DNA from: Natrarchaeobius chitinivorans
GTDB taxonomy: Archaea; Halobacteriota; Halobacteria; Halobacteriales; Natrialbaceae
Reading direction: 5' to 3'
NCBI RefSeq assembly: GCF_003841505.1
Contig: NZ_REGA01000003.1
Span: 62,001 to 126,000, forward strand
DNA: 64,000 bases
Shown piece by piece: positions 1 through 64,000 of the stretch (positions within the stretch are counted from its first letter, which is position 1; every line of letters begins with the position of its first letter). Under the pieces are notes generated by a model. The model was not told the origin of the DNA, did no database searches, and saw only the letters and a program-made list of their open reading frames with translations. Made by a program: the position numbers and the translations under genes.

Positions 1-1
1 C

Positions 2-91
2 GGGCGCTCCGAGCGACTCGAGTCGATACTGGGAAGCGTCGCGAAAACGCTCGTCGAGCGGTCGAACGTCCCGGTCACGGTCGTTCGGTGA
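2..91 (+). CDS. Universal stress protein UspA family, 3' fragment
   Basis: Only the last 29 codons lie in the window. They read through the typical UspA C-terminus: LGSVAKTLVERSNVPVTVVR and stop, which corresponds to the end of the nucleotide-binding loop (GS) and the final beta strand that closes the fold. UspA proteins are small cytoplasmic dimers, many of which bind ATP, and are linked to stress survival. Four further UspA-type genes lie in this window. The 197 nt after the stop hold no convincing gene, only an imperfect direct repeat of GCTCGAGCGTGGCT at 212-225 and 274-287. Confidence 0.8.
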   Translation, partial: GRSERLESILGSVAKTLVERSNVPVTVVR

Positions 92-288
92 CCGGCGACT
101 CGTCGAGGACGACCTCGTCGTCACCACGTCGCCGAGTTATCGCCCCGAGGCACGGAGGGTCGCCTTCAGCCGGCTGCTCCTCATCGCTTCCGTCGCTCCA
201 CTGCTTCCGTCGCTCGAGCGTGGCTGTCACCGCTTCGGGTTTCGTCGCTCGAGTGTGTCCGTCACTCCGTATGGCTCGAGCGTGGCTC

Positions 289-374
289 TCATACGGTTTA
301 CTGTAAATCATTACCGGCGCACCCGCGACCCGGGCGGCGGGTGCGCCGGTAAATCGCTACAACAATCCGTATCA
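289..374. repeat. Family A palindromic element, copy A1 (abuts CapA stop codon)
   Basis: Complete copy. The ends are TCATACGGTTTACTGTA (left) and the complement of TGATACGGATTGTTGTA (right). The centre is a strong GC-rich hairpin, GGCGCACCCGC paired with GCGGGTGCGCC. The last three bases, 372-374, are the complement of TGA and serve as the stop codon of the CapA-like gene on the minus strand. It sits between two convergent genes, so a role as a bidirectional terminator is possible. Confidence 0.85.
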
Positions 375-1367
375 CTCGGTAAGCGGGAGGACGAGTGCCT
401 CGCCGTCCCGTTCGAACGACGTCCCGAACTCCTCGGAGCGTGCCCGCATTCGAGCCCGACACCACGCGGCTGCATCGGTCGACGCCTCGTGGACCGCCAC
501 GTCGAAGATTTCGACCGGTTGCAGGCGAAGTTCCGAGGGGCGTCCACCGTCCCCGACCGAGAGTTCGAACAGGAAACTTCGATCGTTCCGGAGGTCGTCG
601 TCGACGGCGTAATCGTCGACGAAGTCGCCCGTATCGTACAGGATCGGCCGTCCCTCGTACACCTCGATTCCGTGAAATACGTGGGCGCTGTGGCCGTAAA
701 CTACGTCGACACCCTGGTCGACGAGCCACCGCCCGAATCGCCCGAACGACTCGGGCGGCCGCTCGACCATGTTCGGGCCCCAGTGGAGCGATACGATCAG
801 GAGATCGGGTGATTTCGATCGAGCCCGGTCGAGTGTTTCTCGAACGGTCGTCCGCGTCCGCGCGTCCTCGACGTCGATGTCGACGTAGGCCGTTCCGGGT
901 GAACTCTCGTCGGCCGCGTACTCGGGAACGTTGTCCGTAAGCGAGACGAATCCGATGGTCCGGTCACCGACGGTCACGTGTGCCGGTTCCAGTGCCTCCT
1001 CGAGGGTGCGCCCCGCGCCGGAACGTGCGATCTCCGCCGCGTCGAGTTCGTCGAGCGTATCTGTCAGCCCGACCGTTTCGAAGTCGAACACGTGATTGTT
1101 CGCCAGCGCACAGGCGTCGACGCCGGCGGACTCGAGTGCGGGTATCGCCCACTTCGGGTTCGCTCGGAAGTGAAACGGCCGATACGTTCGACGCCAGGGT
1201 TCCCCGCGAGACGAGAGACAACACTCGAGGTTGACGAACAGGCCGTCACAGGCGCGGAGGCGATCCAGCATGGTCCCCCACACCGCCTCGGGGGATCGGC
1301 GACGGTGACGCTCGTCGACGAGCCGACCGAGCATCACGTCGCCCGTGAATCCGATCCGGTGGCTCAT
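372..1367 (-). CDS. CapA/PgsA-type metallophosphoesterase-like protein
   Basis: 331 aa. It resembles the CapA (PGA_cap) family, a calcineurin-like metallophosphoesterase fold linked in bacteria to poly-gamma-glutamate capsule. Visible motifs in order: GDVMLGR near residue 8, NLECCLS, ALANNHVFDF, SLHWGPN and YGHSAHVFHG, which together supply the usual Asp, Asn and His metal ligands. An upstream in-frame extension of 27 codons exists, but the methionine of MSHRIGFTGDVMLG directly precedes the first motif, so I start there. No signal peptide is seen, so the protein appears cytoplasmic. The archaeal substrate is unknown. The stop codon coincides with the end of repeat A1. Confidence 0.8.
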   Translation of the reverse strand: MSHRIGFTGDVMLGRLVDERHRRRSPEAVWGTMLDRLRACDGLFVNLECCLSSRGEPWRRTYRPFHFRANPKWAIPALESAGVDACALANNHVFDFETVGLTDTLDELDAAEIARSGAGRTLEEALEPAHVTVGDRTIGFVSLTDNVPEYAADESSPGTAYVDIDVEDARTRTTVRETLDRARSKSPDLLIVSLHWGPNMVERPPESFGRFGRWLVDQGVDVVYGHSAHVFHGIEVYEGRPILYDTGDFVDDYAVDDDLRNDRSFLFELSVGDGGRPSELRLQPVEIFDVAVHEASTDAAAWCRARMRARSEEFGTSFERDGEALVLPLTE

Positions 1368-1610
1368 CGGCCGGTCGGTCGACTCGAAGCGACAAAACCA
1401 CCGGTCTTCGTTCAGCGAGTCACTCCCGGCGAAAGCAGCCGTTGACAAGGTCGTTACCGATCCGATGTGGGGTCGGACGAGACCGTTCGCTCGGCCGAAT
1501 TCGGTTTGTACGCATCCGGCGATCTCGGGCGCGGTATATCGTCGATGATCGCCGACGAGTTTCGGTAACCTCCGGTTTCGGATCGGGAGAAACAGACCGT
1601 GACCGCCGCC

Positions 1611-1888
1611 TCATCCCGGCGCACGGAAGGCTTTGAGTCGAAACCTCAGGACGATCCGCTCGAGGAGTCCGCCGATCCCGTCCACGTCACCGTCAGTTCG
1701 GTGAGCCGGACGGAGGGTCCAACTGGAACTATTCGCGTCGAGAGGTGTGCTTGCCAGTCGTCTCCCTCGATCGGATCGTCCTCCGTTCGTTCCCCGCCGA
1801 GCCCCTCGAGATATCCCGTCGCTTGCTCGAGCGTGAGTCCGCGAAACCGGCGAGTGAGGTGCAATCGCCCGTCTTCCACCGACTGCAC
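1611..1888 (-). pseudogene. MoaD-related C-terminal-domain-like protein, frameshifted
   Basis: Two minus-strand frames join into one plausible protein of about 92 aa. From a GTG at 1886-1888 the first frame encodes [17 protein letters not shown] and then [15 protein letters not shown]. It then runs into a stop at 1646, while the next frame continues with [18 protein letters not shown] and a stop at 1611. The joined order resembles the small haloarchaeal family annotated as MoaD-related C-terminal domain, which ends in a similar FRxKAxR tail. One missing base near 1667-1671 would explain it. It could be a true inactivating deletion or a sequence error. The family assignment is from memory of its pattern, so it is moderate. 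Confidence 0.55.
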
Positions 1889-2000
1889 CTGTTGCGCTCG
1901 ATCTAAACCGGCATCGAGTCGGCAAATCGAACGCTATATCACTTCGAGGCGGGAACGTGGTGGAAACTGCTTGCCGATCCGATCGCATGATGATCTACGG

Positions 2001-3614
2001 ATGACAGACCCTGCAGTCGACGCACGTGAGGAGACGCTGTCGCCCCTCCTTGCAGGTGGTGCCATCGCTACGATCGGGACCGTCCTTTCGCTCGTCCACG
2101 CGTTTCACGCCGTTGCACACGAGAAACCCGTACTCGCGACGGTGATCGGTGCTGGTCTGCCGCTGGCCCTGTCGCTGGCGCTCGTCTACGCGGGATACTG
2201 GACTGCCCGTCGGCCGAAACCCCTCCCGTACGTCGGACGTCTTACGGTGTGGACCGTACTCGGCGGTATCGTGTTCGGTCTCCTGCTCGCGACGATCACC
2301 GTTCACCAGTATTTAGCGGGCTCCGTGCCGGAAGACGCCGTGTTTCAACTCGCGACTGCCGTCACTGGCGGTTCCCTCGGCGGCTTCGTCGTCGGACTGT
2401 ACGACCTCCGGATCCAGCGGCGGACGGACCGAATCGTCGCACTCCAGCGGGCAACCGCGGACTTCGGCGAGGCACAGACGAAGACCGGAGTCTGTCGACG
2501 AATCGTTCAGCTGGTCTCGAGCGAACTGGACATGTCACTCGCCGGCGTCTGGCTCTACCGGGAGGACCGGAACGCTCTGGTCCCCGTCGAAATGACCGAC
2601 CGAAGCGAGAAACTGTTCGACGAGTATCCGACGTACGAACCCGGAGAGGGACTGTCGTGGCAAGCGTTTGCCGACGGCGAACCGCAGATTCACGACGATC
2701 TCCGCTCCCAGCGGGGCGTGTACAATCCGGAGACGATCATCCGGAGCGAGATCATCCTCCCGCTTGGCTCTCACGGCGTTCTCACCATCGGCTCTCGAGA
2801 GCGGAACGCGTTCGACGACGTCGACGTTTCGACGGCGAAGCTGCTCGCTTCGGCCTCCAGTGCGGTGTTGGATCGGACACAGCGAGAGGAACAGCTCAGA
2901 GCGAAGCGACGAGAACTCGAGACCCGAAACGAACACCTGAACGAGTTCGCGGCCGTCGTCTCACACGATCTGCGAAACCCGCTGACCGTCGCACAGGGCC
3001 ATCTCGAACTCCACCGAGAGGAGTGTGAGAGTTCGTCGCTGGACGAGATCGAACTGGCCCACCAGCGGATGGCGAATCTCATCGACGACCTCCTGGAACT
3101 GGCACGCGCCGGCCAGACGATCAAGCAGACGAGGCAGGTCGATCTAACGGCGGTTGCGTCGATGGCCTGGGAGATGGTCGATTCGACTGCCGTTCGCCTC
3201 GAGATACCGGATGAAGACGTGGCGCTCGAGGCCGACGAGGACCGGCTCCGACAGCTGTTCGAGAACCTGTTTCGAAACGCGATCGACCACGGCGGATCGA
3301 CGACAACGGTGCGTGTGGGGGGTCTCGATGGGCGACGCGGCTTTTACGTCGCGGACGACGGACGAGGCGTTCCACCGGAGGATCAGGAACGGATTTTCGA
3401 GCACGGATATACGACCGACGAGGACGGAACCGGACTCGGTCTGGTGACGGTCCGGCGCATCGTCGACGCCCACGGATGGTCGGTGTCGGTGGCCGAAAGC
3501 GACTGCGGTGGTGCCAGATTCGAAATCGAAACCGATTCGGTCGGTGGGGAAAACCGGTCGGGACAGCGATCCGCATCAGTCGACGGCTGGAACGGTGCTC
3601 CCCACCAACCGTAA
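2001..3614 (+). CDS. Membrane sensor histidine kinase (TM-GAF-HisKA-HATPase)
   Basis: 537 aa. Four hydrophobic segments lie at about residues 17-40, 45-66, 80-100 and 112-130. A GAF-like sensor domain follows (about 145-290), with [15 protein letters not shown] and [19 protein letters not shown]. Next are a coiled linker, the phosphoacceptor H-box [11 protein letters not shown] near residue 322, the N-box FRNAIDHGG, and the G-boxes DDGRGVP and GTGLGL. This is a complete kinase core that should autophosphorylate on the H-box histidine. No response regulator is adjacent, so the partner is unknown. The frame stays open far upstream, but that part overlaps the frameshifted gene and is Arg/Ser-rich, so I start at the ATG before [10 protein letters not shown]. 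Confidence 0.85.
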
Positions 3615-3679
3615 CTAGTCACACACCTGTCGCACAGCCTCGTGCGTCGCGGTGTGTATCGACGTGTCGTGGCTACTGT
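3611..3679. repeat. Degenerate family B MITE-like element, copy B6
   Basis: Starts right behind the kinase stop. It retains GTAACTAGTCACACACC at one side and GGTGTGTATCGACG plus GTGGCTACTGTGG at the other, matching family B ends in weakened form. The rest of the gap to 3956 shows no gene that I can support. Confidence 0.45.
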
Positions 3680-3956
3680 GGGACAGTCGAAAAGTGGGGG
3701 TGGAAATACACCCGCGGGAACGTGCCTGTGACACACGAGGTGGAGACCGGGGGATGGGTAGGGATGGGGGGACAGCGCGTTCGGGAGCTCACGCACCTGG
3801 TGTTTCCCGCGAGTGTACTTTCGAGTACAGTGGCAAATCGAAAGAGACTGTGGCCAAATATTGTTGGGTGTCGGCCGCGTCGTAGCCGTAATCCGGGACC
3901 GATCGATCGTCGTGGATCGATGGGGACGGCTCGAACGTCCGTACCAACTGGCTCGT

Positions 3957-5168
3957 CTACCGGTCGTTCGAGTCCGCTTCGTCTCCGCCCTCCTCGTCCG
4001 CCGCGTCGACGACGGCCTGGAACGCGTCGATGATGACGCGCTTCGTGACGGCCCCGCGGGAGGTCCAGTGGGTCGCGTAGTCGAGCATGTCGTCGTAGAT
4101 GTCGGGCTTGCAGCCGGCGGCCTTCGGGTGGCCGCCGCCGTTTACCTTGCCCGCGACCTCGTGGCAGCGATCGAACGCGTCGGTGCCGCGGATCGAGGCC
4201 GATCCGGCCGGCTTGACGATCACCGAGGCGTCGGCACCGTCCTCGCGCATCGCTTCGGCGACCTCGTTTTGCGAACACCGGCCGTACGTGACGCCGACGG
4301 TGTACTCGCCGATTTCGCGGAACTCCGCGCGGGCGACCGCCTGTTCGATCAGCGCCTCTTTTTCGACGCGACGTTTCTCGATGTACTCTCCGACCCACTC
4401 TGGCAGGTCGACACCGTACTCGCGGACGACCTCGACGTACTCCGCGGGATCGGTCCAGTAGGCGTAATCGGCCAGGTCGTCGCTTCGTGGGTCTTCACGC
4501 AGCCAGAGGTCGTGATCACGCGTGACGGCCGCGAGTTCGTCGTACATCGGGGAGAAGTCGTACTCGAGCGACCGGTAGACGACGTCGGCGCTGCACTCCG
4601 TGTCGGAGTCACCGACCACGAGGTCGACGCCGGCGTCGCGGACGCTCTCGGCGACGTCGTCGCCCCACTGGTGGTGGTCGTACCATGAAACCCGGTCGGC
4701 GGTTTCGAGCGCCGCCTCGAGTTCGTCGGCGACGTACTCGTACCTGTCCGGACAGAGGTCACAGACGTAGAGGTCGATTCCCTCGTCGCCGTACTCCGCG
4801 ACGCGAGCGATCGCGTCCTCGACGTCGTGGGGACTCGCGGGAATCAGCGCGACCGAGTGGGGCGTCGGCTCGGGCTCCTCGAGCGGGCTCTCCGAGTCCT
4901 CCGAGTCCTCCGAGTCGGTAACGTCATCGTCGTCCGGTTCGGGGACGTTTCGAACGTCGTCGTAGGCTTCCCTGAGCAACGCGACGCACGCGAGTCCGTC
5001 GGCGTCCGGGTCGGCGACCACGGCGACCTCGGCACCCTCGAGTGCCGCCTGGGTCTGCTCCGCTTCGAGATCGTCCTCGAGCGAGTCGGGCAGAAAGAAT
5101 CCGGTCCCCGGCAAGACCGACTTGCGAGCGATCGGCAAGTCGCTGCTGTCGATGAGATCGTCGTACAT
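3957..5168 (-). CDS. DHH family phosphoesterase (RecJ-like nuclease superfamily)
   Basis: 403 aa, acidic. Motifs: DPDADGLACVALL near residue 53 (DxDADG metal site), SWYDHHQWGDD near 165 (the DHH signature), and the C-terminal DHHA1 motif NGGGHPKAAG near 355. These residues bind the two catalytic Mn ions in RecJ-type exonucleases and related oligonucleotide phosphodiesterases. An acidic, low-complexity stretch (DDDDVTDSEDSEDSESP) interrupts the domain after motif I, as is common in haloarchaeal insertions. The start ATG gives MYDDLIDSSD and no better alternative is seen. Likely cytoplasmic and involved in nucleic-acid turnover or repair; the exact substrate cannot be read from the sequence. 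Confidence 0.85.
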   Translation of the reverse strand: MYDDLIDSSDLPIARKSVLPGTGFFLPDSLEDDLEAEQTQAALEGAEVAVVADPDADGLACVALLREAYDDVRNVPEPDDDDVTDSEDSEDSESPLEEPEPTPHSVALIPASPHDVEDAIARVAEYGDEGIDLYVCDLCPDRYEYVADELEAALETADRVSWYDHHQWGDDVAESVRDAGVDLVVGDSDTECSADVVYRSLEYDFSPMYDELAAVTRDHDLWLREDPRSDDLADYAYWTDPAEYVEVVREYGVDLPEWVGEYIEKRRVEKEALIEQAVARAEFREIGEYTVGVTYGRCSQNEVAEAMREDGADASVIVKPAGSASIRGTDAFDRCHEVAGKVNGGGHPKAAGCKPDIYDDMLDYATHWTSRGAVTKRVIIDAFQAVVDAADEEGGDEADSNDR

Positions 5169-5197
5169 ACACTCGGTTGTGAGGCGACGGCGGAAGT

Positions 5198-5261
5198 ACT
5201 CGCCGGTCTCGGTCGGGCGTTGGCGTCGGACTCGCCGGTCTCGGTCAGGCGTTGACGTCGG
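5198..5261. repeat. 32-bp tandem duplication across the stop codon of a UspA gene
   Basis: Two copies of 32 bp (5198-5229 and 5230-5261) differ at two positions. The inner copy contains the stop codon of the minus-strand UspA gene (5245-5247). In the outer copy the equivalent triplet is CGA, so only the inner copy terminates translation. A partial third copy starts at 5262. Confidence 0.9.
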
Positions 5262-5709
5262 ACTCGCCCGCCGACCCGTCGGCCGCGGTCTCGAGCTGTC
5301 GAACGGTCAACACCGGGACGGGAGACGTTCGAACGACCCGCTCGGCGACGCTTCCGAGTAGAAGTCGGTTCTCGCCGTGGCGACCGCGAGTCCCCGTCGC
5401 GACTAGGTCGGCGTCGACCTCGCGTGCGTACTCACAGATCTCCGCGGCCGGTCTGCCCTCGCGGACGGCCGTCGTCACTCCGTCGTCGGTTCGACTCTCG
5501 ACGGTCGCGAGCGCGGCGTCGGCGTGGGTCTCGAGTGCGGTTCGGAGCTCCGACCGAAGCTGTTCGGGCGAGGCGTCGACCTCGCCGGCGTCGACGACCG
5601 AGAGCGCGTGGACGTCGGCCTCGAACCGGTTCGCCAGATCGATCGCGACGTCGACGGCGCGTTTGACGCTCTCGGAGCCGTCCGTGGCGACGACGACCGT
5701 ATCGAACAT
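5245..5709 (-). CDS. Universal stress protein UspA family, ATP-binding type
   Basis: 154 aa. It begins MFDTVVVATDGSESVKRAVD, the classic first strand and loop. It carries the full nucleotide-binding signature GTRGRHGENRLLLGS (G-2x-G-9x-GS) near residue 118, followed by VAERVVRTSPVPVLTVR. Such proteins bind ATP and act as cytoplasmic dimers in stress physiology. It is divergent to the next UspA gene at 5819, with 109 nt between the starts, so the two may share a control region. Its 3' end lies inside a 32-bp tandem duplication. Confidence 0.9.
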   Translation of the reverse strand: MFDTVVVATDGSESVKRAVDVAIDLANRFEADVHALSVVDAGEVDASPEQLRSELRTALETHADAALATVESRTDDGVTTAVREGRPAAEICEYAREVDADLVATGTRGRHGENRLLLGSVAERVVRTSPVPVLTVRQLETAADGSAGESDVNA

Positions 5710-5818
5710 GACCGAACGTTTCGCACGGAGCGGCTTAAACACCGCCGGTCCCGTCGCCACCGGCCGGTTCGAGTCTGTCGGGGGAGGGTTTTTTGTACCG
5801 GACGACACAGTGGCGGGT

Positions 5819-6280
5819 ATGGACGACAGCGAGCCGTTTTCGGTCGACACGGTGCTTGCACCGGTCGACGGAAGTGAGGAGTCCGCGACAGCCGTCGAGT
5901 ACGCCGTGGCAATCGCCGACCGGTACGACGCGTCCGTCCACGCGCTGTACGTACTCGGACACGGCGTCGTCCGCGGCATGGACGTCGGTACCGTCGACGA
6001 GGGGATCGTCGCGGAGAACACGCAGGGGTTTTTCGACGACGTCGCCGAAATCGCCGACGACGCCGGCGTTTCGCTGTCGACGTCGGTCGACGACGGCTTC
6101 TCTCAGAGCCGCAAAACACGCCATCCCGGAAACGTCGTACTCGACACCGCGGACGCCATCGACGCCGACTTCGTCGTTTTGCCCCGGGAGCCGGTGACCG
6201 ATGCGACCTCGGCGGAAGTCCTCGAGAAAGTCGCCGAGTACGTCCTCTCGTATGCGAGCCAACCGGTTCTCTCCGTGTAG
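5819..6280 (+). CDS. Universal stress protein UspA family, lacking the ATP-binding signature
   Basis: 153 aa, starting at the ATG of MDDSEPFSVDTVLAPVDGSE. The N-terminal strand and the helix ESATAVEYAVAIADRYDASV are typical of UspA. The usual C-terminal G-2x-G-9x-G(S/T) loop is missing; the equivalent stretch reads VVLPREPVTDATSAEV before the last strand ASQPVLSV. It is therefore likely a non-ATP-binding (UspA-proper-like) member. Divergent partner of the ATP-binding UspA gene at 5245 and convergent with a GNAT gene. A TATA-like run, GGGTTTTTTGTACC, lies about 25 nt before the start. Confidence 0.8.
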   Translation: MDDSEPFSVDTVLAPVDGSEESATAVEYAVAIADRYDASVHALYVLGHGVVRGMDVGTVDEGIVAENTQGFFDDVAEIADDAGVSLSTSVDDGFSQSRKTRHPGNVVLDTADAIDADFVVLPREPVTDATSAEVLEKVAEYVLSYASQPVLSV

Positions 6281-6340
6281 TCCGATTCCGGGCGGCGACG
6301 AAACCGATCGGCGTGGAGTCACCCTGTCCCGGCCCAGAAG

Positions 6341-6913
6341 CTACGACTCGCCGAGCCGGATCGCCATCTCCTGTTCGAAACTCTCCGATCCGGTCGTCTC
6401 GAATCCGACCCGTTCGTAGAGTGCGATCGCCGGGTGGTTCCACCGCTCGACGGTAAGCCACACCCGTTCGATGTCGATCCCGTTCGCGTAGCCGAGCAGG
6501 TGCTCGAGAAGCTCCGTCCCGATACCGGCCCGCTGGTAGGCCTGGACGACGAAGATCGCGAGTTCCCACTCGACGTCGTCGTTCGCCCCGATCGCGTCGG
6601 GGTCCTCAACGTCGGGGACGAGCATCGCGTGGCCGATCACGTCGTCCCCGTGGGAAGCGAGCACGTTGACGCTGTGCTCGCCGATACTCTCGAGCCAGCT
6701 TCGGATGCGATCTTCTCCGGTCGGCGGGATTCCCTGTGCCCGGTCGCTCGGGTCGAACTCGACGTACATCTCGACGACGTCTCCCAGCCGTTTTTCCGAG
6801 AGTGCGCCGACGCCTTCGACCTCGATCAGCCGTCCCTCCCGGTCCTCGAACGTCGCCGGCGGCGACGGGAACGGGCCGGACGGTTCGGTCGGATACGTTC
6901 GCGTTCCCGGCAT
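6341..6913 (-). CDS. GNAT family N-acetyltransferase
   Basis: 190 aa. The acetyl-CoA-binding motif A is visible as ELAIFVVQAYQRAGIGTELL (Q/R-x-x-G-x-G/A), followed by IERVWLTVERWNHPAIALYE and RVGFE, the typical motif B of the GNAT fold. The N-terminal 40 residues are Pro-rich and not recognised. Substrate unknown. It lies 2 nt downstream of a UspA gene on the same strand (6916-7284), so the two are very likely co-transcribed as part of a stress cluster. Confidence 0.85.
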   Translation of the reverse strand: MPGTRTYPTEPSGPFPSPPATFEDREGRLIEVEGVGALSEKRLGDVVEMYVEFDPSDRAQGIPPTGEDRIRSWLESIGEHSVNVLASHGDDVIGHAMLVPDVEDPDAIGANDDVEWELAIFVVQAYQRAGIGTELLEHLLGYANGIDIERVWLTVERWNHPAIALYERVGFETTGSESFEQEMAIRLGES

Positions 6914-6915
6914 CG

Positions 6916-7284
6916 TTATCGAACCAGTTTGACGGTCGTCGGCGCGTTCAACAGGACGAACTCGGTGATCGGGCCGAGCTGGATCTTGCCCATCGGACTC
7001 AACGTTCCACCGCCGATTACCAGCTGATCGTACTCGCCCTGTTCTGCGTAATCGACGAGCGAACTCCCCGGATCTCCCTCGAGCCTGACGATTTCGGCCT
7101 CGAGGTCGGCGTCGTCGAGCAACGCGGCTGCCGTGTCGTACATCTCCGCCTGGGAGCGTTCGGATTCCGGCTTCTCGAGAACGGCGACGGTCAACTCGTC
7201 GCCGATCTCCTGGGTGCGTTCGATCGTTTGCTCGAGTGTCTTGATGGATTCGTCGCTTCCACCGAGACCGACTAGGACGTTCAT
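6916..7284 (-). CDS. Universal stress protein UspA family (short)
   Basis: 122 aa, shorter than the usual 140-150. Begins MNVLVGLGGSDESIKTLEQT. The binding loop is present in modified form: IGGGTLSPMGKIQLGPITEF, which keeps SPxGKxxLG, found in several archaeal UspA proteins. It ends VLLNAPTTVKLVR. First gene of a two-gene unit with the GNAT gene downstream. The upstream region is shared divergently with the AAA ATPase at 7426. Confidence 0.85.
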   Translation of the reverse strand: MNVLVGLGGSDESIKTLEQTIERTQEIGDELTVAVLEKPESERSQAEMYDTAAALLDDADLEAEIVRLEGDPGSSLVDYAEQGEYDQLVIGGGTLSPMGKIQLGPITEFVLLNAPTTVKLVR

Positions 7285-7425
7285 ATCTCTGAGTGTGTGC
7301 CGGTGGACGAAAGTCGTTGTGCCGCGACGTGGGTGTTCGACGACCGGCAGCTGTCCATCGGTACGCAATCACACACGGTAGACAGGACGACGCCGTTAAG
7401 AGCGTGTGGACGGTACGGTTACGGA

Positions 7426-8895
7426 ATGAGTGATGCGGCGCTCGATGTCGTCGAGTTTTTGCTCACGACGAGCGTGTATTCCGACGACAGGACGCTAGAT
7501 GAGAACGACCTCCCACCGTCGTATCGTCGGGTATTCTGGAGTAGCGGCGGAACGGGAGACGAAGGGAGCGACGACGACCGTGCCCGGAGTGGCGACGGAC
7601 GAGCCGGTATCAGTCGCCCGCTCTCGGCAACGAACGCACTCACGCGACGGGCGACCGGCGTCGAGCGACCCTGGGACGCCGTCTCGGAGCTGATGTTCAC
7701 CGAGCGCGACGAGTTCTCCGGAACCATCACCCTCGCACAGCGGGAGATGGCCGAACGGTGGTTCGCCGAACGAGTCGGCGAGGACCGATTGCGCGAGAAC
7801 CCGACGCTCGCGAAGCGCTTTGCCGACGACGACGAGTTCGAGTTCGACGTCACCCACGAGGAGGCACGGGATCGAAACCGTCCGATTCAGGCGGATCGCG
7901 TCTGGATCGACGGCTTACTCGAGGAGTACTTCGACGACGAGGAGGACGAGGAGATGCTCGACCTCGTGGACGTCCGTGCGCCCGAGGAGGTCGACATCAC
8001 CCTCGACGACCTCGTCTTGACCGAGGGTCAGGAGGCCGAAATCGACAAGATCGCGAAGGCGATCGAACACCGAGACTACCTCGCGAACATCGGGCTACGC
8101 GAGATCGGGAAGCTGCTGTTCGTCGGGCCGCCCGGGACCGGGAAGACCTCGACGGCCCAGGCGCTTGCGAGGGACATGGATCTGCCGTTCGTCGAGGTCA
8201 AACTCTCGATGATCACCTCCCAGTATCTCGGCGAGACGGCCAAAAACGTCGACAAGACCTTCGAGGTGGCAAAGCGACTCTCGCCGTGTATCCTCTTTAT
8301 CGACGAGTTCGACTTCGTCGCCAAGACTCGCCGGAGCGACGAACACGCTGCCCTGAAGCGGGCGGTCAACACCCTGCTCAAGAGCATCGACAACATTTCG
8401 CTGATCGAGGACGACGTTCTCCTCATCGGCGCGACGAACCACCCCGATCAACTCGACAACGCCGCCTGGCGGCGCTTCGACGAGATCATCAACTTCCCCA
8501 AACCCGACTACGGCATGCGGGCGGACATCCTCCGGGTGATCACTCGAACGATGGACATCGAGGAGTTCGACCCCCAGCTTATCGCCGAAATCACCGAAGG
8601 GCTGACCGGAAGCGACCTTCGAATGGTGCTTCGGGAGGCCGTCCTCGAGGCGCTGACCGAGGATCGGACGACCCTGACCCAGGAGGACCTCCTCGACGCC
8701 GTCGAGGAGTTCGAGGAACGCGACAGCCTGAAGAACATGGACATGATCGAGGGCGACCACGACGCGCTCGTCGCTGGTGGCGACATCGGCAAGGCGAGCG
8801 ACGGCGGCCACGATCACAGCCACGACGACCACGATCACAGCCACGACGACCACGATCACAGCCACGACGACCACGATCACAGCCACGACCACTGA
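7426..8895 (+). CDS. AAA+ ATPase with His/Asp-repeat C-terminal tail
   Basis: 489 aa. An acidic N-terminal region (about 1-190) is followed by a single AAA+ module: Walker A FVGPPGTGKTSTAQ near residue 233, Walker B CILFIDEFDFVA near 288, sensor 1 LLIGATNHPDQLDNAAWRR with arginine-finger-like residues, and a C-terminal helical lid. This is the Cdc48/Vps4/SpoVK-like class, which remodels proteins. The last 31 residues are four copies of a 7-residue unit, HDHSHDD, an obvious potential metal-binding tail encoded by a 21-bp tandem repeat. Promoter: GCCGTTAAGAG about 30 nt before the ATG, so probably leaderless. An in-frame upstream extension lacks family features and was excluded. Confidence 0.85.
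   Translation: MSDAALDVVEFLLTTSVYSDDRTLDENDLPPSYRRVFWSSGGTGDEGSDDDRARSGDGRAGISRPLSATNALTRRATGVERPWDAVSELMFTERDEFSGTITLAQREMAERWFAERVGEDRLRENPTLAKRFADDDEFEFDVTHEEARDRNRPIQADRVWIDGLLEEYFDDEEDEEMLDLVDVRAPEEVDITLDDLVLTEGQEAEIDKIAKAIEHRDYLANIGLREIGKLLFVGPPGTGKTSTAQALARDMDLPFVEVKLSMITSQYLGETAKNVDKTFEVAKRLSPCILFIDEFDFVAKTRRSDEHAALKRAVNTLLKSIDNISLIEDDVLLIGATNHPDQLDNAAWRRFDEIINFPKPDYGMRADILRVITRTMDIEEFDPQLIAEITEGLTGSDLRMVLREAVLEALTEDRTTLTQEDLLDAVEEFEERDSLKNMDMIEGDHDALVAGGDIGKASDGGHDHSHDDHDHSHDDHDHSHDDHDHSHDH
8809..8892 (+). repeat. In-frame 21-bp tandem repeat (x4) encoding a His/Asp tail
   Basis: Four copies of CACGATCACAGCCACGACGAC-type units (the last has one change) end exactly at the stop codon of the AAA ATPase. 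Near-perfect nucleotide identity, including at third positions, indicates recent expansion or strong homogenisation. Confidence 0.95.
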
Positions 8896-9003
8896 ACGGG
8901 TTCCGAGGAGCCTCTCCTGCCGACGCGATCGCTGTGTGTCCCAGACGGCGAAACCGAACCTTCCCGCCAGTCATCGATCACTTCTCTGAGCGGTGCACGT
9001 CGC

Positions 9004-9819
9004 TCACTCGAGGACGCCCTGGACGTATACGTGACAAAGGACGAAGCTGGTGACCGCCGAGGAGAGGTAGGTCAGGACGGAGCTCCCGCCGAAGACGACG
9101 GCCGACGCCGTGTCGCTGCCGACGACCGGATACGGCTCGGCGGCGGCACCGATCTCGCCGAGAGCAAACGTCGTCACGACGGCGATCACGAGCCCGATCA
9201 GTGCGATCGTGGTCCGTCGCCGAAACGAGACGAGTTCCCAGCTCACGCGGAGCGCGGCGATCGGGCCGTAGCCACCGGCGACGACCGCCTCCGGTGCGAG
9301 GACGAACTTGACGACGACGACGATAAAGAGGACGAACAGGACGAGCAAGCCGAGCGTTCCGAGAGCACTCAACACGAGGTTGTCGCTCACGAGGACGCCA
9401 ATTCCCACGAAGACGCCGACGAACATCACTCCCATCGTCGCGACGAACGTCCCTATCATCGTGGCGATCACCGCCGGCAGCCGCCGGAGCGTGTGTCCGG
9501 CCGCCGTCTTCGGCGTGTATCGTCGATCGGCTAGCTCCCCCGAGACGATCGTGATGGCGTACCCCCGGGCGAAGATGGCACCGAAGAACACGAGCCCCGA
9601 CGCGGCCAGTTCGAGCCCGAACGGACCGACGTAGCCGAGAACCTGGACGAGTCCGAGCGCGAGAAACACGAGCGGGACCGACGGGCGTTTCCGAAGGAAG
9701 CCGACCGACCACAGGAGGACGTCGCCGACGCCTCGCCGTATCGCACCGCTGGTGACCGCTCGGCACTCGAGGCAGGCACAGCCGTCGACGTCCTCCCGTC
9801 GTCTGAATCGCTCGACCAT
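9004..9819 (-). CDS. Polytopic membrane protein, unknown function
   Basis: 271 aa from the chosen start. About six hydrophobic segments: VPLVFLALGLVQVLGYVG, LAASGLVFFGAIFARG, VIATMIGTFVATMGVMF plus the following VFVGIGVLV, LLVLFVLFIVVVVKFVL, TIALIGLVIAVVTTFAL, and a final VLTYLSSAVTSFVLCHVY. The architecture resembles haloarchaeal membrane proteins of the DUF7847/SpoIIM-neighbour type, but I cannot name the family. A first ATG at 9846 is inside the TATA-like sequence CTTATATGG; the second, at 9819, is about 27 nt downstream of that box and is preferred as a leaderless start. N-terminal cysteines CACLEC near residue 15 may bind metal. Confidence 0.65.
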   Translation of the reverse strand: MVERFRRREDVDGCACLECRAVTSGAIRRGVGDVLLWSVGFLRKRPSVPLVFLALGLVQVLGYVGPFGLELAASGLVFFGAIFARGYAITIVSGELADRRYTPKTAAGHTLRRLPAVIATMIGTFVATMGVMFVGVFVGIGVLVSDNLVLSALGTLGLLVLFVLFIVVVVKFVLAPEAVVAGGYGPIAALRVSWELVSFRRRTTIALIGLVIAVVTTFALGEIGAAAEPYPVVGSDTASAVVFGGSSVLTYLSSAVTSFVLCHVYVQGVLE

Positions 9820-9936
9820 CAACTCGAGACGCACCCGCCGACCCATATAAGTGTAGCCATAGTTAAACGACGGCGAGGGTCGTTTGTGTACGGCTTCGCA
9901 GTGTGGTGTCTCGGTAAACCGGGACAGTAGATCGTA

Positions 9937-10398
9937 TCACGCGCTCCCATCCGAACCGACGAAGCGGGCGATCGTTTCCCAGACGGCGATGAGGATCGAC
10001 GCCGGTCCGACGGCGACAGCGAGGTTCTTAAACGCCACCCGGAGCCCCGGCTGGTCGTCTTCCGTCCCGAGAAAGAGGATCAGCGGCTCCTCCGAGACGG
10101 TGTAGACGTCCATCTCTCGGCCCTTCTCGGAGTAACAGGTGTCGGCGACGTCGATGAGGCCGGTCTCTGAGAGGTTCTCGAGGTGATAGCTCACGCTTTG
10201 AATCGACATGTCGAGTCGATCGGCGAGAGCGGCGGCGGTTAGCGGTCGTTCGTTCAGTTCCCGGAAGATCGTCCGCGCGGTCTCCGAAGAGAGCGCGGCG
10301 AGAACGTCGCTCGTTCGCTCGTCGTCGAGACACAGAAGCGATGGATCGTCCGCTCGATCGGTCGAGGCGTTCGTCGTCGTGGGAAGGAGTCGTGACAT
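9937..10398 (-). CDS. Winged-helix (ArsR-like) transcriptional regulator with C-terminal membrane segment
   Basis: 153 aa. A helix-turn-helix lies at about residues 28-85: DVLAALSSETARTIFRELNE, then LTAAALADRLDMSIQSVSYH and LENLSETGLIDVADTCYSEK. The last part, VAFKNLAVAVGPASILIAVW (about residues 120-145), is hydrophobic and could tether the protein to the membrane, an arrangement seen in haloarchaeal ArsR-like proteins. The ligand is unknown. Cys in DTCYSEKGREM may be a sensing residue. Transcribed toward the membrane-protein gene at 9004, with 90 nt between them. Confidence 0.75.
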   Translation of the reverse strand: MSRLLPTTTNASTDRADDPSLLCLDDERTSDVLAALSSETARTIFRELNERPLTAAALADRLDMSIQSVSYHLENLSETGLIDVADTCYSEKGREMDVYTVSEEPLILFLGTEDDQPGLRVAFKNLAVAVGPASILIAVWETIARFVGSDGSA

Positions 10399-10685
10399 GG
10401 GTTGGCGGGGGGTCGTACCGAATCGTTCGTCTCGCTAGTATCTAACTACTTCCGTCGCTCAAAATCGTTTTTGACCCTTCGCTTCGCGTCGGAACGTCCG
10501 ATCCTCGAGCGTCGTCTCCTCACCGCGTCGGCAGGTCGGGAGTATCGTAGCCAACAGAAGAATGATCCCCGTATCGCGAACCGTCGTTTCCGGAACCGTC
10601 GTTACCGAGAAACGGTGTATTGCCAACCACGTTCGGTCCTCACAGCGCCGAACACCCTTATGCACCGCCTTCGAATGAGGGGGTA

Positions 10686-10787
10686 ATGGACGATGAACCG
10701 CACGGGAAATCGCCGTGGACGCCGGAACGGGTCGCGTGTATGCCCGAACCCGGATCGAAGACGGCCGGCCGGTGGGAGGGTCGATAA
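10686..10787 (+). CDS. Small ORF (33 aa) directly upstream of the PhnP-like hydrolase
   Basis: Codes for MDDEPHGKSPWTPERVACMP and continues to a TAA three bases before the ATG of the next gene (spacing TAA-TCG-ATG). A TATA-like CACCCTTATGCACC lies about 27-30 nt upstream, so this ATG would be the first of a leaderless transcript and the downstream gene would be translated by coupling. No family recognised. It could be a real microprotein or a regulatory upstream ORF. Confidence 0.45.
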   Translation: MDDEPHGKSPWTPERVACMPEPGSKTAGRWEGR

Positions 10788-10790
10788 TCG

Positions 10791-11615
10791 ATGCGTGTAA
10801 CGCTGCTCGGGACCGGCGACACGACGGGGACGCCAACCGTCGGCTGTGACTGTGAAACCTGTGAAACCGCTCGCGACCGCGGGCTCGAGCGGACGCGGTT
10901 TTCGGTTCACGTCGAGAACGAACGCCTCGGAGAGTCCCTGCTGATCGATTTCAGTCCCGACTTTCGAACGCAGTTTCTCCGGGAGGAGGTTCCGCTTCCC
11001 GACGCCGCGGTCGTCACGCACATTCACTTCGATCACCTCGACGGCCTCGGGAACGCGTTCCGGGTGTTCGACTCGCTCGACGTGTACGCGGCAGACGAAA
11101 CGGATCCGAAGACCGGCGAGAGCGTCGCCCAGACGGTCGCCTCGAACTACGACTACCTCGACCTGCTCTCGGTCCATCCGACGACCCCGCTCGAGTCGGT
11201 CCGCGTCTGTGGGTTCGACCTGACGCTGGTTCCCGTCGAGCACCCGCCGCTGGTCTGTTATGGAGTCTCGATCGAAGACCCCGAAACCGGTGGGAAACTG
11301 TCGATAACGGGGGATACGAGCTACGGCATTCCGGATCGCTCTCGAGCGGTCCTCGCCGATCCCGATCTGTTGCTGGCGGACGCCATCGTTCCGGCTCACC
11401 TCTGTGAGTACCACCCGATCGGCGGCCGCCACCTGGACGACGACGGCGTCCCGCGAACGTTCGGAACCAAACACATGACCCGGGAGGGGGCGCTGTCGCT
11501 TGCCGAGGAACTGAACGCCGACCGGACGCGACTCGTCCACGCTGCACACTTCTACCCGGCCGACGAAGCGTTCGAGGATCCGCTCGCCCTCGACGGAGAA
11601 ACGTACACCCTCTGA
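10791..11615 (+). CDS. PhnP-like metallo-beta-lactamase-fold hydrolase
   Basis: 274 aa. The N-terminus LLGTGDTTGTPTVGCDCETC contains the Cys-x-Cys-x2-Cys signature of PhnP-type cyclic phosphodiesterases, where the cysteines bind a structural zinc. The catalytic motif THIHFDHLDGL (HxHxDH) follows near residue 78, and further ligands appear in ITGDTSYGIP and LVHAAHFYPAD. PhnP cleaves 5-phosphoribosyl 1,2-cyclic phosphate in the C-P lyase pathway. No other phn genes are nearby, so the physiological substrate here is open. The 3' end lies in a 26-bp tandem duplication spanning the stop codon. Confidence 0.8.
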   Translation: MRVTLLGTGDTTGTPTVGCDCETCETARDRGLERTRFSVHVENERLGESLLIDFSPDFRTQFLREEVPLPDAAVVTHIHFDHLDGLGNAFRVFDSLDVYAADETDPKTGESVAQTVASNYDYLDLLSVHPTTPLESVRVCGFDLTLVPVEHPPLVCYGVSIEDPETGGKLSITGDTSYGIPDRSRAVLADPDLLLADAIVPAHLCEYHPIGGRHLDDDGVPRTFGTKHMTREGALSLAEELNADRTRLVHAAHFYPADEAFEDPLALDGETYTL

Positions 11616-11650
11616 TCGCTCGGTAAACGTACACCTTCTGATCGCACGGT
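11599..11650. repeat. 26-bp tandem duplication across the PhnP-like stop codon
   Basis: Copies 11599-11624 and 11625-11650 differ at two positions. The first copy contains the TGA stop codon (11613-11615) and encodes the final residues; the second is downstream and untranslated. Confidence 0.9.
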
Positions 11651-11663
11651 CGTGGGCGTCCTC

Positions 11664-11709
11664 CGGTTCAGGTGCATGGCCAACTTCCGTTCAGGTGCAT
11701 GGCCAACGG
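11664..11709. repeat. 23-bp tandem duplication between genes
   Basis: Two copies of a 23-bp unit containing TTCAGGTGCATGGCCAAC (starts at 11667 and 11690). It lies just upstream of the glutaredoxin-like gene and 14 nt after the preceding tandem duplication, so it is independent of it. Confidence 0.85.
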
Positions 11710-11739
11710 TTACGACCGTGACCGTGGCAGTAGCCACCG

Positions 11740-11994
11740 ATGCTCGAACTGTATCAGGCGGAGGGCTGTCCTCACTCCGCGGACGTCCGCGAGAAGCTCA
11801 CCGAACTCGGCGTCTCGTACGTCGTTCACAATCCCCGAACCCCCGACGACGAGGTGGTAAACGAGCGAACACACCGGGAACTCGTGGAACTGGGCGGCGA
11901 GGCACAGACTCCCTACCTCGTCGACGACGCTCGGAAAGAGGCGCTCTACGAGAGCGACGAAATCGTCGACTACCTCGAGACTCACTACGGCTGA
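11740..11994 (+). CDS. Glutaredoxin/GST N-terminal-like thioredoxin-fold protein
   Basis: 84 aa, a single thioredoxin-fold domain. MLELYQAEGCPHSADVREKL has a CPHS active-site motif (CxxS, as in monothiol glutaredoxins and GST N-domains). The cis-proline motif is QTPYLVDD, and the C-terminal helix is ESDEIVDYLETHYG. It lacks the GST helical domain. It probably acts in thiol redox exchange; haloarchaea use gamma-glutamylcysteine rather than glutathione, which is established knowledge. No partner gene is adjacent. Confidence 0.8.
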   Translation: MLELYQAEGCPHSADVREKLTELGVSYVVHNPRTPDDEVVNERTHRELVELGGEAQTPYLVDDARKEALYESDEIVDYLETHYG

Positions 11995-12045
11995 ATTCGA
12001 CCCCGGTCGACCCGTCTTCCGGCGCGGGAAACCACGTCGTGATCG

Positions 12046-13050
12046 TCAACTGAACCGGTCCAGTCCCGACTGCCGTCGACGTCTCCCGTCGGGATCCGCC
12101 TTCCACGGCGTCCGACGGTCGCGTTCGCCCTCGAGATCGGCTGTCGAGGCGTCGGCGGGCTCGTACCCCGGGCACGAGGGTCCACACTCCGAGGCCGCGT
12201 CGACGAGCCGTCCGTTCCAGGTACAGAACGGAAGCGTCGCACCGAAATCGTCGGCGTCGGTGGGCGAACAGGCCCCACAGCCGGGCATCTCGTACGTCCG
12301 CCATCCCTTCCCGTAGGCCCGCTCGGCGAGGCGACGGCGGGATCGAGCCTTCGCGTCGGCCGAGACGACGGCGATCTCGGTCCGACCGGGACGAAATTCG
12401 AGCGGTTCGACCCCCGGCTCGTCGACCGGCAGTTCCGTCGGCTCGCGAACGACGTCGATCTCGAGTGTTCTCGTCTCCTCGTCTCTCCGATCGTCGCGGT
12501 GGACGCGCCAGACGCCGACCTCCTCGGGGATCCGGTTCAGGTGCGCACGCGTGACGTAACTCTCCGTCGCGAGGACGACCTCGTCGACCAGCGCGAGGCT
12601 GACGTCGGTTCGCAACTGGGACTCGAGGTCGCCCGGTCGCCCGAGGTCGGGTTTGTTCTCGATCCCGACGATGCGGTCGGCCCACTCCGGATAGCGGGCG
12701 ACCTGTCGAACGTACTCGCGGCCGTTTCGGAGTTCGCGTTCGAAGAAGCCGATTTCGCAGGCCCGCTCGGTCGCCCGCCGCGCGTGATCGGGGTGGCAGT
12801 CGTCCGCGAACGCCTCCTTCCAGTAGCGCGCCCGACCGGTCCCGACCGCGGACTCGATCGCCGCGTCCGGGATCGTCTCGCTCGTGATCGCCGCGCGGTC
12901 GTCGAACCCCGGCCCGGGTTCGACGGCGACGACGTCGAGGATCCGCCCGCCGGGATCCGCGACGCTCGCGCCGAGTTGGCGGGCGAGAACTTCCTCGCGG
13001 CGGGACTCGAGGTGGGCACAGAGCTCGAGTTCGAACGCGAACTCGGACAC
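12046..13050 (-). CDS. DUF5787 family protein, nuclease-like with Cys cluster
   Basis: 334 aa, GTG start. It matches the haloarchaeal DUF5787 pattern. Two features suggest chemistry: a hydrophobic strand RILDVVAVEPG (about 36-46) and later RIVGIENKPDLGRPGDLESQ (about 125-145), which together resemble the D...ExK core of PD-(D/E)xK nucleases; and a C-terminal cysteine set, PGCGACSP, PFCTWNG and SECGPSCPGY (about 265-310), reminiscent of the Fe-S or zinc clusters of Cas4/AddB-type nucleases. Both are my inference. Flanked by unrelated genes; no operon is evident. Confidence 0.7.
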   Translation of the reverse strand: MSEFAFELELCAHLESRREEVLARQLGASVADPGGRILDVVAVEPGPGFDDRAAITSETIPDAAIESAVGTGRARYWKEAFADDCHPDHARRATERACEIGFFERELRNGREYVRQVARYPEWADRIVGIENKPDLGRPGDLESQLRTDVSLALVDEVVLATESYVTRAHLNRIPEEVGVWRVHRDDRRDEETRTLEIDVVREPTELPVDEPGVEPLEFRPGRTEIAVVSADAKARSRRRLAERAYGKGWRTYEMPGCGACSPTDADDFGATLPFCTWNGRLVDAASECGPSCPGYEPADASTADLEGERDRRTPWKADPDGRRRRQSGLDRFS

Positions 13051-13089
13051 GAGCGGAGACGAGGGCTGGCGACGAGAAAAGGTGACCGG

Positions 13090-13479
13090 TTACCGATCGG
13101 ACGCGGTGTTCGATCCCGTTCTCGCCGGCGGGAGGTCGGGTTCTGACGCCGGGGAATCCACGTCGGTCGGCGAATCGACGGCGGAGTCGGCGCTCGAGGC
13201 CGTCGAACGACGGCCGTTGGGGCCGCGTCGAAACCAGTTCGTAACGGCGCGTCCGGCGATCGGAACGGCGACGACGACCGCGACCCCCGTGACGATCGCA
13301 AACGCGACCGCGAACGGGCCCGTTCCGCGGGTGAACTCGAACACCCAGTACGCGGCTCGGGCGGCGACGATCAGCAGTCCGAGACTTCCGACGGTAATCA
13401 GCAGTTCGGCGGCCGGTCCGTCTGGCGGCTTCGTGGAGTCGTTCCGGTGTGGAACGCGCCGGGATGACGTCGATCTCAT
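13090..13479 (-). CDS. Hypothetical membrane protein
   Basis: 129 aa from the ATG of MRSTSSRRVPHRND. Two hydrophobic segments, LLITVGSLGLLIVAARAAYW and GPFAVAFAIVTGVAVVVAVP, are followed by a charged Arg-rich step and a Ser/Asp-rich, low-complexity cytoplasmic or extracellular tail. No family recognised. A TATA-like box and a palindrome precede it (separate entry). Confidence 0.6.
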   Translation of the reverse strand: MRSTSSRRVPHRNDSTKPPDGPAAELLITVGSLGLLIVAARAAYWVFEFTRGTGPFAVAFAIVTGVAVVVAVPIAGRAVTNWFRRGPNGRRSTASSADSAVDSPTDVDSPASEPDLPPARTGSNTASDR

Positions 13480-13507
13480 GGCCTTCGTCCGAACGGAGGT
13501 CCCCACG

Positions 13508-13567
13508 GAGAATAAGTGTAACCTGAAATACATTTATGTTGGCTGCCGTACTGAAATTCGTTTCAGT
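13508..13567 (-). promoter_or_regulatory. Promoter and palindromic operator candidate
   Basis: For the minus-strand gene starting at 13479: TACACTTATTCTCC (13508-13521) lies about 30 nt before the ATG. Upstream, 13550-13567 is ACTGAAATTCGTTTCAGT, a palindrome with perfect 7-bp arms and a 4-nt centre. A further half site, CCTGAAAT, is at 13522-13529. The position upstream of the TATA box would fit an activator. Confidence 0.45.
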
Positions 13568-13671
13568 AAGGCGGTGACGATCGGGGGCGTCTGCGTCGGG
13601 GGTGGAAACGTTTGCGTGGAGGATGGGAACCGCACGTCGTCGAAGCGAAACTCGTGATTCGATCCGCCTCG

Positions 13672-14613
13672 TTATTCGACGGTCCGAACGCGCGTCTCGA
13701 GGACGTCCAGATCGTCGTCTAACTCGACGTGGAGTTCGTCGCCCGCGAGGGGGATCCGAACCTCGAGGCGGTACGGGTCGCGCTCTAAGACGCGGGTGTA
13801 CCGGTCCGAGACGCACCAGGGGAGCGTCCAGTACGGTCGCTCGTCGAGGTGAACTCCGCGTTCGCGGTGAAAGCTGACCACCTCGGAGTGATCGAGCAAA
13901 CGAAGCCCCACGGCCGAACACAGCGTGTGGCCACACTGTTCACACTCGTTGTCGACCCGGAGGCCAATGCCGAGACAGCACTCGCCTCCCTCGACGATTT
14001 CGGCGTTCGTCCGGCCGTTACATTCGGGACAGACGCCGTCGGCCGCGAGACAGTGGAGGTGGCGAACCCGGTGGTCGAACGCCTCGGCGACTTCCTCGCG
14101 GGTGCGATCGTTCAACCCGCCCGGCGGGAACGGGTACTGTCCGTGACGCTGCTCGCAGTCGCGACACTCGATGGTGAACTGTTCGTCCGCGTACCGTGCT
14201 CGGAGCGACCCGCCACAGGAAACGCACGCCCCACGTACCGAAAAGGGATCGAGGGTCGGGGACTCGGTGAACGACCCGGCGAGGATCGACCGAACGATCT
14301 TCTCACCGGCGTGTTTGAACTCGTAGCCGCTCGCTCCGGCGCCGCCGGTTCCGGTCTCCTCGACTTTCCTGACGAAGTGGCCGGTGAGTTGCTGGAGGTG
14401 GTAGTTGAACTGGGCCGAGTCGCGCATCCCGACGGCCCGTCGAAGCTCCGAGAACGATACCGGTCGTTCGTCGGCCGCCCACAGTGCTTCGAGGATGGCG
14501 AGTCGCGTTTCGTCACCGACGAGCGCGAAGGCGTCCGCCGGTTCGAGACAGTCTGTACACTCGAGCAGCGTTCGATCGTCGGCGTGACTGCTCGAGACGT
14601 CGGATCGGCTCAT
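13672..14613 (-). CDS. Winged-helix regulator with zinc-ribbon domain
   Basis: 313 aa. The N-terminal ArsR-like winged helix is DAFALVGDETRLAILEALW, then SFSELRRAVGMRDSAQFNYH and LQQLTGHFVRKVEETG. The C-terminal part has several CxxC pairs: CVSCGG, ECRDCE, CPECNG and CEQCGH, about 10-12 cysteines, implying two zinc ribbons. Such wHTH plus zinc-ribbon proteins are common in haloarchaea as presumed transcription factors. Divergent from the aIF2-gamma operon, with 292 nt between the start codons. Confidence 0.8.
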   Translation of the reverse strand: MSRSDVSSSHADDRTLLECTDCLEPADAFALVGDETRLAILEALWAADERPVSFSELRRAVGMRDSAQFNYHLQQLTGHFVRKVEETGTGGAGASGYEFKHAGEKIVRSILAGSFTESPTLDPFSVRGACVSCGGSLRARYADEQFTIECRDCEQRHGQYPFPPGGLNDRTREEVAEAFDHRVRHLHCLAADGVCPECNGRTNAEIVEGGECCLGIGLRVDNECEQCGHTLCSAVGLRLLDHSEVVSFHRERGVHLDERPYWTLPWCVSDRYTRVLERDPYRLEVRIPLAGDELHVELDDDLDVLETRVRTVE

Positions 14614-14905
14614 ATTCGATACAGGCTGTCACGGGTCTAAAGCGTTCGCTCAACTCCAATTTTGTAACCTAGTTGATAGTGCATCGGAGCGACTGCCGTG
14701 TCGCCAGACCGCGGGCCGATCGGGTAGTCGTCGCTCGAGCGGAGGTCCGTCGACCGTCAGCGCCTCCGTCGTCCGGTCGTCGGACCTCCGCCGTCCGTGA
14801 TTCGTCACGCGTCGGGTCGGCGGTCGTCTCGGACTCGAGCGGTTCCAGAACAGTAGGTTTATCAAGCGCACGGCGGAACCTCTATCCAAGATTACTCACC
14901 GTCTT

Positions 14906-16138
14906 ATGGAAGGAAATCGACAACCGGAGGTGAACATCGGGCTCGTTGGTCACGTCGACCACGGGAAAACGACGCTGGTGCAAGCGTTGAGCGGTTCGTG
15001 GACCGACCAGCACTCCGAGGAGATGAAACGCGGTATCTCCATCAGGCTGGGCTACGCGGACGCGACGTTTCGCCACTGTCCCGACGTGAACGAACCCGAG
15101 TGTTACACCGTTTCAGAGGAGTGTCCGGACGGCTCGTCGAGCGAGCCGCTTCGGACCGTGTCGTTCGTCGACGCCCCAGGCCACGAAACCCTGATGGCGA
15201 CGATGCTGTCTGGTGCGTCGCTGATGGACGGCGCGGTACTGGTGGTCAGTGCCAACGAACCCGTCCCACAGCCACAGACCGAAGAACACCTGATGGCACT
15301 CGACATCATCGGGATCGACAACATCGTCATCGCCCAGAACAAGATCGACCTCGTCGACGCCGACACCGCCCGGAGCAACTACGAGGAGATCCAAGAGTTC
15401 GTCGAGGGGACCGTCGCCGAAGACGCTCCCGTCGTACCTATCTCCGCCGGACAGGAGGTCAACATCGACCTGCTGATTCAGGCGATCGAGGAGGAGATTC
15501 CCACGCCGGATCGCGATCCCGACGCGGACCCCCGGATGCACGTCGCCCGGAGTTTCGACATCAACAAACCCGGAACGACGGCGGCGGAACTCGCCGGCGG
15601 GGTCCTCGGCGGCAGTCTCGTCCAGGGCGAACTCGAGGTCGACGACGAGATCGAAATCCGTCCCGGCCGCGAGATCGAAGAGGGCGGCCAGTCGGAGTAC
15701 GTACCGATCGAGACGACGATCCGATCGCTGCAGGCCGGCGGCGAAACCGCCGACAGCGTCACGCCGGGCGGCCTGCTCGGCGTCGGAACGGGTCTCGATC
15801 CGTCGCTGACCAAAGGCGACGCCCTGGCCGGTCGGATCGCCGGACCGCCGGGAACGGTCCCACCGACGTGGGACGAGTTCACCATGACCGTCGACCTGCT
15901 CGATCGAGTCGTCGGCGTCGACGGCGGCGAGACCGTCGACGAGATCACCACCGGCGAGCCCCTGATGATGACGGTCGGCACGGCGACGACAGTCGGGGCG
16001 GTCACCAGCGCCCGGCAAGGCGAGTGCGAGGTCAACCTCAAACGGCCCGTCTCCGCCGAACCCGGCGCGAAGATCGCGATCAACCGTCGGATCGGTGCGC
16101 GCTGGCGGCTGATCGGGCTCGGAACGTTGCAAGGCTAG
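14906..16138 (+). CDS. eif2g: Translation initiation factor aIF2 subunit gamma
   Basis: 410 aa, full length for the family. GTPase motifs: G1 [11 protein letters not shown] near residue 15, G3 DAPGHETLM near 90, G4 AQNKIDLV near 145. The zinc-knuckle cysteines typical of aIF2-gamma are present ([10 protein letters not shown] ... EECPDG). Domains II and III complete the EF-Tu-like fold. It carries initiator Met-tRNA to the small ribosomal subunit with alpha and beta subunits. First gene of an information-processing operon with the PIN, rpo7, spt4 and DUF359 genes. A TATA-like GTAGGTTTATCAAG lies about 50 nt upstream. Confidence 0.97.
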
Positions 16139-16160
16139 GTTCGATGACCGAGTACAGAGA

Positions 16161-16547
16161 ATGAGTACGCGGGTCGCCCTCGATACGAGCGCGCTGATGA
16201 TGCCGGTCGAACTCGACGTGCGGCTGTTCGACGAACTCGAGCGCCTTCTCGATTCGTGCGAACTCACGACACCCCAGTCGGTCGTCGAGGAACTCCGGCG
16301 GCTGGCCGAGAAAGGGGGAACCGAGGGGACGGCGGCGAACGTCGGCCACGATCTGGCCACCGAACGCTGTCTCGTCGTCGATACGGAGGCATCGTACGCC
16401 GACGACGCGCTGGTCGAACTCGCCCGCGAGGGAACCATCGACTACGTCGTCACGAACGATCGCCCGCTGCGCGACCGGGTACTCGAGACGGGTGTACCGG
16501 TAATTGCATTACGCGGGAGAAACAAGTTAGCGATCACTCGACCATAG
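16161..16547 (+). CDS. PIN-domain protein, Fcf1/VapC9-like
   Basis: 128 aa. The PIN-domain acidic residues are visible: VALDTSALMMPVE (first Asp near residue 7), SVVEELRRLAEKG, and YVVTNDRPLRDRV near 98-110. The archaeal copy in the aIF2-gamma/rpo7 operon is usually annotated as an Fcf1-type (rRNA processing) PIN nuclease. No antitoxin gene is adjacent, which argues against a VapBC toxin. A six-codon mini-ORF (16144-16164) ends in an ATGA overlap with this start, suggesting translational coupling. Only 1 nt-scale spacing to rpo7 downstream. Confidence 0.85.
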   Translation: MSTRVALDTSALMMPVELDVRLFDELERLLDSCELTTPQSVVEELRRLAEKGGTEGTAANVGHDLATERCLVVDTEASYADDALVELAREGTIDYVVTNDRPLRDRVLETGVPVIALRGRNKLAITRP

Positions 16548-17117
16548 ATGTACAAACGGGTCAGATTGAAAGACACGGTGGAAGTACCGCCCGAGGAACT
16601 CGGCGACGTCTCGCCGAACCTCGTAAAGCGACTGCTGCAGGACAAACTCGAGGGACGCATGGACGAGGAGGTAGGCAGCGTCGTCTCCATCACCGACGTT
16701 CACGACATCGGTCAGGGGACGGTGTTGCCGAACCGACCCGGCGTCTACTACGAGGCCGATTTCGACGCCGTCACGTTCGATCCGCAGATGCAGGAGGTCG
16801 TCGACGGCACGGTCGTCGAAGTCGTCGAGTTCGGCGCGTTCGTCGGCATCGGCCCCGTCGACGGATTGCTCCACGTCTCGCAGATCAGCGACGAGTACCT
16901 CGCCTACGATCGCGAGAACCAGCAACTCGCTTCGAACGAATCGAACCGAACGCTCGGCGTCGAAGACGCCGTCAGAGCCCGGATCGTCACCAAAAGCATC
17001 GACGAGCGCAACCCGCGTGACTCGAAGATCGGGCTGACGGCGAAACAGCCGGGACTGGGCAAACACGGATGGCTCAAAGACGAACACGAAAAGCAAGAAG
17101 CCACAGCGGGTGAGTAA
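16548..17117 (+). CDS. rpo7: DNA-directed RNA polymerase subunit Rpo7 (E')
   Basis: 189 aa. N-terminal RNP-like tip domain MYKRVRLKDTVEVPPEELGD, then an S1/OB domain with GTVVEVVEFGAFVGIGPVDG and LLHVSQISDEY. With Rpo4 it forms the stalk of archaeal RNA polymerase, which aids open-complex formation and transcript binding. It starts immediately after the PIN gene stop and is followed 2 nt later by spt4, the conserved archaeal order. Confidence 0.95.
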   Translation: MYKRVRLKDTVEVPPEELGDVSPNLVKRLLQDKLEGRMDEEVGSVVSITDVHDIGQGTVLPNRPGVYYEADFDAVTFDPQMQEVVDGTVVEVVEFGAFVGIGPVDGLLHVSQISDEYLAYDRENQQLASNESNRTLGVEDAVRARIVTKSIDERNPRDSKIGLTAKQPGLGKHGWLKDEHEKQEATAGE

Positions 17118-17119
17118 CC

Positions 17120-17317
17120 ATGGCATCCGACCGTCTCGTCTGCCGCGAGTGTCACCGGGTCAACGATCCGGACAACGAGACCTGCGACGCCTGTAACTCC
17201 TCGTCGCTGACCGAAGACTGGGCCGGCTACGTCGTCATCGCCCACCCCGAGGAGAGCCAGATCGCAACGGAGATGCAGGTCACCGAACCCGGCGCGTACG
17301 CGCTGAAGGTCCGGTAG
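17120..17317 (+). CDS. spt4: Transcription elongation factor Spt4 (Rpo E'')
   Basis: 65 aa. Zinc-binding CRECHRV and CDACNSS pairs, then DWAGYVVIAHPEESQIA, the Spt5-contact region of Spt4. It partners with Spt5/NusG to keep elongating polymerase processive. Located 2 nt after rpo7 and 2 nt before the DUF359 gene, so firmly in the operon. Confidence 0.95.
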   Translation: MASDRLVCRECHRVNDPDNETCDACNSSSLTEDWAGYVVIAHPEESQIATEMQVTEPGAYALKVR

Positions 17318-17319
17318 CC

Positions 17320-17922
17320 GTGACCGACGACGACCGACCCCCCGCGGGGACCGCCAGTGACGACACCGGCTACGAGCCGTTGCTGTTTCTCCCGGATTCG
17401 CTCCGAAGCGAGTTCAAAGAGCCGATGGGGCCGGTCGAGACGGCGGCCGACGTCCTCCTCGAGTCGGTCGACGGCCCGCTGATCGCCGTCGGAGACGTCG
17501 TCACCGACCACCTCCTTCGGGCCGGTCGCAAACCGGACGTCGCACTCGTCGACGAACGAACCAAGCGCCGCGAGGTCGACGAGGAAATCAAGGCCCGGGT
17601 CGCCGCCGAACCGGATCTCGAGGCGGTGAACCCGCCGGCCGAAATCTCGGCTGACGCCGTCCGGACGCTGCTCGAGGCGCTCGCACTCGAGGAGCCGACG
17701 ACCGTCCTCGTCGACGGCGAGGAGGACCTCCTCGCACTCCCGGCGATCGTCGCCGCGCCGACCGGCGCGAGCGTCGTCTACGGCCAGCCCGACGAGGGAA
17801 TGGTCCACGTCCGCGCCACCGAGGCGACGAAAGCGGAGATGCGGGCGTTACTCGAGCGCTTCGACGGCGAGACGGAACGGTGTCTGCGGATCCTCGAGGC
17901 GTTCGACGCGCGGGACTCGTAA
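17320..17922 (+). CDS. GTP-dependent dephospho-CoA kinase (DUF359)
   Basis: 200 aa, GTG start 2 nt behind spt4. DUF359 signatures: LIAVGDVVTDHLL (near residue 48), PDVALVDERTKRREV, and VLVDGEEDLLALPAIVAAP, followed by GASVVYGQPDEGMVHV. In archaea this family phosphorylates dephospho-CoA with GTP, the last step of CoA synthesis (established for Thermococcus). Pantoate kinase and phosphopantothenate synthetase are also in this window. The 3' end, including the stop codon, is part of a 25-bp tandem repeat. Confidence 0.9.
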   Translation: MTDDDRPPAGTASDDTGYEPLLFLPDSLRSEFKEPMGPVETAADVLLESVDGPLIAVGDVVTDHLLRAGRKPDVALVDERTKRREVDEEIKARVAAEPDLEAVNPPAEISADAVRTLLEALALEEPTTVLVDGEEDLLALPAIVAAPTGASVVYGQPDEGMVHVRATEATKAEMRALLERFDGETERCLRILEAFDARDS

Positions 17923-17978
17923 CAAGATCGATGCGCGACACTCGTAGCAAGATCGATGCGCGACACTCGTAGCAAGAA
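17908..17978. repeat. 25-bp tandem repeat (about 2.8 copies) across the DUF359 stop and the next promoter
   Basis: Copies start at 17908, 17933 and 17958 with period 25. The first contains the TAA stop (17920-17922); the third runs into AAGAATATTTACC, the TATA-like box of the downstream FAD reductase. Expansion here therefore changes both a gene end and the spacing of a promoter. Confidence 0.92.
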
Positions 17979-18002
17979 TATTTACCGCCCGCCGTGAACG
18001 TG

Positions 18003-19094
18003 ATGGACATGTACGACTTCGTCGTCGTCGGGGTGGGGCCGGCCGGGGCGCGGTTCTCCCGACGAGCAGCCGAGAAGGGCTTCGACGTGCTCGCTCTCGA
18101 GAAGGGAGAGATCGGAACGCCGCTTGCCTGCTCGGGTCACGTCAGCACCGACATCTGGGAGTTTACCGATTACGGTGTGCGTGAGGAACTGTTTCAAAAC
18201 GAGGTGTTCGGCGCGCGCTTTCACGTCGGCGGGCCCCACAGCGACGCCTACCCGTTCTACAAGCGCGAAGCCGCCTCGAACGTCATCGACCGCGTCGAAC
18301 TCGATCGCCACCTCGCCGACCTCGCGCGCCGTGCGGGGGCGGACGTCCGCGAAGGGCACACCGTCACCGAGGTTCGCGAACGCCGTGACCGCGTCGAAGT
18401 CGACGTGAGCGGTCCCGACGGCACCGAACGGTTCGAGGCGAAGATGCTCGCCGGCTGCGACGGACCGCGCTCGAGGGTTCGCGACGCCCTCGAGTTGCCC
18501 CAACCCGGCGAGTTGCTCCACGGCGTACTCGCGTTCTCCAACGAGGAGGATCACGCAGACTTCGTCGACGTCCACCTCACCGCGCCGACGTTTTTCGCGT
18601 GGCGAATCCCCCGCGGCGAGGCGGGCGTCGAGTACGGCCTCGCCGCGCCACCGGGCGTCCAGGTGACGAAACACTTCGAGGAGTTGATCGACGGCTACGA
18701 GATCGACGTCTCCCATCGGTGTTCTGGGGCGATTCCGATCGGCTCGCCCGATCGGGTGACGACGCGCCGAGCGTTCCTGATCGGCGACGCGGCCGCCCAG
18801 ACCAAACCCTTCACCGGCGGTGGCATCCTCTACGGGATGAGCTGTGCCGACCACGCCGCCCGCGAGATCGATCCCGACAGGCCGTCGACGCTCGCCGCCT
18901 ACGAACACGCCTGGCGCGATGACTTAGAGCGAGAGATGAAACTCGGACACCTGATCCGGCGGATGTACTCGGCCCCGGAACCCGTCCAGCACGTCGGGCT
19001 CGGCGCGCTGTCGGGCGAGATCGGCGTCCACATGGACCGGCCGACGTCGCTGTTCTCCGCCGATCACCTCAAGGCGTTGCTCTCGCGGATCTAG
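18003..19094 (+). CDS. Geranylgeranyl-reductase-family FAD-dependent oxidoreductase
   Basis: 363 aa from ATG 18003; GTG 17994 and ATG 18009 are alternatives. FAD-binding VVGVGPAGARFSRRAAEKG near the N-terminus, LEKGEIGTPLACSG (the family's Cys-containing loop), CDGPRSRVRD, and the second FAD motif FLIGDAAAQTKPFTGGGILY near 255-275. This family saturates isoprenoid chains of archaeal lipids or quinones, or acts on related substrates. The TATA-like AATATTTA (17976-17983) places the transcript start close to 18003-18009, hence a leaderless mRNA. Followed by family A repeat A2. Confidence 0.85.
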   Translation: MDMYDFVVVGVGPAGARFSRRAAEKGFDVLALEKGEIGTPLACSGHVSTDIWEFTDYGVREELFQNEVFGARFHVGGPHSDAYPFYKREAASNVIDRVELDRHLADLARRAGADVREGHTVTEVRERRDRVEVDVSGPDGTERFEAKMLAGCDGPRSRVRDALELPQPGELLHGVLAFSNEEDHADFVDVHLTAPTFFAWRIPRGEAGVEYGLAAPPGVQVTKHFEELIDGYEIDVSHRCSGAIPIGSPDRVTTRRAFLIGDAAAQTKPFTGGGILYGMSCADHAAREIDPDRPSTLAAYEHAWRDDLEREMKLGHLIRRMYSAPEPVQHVGLGALSGEIGVHMDRPTSLFSADHLKALLSRI

Positions 19095-19108
19095 CTCCTC
19101 GAGCGTCT

Positions 19109-19192
19109 CACACGGATTGCTGTACCATGTCCCGGCGCACCCGCCGCCCGGGTCGCGGGTGTGTCGGAACTGACGGACAGTAACCCGTATCA
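19109..19192. repeat. Family A palindromic element, copy A2
   Basis: Left end TCACACGGATTGCTGTACC, centre CCGGCGCACCCGC and CGGGTGTGTCGG, right end ACAGTAACCCGTATCA. Begins 14 nt after the FAD-reductase stop and lies between convergent genes. Confidence 0.85.
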
Positions 19193-19302
19193 GCGTAGCA
19201 GGTCCCTCACACGGACGACTGTCGGCGCACGGACGGCTGTCGATCAGTTCCGGGACGACCGCACACAGGGTGGGAACCCACAACCAGTGACGACGATCCG
19301 CC

Positions 19303-19698
19303 TCAGGCGTCTGCGCCCAGAATCCCGCAGGCGATCGCCTCCGGCCGGACGATTTCTTCGTCCTCGACGGCCTCCGGGGAGAGCAAGAGGATCGTGTCGT
19401 CGGGCATTCCCGCTTCGGCCCGTATCGGACGACCGATTCGATCCTCGAGTTCCGCGCGGTCGTCGATCTCGGACTCGCGCTCGAGGAGGCGGTCGACGTT
19501 CGCCCGCGAGAGGACGAACTCGAGGTCGCCGCGTGCGACCTCCTCGCTCTCTGCAGTCTCGAGGAGCGTCGAGAGCGCGTCGGGGTCGACAGTATCGAGC
19601 GAGCGGATGACGACGCGGTCGGTGTCGGAGCCGGCAGCGTCTTTCGACTGCGTTCGAACGCGTGCCGTGAGCTCTTCGTAATCGATGCTCGAGTCCAT
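19303..19698 (-). CDS. Conserved-looking hypothetical protein
   Basis: 131 aa, starting MDSSIDYEELTARVRTQ. Acidic, soluble, mixed alpha/beta composition, with RVVIRSLDTVDPDALSTLLE and TILLLSPEAVEDEEIVRPEA. Codon use and acidity match genuine haloarchaeal genes. No family recognised and no catalytic motif evident. A longer upstream extension was rejected because it crosses into repetitive, non-acidic sequence. Convergent with the FAD-reductase gene, with repeat A2 between. Confidence 0.65.
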   Translation of the reverse strand: MDSSIDYEELTARVRTQSKDAAGSDTDRVVIRSLDTVDPDALSTLLETAESEEVARGDLEFVLSRANVDRLLERESEIDDRAELEDRIGRPIRAEAGMPDDTILLLSPEAVEDEEIVRPEAIACGILGADA

Positions 19699-19784
19699 AC
19701 GGGTGCTCGGTCGGCCGCAGTCTTCAGGCTGTGGCCGGCCAGTTCCGGTCGCGGAAACTGGATCGACGACCAACTCCCCGGACT

Positions 19785-19872
19785 CGTTCGGAGTCCTGTC
19801 CCGACGTCCCCCCAGCGCACCCGCCATCCGGGTCGCGGATGCGCCGGAAACGACGTACAGTAACCCGTATCA
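19785..19872. repeat. Family A palindromic element, copy A3 (abuts SpoIIM-like stop codon)
   Basis: The right part is intact: GCGCACCCGC with GCGGATGCGCC, then GTACAGTAACCCGTATCA. The left end is degraded (GTTCGGAGTCCTGTCCC). Bases 19870-19872 are the complement of the TGA stop codon of the SpoIIM-like gene. Confidence 0.8.
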
Positions 19873-21393
19873 CAGGAACAGCCGGAAGTAGAACGGACTC
19901 ACGAAGCCCTCGACGAAGCCGGCGACCGCGAGCAGGAGGGCGACGCCGACGAGCACCCAGAACGCGCGCTCGAGGGCGTCGGCGAACGTCGGTCGATCGA
20001 TGCTCCCCCTAAACGCGCGCCAGCTGACGACGCCCAGCCAGATCCCGAGCGCGCTCGCGACGAAGATCGCGGGGATCTCGAAGACGCCGTGGGGGATCAC
20101 GAACGCGAGAAGCTGTGTCGGGTCGACCTCGAATCGCGAGACCGCTCCCATGTAGACGCCGTTGAAAAGCAGGGAGGCGAGCGCCGGAATCGCGAGGGCG
20201 ACGCCGCTGAACGCCGTCGTGATCGCGACCATCGTGTTGTTGCCGAACAGCTCGAGGGCGAACGCCGGCGGAATGATCCCCTCGAGACGGGCGTCGATCG
20301 AGGCGTCGATGTATTCGGCGTACGGGCCGGCGAGTTCCCAGCCGACCCAGAACGATCCGAGCGCGAGGGCGACGACGGCGGCGTGCGTTCCCGGCGTCTC
20401 ACGCACGAACGCGACCATCTCGCGCCAGCCGCGGCCGATACCGGCCCGGATCTGCGCCCGGACTGACCGCTCGGGCGACGCTGGCGGGGTGAGTCGACCC
20501 CGGTACTGCGTGTAGAGTGCGGTCTTCAGCGCGTCGAGTACGGGGAGCACCACGATTATCGTGACGAGCGAAACGAGCGTAAAGATCTCGACGAGTACCA
20601 GAACGCCCGAGACGGTCGATATCGCGAGCAGCGTCCCGACGGACATGACGTAGTAGAACGCGGCACCGATCGGACGTGCGCGGACGAACCCAGCCGTCTT
20701 CGACAGCGAGGCGAAGACGCCGGCGTCGTCGACGACGACCGCGACCGGCGCGAACGCGAACAGCGCCCGGATGACCGCTAACACGGCGAGCAGGACCAGT
20801 CCCGCGAGAAACGCGACGAGAATCGCGAACAGCGGCGAGGCGGCCGCGACGACGATCGAACCGATCACCGCGAGGATTCCCACCGTGGCTATCGCGATCG
20901 TCCACAGCAGGAACTCGAGCAAGAAGAGGGCGAGAAACCGAAGGCCGTACCGTCGAACGCCCGCGATTCCCGCGACCACTCCTCGCTCGTCACGCACTCT
21001 GGCCGCACAGGTGGCGAGCTGTCCGGCGGCGACGACGGCGTACAGGACGAACAGAACGAGCAGGCTGATTACGACCGCCGCGAGAAAGAGGGCGATCGTC
21101 GGTAACGTGACGAACTGTTCGACGATCGGAACGAACTGTTCGGCCCACGCCTCGACCTCCGCGTCGCTCGCGTCGGGGTCCGGCGGCGTGGTCTCGATCC
21201 CGGCCAGCTGTTCGGGAAGCCCCTCGAGTCGGCCCGTCGCCTCGAGGTAGAGGTAGCCGACGAGGATGGCCGCGAACGGGATGACTCGGACGATAGCCGG
21301 GACGGCAGCCCCGAGGAGGTAAAACGGGAGGAAGTCCCCGGGCCGATTGCGAAAGATCGCGGTGACGGCGGAGACGGAATCTGAAAGCGCCAT
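19870..21393 (-). CDS. Stage II sporulation protein M (SpoIIM)-domain membrane protein
   Basis: 507 aa. The N-terminal half has about five hydrophobic segments, with VVAAGQLATCAARVRDERG between segments, similar to haloarchaeal DUF4013/DUF7847-like membrane regions. The C-terminal half contains the SpoIIM hallmark: ELFGNNTMVAITTAFSGVAL, LLFNGVYMGAV, and LAFVIPHGVFEIPAIFVASA. Archaeal SpoIIM proteins have unknown function; in Bacillus the family acts in membrane remodelling with SpoIID and SpoIIP. The start is the ATG of MALSDSVSAVTAIFRNRPGD. The stop codon is the outermost triplet of repeat A3. Confidence 0.8.
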   Translation of the reverse strand: MALSDSVSAVTAIFRNRPGDFLPFYLLGAAVPAIVRVIPFAAILVGYLYLEATGRLEGLPEQLAGIETTPPDPDASDAEVEAWAEQFVPIVEQFVTLPTIALFLAAVVISLLVLFVLYAVVAAGQLATCAARVRDERGVVAGIAGVRRYGLRFLALFLLEFLLWTIAIATVGILAVIGSIVVAAASPLFAILVAFLAGLVLLAVLAVIRALFAFAPVAVVVDDAGVFASLSKTAGFVRARPIGAAFYYVMSVGTLLAISTVSGVLVLVEIFTLVSLVTIIVVLPVLDALKTALYTQYRGRLTPPASPERSVRAQIRAGIGRGWREMVAFVRETPGTHAAVVALALGSFWVGWELAGPYAEYIDASIDARLEGIIPPAFALELFGNNTMVAITTAFSGVALAIPALASLLFNGVYMGAVSRFEVDPTQLLAFVIPHGVFEIPAIFVASALGIWLGVVSWRAFRGSIDRPTFADALERAFWVLVGVALLLAVAGFVEGFVSPFYFRLFL

Positions 21394-21922
21394 ATCGGCC
21401 GTACGGAACACTGTCAGTTAAACGAACCTGTCCGTCGTTCGAACACGGCGCTCGACACGGCATTTGCTCGCTTCGCGGCCCGTAGGGCCGCCGCCGAACG
21501 GCACTCGCCTCCGTCCGACGTCGCACCGCCGACGCGGAGGTCCCGTCGCTCGAGTCTCCCCCGGCCGTCACCAACTGCTTCGAGTGCGAGGGCCACCGCG
21601 TCGTGATTTTATCCGGGCCGCTCGAGGCGGTGGGGTGACGGTTCGTCCCTCGAGAGAGTGACAGAGACCGATCCGCCGAGGGTCGTTTCTCCCGCCTTCG
21701 GTGAACAACACGGCACGTAGGTATGCGTATCGGGGAGAAATCCTATCAAACACGAGTACGGTTCGAGTGACGTGACAAAGAGACAGCGCGAGCGTGACAC
21801 AGACTGCTACGGATTGCTGTCCGTCATTTCTGGTAGGCCCGCAGATCGGTCGCGGTCCTACCGGTAATCAGTACACGAGACCGTGTGAGCGGACCGCCGG
21901 TTCTCGAGGCGATACATTCGTC
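21394..21922. other. 529-nt intergenic region with a diverged family A copy (A9)
   Basis: A degraded family A element occupies 21805-21889: CTACGGATTGCTGTCCG at the left, GGTAGGCCCGC paired with GCGGTCCTACC, then TAATCAGTACACGAGACCG. The rest carries no acceptable gene. A Cys-containing reading, CFECEGHRVVILSGPLEAVG, ending at 21640 hints at a decayed small ORF but cannot be joined without a frameshift. Confidence 0.5.
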
Positions 21923-22279
21923 TCACAACAGTTCGCGGACGTCCGAGTACCACATGTCGTGGTAATCGACGTGGCCGACGCGGCGGGCGATCGCCACCGC
22001 GAGCGCGTGCCAGCACAGATCCGTCGGATCTTCGGGGTCGAGGTTGTACTCGCTGTCCTTGCACGTACAACCGCCGTCCTCGACGATGTACTCGTCGTCG
22101 TAGCCGACGACGATGGTGAAATCCCGGTAGGCTTTCACGCGGTTTTCGCCGACGGCTTCGATGGCACGAACCCCGCGGTCGCCGTGGAGCAGCGAGATGC
22201 GCTCGACGATCTCGGGCGTCAACTCGCCGGCCTCCTCGAGGTCGGCCTGCCAGCGTTCGACGGGATTCGTCTCCGACAC
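21923..22279 (-). CDS. SWIM zinc-finger protein
   Basis: 118 aa. The SWIM motif is clear: GGCTCKDSEYNLDP followed by DLCWHALAVAIARR, i.e. CxC...CxH near residues 70-92, a zinc site found in DNA- or protein-binding modules such as Shu2/SWS1 partners of recombination proteins. The preceding strand region FTIVVGYDDEYIVEDGG fits the usual pre-SWIM beta hairpin. Small stand-alone SWIM proteins are frequent in haloarchaea, role unknown. Divergent from trm1, 134 nt apart. Confidence 0.85.
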   Translation of the reverse strand: MSETNPVERWQADLEEAGELTPEIVERISLLHGDRGVRAIEAVGENRVKAYRDFTIVVGYDDEYIVEDGGCTCKDSEYNLDPEDPTDLCWHALAVAIARRVGHVDYHDMWYSDVRELL

Positions 22280-22413
22280 GTCGGATCATCCGTACCGAAC
22301 TGTAAAATCCGTTTGGTTGTCGGGTTCGGTCCGTCGGCACTCGAAACCGGGGTCGATCTCCGGCGAGCGCTCGAGACCACACCGTTTTTCGCCCGCTGTC
22401 GCCGAGAAGGGAT

Positions 22414-23529
22414 ATGCGCGTCACCGAGGGCGGGATCGAACTCGAGGTCCCCGGCGAACAGACGGAGGGGATCGAGGAGTCGGTGTTTTACAATCCGCGA
22501 CAGGAACTGAACCGGGATCTGACGATCGCGACGCTGCGAGCCTACCGCGAGCGCGAGGAGCGCGCCGAGACGTACCTCGACGCGATGACCGCAAGCGGCA
22601 TCCGGGGCGTCCGCGCCGCGGCCGACGGCTGGGACGTGACCTGCTGTGACGTCGAGGCGGATGCGATCGATCTCGCCCGGAAGAATCTCGAGCGAAACGG
22701 CCTCGAGGCGACGGTCGAACACCGAAACGTCAACGCGCTCATGCACGACTCGACGTTCGACGTGATCGATCTCGATCCGTACGGGACGCCGATGCCCTTT
22801 GCCGACGCCGCGTTCGCGAACTGCAGGGATCTGGTTTGCGTGACCGCGACCGACACCGCACCGCTGTGTGGCGCACACTTCAACAGCGGCGTTCGCTCGT
22901 ACTCGGCGGTTCCGCGAAACACCGACTACCACGCCGAGATGGGCGTTCGAATCCTTCTCTCCGCGCTCGCCCGCAGTGGCGGTCGCTTCGACGTCGGCGT
23001 CGAACCGCTTTTGACTCACGCGACCAGCCACTACGTCCGGACGTACCTCGAACTCGAGCACAAAGCGACGTCGGCCGACGCGGCGATCGGCGAACTGGGC
23101 TATCTCTCTCACTGCGAGGACTGTCTCTACCGGGAGACGAGTCAGGGACTGATCGCGGATCCGCTCGAGACGTGTCCGCACTGCGAGGGCGAGCGCGTGC
23201 TTGCGGCGGGTCCGATCTGGCTCGGCCCCGTTCGAGACCGGGCGTTCGTCGCCGCGGTTCGCGAGGAAGTACCCGATTCGTTCGAAACCGCGGAGACGGC
23301 CCGCGAACTCTGTCGGACCCTCGAGGCGGAACTCGACGAGCCGACTCACTACGACCAGCACAAGCTCTGTCGAAACTGGGGGCTGCCCGCGAACGCGATG
23401 GAGGACTTTCTCGAGGATCTGCGAGCCGCGGGCTTTTCTGCCTCTCGTGCTCACTACGGCGGCACGACGTTTAAGACGAACGCGAGCGTCGACGAGATTC
23501 GCGAGGCGACCGAAGACGGTCTCGTGTGA
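22414..23529 (+). CDS. trm1: tRNA (guanine-26-N2)-dimethyltransferase Trm1
   Basis: 371 aa. The N-terminal EGGIELEVP and [16 protein letters not shown] are characteristic. The SAM site is [16 protein letters not shown] near residue 55, the catalytic motif is [15 protein letters not shown] near 110, and the C-terminal zinc site is HCEDCLY with CPHCEGE. It uses S-adenosylmethionine to dimethylate G26 of tRNAs. Stand-alone transcription unit; the BrkB-family gene follows on the same strand after 117 nt with its own promoter-like sequence. Confidence 0.95.
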
Positions 23530-23646
23530 GACGGGAGACAGGAACGCCCGTCGGACAAGAAATCCCGCTCGAGGACGGAGGCTCCGCCTCGAAACTGCTG
23601 ATAAACGGTCCCTCCCTATTTGATCGCAGCTCACGTATGGTTTCCC

Positions 23647-24951
23647 GTGGTCGAGTACAGCGACGGACTCGAGTTCGCCCGGCGACTCCTTGGAGTCGTC
23701 CAGACCCGACAGCTGACGCTACTCGCGGCCGGTGTCGCCTTCTATGGCTTCATCTCGCTGGTTCCCCTGATGTTGCTCGCACTCGGCATCGCCGCCTCGA
23801 TCGGCGGCGAGGCGCTCGCGAATCAACTCACTGCGGCGGCGAGTGACGTTCTCACGCCCTCGGCACAGGAATTGCTCGCCGAGACCGTCCTCGACGATAC
23901 CAGCCGACAGGGCGCGACCATCGTCGGCGCTCTCGGGCTTCTCTGGGGCTCGAGTCGGGTTCTTCGCGGTCTCGACCGGGCGTTTTCGCAGGTATACGGG
24001 ACCGAAGCATCGAAGTCGCTTCTCGATACGTTCTGGGACGCGACCATCGTCTTCTTGGTCATCTCGCTGGGTCTCGCGCTGGTCGCCGCACTCGAGGTGA
24101 TCATCCGGTTTCTTCCGATCATCGAACTCGGTCTGCTCGGGCCGGTTCTCATCTTGCTCGGACTGGTCGTGACGTTTCTGCCGCTGTACGTCGTCTTTCC
24201 CGACGCGGACGTCACCGTCAGGGAAGCGATTCCGGGGACGGTCGTCGCTGCGATCGGCTGGCTTGTCTTGAGTCGAGCGTTCTCGCTGTACGCGGAGTTC
24301 GCCACCGGGTACGCCCTCTACGGGGCGCTTGGGGCTGTCTTCCTCGTACTCATCTGGCTGTACGTCGGCGCGATCATCCTCGTCTTCGGCGCGGTGCTCA
24401 ACGCAGTCCTCGCCGACCGTGAACTGGATCGGCAGCTACAAAGTCCCGGACCCCGACAGGTCGACTCAGAAGCGATGACCGACGACGACACGGGTGCCGA
24501 CGAGGGGGGCACGCAGGACCGTTCGGATCCGGACGAGCAGCCGCCGGGCCCGCGCTCGAGCGGTCGAACGCGGGACCGATCGGACGACCCCGAGGCGCTT
24601 CGAGAGGAAATCGAGCGGCTCCGGGATCGCGTCGACTCGTTCGAGGAGAACGTCGAATCCCGGACCGTCGAGCGGGACTCCCTCGAGGGAGACCTCAAAC
24701 GCTACGTTCGCCGCCGGATCCGGCGGGGCCACGCCCGCGACTGGGGACCGTACATCGTCTTGCTGTACGGAACCGCCCTCGCCATCGCGGCCTTTTACTA
24801 CCTCGAGGGGATCTGGGCGATCCTTGCGATGTTCGTCGTCTGGACGTCGACGCTCGGCGTCTACGTCCTGATGGTCCTGTTCGGTGCCGGGTTCGCGTTG
24901 CTCGACGTTCCCGGCCGAATTCGGGACGCCATCGGTGAGCGTCGGTCCTGA
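23647..24951 (+). CDS. YihY/BrkB family membrane protein with cytoplasmic insert
   Basis: 434 aa from a GTG (MVEYSDGLEFARRLL); CCTATTTGATC about 30 nt upstream suits a leaderless start better than the farther TTG at 23620. Six membrane segments typical of YihY/BrkB: AAGVAFYGFISLVPLMLLAL, a long loop with LGLLWGSSRVLRGLDRAFSQ, then IVFLVISLGLALVAAL, GPVLILLGLVVTFLPLYVVF and GALGAVFLVLIWLYVGAIIL. A charged linker with a coiled-coil-like LREEIERLRDRVDSFEENVE and two further C-terminal TM segments follow; this extension is longer than in bacterial homologues. Function of the family is unclear (transport suggested). Confidence 0.85.
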   Translation: MVEYSDGLEFARRLLGVVQTRQLTLLAAGVAFYGFISLVPLMLLALGIAASIGGEALANQLTAAASDVLTPSAQELLAETVLDDTSRQGATIVGALGLLWGSSRVLRGLDRAFSQVYGTEASKSLLDTFWDATIVFLVISLGLALVAALEVIIRFLPIIELGLLGPVLILLGLVVTFLPLYVVFPDADVTVREAIPGTVVAAIGWLVLSRAFSLYAEFATGYALYGALGAVFLVLIWLYVGAIILVFGAVLNAVLADRELDRQLQSPGPRQVDSEAMTDDDTGADEGGTQDRSDPDEQPPGPRSSGRTRDRSDDPEALREEIERLRDRVDSFEENVESRTVERDSLEGDLKRYVRRRIRRGHARDWGPYIVLLYGTALAIAAFYYLEGIWAILAMFVVWTSTLGVYVLMVLFGAGFALLDVPGRIRDAIGERRS

Positions 24952-24997
24952 CGTTCCCGACACCGAACACCGGCGCCGGTGACCCCCTCGGGTGTGT

Positions 24998-25101
24998 TCG
25001 TACGGTCTCTCGTACCGATATATCGCTGTCTCGTACCGATATATCGCTGGGACCACGACCGATCTGCGTTCCTACAGAATGACGTACGATAGTCCGTATC
25101 A
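24998..25101. repeat. Degenerate family A copy (A4) containing a 21-bp tandem repeat, at a stop codon
   Basis: The right end AGTCCGTATCA is conserved, and its last triplet (25099-25101) is the complement of the TGA stop of the rhodanese-hydrolase gene. The left side reads TCGTACGGTCTCTCGTACC. In between, two perfect 21-bp copies (25008-25028 and 25029-25049) each carry the palindrome CGATATATCG. Lies between convergent genes. Confidence 0.6.
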
Positions 25102-26241
25102 GGCCGAACAGTTGTTCGGTCCCAACTCGAGTTCGACCCTGTCCTCGGGCGCGATCTCGAGCGCGCCGCGATTACGCTCGATGATCTCCTCGTAGTTCGC
25201 CGGCTTCTCGCCGGCGTCGGCCATCCGATCGACGAACGCCTCTCGCTCGAGGTCGAGCAGGTCGATCCGGGTCCGGGCGTCTCTGACCGTGGTCGCGATT
25301 TCCTCGCCGGGCGCGCCGTGGGCGAACTCGCCGTCGGCGGTGACGGTGACGTGACCTGGAAGCACGACGATCCCCTCGGGTTCCGCGAGGAGCGTTCGGT
25401 GGAGCGTCTCGTAGAGCAGTTTCGCGCCGCGCTCGCCCTCGTCTTGGCTAAACTCGAGTTCCGTCCGTCCCGTCGAGTCGACGTGTAACGTATCGGCCGT
25501 CAACAGCGCCGAGCCGTCGACGAGCAGGGAGATCATCTCGCTCGTGTGCCCGGGCGTGTAGAGGGCCTTCAGTTCCCGGTCTCCGACCTCGAGGACCTCG
25601 TTTCGCTCGAGGGGCGTGTACTCGAACTCGACGCCGCGTTCCGTCGCACGCTCGCCGAGATAGTACGGCACCCCGAGACTGTCCGCCAGTTCGCGGCCGC
25701 CGGAGACGTGGTCTGCGTGGACGTGCGTGTCGATTACCCCGACGATCGAGAGATCTGCCTCGGCGGCGGCGATCTCGAACTCCTCGACGTCGGCGGTTGG
25801 GTCGACGACGACCGCCTCGCCGGTCTCCCCGCAGCCGACGACGTAGCTCAGACAGCCTTTCGCGCGTCGCTGGATCTGGATCGCGACCAGATCGCTTTCG
25901 ACGTCGAGTTCGACGTGATCGTAGACGCCACTCCAGCCTTTCATGCCGTCGCCGACGGCCTGAACGTCGTAGGCGTCGGTCGCCGACTCGAGTTGCGTCG
26001 CGAGGTTGCCAGACGAGATCCCCTTCGCACAGATCGTGATCACGCGGTCGACGTCCCCGACGGTCTCTTCGAACTCCTCGAGGCGGCCGTCGAGTTCCTC
26101 CTCGGGTCCGAACGGGAAGTGAATCGCACCGGAGACGTGCCACGATTCGAAACTGTCCGCCGGACGAGTGTCGACGAGGGCGAATTCGGCGTCCTCGTCC
26201 TGGAGTTGTGCCAGTCGGTCCGCAGAGAGCGTGGTTACCAT
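25099..26241 (-). CDS. Rhodanese and metallo-beta-lactamase fold fusion protein
   Basis: 380 aa. The N-terminal rhodanese domain (1-110) has FALVDTRPADSFESWHVSGA and the active-site loop TICAKGISSGNLA (Cys near residue 72). The C-terminal MBL domain (about 125-345) has VIDTHVHADHVSGGRELA (HxHxDH), LYTPGHTSEM and LLTADTLHVDSTGR. This combination is typical of sulfur metabolism proteins related to persulfide dioxygenases, here in the order rhodanese then MBL. It probably handles protein or low-molecular-weight persulfides. The promoter region contains a long palindrome (26269-26348). Confidence 0.85.
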   Translation of the reverse strand: MVTTLSADRLAQLQDEDAEFALVDTRPADSFESWHVSGAIHFPFGPEEELDGRLEEFEETVGDVDRVITICAKGISSGNLATQLESATDAYDVQAVGDGMKGWSGVYDHVELDVESDLVAIQIQRRAKGCLSYVVGCGETGEAVVVDPTADVEEFEIAAAEADLSIVGVIDTHVHADHVSGGRELADSLGVPYYLGERATERGVEFEYTPLERNEVLEVGDRELKALYTPGHTSEMISLLVDGSALLTADTLHVDSTGRTELEFSQDEGERGAKLLYETLHRTLLAEPEGIVVLPGHVTVTADGEFAHGAPGEEIATTVRDARTRIDLLDLEREAFVDRMADAGEKPANYEEIIERNRGALEIAPEDRVELELGPNNCSA

Positions 26242-26268
26242 ATCCCCCGGTACGGTTGCGAGCGACTA

Positions 26269-26348
26269 ATACTGCCGGCTGTAACTGTGTCAAGACTCTC
26301 GCCACACCGGAGCGGCGAGAATCTTGAATGACTTACAGCCGGTAGTAT
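26269..26348. repeat. Family C palindrome (80 bp), MITE-like
   Basis: Two 35-nt arms, starting ATACTGCCGGCTGTAA and ATACTACCGGCTGTAA on opposite strands, agree at about 29 of 35 positions and both end in TCTCGCC, around a 10-nt centre. Lies 28 bp upstream of the rhodanese-hydrolase start and 4 bp from family B copy B1. Confidence 0.85.
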
Positions 26349-26352
26349 AAGG

Positions 26353-26524
26353 TATAGTAACAACTGGAACTATTCACACACTGATCGCACAGCTCACGGG
26401 TCACTGCGTTCCCCGTTCGCATCGTCGCGGTTCTCGCTCACTCCGTTCGCTCCGAACCGCGTACGCTCCGAACCGCGTACACCTCGTGCGATCAGGTGTG
26501 CAGTGACTTCCAGTGGCTACTATA
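26353..26524. repeat. Family B MITE-like element, copy B1 (172 bp)
   Basis: Begins TATAGTAACAACTGGAAC and ends CCAGTGGCTACTATA, an imperfect inverted terminal repeat. Subterminal CACACTGATCGCAC pairs with GTGCGATCAGGTGTG. The middle contains CGGTTCTCGCTCACTCCG and repeated CGCTCCGAACCGCG. No ORF of its own. The gap 26525-26721 after it holds nothing I can name. Confidence 0.85.
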
Positions 26525-26721
26525 TACTGACGGCCGTCCCCATCGACGACGTCTGCGCTCGCCGGATAATCGGGGAGGCCGTATGCGAATCGCTCTTCGA
26601 CACTCCCGTACTTGTATTTCCACGTGGAAACGAGACGCATGACTTCGGTTGACTGCGAGGTGACGGATCGCAGTATCGGGCGACTACCGATCAGGCGGCT
26701 CGGAGCCGTCGGAGGGACGGT

Positions 26722-27417
26722 ATGAGAGACGCGACGGTCACGTTGACGTGGGCAGACGGCCGGATTAACTCGGTCGACGACTCGTTCGCACGCAGCGACG
26801 AGGTGTCGATCGAGGCGATCCGTCACCTGAACCCGGCCGGCGACCGGCGCTGTGCCGAATTGCTCGAGTTTCGGGGGGACCTCGACACTGCGCGCCGACT
26901 GCTCGCAGACTCGCCCGACGCCCTCGAGTACGACGTGGCCGGGGAGAACGGGCGCGGACTCGCGTACGTCCAGTGTCTGATCGACGGCTCCGCGACCGAC
27001 CTCCTCGCGATCTTGCGGGACTACGAGATCGTCGTCGACTGGCCGATAACGTACGTCGACCGCGACGCCGGCAACCGCGGCCTCGAGATTCGCGTACTCG
27101 GGAGCGATCGAGCGATTCAGCGGGCCGCCGCGAGCCTCCCTGCTGGGATCGAGTTCGATCTGCGACGTCTCAGCGGGTTCGAGTTCGGAACCGATCGCGC
27201 ACCTGTGCTGACCGATCGGCAGCGACAGATCTTCGAACTCGCCCACGACGAGGGGTACTACGCCGTGCCGCGTGAAACGACCCACCGCGAACTCGCCGAC
27301 CGTCTCGGAATCTCGCCGGGGACCGTGGGCGAACACCTCCAGCGGATCGAGGTGAAACTGGCTCGTAGGTATCGTCACACTTCCCCCGAGCGCCAACCGG
27401 CCGAGGTCAACCGGTGA
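26722..27417 (+). CDS. HTH-10 (Bat-like) transcriptional regulator
   Basis: 231 aa. The C-terminal HTH-10 domain, named from the bacterio-opsin activator, is clear: LTDRQRQIFELAHDEGYYAV, then RETTHRELADRLGISPGTVG and EHLQRIEVKL. The N-terminal 150 residues form the divergent sensor-like part common to this family, with no known ligand. Haloarchaea have many of these as presumed specific activators. The last codons, VNR then TGA, are followed after 5 nt by a partial family A end. Confidence 0.85.
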   Translation: MRDATVTLTWADGRINSVDDSFARSDEVSIEAIRHLNPAGDRRCAELLEFRGDLDTARRLLADSPDALEYDVAGENGRGLAYVQCLIDGSATDLLAILRDYEIVVDWPITYVDRDAGNRGLEIRVLGSDRAIQRAAASLPAGIEFDLRRLSGFEFGTDRAPVLTDRQRQIFELAHDEGYYAVPRETTHRELADRLGISPGTVGEHLQRIEVKLARRYRHTSPERQPAEVNR

Positions 27418-27422
27418 GAGCT

Positions 27423-27440
27423 TCACACGGATTGCCGTCC
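27423..27440. repeat. Partial family A end, copy A5
   Basis: TCACACGGATTGCCGTCC matches the left end of family A. The rest of the element is not recognisable. It lies 5 nt after the stop of the HTH-10 gene. Confidence 0.5.
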
Positions 27441-27476
27441 CTTCGAACTTTTCCCGGCCGAGCCCGAACGGCGGAT

Positions 27477-28253
27477 ATGGACGATCTCGAGGAACTCGCA
27501 GCCGAACTCCGGGATGCGGAGACGGCAGTCGCGCTGACCGGTGCCGGCATCTCCGCACCGTCGGACGTTCCGACCTTCCGCGGCGACGACGGCGTGTGGG
27601 ATCGGTTCGACGAGGGGCAGTTCACGTACGGACGCTTTCAGCGCGATCCCTCGGGATTCTGGGCCGACCGGCTCGAACTGCAGCGCGAGCTGTTCGGCGG
27701 GAATCCGGAGCCAAACACCGCTCACGAAGCGCTGGCCGCACTGGGGAAAGACGGGACGCTCGAGGCGGTACTCACCCAGAACACGGACGGCCTTCATGCA
27801 GACGCCGCGGACGCGATCACCGACGGGTCCGAAGCGGAGTCGGCGACGATCCTCGAGCTCCACGGAAACGCGAGACGGGTACGGTGTGTCGACTGCGGGA
27901 ACCGCCGGGCTTCGGGGCCGATTTTCGAGCGGGCAGCGGAGGGGGAGTTACCACCGCTTTGTGAGTGTGGCGGCCACTACAAACCCGACGTCGTTCTCTT
28001 CGGCGAACAGCTTCCGGGGGCCGTCATCCAGCGCGCGCGGTCGTTCGCTCGCGAGGCCGACGTCTTTCTCGCGATCGGCTCCTCGCTCGTCGTCGAACCC
28101 GCCGCCTCGCTCCCGAAACTGGCCGCGGAGAACGGTGGGATCGTCGGGATCGTCAACCTCGAGTCGACCCCCCGGGACGGCATCGCGGACGTCGTCCGTC
28201 GCGACGACGTCGCCGAGGTCCTGCCGCGACTCCGCGATCTGATCGTGGCGTAA
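27477..28253 (+). CDS. cobB: NAD-dependent protein deacylase, Sir2 family
   Basis: 258 aa. Sirtuin motifs: ALTGAGISAPSDVPTFRG near residue 20 (NAD loop), LTQNTDGLH near 100, the catalytic histidine in ILELHGNARRVRC, the zinc pairs CVDCGNR and CECGG, then KPDVVLFGEQLP and FLAIGSSLVVEPAASLP. It removes acyl groups from lysines using NAD+. The ATG chosen directly precedes DDLEELAAEL; the upstream extension has no homologous pattern. Candidate substrates such as Alba-like proteins are not in this window. Confidence 0.93.
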   Translation: MDDLEELAAELRDAETAVALTGAGISAPSDVPTFRGDDGVWDRFDEGQFTYGRFQRDPSGFWADRLELQRELFGGNPEPNTAHEALAALGKDGTLEAVLTQNTDGLHADAADAITDGSEAESATILELHGNARRVRCVDCGNRRASGPIFERAAEGELPPLCECGGHYKPDVVLFGEQLPGAVIQRARSFAREADVFLAIGSSLVVEPAASLPKLAAENGGIVGIVNLESTPRDGIADVVRRDDVAEVLPRLRDLIVA

Positions 28254-28404
28254 GTCACCGGTGGATCAAACACGTTCTCGAGAGTGCCAGCGACATGGGC
28301 GGGTTGGGCTCGATTTCCTCGAGTTCGAACGGTCTGTGGTGAGTCCGTACCGGCCGATCGCAGAGGGGTGCGCGATCGACCGTAATCAGTCATCGCACAC
28401 CGTC

Positions 28405-28488
28405 TCGTACGGTTTCCTGTCCATCAGTTCCGGCACACCCACGGCCCGGGGGCGGGTGCGCCGGTCATCGGTACAGCAATCCGTATTA
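28405..28488. repeat. Family A palindromic element, copy A6 (abuts HTH-10 stop codon)
   Basis: Left end TCGTACGGTTTCCTGTCC, centre CCGGCACACCC with GGGTGCGCCGG, right end TACAGCAATCCGTATTA. The final TTA (28486-28488) is the complement of the TAA stop of the minus-strand HTH-10 gene, so here the element end reads TAATACGG. Lies between convergent genes. Confidence 0.87.
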
Positions 28489-29145
28489 GTAGTTGCTGTA
28501 GCGGACGTACCTGTCGATCAGTCGGGATTGTCCACGCCGGAGCCGTTCACTGACGGCCTGACTCGAGATGCCGAGCGAGTCGGCGATAGTGGCGAGGTTC
28601 GCCTCCCGTGGGACATCGAAAAAGCCGTGTTCGTGAGCGAGAACCAGCGCTTCCCGCTGTGACTTCGTCAGCGTCTTTATATCGGACGCACGTCGGGCCG
28701 CTTCGCCCGTCGAGAGGCGGTGGAGTTCGAACTCGACGTTTTCGGCCTCGAGAAACGTGTGATATTCGGTGAACGCGTCCCGGTCGGGAAACCGCATCTC
28801 GGCTTTCCAGCGCCCCTTCGTTCCGAGACAGTGGAGCAACTCCCCGCCGGCCGACACCCACCGGCGATAGGCTGAGATCACGCCCGAATCGCTTCGACGG
28901 ATTCGGTACAGAACTCGATCCGGGCTGTGAACGACCCGTTCAAACGTATCGACGGTCTCGTCGTCGGCGATGGTTCGCTCGAGATGATCCTGGTCCCCAT
29001 AGGTTGCCCAGCAGAAGACGATGGGGTGGTCCGGATCGAGCGCGTACTGTCGCTCGAGTTCGAGGGTGAGCGACGGCAGCGCCTCGAGCGTCGGCCCGAG
29101 AACGAGCGACGGGGAGGCCGCCTCGAACTCTGCGAGTACAGTCAT
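28486..29145 (-). CDS. HTH-10 (Bat-like) transcriptional regulator
   Basis: 219 aa from the ATG of MTVLAEFEAASPSLVLGPTL. The N-terminal region (about 1-145) resembles the bacterio-opsin-activator-type sensor domain: RWVSAGGELLHCLGTKGRWK and RDAFTEYHTFLEAENVEFEL. The HTH-10 domain follows: LTKSQREALVLAHEHGFFDV, ATIADSLGISSQAVSERLRR. Second regulator of this type within 2.5 kb; the two are not close in sequence. Ends at the edge of repeat A6. Confidence 0.87.
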   Translation of the reverse strand: MTVLAEFEAASPSLVLGPTLEALPSLTLELERQYALDPDHPIVFCWATYGDQDHLERTIADDETVDTFERVVHSPDRVLYRIRRSDSGVISAYRRWVSAGGELLHCLGTKGRWKAEMRFPDRDAFTEYHTFLEAENVEFELHRLSTGEAARRASDIKTLTKSQREALVLAHEHGFFDVPREANLATIADSLGISSQAVSERLRRGQSRLIDRYVRYSNY

Positions 29146-29217
29146 GTCACCTGATGAGTTGTGAAGACGCAAAACCGTTTAGGCCAGAACGGATTCTTCA
29201 TCCCTCGAGGACTGTAA

Positions 29218-29226
29218 GGAAAAACC
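29218..29226 (-). terminator. Oligo-T terminator after the GGGP synthase gene
   Basis: Immediately after the TAG stop, the minus strand reads GGGTTTTTCC, a T-run of the kind archaeal RNA polymerase uses for intrinsic termination. Confidence 0.5.
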
Positions 29227-29928
29227 CTACGCGTCAGAAGCTGCCCGAACCGTTTCGCGAACTGCCTCGACGCCGTCGTCGTGGGCGAGGTTACCGACGA
29301 CGATCACGTCGGCGTACTGGGCCATCGAATACGCCGAGTCGTAGTCGTGAATGCCGCCGCCGTAGAACAGCGTCGATTCGTCGGTCGCTTCGGCCGCTGC
29401 GGCGACGACCTCCTCGTCTCCGAACGTTCCGGAGTACTCGACGTAGACGATTTCCTGGCCGAACATGCGCTCGGCGACGGTCGCGTACGCGGCGACATCG
29501 TCGGCATCCAGGTCGCAGTCGGCTTCTGTGTACGTCGCGACGTCGGCGTCGGGGTTCATCACGATGTAGGCCTCCGTCGCCGTCCGATCCCAGTCGAATC
29601 CGTCGTCGATTCGTACCCACTCCTTGTGTGCGCCGGTAATCCAGAACGGAGAGCCGGCGTTGAAGACGGTTGGGACGAGATACCCCTCGAGCGCCTCGTT
29701 GTCGATGACGACGTCGGGACTCGAGGGCTCCTGGTAGAGCGGGACGTCGTGTTCGGCACAGGCCTCGACGACGGCTTCCATGTTCTGTTCGGTGATGCCC
29801 ATCGTGCCGCCGACCTCGATCGCGTCGGTGCCGGTCGCACAGAGATCGCCGTAGGTGGTTCCCTCGGGGAGATCCTTGTCCGGATCGATCTTGAGAATGT
29901 GATTCCAGTCGTCCCAGGGGGCGGTCAT
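29227..29928 (-). CDS. Geranylgeranylglyceryl phosphate synthase family protein
   Basis: 233 aa. TIM-barrel prenyltransferase signatures: [13 protein letters not shown] near the N-terminus, [50 protein letters not shown] and [12 protein letters not shown]. These match archaeal GGGP synthase, which joins sn-glycerol-1-phosphate and geranylgeranyl diphosphate, the first ether bond of archaeal lipids. The start methionine before [10 protein letters not shown] is supported by the loss of acidic composition upstream. Likely peripheral to the membrane. Confidence 0.9.
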
Positions 29929-30093
29929 ACCCTCCGTTTCCCGACGACCGTCAAAAGCGCTACGAAACGGCCGACAGCACCGGTTCGATGCGATCGGTGT
30001 ACTGCGCTGTCGAGACGGGGTGTCGTGTTCGGTGGGATTTTCGACGAACTGAACGCAAGCGTACAGGTCGTCGCGTCGAACGCCGTAGCCTCC

Positions 30094-30179
30094 TGATACG
30101 GATTGCTGTACCGATGTACCGGCACGCCCGCCGCCCGGGTCGCGGGTGTGCCGGTAATGGCTTACAGTAAACCGTATGA
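30094..30179. repeat. Family A palindromic element, copy A7 (best-conserved ends)
   Basis: TGATACGGATTGCTGTACC at the left; centre CCGGCACGCCCGC with GCGGGTGTGCCGG; TTACAGTAAACCGTATGA at the right. Unlike the others it lies between divergent genes (GGGP synthase and the small membrane protein). A plus-strand open frame just before it, ending [16 protein letters not shown], is terminated by its TGA; this may be the tail of a lost gene. Confidence 0.88.
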
Positions 30180-30210
30180 GGCGGCTTGTCAGCATCCCTT
30201 CATCCCAAAG

Positions 30211-30289
30211 CACGATGATCGATATCGTGCAAGTATATATCTCTCTAGAAAAATTATCTAGCTGACTGGTCGAGATGAAAATTGGGAGG
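30211..30289 (+). promoter_or_regulatory. Promoter, operator-like palindromes and ribosome binding site of a small membrane protein gene
   Basis: CACGATGATCGATATCGTG (30211-30229) has 6-bp arms and precedes the TATA-like AAGTATATATC (30231-30241). CTAGAAAAATTATCTAG (30245-30261) is a second short palindrome near the expected transcript start. GGGAGGA (30284-30290) is a good Shine-Dalgarno sequence 7 nt before the ATG, unusual in this mostly leaderless window. The stretch is clearly AT-richer than its surroundings. Confidence 0.5.
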
Positions 30290-30296
30290 ACAGATA

Positions 30297-30644
30297 ATGA
30301 GTGATGGCTACATCGTCCTGTTGTTCAGCGCAGTGATGCTATTCGCGTCGATACTGAAAGGGCCCGACTATGTTCTCCTCACGAGCGACGAGATCGACCG
30401 GGCTCCCATCCTCTCGAGGGTGCTATTCGGCTGCTGGATAGCTATCGGATTTGGGGGTGTCGCAATGCTCGTCGGTTACGTCGCAGTAGGGGCGACTCCG
30501 CTGACCGCCGCCTTCGCGGGACATCTCGCTGTGCCGATCTGTATCGTTCTCGATATAGTCAGAGACCGCAAGATCGGTATCGAGAACGGGTGGAGCCCGA
30601 CGGCCCGGTGGCTGGCTGACAACGTCCTCGCGAAGCGCTGGTAG
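30297..30644 (+). CDS. Small membrane protein, unknown
   Basis: 115 aa. Hydrophobic segments: [17 protein letters not shown] (4-20), [20 protein letters not shown] (about 41-60) and [20 protein letters not shown] (about 67-88). Ends in a short basic/polar tail with [12 protein letters not shown]. The ATG follows a Shine-Dalgarno GGGAGGA and an elaborate promoter. Less acidic and with less GC-biased codons than its neighbours, so it may be acquired. No family recognised. Confidence 0.6.
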
Positions 30645-30683
30645 CCGTCTCCGATTTTCGACACTACTCGGCCGTTACCGTCG

Positions 30684-31418
30684 CTATTCGACCGTTATGG
30701 TCGTGAGATCCTCGGCGAAGCGGACGTCACCGTCGTAGTGGCTGGCGATGGACTCGAGCATTTCCCCGTGACGTCCCTCCGTATGCGGATAGAGGTGGGT
30801 CAGATAGACCCGGCCGATGTCCGTCCCCTCGAGTGCCTTTCCCAGTCGTTCGGGCGTCGGGTGGTTCGAGACGTCGACGTCGTCGGGAAACGAACAGTCG
30901 TGGGCGAGGATCGCCGACTCGTCGGCGAAGTTCGCCAGGCCAGTAAAGGCCTCGCTGTCGCCGCTGAACGTAAACCGGTCGTCGAAGCGGTAGGCGAGAC
31001 AGGGCAGTGAGTGGCGCGTCTCGTAGGCCGAGACGTCGAAGCCGGCGACGGCAAACTCGCCGGGGTGGACCTCGCGCACCCGCAACTCGAGTTTCTCCTG
31101 CATGTACTCGTGGACCGACAGGAGTCCGTCGACCAGCCCCTTGGTCCCTTGCGGGCCGACGACCTCGAGGTGTTCCTCGCCTGCGAGCCAACGGGCTTTC
31201 ATCAGCGGAAGCAGGTCGGCGACGTGGTCTAAGTGGTGGTGGGTAAGCAAGACGGTAGAGACGTTCTCGTAGCCGACGCCCGATTGTTGGAGACGGTGGA
31301 GAACTCCGGAACCGCAATCGATCAAAAGCGTTCGGCCGTCTTCCTGGACGAGAATTCCCGTCTGGAAACGCTCGCCGGTCGGCATTGCGCTGCCGGTTCC
31401 GAGAAAGGTGACGCGCAT
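30684..31418 (-). CDS. RNase Z-like metallo-beta-lactamase hydrolase
   Basis: 244 aa. Begins MRVTFLGTGSAMPTGERFQT, the RNase Z/arylsulfatase-type start. The catalytic motif is LLTHHHLDHVADLLPLMKAR (HxHxDH), with further ligands in FTFSGDSEAF, ILAHDCSFPDDVDVSNHPT and YLTHLYPHTEG. It lacks the exosite arm of tRNase Z but keeps the HEAT-like ending. It could process tRNA 3' ends or be a general phosphodiesterase; the tRNase role is uncertain because haloarchaea carry several paralogues. Confidence 0.85.
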   Translation of the reverse strand: MRVTFLGTGSAMPTGERFQTGILVQEDGRTLLIDCGSGVLHRLQQSGVGYENVSTVLLTHHHLDHVADLLPLMKARWLAGEEHLEVVGPQGTKGLVDGLLSVHEYMQEKLELRVREVHPGEFAVAGFDVSAYETRHSLPCLAYRFDDRFTFSGDSEAFTGLANFADESAILAHDCSFPDDVDVSNHPTPERLGKALEGTDIGRVYLTHLYPHTEGRHGEMLESIASHYDGDVRFAEDLTTITVE

Positions 31419-31508
31419 GCGTCAGGGTGTGCCCGGTTCGACCAAAAGGATTGTGCCGACCCTTCCGGTCGAGCGGAGAGCGAACCCGCTGCTCGAGTTC
31501 GGCGCGCA

Positions 31509-32060
31509 CTACTCGACTTCCGAGCGCAGTCGATCCGCGCGCTCGAGAAACTGCTGGCGGACCTCGGTCGGCGCACACGGCGTTAGCTCGTACTCGAGTG
31601 ACGGCTGCTCGGTCGGTCGATAGCCGTTCAGTAGCTCCGTCGCCTCGTACCGAAAGAGGCGGTCGTCGGCGTCCATCACCGCGGCCCACTCGTCTTCGGT
31701 CGGTTCGGGGACGTCGAGGCGTTGCCACGTCGCCTCGAGGATGCGCTCTTCGATCGCGTCGAACTCGTCGATCCGGCGTTTGACCGGGCGGGGGAGGTCG
31801 GTGATGTACGCCTCGGCGGCGTCGTGGAGCAGGCCGTACAGTTGCACGACTGAGTCGTGTTCGCGGGCGAGTTCGTAACTGACGAACAGCGAGTGACTGG
31901 CAACCGAATAGAAGAACTCGCTTTGCCCCGAGAACCGACAGGTCTGGGAGAGCCCGTGTGCGACGTCCTCGAGGCGGATCCGATCCGGGGCCGGCGCCAG
32001 GGGATCGATTCGAATCCCCGAGTAGGTGTTGATCGTACTCGAGGGCGACTCGGTCGTCAT
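31509..32060 (-). CDS. HD-domain phosphohydrolase, YfbR-like
   Basis: 183 aa. HD signature: FFYSVASHSLFVSYEL (first His), LYGLLHDAAEAYITDLPRPV (HD) and a downstream Asp in AVMDADDRLFRYEATEL. The pattern SVASHS...LLHDAAEAY is that of YfbR/YedJ-type 5'-nucleotidases acting on deoxynucleoside monophosphates. The start is the ATG of MTTESPSSTINTYSGIRI; an upstream extension is unlike the family. Likely soluble and involved in nucleotide pool control. Confidence 0.8.
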   Translation of the reverse strand: MTTESPSSTINTYSGIRIDPLAPAPDRIRLEDVAHGLSQTCRFSGQSEFFYSVASHSLFVSYELAREHDSVVQLYGLLHDAAEAYITDLPRPVKRRIDEFDAIEERILEATWQRLDVPEPTEDEWAAVMDADDRLFRYEATELLNGYRPTEQPSLEYELTPCAPTEVRQQFLERADRLRSEVE

Positions 32061-32155
32061 ACCCTCTCCTGGAAACGCGAGCGCTAAATCGATTCTGGTC
32101 CGTGGAGTTCCGTGTGGATCCGCGTTGGGGACCGCCGTCAGTTCTGGAGCGCCGT

Positions 32156-32238
32156 CGTGGCAGGTCAGTGGACGACGTCGCATCCGGGTTGTGGGATCTA
32201 TCGGCGATCGGTGTGTAAACCGTTTCAGTTGCTAGGAA
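32156..32238. repeat. Degenerate family B element, copy B5
   Basis: The right arm GGCGATCGGTGTGTAAACC and CGTTTCAGTTGCTAGGA matches copy B4 closely; the left arm GTGGCAGGTCAGTGGACGAC is decayed. The remaining gap, 32061-32393, shows no gene. Confidence 0.6.
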
Positions 32239-32393
32239 AGTACCGTTTCGACCGTCGACTGACGAGCGAAATCGGATTACACCACAGTATTTCACTCATC
32301 GGTTCAGGCGTGGATCGTCACTATTGGCCGGTCAGCACGGTGCAACGGCCTCCGATTGTGCCGATGCGATTCCGCCCTGACACACAGATCCAG

Positions 32394-33821
32394 TCACGCC
32401 GACCGGATATTTCGATTCACGCTGAAGACGTTCTCTGGATCGTATTTCTCCTTGACGTGGACGATCCGGTCGTAGTTGTCGCCGTAGGTCGATTGGATGC
32501 GGTCGTCACCTTCGTCGGCGGTCTGGAAGTTGATGTAGCTGCCTCCTGTCGTGAAGGGGCTGAATCGCTTCCACGCATCCTTGACCCACGTTCGATACTG
32601 GTCGCAGTTGGAGTCGTCCGGATCCCACATCCCTGCCACTATGTAGACGTACCGTGCATCGCGGTTGCCGACCGCTCCATCGTCATCCGCGTACTCGTTC
32701 AGGGCACCACCGATGTGCGCGAAAGCGACCTGCCCACCGGGAATCGGGTTCTCTTTGGCTAGTTCCTGGGTCGTCGAGAGAAGACCGTCCCGTATCTCGG
32801 AGACGAACTCGGTCTTCCAGTAGTAGTGATTCCCCTTCGGCTGCGTCGCGTCGAGGTACGACTGAAGCCGAGTGTACGGCTGTTCCTGGAGTTCGTCTAC
32901 AATGGGATCACCGAGTGCGCGGATCGGAGCCAATTTCTCATCGACATCGTCACGGTCGCCAGCGTAGCAGACGGCCATAGCACAAATCCGCCTTCCGTGC
33001 CATTTCTCGGGTACGAACGGGGCCGGCGGAGCCCGCCGCATGATGAGAAATATCGTCACTTCCCTGGGTGCGTTGGCGGTGATCTCCCGATACGCTTCGA
33101 GGATCTCGCTGGCTCGCTCGAACGGCCAGGCGATGAGCCCGCCGTACACGGTCGGTCCAACCTGGTGTAACTGAAAGGTAAACGACGTGACTACGCCGAA
33201 GTTGTGTCCGGCACCGCGAATCGCCCAAAAGAGATCCGCGTTTTCTTCCCGACTCGCTTTGCGAACCTGGCCGTCGGCGGTGACGACTTCGACCTCGAGC
33301 AGGTTATCGACCGTCCAGCCGAACCGGCGAGTCAGGTAGCCAAAACCTCCGCCAAGGGTCAAGCCGGCTAACCCGGTCTCGGAGACGAATCCCAGCGGGG
33401 TCCCAAGACCGTGAAGCTGGGATTCCCGGTCGAGGTCACCGACGAGGCACCCACCCTGTGCGGTGGCGGTCTGCTCGTCAGGATCGATCGTAACACCTCG
33501 AAGTTGGGACATGTCGATGGTCAGCCCGCCGTCGGCCAGCGCCGTACCAGCAATGTTGTGGCCGCCCCCCTTTACCGAGAGCAGGAGATCGTGCTCGCGG
33601 ACGAAGGTCACGGTAGCCACGACGTCAGCCGTCCCAGTCGGCTGGACGACCAGCGCCGGCGTTTTCTCGATCATGCCGTTCCAGGTTCGTGTTGATTCCG
33701 CAAATCCCGGGTCGGTCGAAGTCATGAGCGGGCCACGCAGTTGCTCGCTGAATGACTCAACCGTCTCCGCAGGGAGTCGGGACGCAGTTCCGTCGGTGGT
33801 AGTGATGGTAGTTTGGCTCAT
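32394..33821 (-). CDS. FAD-linked oxidoreductase with BBE domain
   Basis: 475 aa. FAD-binding type 4 (PP-loop) domain: LLSVKGGGHNIAGTALADGG contains the His that in this family links FAD covalently; then LHGLGTPLGFVSETGLAGLT, LGGGFGYLTRRFGWTVDNLL. The C-terminal substrate region ends in the berberine-bridge motif GGSYINFQTADEGDDR ... AYGDNY-like YGDNYDRIVHVKEKYDPENV and FSVNRNI. Related enzymes oxidise sugars, alkaloids or 6-hydroxynicotine. No signal peptide. The substrate is unknown. The regulator gene next to it and a shared 25-bp motif suggest common control. Confidence 0.88.
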   Translation of the reverse strand: MSQTTITTTDGTASRLPAETVESFSEQLRGPLMTSTDPGFAESTRTWNGMIEKTPALVVQPTGTADVVATVTFVREHDLLLSVKGGGHNIAGTALADGGLTIDMSQLRGVTIDPDEQTATAQGGCLVGDLDRESQLHGLGTPLGFVSETGLAGLTLGGGFGYLTRRFGWTVDNLLEVEVVTADGQVRKASREENADLFWAIRGAGHNFGVVTSFTFQLHQVGPTVYGGLIAWPFERASEILEAYREITANAPREVTIFLIMRRAPPAPFVPEKWHGRRICAMAVCYAGDRDDVDEKLAPIRALGDPIVDELQEQPYTRLQSYLDATQPKGNHYYWKTEFVSEIRDGLLSTTQELAKENPIPGGQVAFAHIGGALNEYADDDGAVGNRDARYVYIVAGMWDPDDSNCDQYRTWVKDAWKRFSPFTTGGSYINFQTADEGDDRIQSTYGDNYDRIVHVKEKYDPENVFSVNRNIRSA

Positions 33822-34005
33822 TCGTGTACTCCACTGGCCCTGTCGCACCTCCAATCGCGATTTTTTCTATCAACGGGACGCAAGATGGCGCTCCGAAGTT
33901 GTCCTCGAGATGGACGGATTCGATTCGTCGACGTGCGGCCATCGCGGTGAGAGTCGTTCTGTCCTCCCACCGTCCGATACGCTCGAGACGGTCTTGATGA
34001 TGTTC

Positions 34006-34030
34006 AGTGCAATATTTCATCCCGTGAAAC
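34006..34030 (+). promoter_or_regulatory. 25-bp motif, copy 1 of an inverted pair
   Basis: AGTGCAATATTTCATCCCGT followed by GAAAC. It matches the complement of 35016-35040 at 22 of 25 positions. Lies 41 nt after the FilR1-like regulator stop and about 185 nt upstream of the flavin oxidase start. Confidence 0.6.
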
Positions 34031-34070
34031 GGACCGCTTTATGCGGGAGGGATGAACCGGATCGAGCCGT

Positions 34071-34895
34071 TCACGCAACGACGTGTTCCGGGAACAGGTC
34101 GGCTTTCTCGGTCGCCGATATCGGCCGCGACTCGGCCCTGTGGCGGTCGTAGACGGACGTGGCCCACTCGCGGGCCTCGAGAGCGTCCGTATCGATGACG
34201 GCCTCGAGCATCCCGGTGCTAGCATCGTGACAGCAGATTCCGATGCGGTCGTCGAAGATTCCGAGTCCACACCGGTCGGCGTCCGGGAGGTCGTCGTGCA
34301 ACAGGATGGTGCAGTTCTCACACGCCGCGGCGGTGGCGACCCGTTCCGGGTCCCAGTCGATGGTCGCCTGCAGAATCTCTGGCGAGTAGATGTACTCGTA
34401 CTCCATTCCGTCCACGACGCATCGGCAGACGGTTTCGTTGTTGACCGATTTGAAGACGGTGGTGCCGAACCCGCACATTGCACTGGTCTCCTCGACCAGG
34501 TGACTGACGCGCTCGACCGGTTCGTAGGGGTAGCCCGGACCGGGGTACGAGACCACCGCGTCGGCGAACAGGTCGATGCTGAACCCGGCCATCTCGCGCG
34601 GGAGCCACCGCCAGACGTCGCGGAGCCTGCGCTCGATTTCCATCGCCTCGTGGAGGCCCGTGAACCAGTCGGCGACGAACGCACCCAGCGGCGTCAGTTC
34701 GTAGATCGATCCCTCCCGAACGATCCAGCGTCGATCCTCGAAATCGCCGAGGATCCGCCCCATGGTCGCGGACGAGGCACCGGTCGTCCGACAGAGTTCG
34801 TGGCGTTCACGCTGTCCGTCTGACAGTGCCGTTAACACGCCCATCCGGTGTTCCGACCGCGCGAGGAATCCGATGTCTTCGAGTGCTGATCCCAT
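34071..34895 (-). CDS. Winged-helix transcriptional regulator, FilR1-like
   Basis: 274 aa from MGSALEDIGFLARSEHRM. N-terminal winged helix: GVLTALSDGQRERHELCRTT, then SSATMGRILGDFEDRRWIVR. The middle/C-terminal domain with SIDLFADAVVSYPGPGYPYE, TTVFKSVNNETVCRC, ENCTILLHDDLPDADRCGLG and IFDDRIGICCHDASTGMLEA resembles the FilR1 domain (DUF1724) of archaeal regulators. The ligand is unknown. A 25-bp palindromic motif lies on both sides of the gene in inverted orientation, and the flavin oxidase lies downstream on the same strand. Confidence 0.78.
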   Translation of the reverse strand: MGSALEDIGFLARSEHRMGVLTALSDGQRERHELCRTTGASSATMGRILGDFEDRRWIVREGSIYELTPLGAFVADWFTGLHEAMEIERRLRDVWRWLPREMAGFSIDLFADAVVSYPGPGYPYEPVERVSHLVEETSAMCGFGTTVFKSVNNETVCRCVVDGMEYEYIYSPEILQATIDWDPERVATAAACENCTILLHDDLPDADRCGLGIFDDRIGICCHDASTGMLEAVIDTDALEAREWATSVYDRHRAESRPISATEKADLFPEHVVA

Positions 34896-35015
34896 GTGAA
34901 TAGTACACACACAACGGTATTAGTTGTTCGCGCTATCGCCGGTATCGGTACGCGAGTGCCGTCGAACGATCTGCCGTGAGTCGTCGATCGATCTGTCGTT
35001 CACACTCGGTGAGCG

Positions 35016-35040
35016 GTTTCACGAGGTGCAATATTGCACT
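35016..35040 (-). promoter_or_regulatory. 25-bp motif, copy 2, with a perfect 14-bp palindrome
   Basis: Contains GTGCAATATTGCAC (35026-35039), a perfect palindrome, flanked by GTTTCACG. Lies 121 nt upstream of the regulator start. The match to the motif at 34006 suggests a shared operator or terminal inverted repeats. Confidence 0.6.
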
Positions 35041-35428
35041 AGGTATCGTCACGTATCCTCCCCGCGTTTCGACTTTTGTGGGACACCATGACGACGATAC
35101 CTCGTAATCGAGAACGACGCATTCGGCGTGGTACCCACAGGCGGAGCGATCGAACGATTCGGCCAGAGAGTGAGTGTACGACGCCTGCCGAGGGCCGTCA
35201 CCCCACGAATAGCCGACCGTCACGTCCATCGATCTCGAAGAGGAGACTCCCGATTACAGCACGACCGCGACGAGTTCGGCCCATCGTCGTCCGGATTACT
35301 GTCGGTCACTTTCGGAGTGACCGCGACATCGCTCTCGGTCGCTCTAGTGCGGTCGCAAGCCTGCATTGTAGGGTTAAATCCGCCGTTTCAGGCCGATTCG
35401 TCCCTGCAGTCGACGCCTGCGAACGTAC

Positions 35429-35511
35429 TATAGTAACAACTGAAACGATGTACACCCGATCGCCGATCCGTCTGGCAATCGCGTGTGCAATGACGTTCAG
35501 TGGCTACTATA
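35429..35511. repeat. Family B MITE-like element, copy B3 (83 bp)
   Basis: TATAGTAACAACTGAAACG at the left; TGACGTTCAGTGGCTACTAT plus A at the right; inner GATCGCCGATCCG and GGCAATCGCGTGTGCA. Nearly the mirror image of copy B4. Confidence 0.88.
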
Positions 35512-35657
35512 GAAAACAGTTGCACCAAACCGTCTCGGTCGACGAGACGGTGGACGAATCGAGCGAATGACTCCGGAATGATCGAACGGAACCACGTGTT
35601 CGAGAAAGAAGCAACGAGCACTTCGCACACAGTTCGCAGAACGATCATAATAATGAT

Positions 35658-36236
35658 ATGAAAAACGAAATCAATCCATCTGGGCGAGTATCGAGACGGA
35701 CCGTATTGAAAACGAGTGCGGTCGGGGCAGCCACCGTCGGTATGGCCGCGCCCGTGACCGGCGACGAGTCTACCGACGATGAAACGGCCACCACCGAGGA
35801 AGAGGAAAACGGCCCCGCAGTCGACGAACCCGACGGCTGGGAAATGGAGATGCTTGCTCCGCACGCACCCTTCCCCGACGAGTTAGCCGCGAGTTTTCGC
35901 CTCGAGTACGCCGACGACCACTCCGGCGACCCGATCACTGTCGAGTTCGATGACGCACCGACCTGCATCGTTGGCAAGGCGACGTGGGACGAAAACTCGA
36001 CCACCGGCTGGCACCGACACCCGGGACTTGCCCTCGTGAATATGATCGAGGGGGAGATCGTCTACACGTGGGACGGTGATTGTGTCCCCCGTACGTACAC
36101 GGCGGGCGACGCGTGGATCGACCATGGCCACGTCCACACAGCCGACAGCGAGGGCGGAGCAGTGGCCTACGTGATGATGGTGGGTGTTCCTGCGGGAGAG
36201 CCGGCGACCGAGTGGGTCGAACCCGTCGACTGCTGA
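35658..36236 (+). CDS. Tat-exported cupin-domain protein
   Basis: 192 aa. A twin-arginine signal is present: SRRTVLKTSAVGAATVGMAA at residues 12-31, followed by an acidic linker rich in Asp/Glu/Thr. The cupin motifs are TTGWHRHPGLALVNMIEGEI and WIDHGHVHTADSEG, giving the expected histidine metal ligands. Exported and probably extracellular or membrane-proximal; substrate unknown. Haloarchaea route most secreted proteins through Tat, consistent with the motif. Followed by family B copy B2. Confidence 0.85.
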   Translation: MKNEINPSGRVSRRTVLKTSAVGAATVGMAAPVTGDESTDDETATTEEEENGPAVDEPDGWEMEMLAPHAPFPDELAASFRLEYADDHSGDPITVEFDDAPTCIVGKATWDENSTTGWHRHPGLALVNMIEGEIVYTWDGDCVPRTYTAGDAWIDHGHVHTADSEGGAVAYVMMVGVPAGEPATEWVEPVDC

Positions 36237-36279
36237 GGACGCCGTCGGTCAGTCACTGGCCGGGACCACCCTTTATGAC

Positions 36280-36523
36280 TATAGTAACAACTGGAACTAT
36301 TTACACACCCATCGCACAGTTCACGGGTCACTGCGTTCCCCGCTCGCCATTCCGCGGTTCTCGCTCGTTCCACTCGCTCCGAACCGCGCACGCTCCGAAC
36401 CGCGCTCCTCGCGGGTCACGTCGTTCCCCGCTCGCTGTTCCGCGGTTCTCGCTCGTTCCACTCGCTCCGAACCGCGTACACCTCGTGCGATCAGGTGTGC
36501 AGTGACTTCCAGTGGCTACTATA
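36280..36523. repeat. Family B MITE-like element, copy B2 (244 bp, internally duplicated)
   Basis: Same ends as B1 (TATAGTAACAACTGGAAC and CCAGTGGCTACTATA). It is longer because an internal stretch of about 75 bp, containing CGTTCCCCGCTCGC and CGGTTCTCGCTCGTTCCAC, is present twice in tandem. The remaining gap to 36763 carries the P450 promoter: CACATATAAATACACC at 36699-36714. Confidence 0.88.
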
Positions 36524-36763
36524 ACTCCCCTCGATTCCGTGCAATTCCTGTCTCGAGGAGGTCCCGCCGTCGGATTCGTTCTCTGGAACCGACACTCGTG
36601 TTGTCGCTGTACGCAGACAGCATAGAATGGACCTCCTCTCGCACCGACAGTCGCGGCAATCGGCCTACCGAGTACGGTTCGGACCGGGACGACACACATA
36701 TAAATACACCTAGTATGATCGGGTATAGACGGAGGGGGCTGGCCCGCCTGGGTGAGACCAACC

Positions 36764-38119
36764 GTGAGTAGCGACACCTCCGAGTTTCGAAACGGACCTC
36801 CGCCTGGACCCGACGGACTACCGATTCTCGGCAATCAACTGGCGTTTCTCCGCGATCCGTACGGGTTCATGACTCGGACGGCCCACGAGTACGGCGACGT
36901 CGCCTACTGGGAAGACCCCGGTGGCCCGGTCTACCAGATCAATCATCCCGACCACATCGAGCAGGTACTCGTTTCGCGAAACGAGCGGTACGTCAAAGGC
37001 GAAGGATTTCAGAACGTCCTCCGACCGATCACAGGTAACGGGATTCTGAACAGCGAAGGGGCGGTCTGGCGGCGCAACCGCCACCTCATCCAGCCCGCGT
37101 TTCACCCCGACCGAATCCGGGAGTACGCGACGATGATGACCGAGTTCACCGGAGACGCCCTCGAGAGCTGGGAGGAGGGACAGACGCGTCACGTTCACGA
37201 GGACATGATGGAGGTGACGCTGAAGATCGTCGCCCGCGCGCTGTTCGGCGCGGACGTCGACGACCACGTCGACACCGTCGGTTCTGCGCTCGAGGAGTTC
37301 ATGGTGGCCACGGAGAGTCTCGCTCACTTCGTCCTCCCGCCGTCCGTTCCGACCCCCGCTCGCCTGCGGATTCGTCGCGCCCGCGAGCGCCTCGACGACG
37401 TCGTCTACGGGCTCATCGAGGAACGCCGGGAGAACCCGACGGAGAACGACGTCATCTCGAAACTTCTCGAGGGGGAGACGGCCGGCGAGGGGGACGCACG
37501 ACCGATGTCGGTCGAACAGATCCGCGACGAGGTCGTCACGCTCTTGCTCGCCGGTCACGAGACGACGGCGCTTTCGTTGACGCTGACGTTCTGGGCGCTC
37601 GCGACAAACCCGGCCGTCGAGGAGAAACTCGTCGCCGAACTCGAGGATGTCCTCGATGGCCGGCCGCCGACGATGGACGACCTGTCGGATCTTTCTTACA
37701 CCGAACGAGTCGTCAAAGAGTCGATGCGGCTGTACCCGCCGGTTCCGGGAGTCGTCCGCGAACCGGTCAAGCCGGACGTGATCGGTGGCTACGAGGTTCG
37801 GCCCGGATCGACGGTTCGAATGCACCAGTGGGTTGTCCACCGCGACCCGCGGTGGTACGACGATCCGCTCGCGTTCCATCCGGAGCGCTGGACCGACGAA
37901 ATGGAAGAAGGCCTCCCGAAACTCGCATACTTCCCGTTCGCCGCCGGCCCGAGGCGGTGTATCGGCGACCGGTTCGCGATGCTCGAGGCGCGGTTGATCC
38001 TCGCGATGGTCTACCAGCGTTACCACCTCGAACTCGTCCCCGGGACCGACCTCGACCTGCGGGCGACGATCACCGCGCGACCGAAACACGAGATTCCGAT
38101 GACCGTCTACGAGCGCTGA
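36764..38119 (+). CDS. Cytochrome P450
   Basis: 451 aa from a GTG (MSSDTSEFRNGPPPGPDGLP) preceded by GGTGAG 7 nt upstream; GTG 36752 is an alternative. P450 landmarks: proline-rich N-terminus without membrane anchor, I-helix LLLAGHETTALSLTLT, K-helix KESMRLYPP (ExxR), meander FHPERWTDE, and haem loop FPFAAGPRRCIGDRFAMLEA with the Cys ligand near residue 401. Soluble monooxygenase of the CYP class that resembles CYP102/CYP4-like proteins; electron partners are not in the window. The stop codon is inside a 32-bp tandem duplication. Confidence 0.93.
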   Translation: MSSDTSEFRNGPPPGPDGLPILGNQLAFLRDPYGFMTRTAHEYGDVAYWEDPGGPVYQINHPDHIEQVLVSRNERYVKGEGFQNVLRPITGNGILNSEGAVWRRNRHLIQPAFHPDRIREYATMMTEFTGDALESWEEGQTRHVHEDMMEVTLKIVARALFGADVDDHVDTVGSALEEFMVATESLAHFVLPPSVPTPARLRIRRARERLDDVVYGLIEERRENPTENDVISKLLEGETAGEGDARPMSVEQIRDEVVTLLLAGHETTALSLTLTFWALATNPAVEEKLVAELEDVLDGRPPTMDDLSDLSYTERVVKESMRLYPPVPGVVREPVKPDVIGGYEVRPGSTVRMHQWVVHRDPRWYDDPLAFHPERWTDEMEEGLPKLAYFPFAAGPRRCIGDRFAMLEARLILAMVYQRYHLELVPGTDLDLRATITARPKHEIPMTVYER

Positions 38120-38151
38120 ACGAGATTCCGATGACCGTCTACGAGCGTTGA
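38088..38151. repeat. 32-bp tandem duplication across the P450 stop codon
   Basis: 38088-38119 encodes the last residues plus TGA; 38120-38151 repeats it with one change (C to T) and contains its own TGA. The near identity suggests a recent event. Confidence 0.95.
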
Positions 38152-38213
38152 GGTGCTCTCGTGGGGTGGGTCCTCGAGCCTGCGATACCTCTCGGTGGAT
38201 GACGGCCCGCTGG

Positions 38214-38702
38214 TTATCGCTCGTCGTCTTCCTCCCAGTAGTCGACGGTGTCCTCGAGGTCGTAGAACCCGGAGAACGTGCGTTCGCCCCGGCTTCCTGG
38301 CGGTGCGCCGGCGAACACCCCGAACTTGCCCATCTCCGGATAGATCGTGATATCCGGTTCGGTCATCGTCGACACCATCAGGTACCGGAGGGGCTTTTCG
38401 CTCTCGTTTCTGATCTGGTGGCTGCCGTCCTCGTTAGCCGGAAGCGCGACGTAGTCGCCGGCCTCGAGCGGCTTTTCGCCGTCCTCTCTACGCAGAACGC
38501 CCTCCCCATCGAGAACGAAGACCGCTTCCTCGTTCGCCGTGTGGTAGTGATACGGCCAGGAGCGCTCGCCCGGCGGCAGTTCGTACAAGCTGCAGCCGAT
38601 GTCGTCGGCGTCGACGGCGTCTGCGAGCTGTTTCCGTCGGAACGTTGACTCCCCGCGGTCGTACTCGGTCCACTCGAGGTCGTCCTCGTTGATCGAGTTC
38701 AT
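38214..38702 (-). CDS. Cupin-domain protein
   Basis: 162 aa, soluble. Cupin motif 1 is [20 protein letters not shown] (ligands His, His, Glu), then [20 protein letters not shown] and motif 2 [22 protein letters not shown]-terminal extension with [15 protein letters not shown] is typical of the mannose-6-phosphate-isomerase-like cupins of haloarchaea. Substrate not known. Divergent from aspS with 213 nt between starts. Confidence 0.85.
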
Positions 38703-38915
38703 CGGTCACGGCTACTCATGACCTCGATAACAAGCCATCGAATGCTACAGAGCGCGTCGAGGGAGCGAGACGGATTCTCGTTCGTCTCGCCGGACCTCAG
38801 ATGGCCCATGGTCGACCGGTACTGGGAAAAACGCGAGGAGATCAACACTGGGTTGGTCGCGAGACGACGAGCCCGAACGGTTGCGCTTAAGTTTCGGCTA
38901 CGTGAACCGGGTGGT

Positions 38916-40220
38916 ATGCAGGACAGAACTTACACGGCCGACGCCGAGCCGGGCGACGACGTCACCGTCGCTGGCTGGGTCCACGAGATCCGCGACCTCG
39001 GCGGGATCGCCTTCTTGATTCTCCGGGATTCGACCGGCAAGATCCAGATCAAATTCGAGAAAGACGAGATGGACGACGACCTCGTCGAAACCGGTCTCGA
39101 CGTCTCTCGAGAGAGCGTCATCTCGGTCTCGGGTGGGGTCGAAGAGGAACCGCGCGCGCCGACGGGCGTCGAAGTCACACCGGAGTCACTCGAGGTCGTC
39201 TCGGCGGCCGATCCGGAACTGCCGCTCGATCCGTCCGGGAAGGTCGACGCCGAACTCTCGACCCGCCTCGACAACCGGACGCTCGACCTGCGCAAAGACG
39301 AGGTGCAGGCGGTTTTCGAGATCCGCGCCGAGATCCTTCGTGCGGTCCGAGAGAAGTTCCGCGAGTACCGCTGTACGGAGATCAACACGCCGAAGATCGT
39401 CGCCACCGGTACCGAGGGCGGTACCGAGCTGTTCCCGATCACCTACTTCGGTGAGGAGGCGTTTATGAACCAGTCGCCACAGCTGTTCAAACAGCTGATC
39501 GCCGGCTCGAACGTCGAGCGCGTCTTCGAGATCGGCCCCATCTTCCGCGCCGAAGAGCACAACACGCCGCGACACCTGAACGAGGCGACCTCGATCGACT
39601 TCGAGGGGGCGTTCTGCGACGAGAGCGACGCGATGGACGTCGCGGAAGGGGTTATCAAAGCCGCCTACGAAGCGATCGCCGAGAACTGCAGCGAGGAACT
39701 CGAGGCGCTCGGCCTGGACGACGAGTTCGAGGTCCCCGAGGGCGAGTTCCCGCGACTCAGCTACGAGGAAGCGATCGAGCGCATCAACGCGACCGGCGAA
39801 CTGGACGAGCAACTCGTCTGGGGCGACGACCTGCCGACCGAGGGCGAGAAGGCACTCGGCGACGACGTCGGCGGCCACTACTTCATCACGGACTGGCCCA
39901 GCGAGATCAAGCCGTTTTACATCCAGGACCACGACGACGACGAGCAGCTCTCGACCGGCTTCGACCTGATGCACCCGCGGATGGAACTGGTCTCGGGCGG
40001 CCAGCGTGAACACCGCCACGAGCGGCTTATCGAGGGCTTCGAACAGCAGGGCCTCGATCCCGACCAGTTCGAGTACTACACCAAGATGTTCAAATACGGC
40101 ATGCCACCCCACGCCGGCTTCGGCCTCGGCGGCGAGCGCCTCGTCATGACGATTCTCGGCCTCGAGAACATCCGGGAAGCGGTGTTGTTCCCGAGAGATC
40201 GCCAGCGTTTGTCGCCGTAG
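38916..40220 (+). CDS. aspS: Aspartyl-tRNA synthetase
   Basis: 434 aa. N-terminal OB-fold anticodon-binding domain ([20 protein letters not shown]). Class II catalytic core: motif 2 around [20 protein letters not shown], and motif 3 [20 protein letters not shown]. Length fits the archaeal/eukaryal type; whether it is discriminating or also charges tRNA-Asn cannot be decided here. The start at ATG before [12 protein letters not shown] is supported by CGCTTAAGTT about 27 nt upstream (leaderless). An upstream in-frame extension of 66 codons is rejected. Confidence 0.95.
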
Positions 40221-40229
40221 ACGACAAAC
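40207..40229 (+). terminator. Hairpin at the aspS stop codon
   Basis: GTTTGTCG and CGACAAAC form perfect 8-bp arms around CCGTAGA, which includes the TAG stop (40218-40220). No T-run follows, so it may be a processing or protective structure rather than an intrinsic terminator. Confidence 0.4.
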
Positions 40230-40441
40230 CTGGAAGCCAGCAGGGCGTGGCGAACGTAGAGAGCCACGTCTTGCAGGACCGACAACGGCTTTCGCCGTAA
40301 GGGTCGCGTGGGGGTTCGCGGGACCGTCTCCTGCGTGACCGCCGGAGACCGACCTCGTAAGACGGCGTTTCTGAGAGCCGCCACGACGACACCCGCCTCG
40401 ACAGCGAGCAGTATATAACGAGCGAGTCGCAAGGACCGCCA

Positions 40442-41278
40442 ATGCGCGAGGAGGCGACGGCGTTCGTTCCGGGTCACATCACGGGCTTTTTTAGCACACA
40501 CCCCGACGAGGACCCGACGAAAGCCGGATCTCGAGGAGCGGGGGTGACGCTCACCCGCGGCGTCGAGGTGACGGTCGAACCCGAACCGACGGAGTCGGCT
40601 TCGACCGTCGTTCTCGACGGCGACGAGATCGAGATCGAACCGGTGACGACCGTTCTCGAGACGCTCGAGGCGACCGCTCGCGTCGAGGTCGACTCCGAAC
40701 TTCCATTGGGGGCAGGCTTCGGCGTCTCCGGTGCGACGGCGCTCGGGACGGCGCTTGCGGCCAACCGCGTTTTCGATTGCAAACTCTCGTCGAACGAACT
40801 CGTGACGATCTCACACGGGGCCGAAGTACGAGCCGGAACCGGGCTGGGCGACGTGGTCGCGCAGGCTCACGGTGGGGTTCCGATCCGCCTAGAGCCCGGA
40901 AGCCCGCAGGTGAACGAACTGGACGCGATTCCCGCTCGAGCGCGCGTCGAGTACGTCTCCTTCGGCGAACTCTCGACGCCGGACGTGCTCTCGGGCGATA
41001 CCGACGAGCTCAGCGCCGCCGGGACGGAAGCGCTCTCGAGAGTCGTCGAGGAACCGACGCTCCTGTCGTTCATGTACGCGTCCCGCCTTTTTGCACGCGA
41101 AGCGGGGTTGTTGACCGAGGACGTCGCGCGGGCGATCGGTGACGTCACCGACGCCGGCGGACAGGCGTCGATGGCGATGCTCGGGAATACGGTCTTCGCG
41201 CTCGGGACGGGACTCTCCGACGCCGGCTACGATCCAGACGTCTGTACGACCCATCCGGCCGGTGCGATGTTGCGGTGA
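40442..41278 (+). CDS. pok: Pantoate kinase (GHMP family)
   Basis: 278 aa. GHMP-kinase ATP motif: ELPLGAGFGVSGATALGTAL near residue 85. The start AFVPGHITGFFSTHPDEDP, with GSRGAGVTL, is the archaeal pantoate kinase signature, and GLGDVVAQAHGGVPIRLEPG follows. It phosphorylates pantoate in the archaeal CoA pathway; the product goes to phosphopantothenate synthetase, whose gene lies at 44544. In many archaea these two genes are neighbours; here a large membrane-protein gene separates them. Confidence 0.93.
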   Translation: MREEATAFVPGHITGFFSTHPDEDPTKAGSRGAGVTLTRGVEVTVEPEPTESASTVVLDGDEIEIEPVTTVLETLEATARVEVDSELPLGAGFGVSGATALGTALAANRVFDCKLSSNELVTISHGAEVRAGTGLGDVVAQAHGGVPIRLEPGSPQVNELDAIPARARVEYVSFGELSTPDVLSGDTDELSAAGTEALSRVVEEPTLLSFMYASRLFAREAGLLTEDVARAIGDVTDAGGQASMAMLGNTVFALGTGLSDAGYDPDVCTTHPAGAMLR

Positions 41279-41415
41279 GGACTGCGGCCGGACAGGGCCC
41301 ATATCGAACTAATATTGCCGGACGAAACGCTGCACGCACTGAGCGGACTCGAGCCGTGAGCAGCGTGTGCTGACGTCTATCCGGCATTACGGCGGTCAGG
41401 ATCTCACCGCCCAGT

Positions 41416-41515
41416 GAAATCGTTCCGAGTGAATTCGAGGAAATCGTTCCGAGAGACGATAACTCATTTTGCGCCTGACAAAATTGTTATTTGACACGTT
41501 GACGTAAATTTATTA
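41416..41515 (+). promoter_or_regulatory. Promoter region with 14-bp direct repeats
   Basis: GAAATCGTTCCGAG occurs at 41416-41429 and 41440-41453 (period 24). TGACAAAATTGTTATTTGAC lies at 41477-41496 and TAAATTTATTA at 41505-41515, a strong TATA-like box 32 nt before the ATG at 41547. An activator or repressor binding to the direct repeats is plausible. Confidence 0.5.
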
Positions 41516-41546
41516 GTCACTGTTCTAGTTCTTCGCTACGTTTCCG

Positions 41547-44444
41547 ATGACTTCCACAACGAAGCTACACCAGGATCTGTTTCGCCTGTACGAACACTAC
41601 GTCGGCGAACCCGACTCGAAAAAGGACGTCTACGGCTACTGGCTGTTCATTCTCGGCTACCTCATCGGTGCCACGGGGGTGTTCGCCTTCGTCGTTGGCT
41701 ACGCGGGCGATACGGGTTCGTACGTCCTCATTCGGGTTTCGGGCGTCGCGGCCGCGACGGGACTGTCGCTGTGTCTGTTCGGCCTCGTCCTCATGTTGCC
41801 GGTGAGAAAACGCGGGATACAGGCGAGCGTCGTCGGCGTCGCAATCGCGCTCGTCGGCGTCGCCTCCTTCGCCGTCGTCTACCCCCACGACTGGCGGGGC
41901 CACGGTGCCGACTGGAGCGTCGAAGTGATCGCGATCTACGCGGTCGGCATCGGAATAATCGCCGGCGTTACGGCCCTCGTCCCGGTCGTCACCGGCCAGC
42001 GGGGAATGTTCGTCGAGGAAGAAGGCCAGACCGAAGATCCGCCGATTCTCACCGGCGACGCCCTCGAGGGTGCGCAGTTCGCCGTCTTTCGGGACGGGGA
42101 CGGAGACTGGCAGTGGCACGTTCTCCACCTCGAGGCGCTCGCGAAAAGTACGGACAGTGCCGTGACGCGGCCGGCGGCGACGGACGGAATCGAGCGAGTC
42201 AAATCCCAGATCAGTTCCGCGGGACTGATGGAACTGACGACGTCGGCGTTTCGCCTGTACGAGGACCGTGAAGAAAACTGGCAGTGGACGCTCGCCCGCG
42301 ACGACGGGAGCGTCATCGGTACCTGTTCGCGCGAGTTCGACCAGCGTGACGACGCCGAAGGGGCGGTAAGCCTCATCAAGGACCGCGGGCCGGGAGCCGA
42401 CGTGATCGAAATCGAGAACGCGGCGTTTACCTACACCGAAGAGCGCGATCAGTGGTACTGGCAACTCATCGACGACGAGCGCACGCCGCTTGCCTCGAGC
42501 GACGTCGGTCACCGAAGTCAGGAACGCGCCGAGGAGGCCGCCCGGACGTTCGCGGAACGGTTCGAACACGCCCGCGTGCTCGACGTCGAACACGTCGGGG
42601 CCGAACTGTACGAACGCGATGGTGGCTGGACGTGGCGTCTCGTCGACGGCGACGACGACGTCCTCGCCACCGCCACGGACGAGTTCGACGGGCGTCGCGA
42701 CGCCGAGGAGGCCGTCGAAGCGCTTCTGGCGGAACTGGAGTCTGCGTCGATCACCACCGCCGGAGAGCCGGTCCACGAACTGTACCAGACCGGCGAGGAC
42801 TGGCACTTCCGGCTCGTCGACGACTCCGAACACGTCGTCGCCCGCAGCCCGGACGGAGACGAGCGGTACGTCGACACGAAGCATCGAGCGGAACAGTTCA
42901 GCGAGGGCGCTCGCGAGGCGGACGTCGTCGAGATCGACGACGCGGAGTACGAGGTGTATCCCGTCGGCGACGACGCGGAGTTGACGTTCGACGAGGCGGA
43001 GGCGTCGGAGGCGGCGGCGGCCGGTCGGGAACTCACGGCCGACGGCGGCGTCGTGGAAGCCGATGACGACGCCGGGCCCGAGTGGAACTGGCGACTCGTC
43101 ACGGACGACCGGGAGGTCGTCGCCGCGAGCACCGAACCACACGCGGACACCGAGTCGGCGACGGCGGCCATCGATCGGGTTCGCGAGCAAGCGAGCGAAG
43201 CCGACCTCATCGAGTTCGAAAACGCGGCGTTTCAGGTGTACGAGGCCGACTCGGGCGAGTGGCGGTGGCGACTCATCGACGAGGACGGTAACGTCCTCGC
43301 CGACAGCGGCGAAGAACACACCTCGCGAAGCGAGGCTGCCGAAGCGATGATGACGCTGAAAGAGCAGGCCCCGAACGCCGAATTACTCGAGATCGAAACC
43401 GCCGCGTTCGAACTGTTCGAAAACGAGGACGACGAGTGGGGCTGGCGGCTCATCGACGAGGGAGGCAAGCTCGTCGCCGAGGATCCGGCGACACACCCGA
43501 CCCGCGAGGCGGCGAGGGCGGCGATGGACCGACTGCTCGAGCACCTGGACACGTCGGTCAGGACGATGGAACGTCCCATCTTCCAGCCGTACGCCTCCGA
43601 GGACTGGCACTGGCGATTCGTTTTACCGAACGGCGAAATCGTCGCCGTCTCCGCCGACCGCTACCCGACGCGAGACGACCTCGTCGACCAACTCGAGCCA
43701 ATCCGGGAGGCTGCAGCCACGGCGAAACGATACATGATCGGCGACGTGACGGTCCAGCTTTACGGGACCGACGACTGTCAGTTCCGGCTGCTCGATCGCG
43801 ACCGCGAGACGCTCGCCGACTCCGACGTCTCCTACGCCGACCACGAGGAGGCACGGGCGGCGGTCCAGACAATCACGGAAAACGCTGCCGACGCGCCGGT
43901 GTTCTCGATCGAAGACGCGGTCGTCCGACTCGAGAACGATTCGGAGTGGTCGTGGCGTCTCGTCGACCGGGAGCGTGAGGAAATCGCCAGCGCGGTCGAG
44001 ACGGTCCCGGACAAAGACGAACTGCTCTCGACGGTCGAAACCGTCCGCCAGCTCGCACCGCGGGCCGGCAGAGTCGACTTCGACGTCGCCTCGTTCGAAC
44101 TCATCGCCGACGAGGAGGGGCGGTGGCGCTGGCAGCTTCTCGACGAGAACGGACGAGCGATTGCGAACGGGTCGGAGACGTACGCGTCGAACGAGGCCGT
44201 CCGCGAGGCGGTCGCGGACGTCCGGGAGCTGATCGACGCGGCGAGCATCCTCGAGATCGACAGCGTCTCCTTCGAACTTCACGCGGCCGAGGACGAGGAC
44301 GGCTGGGTGTGGCACCTGATCGACGAGTACGGAACGACGATGGCAGAGAGCACGCAGGTCTACGACACCCGGACCGACGCCCGTGACGCGATGAACGGCG
44401 TCAAAGCGCACGCCCCCGAGGGCTGGATCACGTTCACTGATTGA
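41547..44444 (+). CDS. Membrane protein with 13 tandem DUF1508/YegP-like repeats
   Basis: 965 aa. Four membrane segments at about residues 31-54, 58-85, 89-111 and 124-150, then an acidic soluble region of 13 repeats of about 60 residues. Each repeat has a beta pair such as AAFQVYEADSGEWRWRLIDE DGNVLADS with a W-x-W/F core, then a helix (SRSEAAEAMMTLKEQAP). W-x-W cores are seen near residues 187, 247, 305, 357, 415, 516, 572, 632, 687, 796, 857 and 916; one repeat (TDDCQFRLLD) has lost it. DUF1508 proteins of bacteria usually have one or two copies. Function unknown. Lies between the two archaeal CoA genes. Confidence 0.85.
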   Translation: MTSTTKLHQDLFRLYEHYVGEPDSKKDVYGYWLFILGYLIGATGVFAFVVGYAGDTGSYVLIRVSGVAAATGLSLCLFGLVLMLPVRKRGIQASVVGVAIALVGVASFAVVYPHDWRGHGADWSVEVIAIYAVGIGIIAGVTALVPVVTGQRGMFVEEEGQTEDPPILTGDALEGAQFAVFRDGDGDWQWHVLHLEALAKSTDSAVTRPAATDGIERVKSQISSAGLMELTTSAFRLYEDREENWQWTLARDDGSVIGTCSREFDQRDDAEGAVSLIKDRGPGADVIEIENAAFTYTEERDQWYWQLIDDERTPLASSDVGHRSQERAEEAARTFAERFEHARVLDVEHVGAELYERDGGWTWRLVDGDDDVLATATDEFDGRRDAEEAVEALLAELESASITTAGEPVHELYQTGEDWHFRLVDDSEHVVARSPDGDERYVDTKHRAEQFSEGAREADVVEIDDAEYEVYPVGDDAELTFDEAEASEAAAAGRELTADGGVVEADDDAGPEWNWRLVTDDREVVAASTEPHADTESATAAIDRVREQASEADLIEFENAAFQVYEADSGEWRWRLIDEDGNVLADSGEEHTSRSEAAEAMMTLKEQAPNAELLEIETAAFELFENEDDEWGWRLIDEGGKLVAEDPATHPTREAARAAMDRLLEHLDTSVRTMERPIFQPYASEDWHWRFVLPNGEIVAVSADRYPTRDDLVDQLEPIREAAATAKRYMIGDVTVQLYGTDDCQFRLLDRDRETLADSDVSYADHEEARAAVQTITENAADAPVFSIEDAVVRLENDSEWSWRLVDREREEIASAVETVPDKDELLSTVETVRQLAPRAGRVDFDVASFELIADEEGRWRWQLLDENGRAIANGSETYASNEAVREAVADVRELIDAASILEIDSVSFELHAAEDEDGWVWHLIDEYGTTMAESTQVYDTRTDARDAMNGVKAHAPEGWITFTD

Positions 44445-44543
44445 GAGAGCGGTCTCGACCCGCTCGAGGAACCCACGGGAGGTCTTCGCGAACACGTCGA
44501 ACGAATCGGTCCGCTTTTTATCGCCGGTGTCCAGTCGTCTCTC

Positions 44544-45320
44544 GTGAGCGAGTACGACACCGTCTCCGCCGAGGTCGAACACGAAGAGGAGATTCCGGAG
44601 GACCACCCCAGATACGAGGACCTGCTCACCCGCCACCGGATCGAGCGCGGCGTCGAGAAGGGGATCACCCACCTCCAGGGGATGCACGCCGAGGGCCGCG
44701 GAAGCGCCTTCGATTACCTGCTCGGGGAGGAGACGATTCCGAGCGCGGTCGAAGCCGAACGCGCGGCCGCGGCGCACCTCCTGCTCGCCGACCACCCAGT
44801 TCTCTCGATCAACGGCAACGTCGCCGCGCTCGTCCCGGCGGAGATGGTCGAACTCGCCGACGTCGTCGACGCCGACCTCGAGGTCAACCTCTTCAACCGG
44901 ACGCCCGAGCGCCTCGAGGCCATCGCCGACCACCTGCGCGAACACGGTGCGGAGGACGTAAAGGGCCTCGAGGCGGACGCCCGGATCCCCCGACTCGACC
45001 ACCAGCGCGCGAAGGTCGACGCCGACGGCATCTACGACGCCGACGTCGTGGTCGTCCCGCTCGAGGACGGCGACCGAGCCGAAGCCTTAGCGGAGATGGG
45101 CAAGACCGAGATCGTCATCGATCTGAACCCGCTGTCGCGCTCGCCCCAGGTCGCCGAGGTGCCGATCGTCGACAACATCATCCGCGCGGTGCCGAATATA
45201 ACCGAGCACGCACGGGATCTGGCGGACGCAAGCGGGGAAGAACTCGAGGCAATAGTCAAGGAATTCGACCGGAAACGGGCGCTCGAGGCGGCGGAAGAGC
45301 GGATTCGAAGCGGATTATGA
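44544..45320 (+). CDS. pps: 4-phosphopantoate--beta-alanine ligase (archaeal phosphopantothenate synthetase)
   Basis: 258 aa, GTG start; CGCTTTTTATCGCC about 27 nt upstream indicates a leaderless mRNA. Family signatures: RYEDLLTRHRIERGVEKGIT near residue 24, HPVLSINGNVAALVPAEMVE, DLEVNLFNRTPERLEAIADH, VVVPLEDGDRAEALAEMGKT, VIDLNPLSRSPQVAEVPIVD. It joins 4-phosphopantoate and beta-alanine with ATP, the step after pantoate kinase. The C-terminal FDRKRALEAAEERIRSGL is repeated in diverged form 400 bp downstream, beyond an AT-rich insert. Confidence 0.93.
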   Translation: MSEYDTVSAEVEHEEEIPEDHPRYEDLLTRHRIERGVEKGITHLQGMHAEGRGSAFDYLLGEETIPSAVEAERAAAAHLLLADHPVLSINGNVAALVPAEMVELADVVDADLEVNLFNRTPERLEAIADHLREHGAEDVKGLEADARIPRLDHQRAKVDADGIYDADVVVVPLEDGDRAEALAEMGKTEIVIDLNPLSRSPQVAEVPIVDNIIRAVPNITEHARDLADASGEELEAIVKEFDRKRALEAAEERIRSGL

Positions 45321-45351
45321 TCCATCACGCCGCTACTTTCGTGACGACCGT

Positions 45352-45588
45352 TTAGTTATTTCTAACCTTACTTCTCCTGATAATTATATACGAGAACATA
45401 TTAATGAACAATACTGTACAAAGGAGGAAGAGAATTAATTGGAGCAAAAATGATGGTGTTAGTGAATAGGCTATAAGTAAGCCAATAACCGCCGATATTC
45501 CTCCTACGGTCGCTCTAAGTAAAGAGTTCTCGATGGTCCACGGTGAGTCCCACAGTAGTGAACTGATTAGTTGAATTATTTCTCTCAT
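45352..45588 (-). CDS. Small membrane protein in the AT-rich insert
   Basis: 78 aa. Hydrophobic segments ATVGGISAVIGLLIAYSL and FLLQLILFLLCTVLFINMFS, ending with basic IIIRRSKVRNN. A Shine-Dalgarno AGGAGG directly precedes the ATG, which overlaps the stop of the upstream remnant (ATGA). Codon use is AT-rich, unlike the host genes. No family recognised; the size and coupling resemble small proteins of mobile elements. Confidence 0.6.
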   Translation of the reverse strand: MREIIQLISSLLWDSPWTIENSLLRATVGGISAVIGLLIAYSLTPSFLLQLILFLLCTVLFINMFSYIIIRRSKVRNN

Positions 45589-45728
45589 CCTCCTATTATA
45601 CTCCCACTTACAATTTCGCCAGTCAGCTGGTAATAATATTGCTTTGTATGGCTGTCAAAAACACTTGTCAAGAGTTCCATTCTTTTTCCCCTACTATTGA
45701 TATCGACCTGTACTGGGATTCGCGGAAC
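45585..45728 (-). pseudogene. 3' remnant of an unknown gene, truncated at the pps tail copy
   Basis: The last 47 codons of a minus-strand frame, including RIPVQVDINSRGKRMELLTS and HTKQYYYQLTGEIVSGSI, end in an ATGA overlap with the membrane ORF. Upstream, the frame would run antisense through the pps tail copy and repeat A8, so the real 5' part is missing. Composition is AT-rich like the insert. Identity unknown. Confidence 0.5.
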
Positions 45729-45785
45729 TTCGACCGGGAGGTGGCGCTCGAGGCGGCCGAAGAGCGGATCCAAAGTGGACTCTAA
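45729..45785 (+). repeat. Second, diverged copy of the pps 3' end
   Basis: Encodes FDREVALEAAEERIQSGL and TAA; it agrees with 45264-45320 at 46 of 57 positions. Several differences are synonymous (GCG/GCC, ATT/ATC, AGC/AGT), so this copy evolved as coding sequence, probably as the end of another lineage's pps gene. Confidence 0.85.
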
Positions 45786-45792
45786 CCCGGTC

Positions 45793-45879
45793 TCATACGG
45801 ATTACTGTAACTGTTTACCGGCGCACCCGCGACTCGGCCGACGGGTGCGCCGGTAATGATTTGACAGTAAACCGTATCA
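45793..45879. repeat. Family A palindromic element, copy A8
   Basis: TCATACGGATTACTGTAAC at the left; ACCGGCGCACCCGC with ACGGGTGCGCCGGTAA in the centre; TGACAGTAAACCGTATCA at the right. Begins 8 nt after the stop of the pps tail copy, so again at a coding 3' end. Confidence 0.88.
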
Positions 45880-45949
45880 ACCGACGTCCGAGTCACGTCG
45901 AAACGCGTTTTGGTCCCCGTTCGGCCGACATCTATTTCCCCCCTTGACT

Positions 45950-45967
45950 GATCGTTTTACAACGATC
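45950..45967 (+). promoter_or_regulatory. Palindrome upstream of the FlaG/beta-helix gene
   Basis: GATCGTTTTACAACGATC: perfect 7-bp arms around TTAC, which overlaps a TATA-like TTTTAC. Lies 77 nt before the ATG at 46044. Could be an operator. Confidence 0.35.
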
Positions 45968-46043
45968 GGACGAACCGTGTTTCGAAGGGAAATCGCCTCT
46001 GTGAGTCGGCTCGAGACGGGACGCCAGCGGTGGCGATGAGTCC

Positions 46044-48086
46044 ATGTCCGGGACCACCGCAACCCACCTCGTGTTCTTCGTGGCCGTGCTGGCCGTGTCC
46101 TCGGCGGTCGGGATAACTGTGATCGGACAGACCCACGTGGTCAGCGACGCGATCGAGGAGTACGGATCGACGTACGTCGAGGAGGTCGAGACCCAGATCG
46201 CCGTCGTCAGCGATCCGGAGAGCCCCGGGGCTATCTACGACTCACGGGACGCGAGCGACGACGTAACGATCCTGGTCAAGAACGTCGGCACCCGCTCGAT
46301 TCCCCTCGAGGGAAGCAGCGTCGACATCGTTGTCAATGGGGAGTACGTCCCCGATCCAACCGTCGAGAGCGCCAGCAGTGAATCCACGACGAACTGGCAG
46401 CCGGATTCGACCGCACGAATCACCTTCGACCGGGAACTCGAGTCGGGAACACACCGGATACTCGTCGGCGTCGCGTCGAACGAAGACGCCCTCGAGTTCG
46501 AAGTACCGAATCCCGGGGAGCCGGACGCGGTGTCCTACGAGGCCGACCCAGCCAACGAAACTGTCGACGAGGGTGAGACGATTACGTACACGGTGACGGT
46601 CGAGGACGGCTACGGCGACCCCGTCAGTGAAGGCTTCGAGGTGGAAGCCGACGCGACGGACGGGTTCGACGTCGAGATCAACGACGACGGTGCGGTGACG
46701 ACCGAAATGACCGACTCCGACGGGCGGGTCACGTTCGAGGTGACGTCCGACACGCCCCAGGACGACGTCGACGTCGTGTTCACCGAACAGATGCACGGAA
46801 ATTCGGAGACCGGCCAGGCCACCTGGGACGGTGAACAGGAAGAGGGGTCGCTCTCCGGAACCGTCACGACGGGGACGGAAGACGGCGACGACGATGACCT
46901 GGAGGGCGAAACGGTGACGATCGAGAACAGTCCGGAACGGACGACGACGATCGAGGCCGACGGGAGCTACGACTTCGATTCCGTCGAGGGCGGCGAGTAC
47001 ACGCTCTGGATCGACGCGGACGGCCACCGGTACTACGAGACGACGGTGATCGTCGACGGCCCGACGACGAAAGACGTCTCGCTTCCCGGCAACGTCGAAA
47101 ACGTCGAGACGGGGGCGAGTTACACGTCACTCGGTACTGGGGCTTTCGCCCTCGAGGACGGAGAGACACTCGAGCTCGCCGAAGCCGTCTACGACGAGTC
47201 AGACGGCGGCTCCTCGGCCGTGACCGTCACCAACTCCGACGTAACCATCCGTGCTCTCGGTGCTCGAGATGGGACGGTTCTCGACGCGGCCGGTGCCGAG
47301 ACTGGCCTGTCGATCGAGGGGGAGGACGTCTCCGTCGATGGCCTGACCGTCAAGAACGTCGCCCCGTCCGGAACCGGGGTTCACCTCGCGTCCGCTCGCG
47401 GTTCGTCCCTCGCGAATCTCGAGGTCGACGACGCGGGGATCGGCGTCGACGTAGACGCCTCGAACGAGGTCGCGATCGAGGACCTCGAGGCGAGCGGGAA
47501 CGACGACGCCGGCGTCCGCGTCGGGGACAGCGACGAGGTCGAACTCGAGTACGTTCACCTCTCCGGTAACGGAGACGGAATCCGGGTCACGGAGGGCGGC
47601 CAGTTTACGGTCACGTACGCAACCGTCACCGACAGCGACGGAGACGGATTGAACGTCTCCGACAGCGACGGACTCACGGTCAGATCCAGTAGCTTCCTCA
47701 GAAATGAGGACAACGGAGTCTACATTCGGGACAGCAACCGCGTCACGGTCGAAAACAGCGAAATGCGTGAAAGTGGCCGGGACGGGGTTCTCGTCCAGGC
47801 CGACGAGAGCGATATCAGCCTCGACGAAGGACACTTCCAGGTGTCGTCCAACAACATCGAAGACAACGACGGATACGGAATGTGGGCCGAAGACGGAGAC
47901 ACACCCGTCGACAACGACGAACTCGGGGACGGGACGATCGACCTCGAGGCTGGAAAGCTCGGGGCCGGGTCCAACTGGTGGGGCCACGAAGACGGGCCCC
48001 AGGCCGAGGGCGCAAACGGCGTGAGTGAGGAAACCGTCGAGTTCGAACCGTACGCGACGGATCGAATCCAGCAGGCAGGCTCGTAA
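46044..48086 (+). CDS. FlaG-like archaellum stator domain fused to Ig-like and beta-helix domains
   Basis: 680 aa. Residues 1-145 look like archaellum FlaG: membrane segment THLVFFVAVLAVSSAVGITV, then VSDAIEEYGSTYVEEVETQI, and DDVTILVKNVGTRSIPLEGS. Next come an invasin/Ig-like domain (about 157-245, ETITYTVTVEDGYGDPVSEG), a carboxypeptidase-regulatory-like domain (about 255-335, GSYDFDSVEGGEYTLWIDAD), and a right-handed parallel beta-helix of the NosD/pectate-lyase type (about 340-650) with repeated DGLTVKNV, SDGLTVRSS and NRVTVENS strands. The protein is probably anchored by its N-terminus and exposed outside. FlaG is normally a short protein in the archaellum operon; no archaellum genes are nearby. 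Confidence 0.8.
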   Translation: MSGTTATHLVFFVAVLAVSSAVGITVIGQTHVVSDAIEEYGSTYVEEVETQIAVVSDPESPGAIYDSRDASDDVTILVKNVGTRSIPLEGSSVDIVVNGEYVPDPTVESASSESTTNWQPDSTARITFDRELESGTHRILVGVASNEDALEFEVPNPGEPDAVSYEADPANETVDEGETITYTVTVEDGYGDPVSEGFEVEADATDGFDVEINDDGAVTTEMTDSDGRVTFEVTSDTPQDDVDVVFTEQMHGNSETGQATWDGEQEEGSLSGTVTTGTEDGDDDDLEGETVTIENSPERTTTIEADGSYDFDSVEGGEYTLWIDADGHRYYETTVIVDGPTTKDVSLPGNVENVETGASYTSLGTGAFALEDGETLELAEAVYDESDGGSSAVTVTNSDVTIRALGARDGTVLDAAGAETGLSIEGEDVSVDGLTVKNVAPSGTGVHLASARGSSLANLEVDDAGIGVDVDASNEVAIEDLEASGNDDAGVRVGDSDEVELEYVHLSGNGDGIRVTEGGQFTVTYATVTDSDGDGLNVSDSDGLTVRSSSFLRNEDNGVYIRDSNRVTVENSEMRESGRDGVLVQADESDISLDEGHFQVSSNNIEDNDGYGMWAEDGDTPVDNDELGDGTIDLEAGKLGAGSNWWGHEDGPQAEGANGVSEETVEFEPYATDRIQQAGS

Positions 48087-48144
48087 GCGACCGACTCTCG
48101 ACGACGATAGCTGCTCTGGCCGAAAACGGTGGAAATCGATCCGG

Positions 48145-48807
48145 TCAGGACCGGTCTACGATTCCCGGTGATATCGTGTTTCGTCCATCGTCCTGATCGG
48201 TTTCGTCGTTGCTGTCACGATCGTCGTCGCCTCCGATCGGGAGTCGGTCTTCGACCCCCGCGAGCGCTTCTTCGACTCGGTAGTACGACAGCGAGAGGTA
48301 CTCGCTCGCCTGCCTCGAGAGCGAGTCATCGACCTCGTACTCGATACCCGTTCCCTCGAGTCTGTCGCCGTCGTAAGCCGTAAGAAACCGCCGGGCCAGT
48401 TCGACCCCTTTCTCGGCGTCGTACCCGCGTGCGACGTAGTGTTTGTACGGGTGGCGGATCCACGAACACTCCCAGTGGGCGTAGACGTCGACTCCCTCGG
48501 CGTCCTCGAGGTCGTGGAGAACGACGTGAAGCTGGTAGTCGGCCAGTGGCGACGACCGCCACACCCACGACCCCTCCGAGGTGTTGCCGTCCATGCGTAC
48601 TTTCAACGAGGCGATCGGGTTTCGCGAGAAGCCGAGTTCGGCGAGAATTTCCTCGAGCGTCTCTTCCGAGCAGTTCGTGGTCAGCGCGTACTCGTCGGCG
48701 GTCGTATGGCTGATCGCGTAGCCGTCGAAACTCCCCTCGAGCAGGTAGTGTATCTGGGGGAGGAAACTCCGCCGGACGGCGTTGACGAAATCCTCTCTGT
48801 ATCCCAT
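48145..48807 (-). CDS. Conserved-looking hypothetical protein
   Basis: 220 aa, soluble. Starts MGYREDFVNAVRRSFLPQIH. Aromatic- and charge-rich stretches WVWRSSPLADYQLHVVLHDL and VDVYAHWECSWIRHPYKHYV suggest a compact alpha/beta domain. C-terminal 30 residues are acidic low-complexity (GGDDDRDSNDETDQDD). No family recognised and no catalytic pattern; a ligand-binding or regulatory role would be a guess. Convergent with the FlaG-fusion gene. Confidence 0.65.
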   Translation of the reverse strand: MGYREDFVNAVRRSFLPQIHYLLEGSFDGYAISHTTADEYALTTNCSEETLEEILAELGFSRNPIASLKVRMDGNTSEGSWVWRSSPLADYQLHVVLHDLEDAEGVDVYAHWECSWIRHPYKHYVARGYDAEKGVELARRFLTAYDGDRLEGTGIEYEVDDSLSRQASEYLSLSYYRVEEALAGVEDRLPIGGDDDRDSNDETDQDDGRNTISPGIVDRS

Positions 48808-48937
48808 CGCTCGAACCTGACGGCTACCGGACGGATGAGAACTCGGCAGGCACTTTCCGACCGGTTGCCGATTGGTATGGGCGACCTGCAGAAGCCGGTG
48901 TAAGCGTTAGGGAGGCGAACAGCGTCGTGTGTGACAG

Positions 48938-49225
48938 ATGAGTGAGCCGACCGACCCGAGCGACGGACACGTCGTGGCCCGCCAGGAACTCGACACCGAT
49001 CGAGACGCCCCAGCGACCCAGATCGTCGAGACGATCGCCGCGCTCGAGAACGCCGATCCGATCGAACTGTCACCCGTCTACGACTGCATCGACGACCTCG
49101 TCGCCGACCTTCTCTCCCCACCGCCGTCCGACGAAGCCGACGCGAACCTCGCGTTTACCTACCACGGGTATCGAGTCCACGTCCAGCAGGACGGCACAGC
49201 GACGATTCTCCGGTCCGGGAGGTAA
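48938..49225 (+). CDS. HalOD1 output-domain protein
   Basis: 95 aa. The order DAPATQIVETIAALENADPI, LSPVYDCIDDLVADLL and FTYHGYRVHVQQDGTATI matches HalOD1, a small haloarchaeal output domain found alone or attached to signalling proteins. Function unknown. The stop is followed at once by a 19-bp tandem duplication. Confidence 0.85.
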   Translation: MSEPTDPSDGHVVARQELDTDRDAPATQIVETIAALENADPIELSPVYDCIDDLVADLLSPPPSDEADANLAFTYHGYRVHVQQDGTATILRSGR

Positions 49226-49226
49226 T

Positions 49227-49264
49227 CCACGTCGCGGAGACAAACCCACGTCGTGAAGACGAAA
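49227..49264. repeat. 19-bp tandem duplication just behind the HalOD1 stop codon
   Basis: CCACGTCGCGGAGACAAAC (49227-49245) and CCACGTCGTGAAGACGAAA (49246-49264) differ at three positions. The first starts one base after the TAA. Confidence 0.75.
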
Positions 49265-49408
49265 TCGATCCGATCGCTGAGGGAGTCTCGTAGACGTTCA
49301 TACTCGCCTTCCGACGAACCGAGAGACAACGCCGAAGTCCGGGCCCGGAATCAGCGGGTGGCTACGATACTCCCTAACTGCCCGCTCGCTCGAGCCACCC
49401 TGCTTGCG

Positions 49409-49456
49409 ATCGGTGTGCGAATCGTTACAGTAAACCGTATTAATTGTCACTATAGC
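49409..49456. repeat. Composite of family B and family A ends
   Basis: GCGATCGGTGTGCGAATCGT (family B right arm) runs directly into TTACAGTAAACCGTATTA (family A right end), followed by ATTGTCACTATAGC, which again resembles a family B terminus. One element probably inserted in or recombined with the other. The rest of the gap 49226-49575 contains no gene. Confidence 0.5.
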
Positions 49457-49575
49457 TACCATATCCCGGGGGGCGATACAGGACAGAGCCGAGTCGGTGT
49501 CGACAGCGATCCATCGGTCGTGCGAACGGAGTTCACAAAGTCATAAATCCGTCCACTGATTCCGATCAGACAGCA

Positions 49576-50556
49576 ATGGATACCTACGAGCTGATCACGC
49601 GAAACGCCGAGGAGGTCGTCACCGACGAGGAGGTGCGAAAACTCGCCGACGATCCTGCGGACAAACGCGCCTACGTCGGCTACGAGCCCTCCGGCGTACT
49701 CCACCTCGGCCACCTGCTGACGGCGAACAAACTCATCGACCTGCAGGAGGCGGGGATGGAGACCGTCGTCTTGCTCGCGGACGTCCACGCCTACCTCAAC
49801 GGCAAAGGCACGTTCGAGGAGATCCGCGAGACCGCAGCGCAGATGAAAGCCCAGTTCATCGCCTACGGCCTCGAGGAGGAGCGAACCGAGTTCGTCTACG
49901 GCTCGGAGTTCCAGCTCGAGGAGGAGTACACGCTCGATCTGCACGAACTCGAGCTCTCGACGACGATGAACCGGGCCCAGCGGGCGATGGCCGAACTCCA
50001 GTCCGGAGAGACGGCGAAGGTGAGCCACCTCGTCTACCCCCTGATGCAGACACTCGACATCCAGTACCTCGACCTCGACCTCGCGGTCGGCGGACTCGAC
50101 CAGCGCAAGGTCCACATGCTCCACCGCGAGGAGATTCCGGACCTGGGATACGAGGCGCGACCCTGTCTCCACACCCCGATCATCGCCGACCTCACCAGCG
50201 GCGAAGGGAAGATGTCCTCGAGCGAGGGCGTGACGATCTCGATGGAAGATTCGACCGAGGACTTAGAGGAGAAGGTCAACTCGGCCTTTTGCCCGCCAAC
50301 TCGAGAGCCCGACGGCGACCTCGAGAACCCCGTGCTCGAGTTGTTCGAGTACCACGTCTTCCCGCGGTTCGAGGAAGTCGTCGTCGAGCGACCCGAAAAG
50401 TACGGTGGGGACCTCACGTACGGGGACTACGAGACCCTGGCCGCGGACCTCGAGTCGGGCGAGCTCCATCCGGCGGACGCGAAGGGCACACTCGCGAGTT
50501 ACCTCGACGAACTGATCGCACCCGGCAGGGAGAAACTTCGCGAACTCCGATCGTAA
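49576..50556 (+). CDS. tyrS: Tyrosyl-tRNA synthetase
   Basis: 326 aa, archaeal/eukaryal type without the bacterial S4 domain. HIGH motif: YEPSGVLHLGHLLTANKLID; tyrosine-site residues in ADVHAYLNGKGTFEEI and VYPLMQTLDIQYLDLDLAVG; GGLDQRKVHMLHREEI; KMSKS-equivalent KMSSSEGVTISMEDS. It activates tyrosine and charges tRNA-Tyr. Stand-alone gene; a 24-bp tandem duplication starts 10 nt after its stop. Confidence 0.96.
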   Translation: MDTYELITRNAEEVVTDEEVRKLADDPADKRAYVGYEPSGVLHLGHLLTANKLIDLQEAGMETVVLLADVHAYLNGKGTFEEIRETAAQMKAQFIAYGLEEERTEFVYGSEFQLEEEYTLDLHELELSTTMNRAQRAMAELQSGETAKVSHLVYPLMQTLDIQYLDLDLAVGGLDQRKVHMLHREEIPDLGYEARPCLHTPIIADLTSGEGKMSSSEGVTISMEDSTEDLEEKVNSAFCPPTREPDGDLENPVLELFEYHVFPRFEEVVVERPEKYGGDLTYGDYETLAADLESGELHPADAKGTLASYLDELIAPGREKLRELRS

Positions 50557-50566
50557 GACGTCGACT

Positions 50567-50614
50567 GTCGCCCACCGCGAACCACCAACCGTCGCCCACC
50601 GTGAACCACCAACC
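50567..50614. repeat. 24-bp tandem duplication behind the tyrS stop codon
   Basis: Copies 50567-50590 and 50591-50614 differ at one position (GCGAACC versus GTGAACC). The rest of the 323-nt gap to birA has no gene that I can support; a minus-strand frame with FACRRCGTELW is discussed among rejected items. Confidence 0.92.
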
Positions 50615-50879
50615 GTCGTCCTGATCGGGGTCTCGAGCGAGACGACCATCGGCGAAGGAAACAGAAACAGAGTTCGACTGCGCCGATCCACAGCTCGGTG
50701 CCACACCGTCGACACGCGAACGTCGTCTCGTACTCCTCGAATCGGTCGCGCACTTCCCGACCGGACGTCTCGCAGTATCTCCATCGTTCTCCGCGGTCGA
50801 GACGACGAAAAGAGACGAGGACGTGTACGATCGGGATCGATCCTTCCGATTGAAGTGCGATCGGCCCCCTCTCGAGGGC

Positions 50880-51818
50880 ATGAACGAGACGCGACGCACG
50901 ATCCTCGAGCGAATCGGCGACGGCCCGGTTTCGGGACCCGATCTGGCCGCAGACCTCGAGATTTCCCGCGCGGCCGTCTGGAAGCATATCGAGGGGCTCC
51001 GCGACGCCGAGTTCGACATCGAGAGCGGGCCGAACGGCTACGAACTGGTGGCGGTCGACGCCTACAACGGCCCGGCCGTCGAGTACGGTCTCGAGGCCCC
51101 GTTTTCGATCGAGTACCACGACTCCGTCGGAAGCACGAACGAACGCGCCAGAGCGCTCGCGGTCGAGGGCCGGGCGGACGTCGCGGTTCTCGCCGACGAA
51201 CAGACCGGCGGCCGGGGCCGCCTCGAGCGCGAGTGGGCCTCACCGTCCGGCGGCGTCTGGGTGAGCGTCGTTACCCGGCCGGAGATTTCTCCCTCTCGAG
51301 CACCTCTCTTTACGCTCGCCGCCTCCGTGGCCACGGCGCGCGCCGCTCGAGAGGCGAGCGTCGACGCGCGGATCAAGTGGCCCAACGACGTGGTCGTCCC
51401 GGTCGGGGAATCGGGCGAGTACCGGAAACTCGCGGGTGCACTCACGGAGATGGAAGGCGAGACGGATCGTATCGAGTGGCTCGTCGTCGGAGTGGGCATC
51501 AACGCAAATCTAGACCAGGAGGCGCTCCCCGACGGGGCCACCAGCATCCGCGAGGAGGCCGGTGACGTCGACCGTCGACGATTCGTCCAGCGATTGCTCG
51601 AGGAGTTCGACCGCTATCGAAACGACCTCGAGGGGGTCGTCTCCGCCTGGCGAGAGCTCACGCTGACACTCGGCCAGCGCGTTCGCGTCGATCGGCCCGC
51701 AGGCGAGGTGATCGGCGAGGCCGTCGACGTCACCGGGAACGGTGCGCTCGTCGTCGAGAGCGACGACGAACGAGTGGTGGTCTCCGCGGGTGATTGTGAA
51801 CACCTTCGACCGATCTGA
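50880..51818 (+). CDS. birA: Biotin--[acetyl-CoA-carboxylase] ligase BirA with N-terminal HTH
   Basis: 312 aa from MNETRRTILERIGDGPVSGP. An N-terminal winged helix, DLAADLEISRAAVWKHIEGL, marks the regulatory BirA type. The catalytic core follows: VGSTNERARALAVEG, the biotin loop TGGRGRLEREWASPSGGVWV, RIKWPNDVVV, KLAGALTEMEG and the SH3-like C-terminus. It makes biotinyl-AMP and biotinylates carboxylase carrier proteins, and may repress biotin-related genes. No biotin-pathway genes are adjacent. Confidence 0.93.
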   Translation: MNETRRTILERIGDGPVSGPDLAADLEISRAAVWKHIEGLRDAEFDIESGPNGYELVAVDAYNGPAVEYGLEAPFSIEYHDSVGSTNERARALAVEGRADVAVLADEQTGGRGRLEREWASPSGGVWVSVVTRPEISPSRAPLFTLAASVATARAAREASVDARIKWPNDVVVPVGESGEYRKLAGALTEMEGETDRIEWLVVGVGINANLDQEALPDGATSIREEAGDVDRRRFVQRLLEEFDRYRNDLEGVVSAWRELTLTLGQRVRVDRPAGEVIGEAVDVTGNGALVVESDDERVVVSAGDCEHLRPI

Positions 51819-51857
51819 CGGCTTCGGGATCCGTCCGACAGCGAAACCGGCTCGAGG

Positions 51858-52334
51858 TTACTCGACCGCAACCTGTGGCTGATCGGCCCCGTCGCCGACG
51901 CGTTTCGGATCGACGTTCACCGTCAGCACCGGAACCTGTGCGTTTCGCACGACTCGTTCCGTGACGCTGCCGAGCAGGAGTCTGTCGATGCCGCCGCGGC
52001 CGTGTGTCCCCATGACGACCAGATCGCACGTCCCAGGGGTAGCCTCCTCGACGATGACGCGACTCGGCGATCCCTCGAGGACGGCGGTCTCGACGTGGAC
52101 GTCTTCGGGGGCGATTTTCTCGACGCGTTCGACTGCCGCCCGACCCTCTTCGCGAAGCGCGTCGCTGATTCCTTCCCACGCAGTCTCCATCGGCAGCCCA
52201 CCGTACCCGGCCGCGTTGACGACGTAGATCGCCCGGATCGTCGCGTCGTGGGCGGCCGCGAGATCGAACGCGTACTCGAGTGCGTGTTCGACCTCCGACG
52301 AGCCGTCGGTCGGGACGAGAATGCAGTCGTACAT
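51858..52334 (-). CDS. Universal stress protein UspA family, ATP-binding type
   Basis: 158 aa. MYDCILVPTDGSSEVEHALE at the N-terminus and the full ATP loop VVMGTHGRGGIDRLLLGSVT near residue 120, then VVRNAQVPVLTVNVDP. A standard cytoplasmic UspA. An inverted repeat brackets its TATA-like box (separate entry), suggesting repressor control. Confidence 0.9.
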   Translation of the reverse strand: MYDCILVPTDGSSEVEHALEYAFDLAAAHDATIRAIYVVNAAGYGGLPMETAWEGISDALREEGRAAVERVEKIAPEDVHVETAVLEGSPSRVIVEEATPGTCDLVVMGTHGRGGIDRLLLGSVTERVVRNAQVPVLTVNVDPKRVGDGADQPQVAVE

Positions 52335-52358
52335 CGTGCTATATGTTCTCATAACACG

Positions 52359-52380
52359 CGATACCCTAATAAGAGTATCG
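52359..52380 (-). promoter_or_regulatory. Inverted repeat bracketing the UspA TATA box
   Basis: On the minus strand CGATACTCTTATTAGGGTAT plus CG: perfect 6-bp arms CGATAC/GTATCG around CTTATTAGG, which is about 30 nt before the UspA start. A protein bound here would block TBP, so this is a good repressor-operator candidate. Confidence 0.5.
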
Positions 52381-52419
52381 TGAGATGATCGGCGACCACG
52401 CGCCGCGGTGAGTCACCGG

Positions 52420-53442
52420 CTACGGATCGAGGATAACCTCGCTGACGTCGTCGACCCCTGCCCGCCTAACGACGGCGCGAACCGGGTCACGGACTCCATC
52501 GAGGTTATTCGATTCGCCGTCGAGGACGAGCAATCGGGCCTCGTATCCGGGTTCGATCAGGCCACACTCGAGGCCGGCGATCTCGGCCCCGTTGATCGTC
52601 GCCATCCGGAGAATCTCCGGCGCGGAGAGATCGGAGACCTTCGAGAGGACCGCCATCTCGCGGAACATCGAGGGCGAGTTCAACATCACGTTGTCCGTTC
52701 CGAGCGCGAGCGTCGTCCGTTCGGACAGTTCCGCGTACGGCGAGAGGCCGACGCCGGTGACGAGGTTCGACCGCGGGCAGACGACGATCGGAACCCGACT
52801 GTCTGCGATTCGCTCGAGATGGATCTCTTTGGGATGGACGACGTGGACGAGAAACTCCGGGTCGAGATCGAGCGCCGGGTTGATGTCGCTCTCGTCGACC
52901 TCGCCGGCGTGGATGCCGAACGGTTTTCCGGCCTCGCGGGTGGCCGTTCGCTCCCGGTCGAAGCTGTCGTCGTTTGCGCCACTCGCACCGAACCCGTCGC
53001 CCACCTCCATCGCGTCGATCGAGCCGCGGGCGAACGCGAGCGCGTCGATCTCGAGACCGTCGGCGGCCTCCCGGAGCATTCGAACGCCGTCGACGTCGCC
53101 TTCGCGAAAGTCCAGGCAGGCCGCCGTACCGCTTCGTTCCATGAACCGAAGCGACGTCCGCATGGCGTCGACGAGTTGTGCTTCCGTCGCCTCCCGAAGC
53201 AGACGGTGTTTCAGGCCGTCCGGCGGGGCGACGAGTTCCTCGAGGGAGAGTCCGCGGCCAGCCTCTTTCGCGATCGAGTCGCCGATGTGGGTGTGGGCGT
53301 TGACGAACGCCGGAACGACGATGTCCGAGCTTTCGACCGATTCCTCTTCGATCGACGCGATTCGGCCGTCGTCGCCGACGACGAGTCGCCCTTCGATCGC
53401 GTCGAACTCCCGCCCCCGCAGGATCGTTCCCGTAAGTTCCAT
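52420..53442 (-). CDS. Amidohydrolase superfamily protein (cytosine/adenosine deaminase-like)
   Basis: 340 aa. Metal-binding signatures: VPAFVNAHTHIGDSIAKEAG (HxH), FGIHAGEVDESDI (His plus Glu), LVHVVHPKEIHLERIA, VVCPRSNLVTGVG, and the Asp in TTLALGTDNVMLNSPSMFRE. The MLNSPSMF region resembles the chlorohydrolase/deaminase subgroup acting on purine- or pterin-like substrates. The exact substrate is unknown. Start at ATG before ELTGTILRGREFDAI. Convergent with nothing; the upstream region contains family B copy B4. Confidence 0.82.
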   Translation of the reverse strand: MELTGTILRGREFDAIEGRLVVGDDGRIASIEEESVESSDIVVPAFVNAHTHIGDSIAKEAGRGLSLEELVAPPDGLKHRLLREATEAQLVDAMRTSLRFMERSGTAACLDFREGDVDGVRMLREAADGLEIDALAFARGSIDAMEVGDGFGASGANDDSFDRERTATREAGKPFGIHAGEVDESDINPALDLDPEFLVHVVHPKEIHLERIADSRVPIVVCPRSNLVTGVGLSPYAELSERTTLALGTDNVMLNSPSMFREMAVLSKVSDLSAPEILRMATINGAEIAGLECGLIEPGYEARLLVLDGESNNLDGVRDPVRAVVRRAGVDDVSEVILDP

Positions 53443-53493
53443 ACCGGATAGTTCGGCGTCGGTCCCTTCAACCGTTCGGCGCACCGTCCGGTT

Positions 53494-53577
53494 TATAGTA
53501 GCCAGTGAACGTCATTGCACACCCGATCGCCAGACGGATCGGCGATCGATGTGTAAATCGTTTCAGTTGTTACTATA
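53494..53577. repeat. Family B MITE-like element, copy B4 (84 bp)
   Basis: TATAGTAGCCAGTGAACGTC at the left, CACCCGATCGCC and GGCGATCGATGTG inside, and CGTTTCAGTTGTTACTATA at the right. It is essentially copy B3 in the opposite orientation. Lies between the divergent amidohydrolase and hisH genes. Confidence 0.9.
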
Positions 53578-53669
53578 TGTATCCCCTGCCGAGTTGACCC
53601 GACGGGTGACGAGTCACCTCCCGTTGCACGAAAGGTAACGCACTTTAGCACACCGCCTCGAGTATCGGT

Positions 53670-54386
53670 ATGAGCATTACCACGTCCGATAGCGAGGAAA
53701 CCCTCGCCTCCGTGGTCGTCGTCGACTACGGGCTCGGGAACCTTCGAAGCGTCACCCGCGGCCTCGAGCGGGCTGGTGCCGACGTCGAGATTACCGACGA
53801 TCCGGACTCCTTCGCCACGGCCGACGGCGTCGTCCTCCCCGGCGTCGGCGCGTTCCGCGAGGGCGTCGAGAACGCCGATCCGATCCGCGACGAACTGCTC
53901 GCGGTCGCCGAAAGCGAGACACCGCTGTTCGGTATTTGTCTCGGGATGCAGATGCTGTTGACCACGAGCGAGGAGGGCGACAACGAGGGCGAGTCGGCCG
54001 TCCGTGGGCTGGATCTGATTCCGGGAACGAACGTCCGCTTTGCGGACGGCCAGAAGGTCCCACACATGGGCTGGAACGAACTCTCGGTCGAGCGGGACCA
54101 CCCACTGGTAGAGGGCGTCGACGGCGTCACATCGGAGGCGCGACGGGCGAACGGGCCCGCGGGCGGGTCCGTCGACGGCGAGTACGCCTACTTCGTCCAC
54201 TCCTACTACGCGAATCCCGACGACGAGGACGCGACAGTGGCGACGACCGACTACGAACGCGAGTTTCCCGCCATCGTCGCCAACGACGACGGCACCGTCT
54301 TCGGCACCCAGTTTCACCCCGAAAAGAGCGGCGAGACCGGGCTTCGGATCCTGCGAAACTTCGTCGATATCTGCGCGGATGGGTAG
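53670..54386 (+). CDS. hisH: Imidazole glycerol phosphate synthase glutaminase subunit HisH
   Basis: 238 aa, a little longer than bacterial HisH. Class I glutaminase triad: nucleophile Cys90 in FGICLGMQM, His216 and Glu218 in GTQFHPEKSG. VVDYGLGNLRSVTRGLERAG and VLPGVGAFREG are typical. It supplies ammonia to HisF in histidine synthesis. HisF is not in the window, consistent with dispersed his genes in haloarchaea. An acidic insert EEGDNEGES follows the nucleophile region. Confidence 0.95.
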   Translation: MSITTSDSEETLASVVVVDYGLGNLRSVTRGLERAGADVEITDDPDSFATADGVVLPGVGAFREGVENADPIRDELLAVAESETPLFGICLGMQMLLTTSEEGDNEGESAVRGLDLIPGTNVRFADGQKVPHMGWNELSVERDHPLVEGVDGVTSEARRANGPAGGSVDGEYAYFVHSYYANPDDEDATVATTDYEREFPAIVANDDGTVFGTQFHPEKSGETGLRILRNFVDICADG

Positions 54387-54421
54387 CCAATTTTATTGTT
54401 ACCCACGCGGTTGAGCGACGT

Positions 54422-54832
54422 ATGTCTCGATCCAATCGTCGAGGGAGTCTCCTTCTCGGTGCCCTGATCGTCGTCTTCTTCCTCTGGTCGGTGCCGGACA
54501 CCGCCGATGTGATCGCCGCCGATCCCACGTCGCCGACGAGCGTTGCCCTCGTCGTTGCAGGCGCGTTGATTCTCGTCGGCGGGGTCGCGTTCGTTCTCGC
54601 CGGAGTCTCGGACCGGCTCACGGTCGCCGGACGGACGATCGAGTGGTGGGAGTTTCAGGGCGTCGGGTTCGCCGCTCTCGGTGTATACATGGCCGTTTCC
54701 GGCCTCACCCAGTCCTCGTTGGCCTCGGTTCTCGGCGTTTCGATGATCGTCGCAGGAGCAGGATTTCTCGGGTTCGGCCTCTATCGTCTGCGAAGCGGAG
54801 TCCCGACGGAGGACGCGGCCGCGTCGGTCTGA
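54422..54832 (+). CDS. Small membrane protein, unknown
   Basis: 136 aa. Four hydrophobic segments: LLLGALIVVFFLWSV, SVALVVAGALILVGGVAFVL, VGFAALGVYMAVSGLT and VLGVSMIVAGAGFLGFGLYR. The ATG follows CCAATTTTATTGTT by about 27 nt, indicating a leaderless mRNA. No family recognised. Its stop TGA is the first triplet of a family A end (TGATACGGACT). Confidence 0.65.
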   Translation: MSRSNRRGSLLLGALIVVFFLWSVPDTADVIAADPTSPTSVALVVAGALILVGGVAFVLAGVSDRLTVAGRTIEWWEFQGVGFAALGVYMAVSGLTQSSLASVLGVSMIVAGAGFLGFGLYRLRSGVPTEDAAASV

Positions 54833-54846
54833 TACGGACTCCAACA
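54830..54846. repeat. Partial family A end, copy A11 (abuts a stop codon)
   Basis: TGATACGGACTCCAACA begins with the TGA stop codon of the membrane protein at 54422. Only the terminal part of the element is recognisable. Confidence 0.5.
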
Positions 54847-55047
54847 CGTACGGGAGTGCGATGGTGGAAACGACTTCGATCGGTCGGGAGCCGTCTCCGG
54901 GGTTGTCGGATCGGTCTGTCGTTCCCGCCGATCCCAACCCGTCCGCTCCCGACGTGAGCGACTGATCTTCACCGCCCACGTGGTCTCGGCTTCACTTTCA
55001 CCCCGCTGTCCAAACCCTCTTACCCGCCGGGACCCCAGGCGGGGACA

Positions 55048-57882
55048 ATGGCTGGGTTCGACGGCCTCGAGTTGCCGGTTTCCGACGAGGACCTCCCGTT
55101 CGATCCGGACGCCGTCGAGATCGAAGACGGCGACGTCCTCGAGTTGCTCGAGCCCGCGGTAACGCAGTGGTGGATCGAGGAGTTCGGCGCGTTCGTCCCC
55201 GAGAACGGCGGCTTTTTCACGCCACCTCAGCGCGGCGCGATTCCGAAGATCTCCGAGGGGACGAACACGCTGATCGCTGCACCGACGGGATCCGGCAAGA
55301 CGCAGGCGAGTTTCTGTTCGATCATCGACGAACTCTACCGCCGGGACCGCGAGTCCGCTGACGGGCTGGAGAACTCGGTGTACTGTCTGTACGTCTCGCC
55401 GCTCAAATCGCTCGCGAACGACATCCACCGCAACCTCGAGGTCCCACTCGAGGGGATCGAACGGATCGTCGAGGAACGGGGCGGATCGATGGGCGAGATT
55501 CGCCACGCGATCCGCCACGGCGATACCCCCTCGAGCGAGCGTCAGAAGATGCTCGAGGAGACGCCACACATCCTCAACACGACGCCAGAGACGCTCGCGA
55601 TCCTGCTCAACTCGCCGAAGTTTCGCGAGAAACTCCGGACCGTCGAGTACGTCATCGTCGACGAAATCCACTCGCTTGCCGAGGGAAAACGCGGGACCCA
55701 CCTCTCGGTCAGCCTCGAGCGACTCGAGTCGATGGTCACCCACGACATCACGCGGATCGGCTGTTCGGCGACGATCGAACCGCTCTCCCGCGTGGCCGAG
55801 TTTCTGGTCGGCTGCGAGCGGTCGCACGACTCCACTGGGGCGGGCGAATCGGGATCGCAGTCCCGCGAGCAGACGGGAAGCGAAGCGAGCTTCGAACCGC
55901 GCGAGTACGACGTCGTCGACGCCCGATTCGCCCGCGAGTTCGACCTGTGCCTCGAGTGTCCGACCGACGACCTCGTCAACACGCCCCGCGAAGTCGTCCA
56001 GGACCGCTTTTACCGGATGCTCCACGAGCACGTACAGGGGCACACGAACACGATCGTCTTCACGAACACGCGATCCGGAGCCGAACGGGTGTTGCACAAC
56101 CTGCGCGAGCGCTTCGACGCCTACGACGAGGAGAACTCGGGCTGTCACCACGGCAGCCTCTCGAAGGACGTCCGGAAGGGGATCGAACGGCGGCTCAAGG
56201 AGGGCGAACTCGACGTCGTCACGTCCTCGACGAGCCTCGAGTTGGGGATCGACATGCCCCACGTCGACCTCGTCGTCCAGGTCGGGTCGCCAAAGAGCGT
56301 GGCGGCGCTCCTCCAGCGGGTTGGCCGCGCGGGCCACCGGGTCGGCCAGACGGTGACGGGGCGGGTGATCGCGTTAGACCGGGACGAGTTGCTCGAGTGT
56401 GCGGTCATGCTCCGAAAGGCAGAAGAGGGTTTCGTCGATTCGGTGTCGATCCCCGAGAACGCACAGGACGTCGCCGCCCAGCACGTCTACGGGATGGCAA
56501 TCGCGGAGGTTCGACCGGAGGCGGAGCTGAAAGCGACCCTCAGACGGGCCTACCCGTACCGGAACTATTCTGAAGAGGAGTACGAGTCGCTGATTCGGTA
56601 TCTCACCGCCGAGTACGGCGGCATGGAGGAGAAAAACGTCTACGCGAAGATCTGGCGCGACGAGAACGACCCACCAGACGGCGAACACCACTACGAGGCG
56701 TTTCCCGTCGGCGAAACGCTGATCGGCAAGCGCGGCCGCCTGGCGCGGATGATCTACATGACGAATATCGGGACGATTCCGGACTCGTTCACCTGCGACG
56801 TCCACACCCGCGCGAGCGACGAGTGGGTCGGCCAACTCGACGAGGAGTACCTCGATACGCTCGAGAAAGGCGACGTCTTCGTCCTCGGCGGCGACCACTT
56901 CGAGTACCGCTACCGCCGCGGATCGAAGGTGTACGCCGACCGGACGAGCGCGTCGCCGACTGTTCCCTCCTGGTACTCCGAACGATTGCCCCTGTCGTAC
57001 GATCTGGCTCGAGAGATCCTCGCATTCCAGGGGGAACTGCTCGAGCACTACGAGGCGGGCGGCCCGCCGCGGGTCCGCGCCTGGTTGCGCGAGTTTCCGC
57101 TCGACGACGACAGCGTTCGGGCGATCTCCCGACTGTTCGAGTACCAGCTCCGGTACGCCGGCCCGGAGAGCGTCAGCACGACCGATCGACTCGCGATCGA
57201 GGTCCAACGCGACCGCGAGGAGTACGAACGGCGCTACTACGTCCACTCGACGTACGGGCGGCGGGTGAACGACGGGCTCTCGCGGCTGCTCGCCTACCGG
57301 TGTGCACAGGAGGCGACGGCGAACGTACAGGTCGCCGTCGCCGACAACGGCTTCGTGCTCTCGATGCCGCTCAACCGAAAGGTCGACCTCGAGGGGATAC
57401 TCGCGGATCTCGAGGCCGATCAGGTCCGTGCGGACGTCCGCGCGTCACTCGCCGGCACCGACCTCCTGAAGCGGTACTTCCGGATCAACGCGACGCGGTC
57501 GCTGATGATCCTCAAACGCTACAAGGGCTACGAGAAGTCCGCGAGCGAACAGCAGGTCTCGAGCGAGATGCTGCTCGGATTCGCCGAGGAGTTGTCGGAG
57601 TTCGCGGTGATCGAAGAGACCTACCGCGAACTCCTCGACGACAAACTCAACGTCCCGGAGATCGAGGAGATCGTCGAAGCCATCGACGACGGAGAGATCG
57701 ATCTCGAGCGACGGCTCCTCGATTCGCCGACGCCTCGTGCGTTCGGACTCGCGACGCTCTCTGCGAGCGACGTCGTCCTCGCTGAGGACGAAAGCGCCGC
57801 GTTGCAGGCGTTTCACGAACGCGTCCTCGAGGAGATCGGCGAGGACTCCCTGGCCGGGCTCACGGGCGATTCTGCGGAATAG
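55048..57882 (+). CDS. lhr: Lhr-type superfamily 2 ATP-dependent helicase
   Basis: 944 aa. Motif I APTGSGKTQASF near residue 80, motif Ia YVSPLKSLANDI, motif II DEIHSLAEGKRG near 205, motif III GCSATIEP, motif IV TIVFTNTRSGAER, motif V STSLELGIDMPHVDLVVQVG, motif VI LLQRVGRAGHR near 430. The Lhr-core winged helix and beta-barrel regions follow. Archaeal Lhr proteins unwind DNA 3' to 5' and are linked to repair of stalled forks. ATG start before AGFDGLELPVSDEDLPFD. A downstream NTF2-like gene is convergent. Confidence 0.93.
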   Translation: MAGFDGLELPVSDEDLPFDPDAVEIEDGDVLELLEPAVTQWWIEEFGAFVPENGGFFTPPQRGAIPKISEGTNTLIAAPTGSGKTQASFCSIIDELYRRDRESADGLENSVYCLYVSPLKSLANDIHRNLEVPLEGIERIVEERGGSMGEIRHAIRHGDTPSSERQKMLEETPHILNTTPETLAILLNSPKFREKLRTVEYVIVDEIHSLAEGKRGTHLSVSLERLESMVTHDITRIGCSATIEPLSRVAEFLVGCERSHDSTGAGESGSQSREQTGSEASFEPREYDVVDARFAREFDLCLECPTDDLVNTPREVVQDRFYRMLHEHVQGHTNTIVFTNTRSGAERVLHNLRERFDAYDEENSGCHHGSLSKDVRKGIERRLKEGELDVVTSSTSLELGIDMPHVDLVVQVGSPKSVAALLQRVGRAGHRVGQTVTGRVIALDRDELLECAVMLRKAEEGFVDSVSIPENAQDVAAQHVYGMAIAEVRPEAELKATLRRAYPYRNYSEEEYESLIRYLTAEYGGMEEKNVYAKIWRDENDPPDGEHHYEAFPVGETLIGKRGRLARMIYMTNIGTIPDSFTCDVHTRASDEWVGQLDEEYLDTLEKGDVFVLGGDHFEYRYRRGSKVYADRTSASPTVPSWYSERLPLSYDLAREILAFQGELLEHYEAGGPPRVRAWLREFPLDDDSVRAISRLFEYQLRYAGPESVSTTDRLAIEVQRDREEYERRYYVHSTYGRRVNDGLSRLLAYRCAQEATANVQVAVADNGFVLSMPLNRKVDLEGILADLEADQVRADVRASLAGTDLLKRYFRINATRSLMILKRYKGYEKSASEQQVSSEMLLGFAEELSEFAVIEETYRELLDDKLNVPEIEEIVEAIDDGEIDLERRLLDSPTPRAFGLATLSASDVVLAEDESAALQAFHERVLEEIGEDSLAGLTGDSAE

Positions 57883-57913
57883 CAAGCGCTCGGAGAGCGG
57901 TTCCGCTCCAAAC

Positions 57914-58237
57914 TCACCGCGAGTACGTCTCGAGTTCGACGATCCGCCCGTCCTCGAGTTCGAAGAAGTCGGCGAACTCGAACAACTGGGTACGCGATTC
58001 GAGCACCCGGCCCCGGGCTGCGACCGTCTCCCCGCCGTCGACGATCGAAACCAGTTCGTGAGTCGTGTCGGGATTCGGCCTGTCCTCTCGCATGAATTCG
58101 ACGAACGAGTCGCGATCCGCGAACGTTCGGTCGGGTCGTCGCTGGACGAATCCCGGCGCGAGGAGTTCCTCGAGGGCGTCGTACTCGTGCTCGTCGAGCG
58201 CGTCGTAGTACCGCTCGACGATGTCGACGGAGTCCAT
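57914..58237 (-). CDS. SnoaL/NTF2-like small protein
   Basis: 107 aa. The cone-shaped NTF2-like fold is suggested by VDIVERYYDALDEHEYDALE, LAPGFVQRRPDRTFADRDSF and GRVLESRTQLFEFADFFELE DGRI at the end. The family includes polyketide cyclases, ketosteroid isomerases and non-enzymatic binding proteins, so the function is undetermined. Divergent from the Rieske fusion gene with 125 nt between. Confidence 0.78.
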   Translation of the reverse strand: MDSVDIVERYYDALDEHEYDALEELLAPGFVQRRPDRTFADRDSFVEFMREDRPNPDTTHELVSIVDGGETVAARGRVLESRTQLFEFADFFELEDGRIVELETYSR

Positions 58238-58362
58238 GGATCGCAGTTTCGCGGCCACGTTCAAAAGCGTACCATATACGGCCCGCCCGCTGGAAAATAC
58301 ATCTTCAGCTACAAAAACGGCGTTCAGCGAACCCTTACGTCGATCGACGTGTTCGATGTCGT

Positions 58363-60204
58363 ATGGCGACCACAGACGACTTCGAGCCGATCGGGTCGGT
58401 CGAGGAGATAACGGAGTCGGGCCGCGAGCTGACGAGCATCGACGGCACGCCGATCGCCGTCTTCTTCCACGAGGGCGAGTTCCGGGCCGTGAACAACCGC
58501 TGTCCACACATGGGGTTTCCGCTGGTCGAGGGAACCGTCGACGACGGCGTTCTCACCTGCCACTGGCACCACGCGCGGTTCGAACTCTCCTGTGGTGATA
58601 CGTTCGATCCGTGGGCCGACGACGTGCCGACGTATCCGGTCGAGGTTCGCGACGGAACCGTCTACGTGAATCCGAATCCACCCCGGGACCTGCCGCCCGA
58701 GGAACACTGGACCGCCCGCCTCGAGACGGGACTCGAGGAGAACGTGCGGCTGGTCGTCGCGAAATCGACGATCGGACTGCTCGACGCAGGCGTCGACTAC
58801 CGGGAGCCCGTGGCGACGGCGCTCTCGTTCGGCACCGGATACAGGGAGTCCGGCTGGGGGTCCGGCCTGACGATCCTCGGATGTATGGCCAACCTGATGG
58901 ACGACCTCGAGCCAACCGATCGAAAGCGGGCGCTGTACACCGGCGTCCGACACGTCGCCGACGACTGTGCGGGCGAGCCGCCGAACTTCGATCAGCCGTC
59001 GTTTTCCACCGACGAGGTGGCGTTCGACCGTCTGAAGACGTGGTTCCGAGACTGCATCGAAGTTCGGGACCGCGACGGGGCGGAACGCTGTCTCCGCACC
59101 GCCGTCGCGACGGGCCGGAGCGAAGCGGAACTCGCCGAACTCGTCTTCTCGGCGGCCACCGACCACCCGTACCTCTCGGACGGCCACGTCCTCGACTTCG
59201 CGAACACGGCGTTCGAGACGCTCGAGCACGTCGGCGGCGGAGCGACGACCGCCGACTCGCGTGCGGCGTCGGAGTCGGTCGCCGGGGACGCGCTCGCGGC
59301 GCTCGTCGAACCGCTCGCGAGTGCGACGCGCAGCGACGAGCGGTCGTCGTGGCGACAGCCGGTCGACCTCGTCGCCCTGCTCGAGGACGTTTACGGTGGC
59401 GACGTCGGCGAGACGAGCGGTCTCGAAGAACTGGTCGACGAGGGTGCGGGAACGTCCTGGTCCCGACCCGACGGATTCCAGTCGATCCTGCTCGAGGACG
59501 ACCCCGAAGCCATCGTCGACGCGCTCGCGACGGCGGTGCCCGAGGGGGCGACGAGCGAGGAACTCGCCGCCGAGGTCGCTCACGCGGCCGCGACGCGGGT
59601 CGCCCAGTTCGGGACGGCGAACGAGTTCGGCGACTGGAACACCGTCCACCACACGTTCACCTACGCCAACGCAGTCCACGTGGCGACCCGCCGGACGGAC
59701 GCGATCGAACTCTATCGCGGCGTCTTCGACGCCGCGTTCTCGGTGTACCTCGATCGCTTTCTCAACACGCCGCCCGCGCCGATTCCGGAGCCGGGTGACG
59801 AGGACAGCGGCCGGGATCCGGACCGCGTCCTCGAGGATCTGCGCGAGACGTTCGACGTCGACGGCGAGGTGAACGAGGCGGGACGACTGGTCGCCGAGTT
59901 CCTCGACTGCGGCGGCGACCCCGATTCGCTGAAGCGAACGCTCGGTCACGCGCTGTTGTGCGAGGACGCCGGATTTCACACGCTACAGAACGTCGAGGCG
60001 GCGTTTCGCCAGTTCGACCTCGCGGAGGCCGCGGCCGGTTCGGGTGACGACGGTGACGACGAGATGCTCGAGCGCCGGCGCTCCGTTCCCCTCGTCGCCA
60101 CCGCCCGATACCTGGCTGCACACACCCCGACGCGGCGGGAAGCCGAGCAGACGTTCACCATCGCCGCGCGACTCAACCGCGGCGAGTCCATCCACGAGGA
60201 GTAA
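58363..60204 (+). CDS. Rieske 2Fe-2S domain fused to a large alpha-helical domain
   Basis: 613 aa. Residues 8-105 form a Rieske ferredoxin-type domain with CPHMGFPL (Cys47, His49) and CHWHHARF (Cys66, His69) as cluster ligands. The remaining 500 residues are alpha-helical, with TGYRESGWGSGLTILGCMAN, GRSEAELAELVFSAATDHPY, HVLDFANTAFETLEHVGG and later GDWNTVHHTFTYANAVH, followed by HALLCEDAGFHTLQNVEAAF. Conserved His/Asp/Glu in these helices suggest a metal or cofactor site, but no named domain is recognised. Likely a cytoplasmic redox enzyme. No ferredoxin reductase is adjacent. Confidence 0.8.
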   Translation: MATTDDFEPIGSVEEITESGRELTSIDGTPIAVFFHEGEFRAVNNRCPHMGFPLVEGTVDDGVLTCHWHHARFELSCGDTFDPWADDVPTYPVEVRDGTVYVNPNPPRDLPPEEHWTARLETGLEENVRLVVAKSTIGLLDAGVDYREPVATALSFGTGYRESGWGSGLTILGCMANLMDDLEPTDRKRALYTGVRHVADDCAGEPPNFDQPSFSTDEVAFDRLKTWFRDCIEVRDRDGAERCLRTAVATGRSEAELAELVFSAATDHPYLSDGHVLDFANTAFETLEHVGGGATTADSRAASESVAGDALAALVEPLASATRSDERSSWRQPVDLVALLEDVYGGDVGETSGLEELVDEGAGTSWSRPDGFQSILLEDDPEAIVDALATAVPEGATSEELAAEVAHAAATRVAQFGTANEFGDWNTVHHTFTYANAVHVATRRTDAIELYRGVFDAAFSVYLDRFLNTPPAPIPEPGDEDSGRDPDRVLEDLRETFDVDGEVNEAGRLVAEFLDCGGDPDSLKRTLGHALLCEDAGFHTLQNVEAAFRQFDLAEAAAGSGDDGDDEMLERRRSVPLVATARYLAAHTPTRREAEQTFTIAARLNRGESIHEE

Positions 60205-60315
60205 CGATTCGCCGCGACTCGAGAGAGCGACGCTCTTGGCGGTACCCGGGCGTCGAGAGGGCGTCACCCGCGGCGGTCCGCGGCGCTTTTCTTCCGGCTC
60301 CCCCTACGAACGCTC

Positions 60316-60834
60316 GTGGAGTGTCACGTTTACTACGAGGGGGACGACGATCCCAAGAAGTGTACCGCCCGTCGCCTCGAGAAGTTCGACGAGGCGATTC
60401 TCTACCGGACGATGGATCAGGTTCCCTACGGAGTCGTCCTCAACCCCCACGCCGAGCAGGCGCTCTCGCCGGCGGACGTCGAAGACGGTCTCGGAACGCT
60501 GGTGGCGCTCGATTGCTCCTGGGAGTCAGCCGAAGCGGCCTCGTTTCGGATGAACGGCCTCCATCGGGCGCTCCCCTTTCTCGTCGCCGCGAACCCGGTC
60601 AACTACGGCCGCCCGTTCCAGTTGACCACCGTCGAGGCGCTCGCCGGCGCGCTCTCCATCCTCGGCGAACCCGAGCGTGCGGCCGAGATCCTCGAGCCGT
60701 TCCGGTGGGGTGAGACGTTTCTGACCCTCAACGAGGAGCCGCTTCGTCGGTACGCCGAGTGTGCCGACTCGAGCGAGGTCGTCGCCGTCCAGGACGACTA
60801 CCTCGCCGACGAAGACGGCGATCACAGCGGTTAA
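60316..60834 (+). CDS. tsr3: Tsr3, 18S/16S rRNA aminocarboxypropyltransferase (DUF367)
   Basis: 172 aa, GTG start. Family signatures: [66 protein letters not shown] (the most conserved block) and [16 protein letters not shown]. It transfers the aminocarboxypropyl group of SAM to a modified uridine in small-subunit rRNA. Followed 24 nt later by the ribosomal protein eL40 gene, a sensible ribosome-related pair. Confidence 0.93.
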
Positions 60835-60858
60835 ATGCGCGTCGGTCCAACGGCGGGT

Positions 60859-61008
60859 ATGGCCAGTTTCGACGCCGCTGAGAAACGAACGCTCGAGAAG
60901 ATGATCTGTATGCGCTGTAACGCCCGCAACCCGAAAGACGCCGACAACTGCCGCAAGTGCGGCTACGGAAACCTTCGACCGAAGGCGAAAGAAGCCCGAG
61001 CAGCGTAA
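60859..61008 (+). CDS. rpl40e: Large-subunit ribosomal protein eL40
   Basis: 49 aa. [20 protein letters not shown] continues to a four-cysteine zinc ribbon, [20 protein letters not shown], then basic [13 protein letters not shown]. It matches archaeal L40e in length and spacing (C-x2-C and C-x2-C). Located right behind tsr3, likely co-transcribed. Short, but unambiguous. Confidence 0.95.
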
Positions 61009-61189
61009 CGGGAGTTCGCCGTCTCGTCCCTTCGGAATCGTCTCTTTCTCGCTGGCAACTATTACCTAACAGATATTCGACACCGAGCCGGTCGAGACGC
61101 TCGATCGAATTTCGACTGGTTTCTCGAGCCTGAGCCGACTGTCGGATCGGATCAAAGGAGTTAATCCGTTTCTGTTACATCCATCGAGT

Positions 61190-61264
61190 ATGAATTTCAC
61201 GATTAGCGGACTGTCTCGTATCGAAGAAGTAGCGCGCGCGCCGGTCTCGGGGGGTGCCCGATAG
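61190..61264 (+). CDS. Upstream ORF (24 aa) abutting the TM-repeat gene
   Basis: MNFTISGLSRIEEVARAPVS and a few more residues end in TAG directly followed by the ATG of the next gene (TAGATG). GGAGTTAATCC lies about 28 nt before this ATG, so it could be a leaderless start with translational coupling to the downstream gene. Could be chance. Confidence 0.35.
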   Translation: MNFTISGLSRIEEVARAPVSGGAR

Positions 61265-61975
61265 ATGCAACCGCTTTTCATCCAGGGGGTCCTCGAGCAG
61301 ATCCAGGCGAACATCGTCAACTTCATCGACTTCCTGCCGACGCTGTTTGCGGCGATTCTGATCGTCCTCGCCGGCTTCGCCGTCGGAACGTTCCTCCAGC
61401 CGATCGTGAGCCGAACCGCCCGCCGAATCGAACTCGACGAAAAGGTTCGCCAGACCCCGTTCGGGCCGCTGTTCCCGGACGAGGAGGGAGCGGTGTCGAA
61501 CGCGCTGGGGGCGATCGTGAAGTACTACGTCCTGTTGATCGCGATCTTCGCAGCGGCGGAGTGGATCGAACTCCAGTTCGTGACGACCTGGCTCGAGAGT
61601 GCGATTTCGTACCTGCCGTCGCTGGTCGCCGGCGTCGTCATCCTGCTGGTCGGCTTCTTCGTCGCCGACCACGTCGCGAACACGGTTCGGCGCTCCGAGG
61701 TCGCTCGCGAGTCCGGTTTCTCGGCCGCTCTCGCCGCCGGGACGAAGGTGTTTCTGTACTTCGTCGTCGTCGTCATCGGTCTCGACACGATGGGCGTCCC
61801 CGTCGCCATCCTCTACACGTTCGCGCAGGCGTTCGCCTTCGCCTTCGGCCTCGCCGCCGCCATCGCGATCGGCATCGCCTTCGGCTGGGGTGGAAAGGAC
61901 TACGTGAGCGAGAACATCGACGGCTGGCTCGAGAGTTCGAAAGACGTCGCCGGCGACGATCAGGCCGACGACTGA
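61265..61975 (+). CDS. Conserved TM-helix-repeat (MscS-TM/CmpX-like) membrane protein
   Basis: 236 aa. Segments: VNFIDFLPTLFAAILIVLAG, YYVLLIAIFAAAEWIELQ, ISYLPSLVAGVVILLVGFFV, and VFLYFVVVVIGLDTMGVPVA with TFAQAFAFAFGLAAAIAIGI. Two related repeats of the form helix-LPSLxAGxxILxxGxFVxxxV match the TM-helix repeat family related to mechanosensitive channels. The ending AFGWGGKDYVSENIDGWLES is family-typical. Probably a channel-like or regulatory membrane protein; the MscS pore domain itself is not evident. Confidence 0.85.
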   Translation: MQPLFIQGVLEQIQANIVNFIDFLPTLFAAILIVLAGFAVGTFLQPIVSRTARRIELDEKVRQTPFGPLFPDEEGAVSNALGAIVKYYVLLIAIFAAAEWIELQFVTTWLESAISYLPSLVAGVVILLVGFFVADHVANTVRRSEVARESGFSAALAAGTKVFLYFVVVVIGLDTMGVPVAILYTFAQAFAFAFGLAAAIAIGIAFGWGGKDYVSENIDGWLESSKDVAGDDQADD

Positions 61976-61982
61976 GACGGAT

Positions 61983-62050
61983 CGCTGGTCGTCGTCGCAC
62001 ACCCGTTCGCCAGCCGGCGCTGTACGATCGGTGTCTCAATCGTTTGCTTC
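61983..62050. repeat. Degenerate family B-like element, copy B7
   Basis: GTCGCACACCCGTTCGCC and GATCGGTGTCTCAATCGTTT keep the inner family B order, but both terminal TATAGTA sequences are lost. Lies between the stops of two convergent genes. Confidence 0.35.
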
Positions 62051-62657
62051 AATCGTCGTACTTCGGTTTTCGTTCCCTGGCGCGCTCGAGGGCCGTCTCG
62101 ACGACGTCACGGACGTCACCGGAGAAGACGTCTCCGTGACCGGCGTACATCCGAGAGACGCCGTCGGGCAACCGCTCGAGTAGCGTCTCGATGCTGTCGA
62201 TGAGCCGTTCGCGGGACTGGCCGGCCATGTCGGTGCGGCCGAAACTGCCGTAATCGAACGCCCCGTCGTCGTGGACCACGACGTCGCCGGAGAACAGCGA
62301 CGACTCCGAGACGAACGAGAGGTGATCGTCCGCGTGGCCGGGCGTGTAGACCACGTCGAACGTCTCGTCGCCGATCGGCACCGTCTCCCCGTCCGAGAGT
62401 GACTCCGTCCGCGCCGGGTGATGTGCGTAGGCGTAGACGTCCGGATCGAAGGCGTCGACGACGGCCTCGAGTTGCTCGACGTGATCGCCGTGTTGGTGAG
62501 TCAGGACGATCGCGTCGACGCGGTCCGTATGCGATCGGATCTCGTCGACGACGCCGTCCCACGCGCCCGCGTCCACGAGCGTCGTCTGCTCGCCGATTGC
62601 CAGAAACGCGTTGCAGGTGAACGTCTCCGCATCGTCGGTCACGTGGTGAACTTCCAT
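62049..62657 (-). CDS. Metallo-beta-lactamase fold hydrolase
   Basis: 202 aa. Motifs: IVLTHQHGDHVEQLEAVVD (HxHxDH) near residue 51, VVYTPGHADDHLSFVSES, LFSGDVVVHDDGAFDYG (Asp ligand) and MYAGHGDVFSGD. It is a glyoxalase II-like thioester hydrolase by layout, though the substrate is unknown. Start at MEVHHVTDDAETFTCNAF; earlier in-frame codons were rejected as non-acidic. Confidence 0.85.
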   Translation of the reverse strand: MEVHHVTDDAETFTCNAFLAIGEQTTLVDAGAWDGVVDEIRSHTDRVDAIVLTHQHGDHVEQLEAVVDAFDPDVYAYAHHPARTESLSDGETVPIGDETFDVVYTPGHADDHLSFVSESSLFSGDVVVHDDGAFDYGSFGRTDMAGQSRERLIDSIETLLERLPDGVSRMYAGHGDVFSGDVRDVVETALERARERKPKYDD

Positions 62658-62818
62658 AGTCGGACACTCGAGAGCGGACGCCAAAATGGTGCTGTTCGAA
62701 GCGGACGGTGGTGGCAACGATTTCTCGACGCGTTCTCGACTCTCTTTTTTTTCACGAACGACGGCCCCACACCCATCACCGCGGAATTTTTCAACTGGAG
62801 GCCCGTAGACAATCGTGT

Positions 62819-62995
62819 ATGGGATTCGGGAGCTACGACGAATCCGAGCAACAGGAAGTGGACGCTGATTTTGACGAAGACGACGGAGTCAAATCCGGAG
62901 AAAGCAGTCACGACGGAACGATCGAGTTCGAAAACGGAGCCTCGAGCGACGAACTACTCGACCGACTGAAAGAGATCAAAGACGACGACGGGTGA
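62819..62995 (+). CDS. DUF5786 family protein
   Basis: 58 aa, very acidic. MGFGSYDESEQQEVDADFDE is the signature start of this haloarchaeal family, and it ends SSDELLDRLKEIKDDDG. Function unknown. Its TGA shares a base with the next ATG (TGATG), so the two are translationally coupled. GGAATTTTTCAACT lies about 28 nt upstream. Confidence 0.85.
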   Translation: MGFGSYDESEQQEVDADFDEDDGVKSGESSHDGTIEFENGASSDELLDRLKEIKDDDG

Positions 62996-63567
62996 TGAAG
63001 TCCGGGGTGCGGGCGCTGGGCGTCGCCGAATCGTACCGGGGCGGTCGGGACCACAGCACGCTCGCCGGGGCGGTCGTGCGTGCCGATGGCGTGCTCGACG
63101 GACTCGCCTACGAACCCTGCACCGTCGGCGGCACAGACGCCACCGACGCCGTCGTCACGCTCGTCGCCGACCTCGAGCGACCCGACGCCCGGTACGTCCT
63201 GCTCGGCGCTATCGCCCCCGCATGGTACAACGTCGTCGACCTCTCGCGGGTCCGGGAGGCGTGCGAGCGCCCAGCGATCGCCGTGACGTTCGAAGCGAGC
63301 GACGGCCTCGAGTCCGGACTCCGGGAGGCGTTTTCCGGTCGGGAACTCGAGGCCCGCCTCGAGATCTACCGGAAACTTCCCGACCGTCGGCCGGTGTCGA
63401 TCGACGGTGAGACGGTCTACGTCCGGTGTGTCGGTTGCGAATTCGAAGAAGCTGAGGAGGTCGTGAGGGCGTTCACGTCGGCGGGCGGTCGGCCGGAGCC
63501 GATCCGCATCGCGCGACTGGCCGCACGCGCGGCGGATCGGTACGCGCCGTCGAACGATCGAGTGTAA
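62995..63567 (+). CDS. DUF99 (UPF0215) family protein
   Basis: 190 aa. GVRALGVAESYRGG, LAGAVVRADGVLDGLAYEPC, YVLLGAIAPAWYNVVDLSRV and RPAIAVTFEASDGLE fit the DUF99 family, which is widespread in archaea and suspected to act in nucleic-acid metabolism (related to endonuclease V by fold). No biochemical role is established to my knowledge. Starts in a TGATG overlap with DUF5786. Confidence 0.85.
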   Translation: MKSGVRALGVAESYRGGRDHSTLAGAVVRADGVLDGLAYEPCTVGGTDATDAVVTLVADLERPDARYVLLGAIAPAWYNVVDLSRVREACERPAIAVTFEASDGLESGLREAFSGRELEARLEIYRKLPDRRPVSIDGETVYVRCVGCEFEEAEEVVRAFTSAGGRPEPIRIARLAARAADRYAPSNDRV

Positions 63568-63734
63568 GACCGGCGGACAGCAGTCGGTGTGGCGGCGGTC
63601 TGGAACTCGCGATCTCGGATACCGACCGCACTCGAGGGACCGATCGTCACGACGGGTTGTCCGATCAGACCGATCCGTATCGGTCCGTCGTCGGGACCCG
63701 AAAGACGTAGTAGTCGGCCGTCTGTCCTACCGGT

Positions 63735-64000
63735 ATGGGATCGATGGAGGACCTCCGTGTCAGTGCGTGTACGCGCTGCCCGGAGCTGGTCGACTCTCGG
63801 AGTCAGATCGTCAACGGGGCGGGGCCTGAGGACGCCGATGTCCTGTTCGTCGGCGAGGGACCCGGCGCACAGGAAGACGAAGAGGGTGAACCGTTCGTCG
63901 GTCGCAGTGGCTCTGTACTCGACGAGCAACTCCGGATCGTCGGACTCGACCGCGACCGGATCCGGATCACGAACTGCGTCCGGTGTCGACCGCCGGAGAA
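63735..64000 (+). CDS. udg: Family 4 uracil-DNA glycosylase, 5' part (runs off window)
   Basis: The first 88 codons are inside the window. MGSMEDLRVSACTRCPELVD has the first two Fe-S cluster cysteines (CxxC). LFVGEGPGAQEDEEGEPFVG is the catalytic/uracil-binding motif of family 4 UDG, and ITNCVRCRPPE follows. It removes uracil from DNA, important in high-temperature and salt-stressed archaea. The frame is open to the end of the window. Confidence 0.93.
   Translation, partial: MGSMEDLRVSACTRCPELVDSRSQIVNGAGPEDADVLFVGEGPGAQEDEEGEPFVGRSGSVLDEQLRIVGLDRDRIRITNCVRCRPPE

Follow-up and report, generated by a model that had tools for sequence, protein, structure and literature searches.

The window, a 64,000-nucleotide stretch of the haloarchaeal genome (4.57 Mb) of Natrarchaeobius chitinivorans, encodes on its forward strand a 965-residue protein that lies between two genes of CoA biosynthesis (Table 1). 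The sequence-only reading had described this protein as 13 DUF1508 repeats on a four-TM anchor, and in this Pfam, NCBIfam, an iterated repeat HMM and the predicted models all agree. The membrane domain belongs to DUF7139 (PF23600), scoring 144.9 bits (cut-off 30) over four hydrophobic peaks (residues 33-51, 66-84, 93-111 and 127-145). The rest of the chain belongs to DUF1508 (PF07411), which scores 252.3 bits over nine stretches (cut-off 22), the family to which the profile searches assign the repeats. The NCBIfam HVO_2922 model matches in 13 stretches and the iterated repeat HMM likewise delimits 13 repeats (R1 to R13), with R6 interrupted at about residues 476-508 by a disordered acidic insert, absent from several orthologs. 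A chance origin is excluded by E values of 1e-76 to 1e-85 and by the protein's conservation in about 100 of the 391 genomes of the class. The gene probably has its own promoter: a TATA-like TTTATTA would yield a near-leaderless transcript, and its TTATT core is invariant in all 10 aligned upstream regions, drawn from several genera. The same alignment contains a GTTCTAGTTAT-like stretch between the TATA-like element and the ATG (within 41509-41546), also conserved across genera, which may mark the transcription start or serve in regulation.

Table 1. Features at the array locus (window positions; residues refer to the 965-residue protein).
Feature	Position	Strand	Residues	Basis and remarks
Pantoate kinase (GHMP kinase), upstream neighbour	40442..41278	+		Pfam, NCBIfam
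TATA-like element TTTATTA	41509..41515	+		About 32 nt 5' of the ATG; near-leaderless transcript
ORF with DUF7139 membrane domain and 13 DUF1508 repeats	41547..44444	+	965 aa	ATG start; Pfam, NCBIfam, repeat HMM, model
DUF7139 four-TM anchor	41574..42005	+	10-153	Pfam, hydrophobic peaks, model; N-in/C-in by loop charges
R1	42066..42227	+	174-227	Repeat HMM
R2, predicted partner R12	42240..42404	+	232-286	Repeat HMM, superposition
R3	42411..42578	+	289-344	Repeat HMM
R4	42588..42752	+	348-402	Repeat HMM
R5, predicted partner R9	42768..42926	+	408-460	Repeat HMM, superposition
R6	42933..43208	+	463-554	Repeat HMM, model
R7, central repeat, predicted unpaired tip	43215..43385	+	557-613	Most conserved, most HVO_2922-like
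R8	43392..43550	+	616-668	Repeat HMM
R9, predicted partner R5	43566..43724	+	674-726	Repeat HMM, superposition
R10	43737..43901	+	731-785	Repeat HMM
R11	43908..44069	+	788-841	Repeat HMM
R12, predicted partner R2	44079..44249	+	845-901	Repeat HMM, superposition
R13	44256..44429	+	904-961	Repeat HMM
Phosphopantothenate/pantothenate synthetase (4-phosphopantoate--beta-alanine ligase), downstream neighbour	44544..45320	+		Pfam, NCBIfam

The copy number of tandem-repeat proteins usually varies, but that of this array is frozen across several families of the archaeal class: the survey among haloarchaea that the earlier reading called for gave exactly 13 repeats in all 150 intact orthologous sequences (iterated repeat HMM; 115 distinct arrays, identity down to about 35%), a set in which some species occur twice via two collections and from which truncated or frame-disrupted draft sequences and a single paralog, the source of lower counts in earlier subsets, are excluded. 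By alignment, 102 of the 391 class genomes contain a sequence closely related to the whole array, mostly in the window's own family, Natrialbaceae, with a patchy distribution elsewhere; paralogs within this family carry 13 repeats in 12 of 13 cases. These paralogs (L251-L263 and L170) have one or two hydrophobic segments rather than the four-TM anchor, and L170, where the context was checked, is not adjoined by CoA genes. When the repeats of 12 diverse sequences are compared, 1195 of the 1716 best matches join repeats at the same position (100% for R7). Each repeat therefore has its own counterpart in other families, which marks the array as old, with individuated units, rather than recently expanded. 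Both the fixed count and the collinearity of the repeats across families are well supported.

The exact centre of the array is occupied by a repeat with a singular status, which is equally well supported. R7 contains 19 columns of at least 98% identity, followed by R13 (12), R2 (11) and R8 (10), and an ADSG loop, as in HVO_2922, is found in R7 of 105 of the 115 arrays and at most once in each other repeat. Among solved structures, the sequence is nearest to the single-unit proteins HVO_2922 (6q2z), NMB1088 (3bid) and Atu0232 (2k7i), each of which matches best at R7, a repeat about 37% identical to the HVO_2922 family (NF041908), on which it superposes alone. Both share the beta-beta-beta-alpha unit of DUF1508, but the array protein has 13 such units per chain and a membrane anchor. 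It also falls outside the HVO_2922 equivalog, which comprises short single-unit proteins: its best single repeat scores 57.7 bits against a 90-bit cut-off, and the 281 bits of the whole protein are a sum over 13 stretches.

The earlier reading had left the side of the membrane undecided and suggested a scaffold, which may hold, or a cell-surface binding array. The loop charges argue against the surface: K+R residues in 36 orthologs average 3.3 (N-terminal segment), 0.17 (TM1-TM2 loop), 2.5 (TM2-TM3 loop, where D+E averages 0.03), 0.75 (TM3-TM4 loop) and 1.5 (just after TM4), and because the positive charge lies on the N-terminus, the TM2-TM3 loop and the segment after TM4, the anchor is predicted to be N-in/C-in, making a cytoplasmic array well supported. 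An adhesin-like surface protein would account for a membrane domain, many repeats and strong acidity, but we consider it scarcely credible: the positive-inside pattern places the repeats in the cytoplasm, their number is invariant and they are not homogenised, unlike the extracellular repeats of surface adhesins, whose number varies among relatives, and an array acidity of 24.5% D+E is no argument for a special surface, being close to that of cytoplasmic proteins of the same organism (22.9% in the neighbouring synthetase, 22.2% in AspRS). The genomic neighbours suggest another role, a CoA-specific scaffold or regulator keeping pantoate kinase and the ligase together. Both genes flank the array, pantoate kinase upstream and the ligase downstream and each within 5 kb, at 33 of the 56 array loci of a genome scan, in several families. 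The earlier view that the array sits between two genes that are commonly neighbours is also supported: in 18 of 24 genomes selected for showing no close array in a first search (one, G182, has a paralog elsewhere), the two lie directly side by side, about 40-210 nt apart. Since such genomes keep both genes adjacent, either the array was inserted into an old CoA pair or it has been lost from one. A CoA-specific scaffold nonetheless seems very improbable. The strict genomic link expected of a component of a CoA biosynthesis complex is missing in both directions: Halosimplex, Halomarina and Haloferax marinum have arrays with neither CoA gene close by, and the CoA genes occur without arrays. Moreover, the array gene has a conserved promoter element of its own. 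Where arrays stand outside the CoA context, their neighbours (by eye, fructose-bisphosphate aldolase, HisF and others) are not constant, and no functional partner emerged from them. The observed link to CoA synthesis is one of genomic position. Further downstream, a 680-residue ORF (46044-48086, + strand) resembles, on inspection by eye, a secreted or surface protein whose repeats recall a beta-helix.

How the repeats may be arranged is suggested by predicted models, which contain the repeated fold anticipated by the earlier reading. The full-protein AlphaFold2 model (36 sequences; mean pLDDT 83.6, pTM 0.56) consists of four membrane helices and regular beta-beta-beta-alpha units. YegP (2k8e) superposes on it with Z 14.8 over 115 residues (rmsd 3.1, model range 229..908) and SO3888 (2k49) with Z 14.8 over 114 residues (rmsd 2.2, model range 232..930), ranges that would run from R2 into R12 or the start of R13, the end at 930 fitting an R2:R12 pair inexactly. 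A model of the R5-R9 fragment (46 sequences; pLDDT 88.9, pTM 0.81) gives Z 14.7 over 106 residues for 2k8e (rmsd 2.2, range 2..327) and Z 14.5 over 104 residues for 2k49 (rmsd 1.9, range 4..327), and from these ranges R5 is predicted to pair with R9 in the fragment; the single-unit structures 6q2z, 3bid and 2k7i superpose on R7 only. The DUF1508/YegP-like fold and its two-unit pseudo-dimer are thus found on the predicted models, with Z 14.5-14.8 over 104-115 residues at rmsd 1.9-3.1. By comparison, Foldseek alignments to YegP and SO3888 span about 118 columns of the full model at 13.6-13.9 Å rmsd, and 118-column fits to the fragment are at 13.8 Å; the TM score of the YegP fits, about 0.42, is one repeat's worth. 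Matches of the models to reverse transcriptase, FERM and PH-like folds (Foldseek, VIA) reach a Z of only about 5-6 and were taken to reflect widespread arrangements; a cyanobacterial structure, 7b5h, matches with Z of about 8. The pairs in both models obey i+j = 14, inexactly for the end of R2:R12, a pairing read solely from the first and last aligned residues of the superpositions; moreover, the R5-R9 fragment is symmetric about R7, and a predictor bias to fold repeats in half would look identical. Both models assign R7 a lower pLDDT than any other repeat, which suits a unit whose partner is missing; R5 and R9 score 93 or more. Mirror pairing of the repeats is, in this sense, a proposal of the models.

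The i+j = 14 expectation was set before covariation between repeats was computed. In APC-corrected mutual information over the 115 arrays, 17 of the 50 top pairs fall at i+j = 14 or 15 (7.7 expected, p 0.0005), as do 178 of the top 800 (123 expected, p 0.0005), with significance taken from repeat-label permutation (p range 0.0005-0.012); neighbouring repeats show no enrichment in the same analysis. The signal mostly holds when paralogs are added and in the near and far clades, except in the far clade's top 100, and its significance is lost when the blocks 1:12, 1:13 and 2:13 are removed (p 0.34-0.58), at an Neff of about 49-60 for the alignments. Mean-field DCA (Neff 60) is noisy, and only its larger top sets (400 and 800, p about 0.002) are clearly enriched in pairs with i+j = 14 or 15; position-pooled contact maps give no clear excess over random matchings (top-10 mean 4.2 vs 3.7 +/- 0.3). 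Coevolution therefore lends weak backing to mirror pairing, mainly by suggesting that the two ends of the array meet.

An odd repeat number is also seen in a haloarchaeal sister family, represented by L121-L123 and related ORFs about 500-680 residues long, which combines DUF7139 with five DUF1508 repeats. Five repeats are present in all 8 genomes seen (L121:3977-5476, L122, L123 and ORFs in G324:C4, G050:C1, G016:C22, G003:C1 and G136:C1), and the DUF7139 anchor was seen in L121-L123, G003 and G016. Anchor and repeat family are those of the 13-repeat array, but each repeat is closer to the free-standing consensus and a linker separates R1.

We hypothesize that the protein is held in the membrane by its four-helix DUF7139 domain, with N- and C-terminus both on the cytoplasmic side, where the 13 beta-beta-beta-alpha repeats would not pair with their neighbours. 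Instead, the array would double back, bringing repeat i against repeat 14-i (1:13, 2:12 ... 6:8) as intertwined pseudo-dimers of the YegP type; the six units so formed would make up a two-stranded rod standing out from the membrane. R7 would remain unpaired at the turn, and because it keeps a free-standing, HVO_2922-type sequence and related single-unit proteins reportedly dimerise (work on HVO_2922), the tip would most likely bind a second R7, which would link two molecules, or else some other partner. No stand-alone HVO_2922 protein was found in this genome, so such a protein is not the general partner of R7 here. From this arrangement we infer dimerisation at the R7 tip and a role of the protein as a membrane-anchored cytoplasmic tether or scaffold. 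For the whole proposal, a membrane-tethered cytoplasmic hairpin rod with a dimerising or binding tip, we consider the chances to be even. A broader version, to which we hold rather more tentatively, is that of a palindromic repeat protein, with a locked odd number of repeats (6+1+6 here, 2+1+2 in the sister family), dimerisation between mirror partners and a near-ancestral central unit acting as homotypic coupler at the tip of the rod. Mirror pairing would explain both the fixed number of 13 and the special middle repeat, and the hairpin, if true, would represent an uncommon route from dimerising units to a rod.

The same contacts could arise between molecules. Two chains running antiparallel over their full length, each R_i facing R_(14-i) of the other chain and R7 facing R7 at the centre, would form a rod lying flat along the membrane and anchored at both ends, the single-chain hairpin being a stand-in made by the predictor. 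This arrangement predicts the i+j = 14 contacts, the odd number and the central conservation equally well, and it even provides R7 with a partner. We nevertheless regard it as unlikely, given that AlphaFold closes the hairpin within one chain (pTM 0.81 for R5-R9) and that the two anchors would have to sit one rod length apart. Two-repeat YegP-type proteins form their pair from adjacent repeats, as 2k8e and 2k49 illustrate, so the 13 repeats could also be six adjacent pairs plus a spare one, or 13 independent units on a string, with the number 13 a matter of history. The array shares the two-unit intertwined arrangement with YegP and SO3888 (UPF0339), but in the predicted models the partners appear to be i and 14-i rather than adjacent repeats: the 118-column Foldseek fits are near 13.8 Å, whereas the non-adjacent fits reach 1.9-2.2 Å. 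Neighbouring repeats also lack covariation enrichment. We hold this tandem reading, with adjacent pairs or independent units, to be unlikely.

In the papers found by literature searches for DUF7139, DUF1508, HVO_2922 and YegP, there is no measured function for any DUF1508 or DUF7139 protein and no description of DUF7139 or of such a 13-repeat array. DUF7139 gave no paper and the DUF1508 papers concern other subjects; HVO_2922 appears as a reference, in passing or as a spike-in, and YegP is mostly named in passing, with several of its hits unrelated. The array protein is a tractable handle on both families, one of which, DUF7139, is near-universal in haloarchaea. A role for the DUF1508/YegP fold would be of wider use, given that bacterial YegP is reported beside stress and immune regulators (PMC13373217).

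DUF7139 is present in 376 of the 391 class genomes and seems to be a general anchor for different cytoplasmic domains. It also occurs in ORFs of about 250-320 residues in Halobacteriota outside the haloarchaea (G394, G395, G412, G461, G486 and others), so the domain is probably older than the arrays. Unlike the array protein, most DUF7139 matches lie in ORFs of about 300-370 residues, and those read end in a Cys-rich region and have no DUF1508 repeats. In two short paralogs (L020 and L032, 335-357 residues), the C-terminal Cys-rich motif reads RYCGNCRHFEYVR...PYC...C.EW and is probably a zinc-binding domain.
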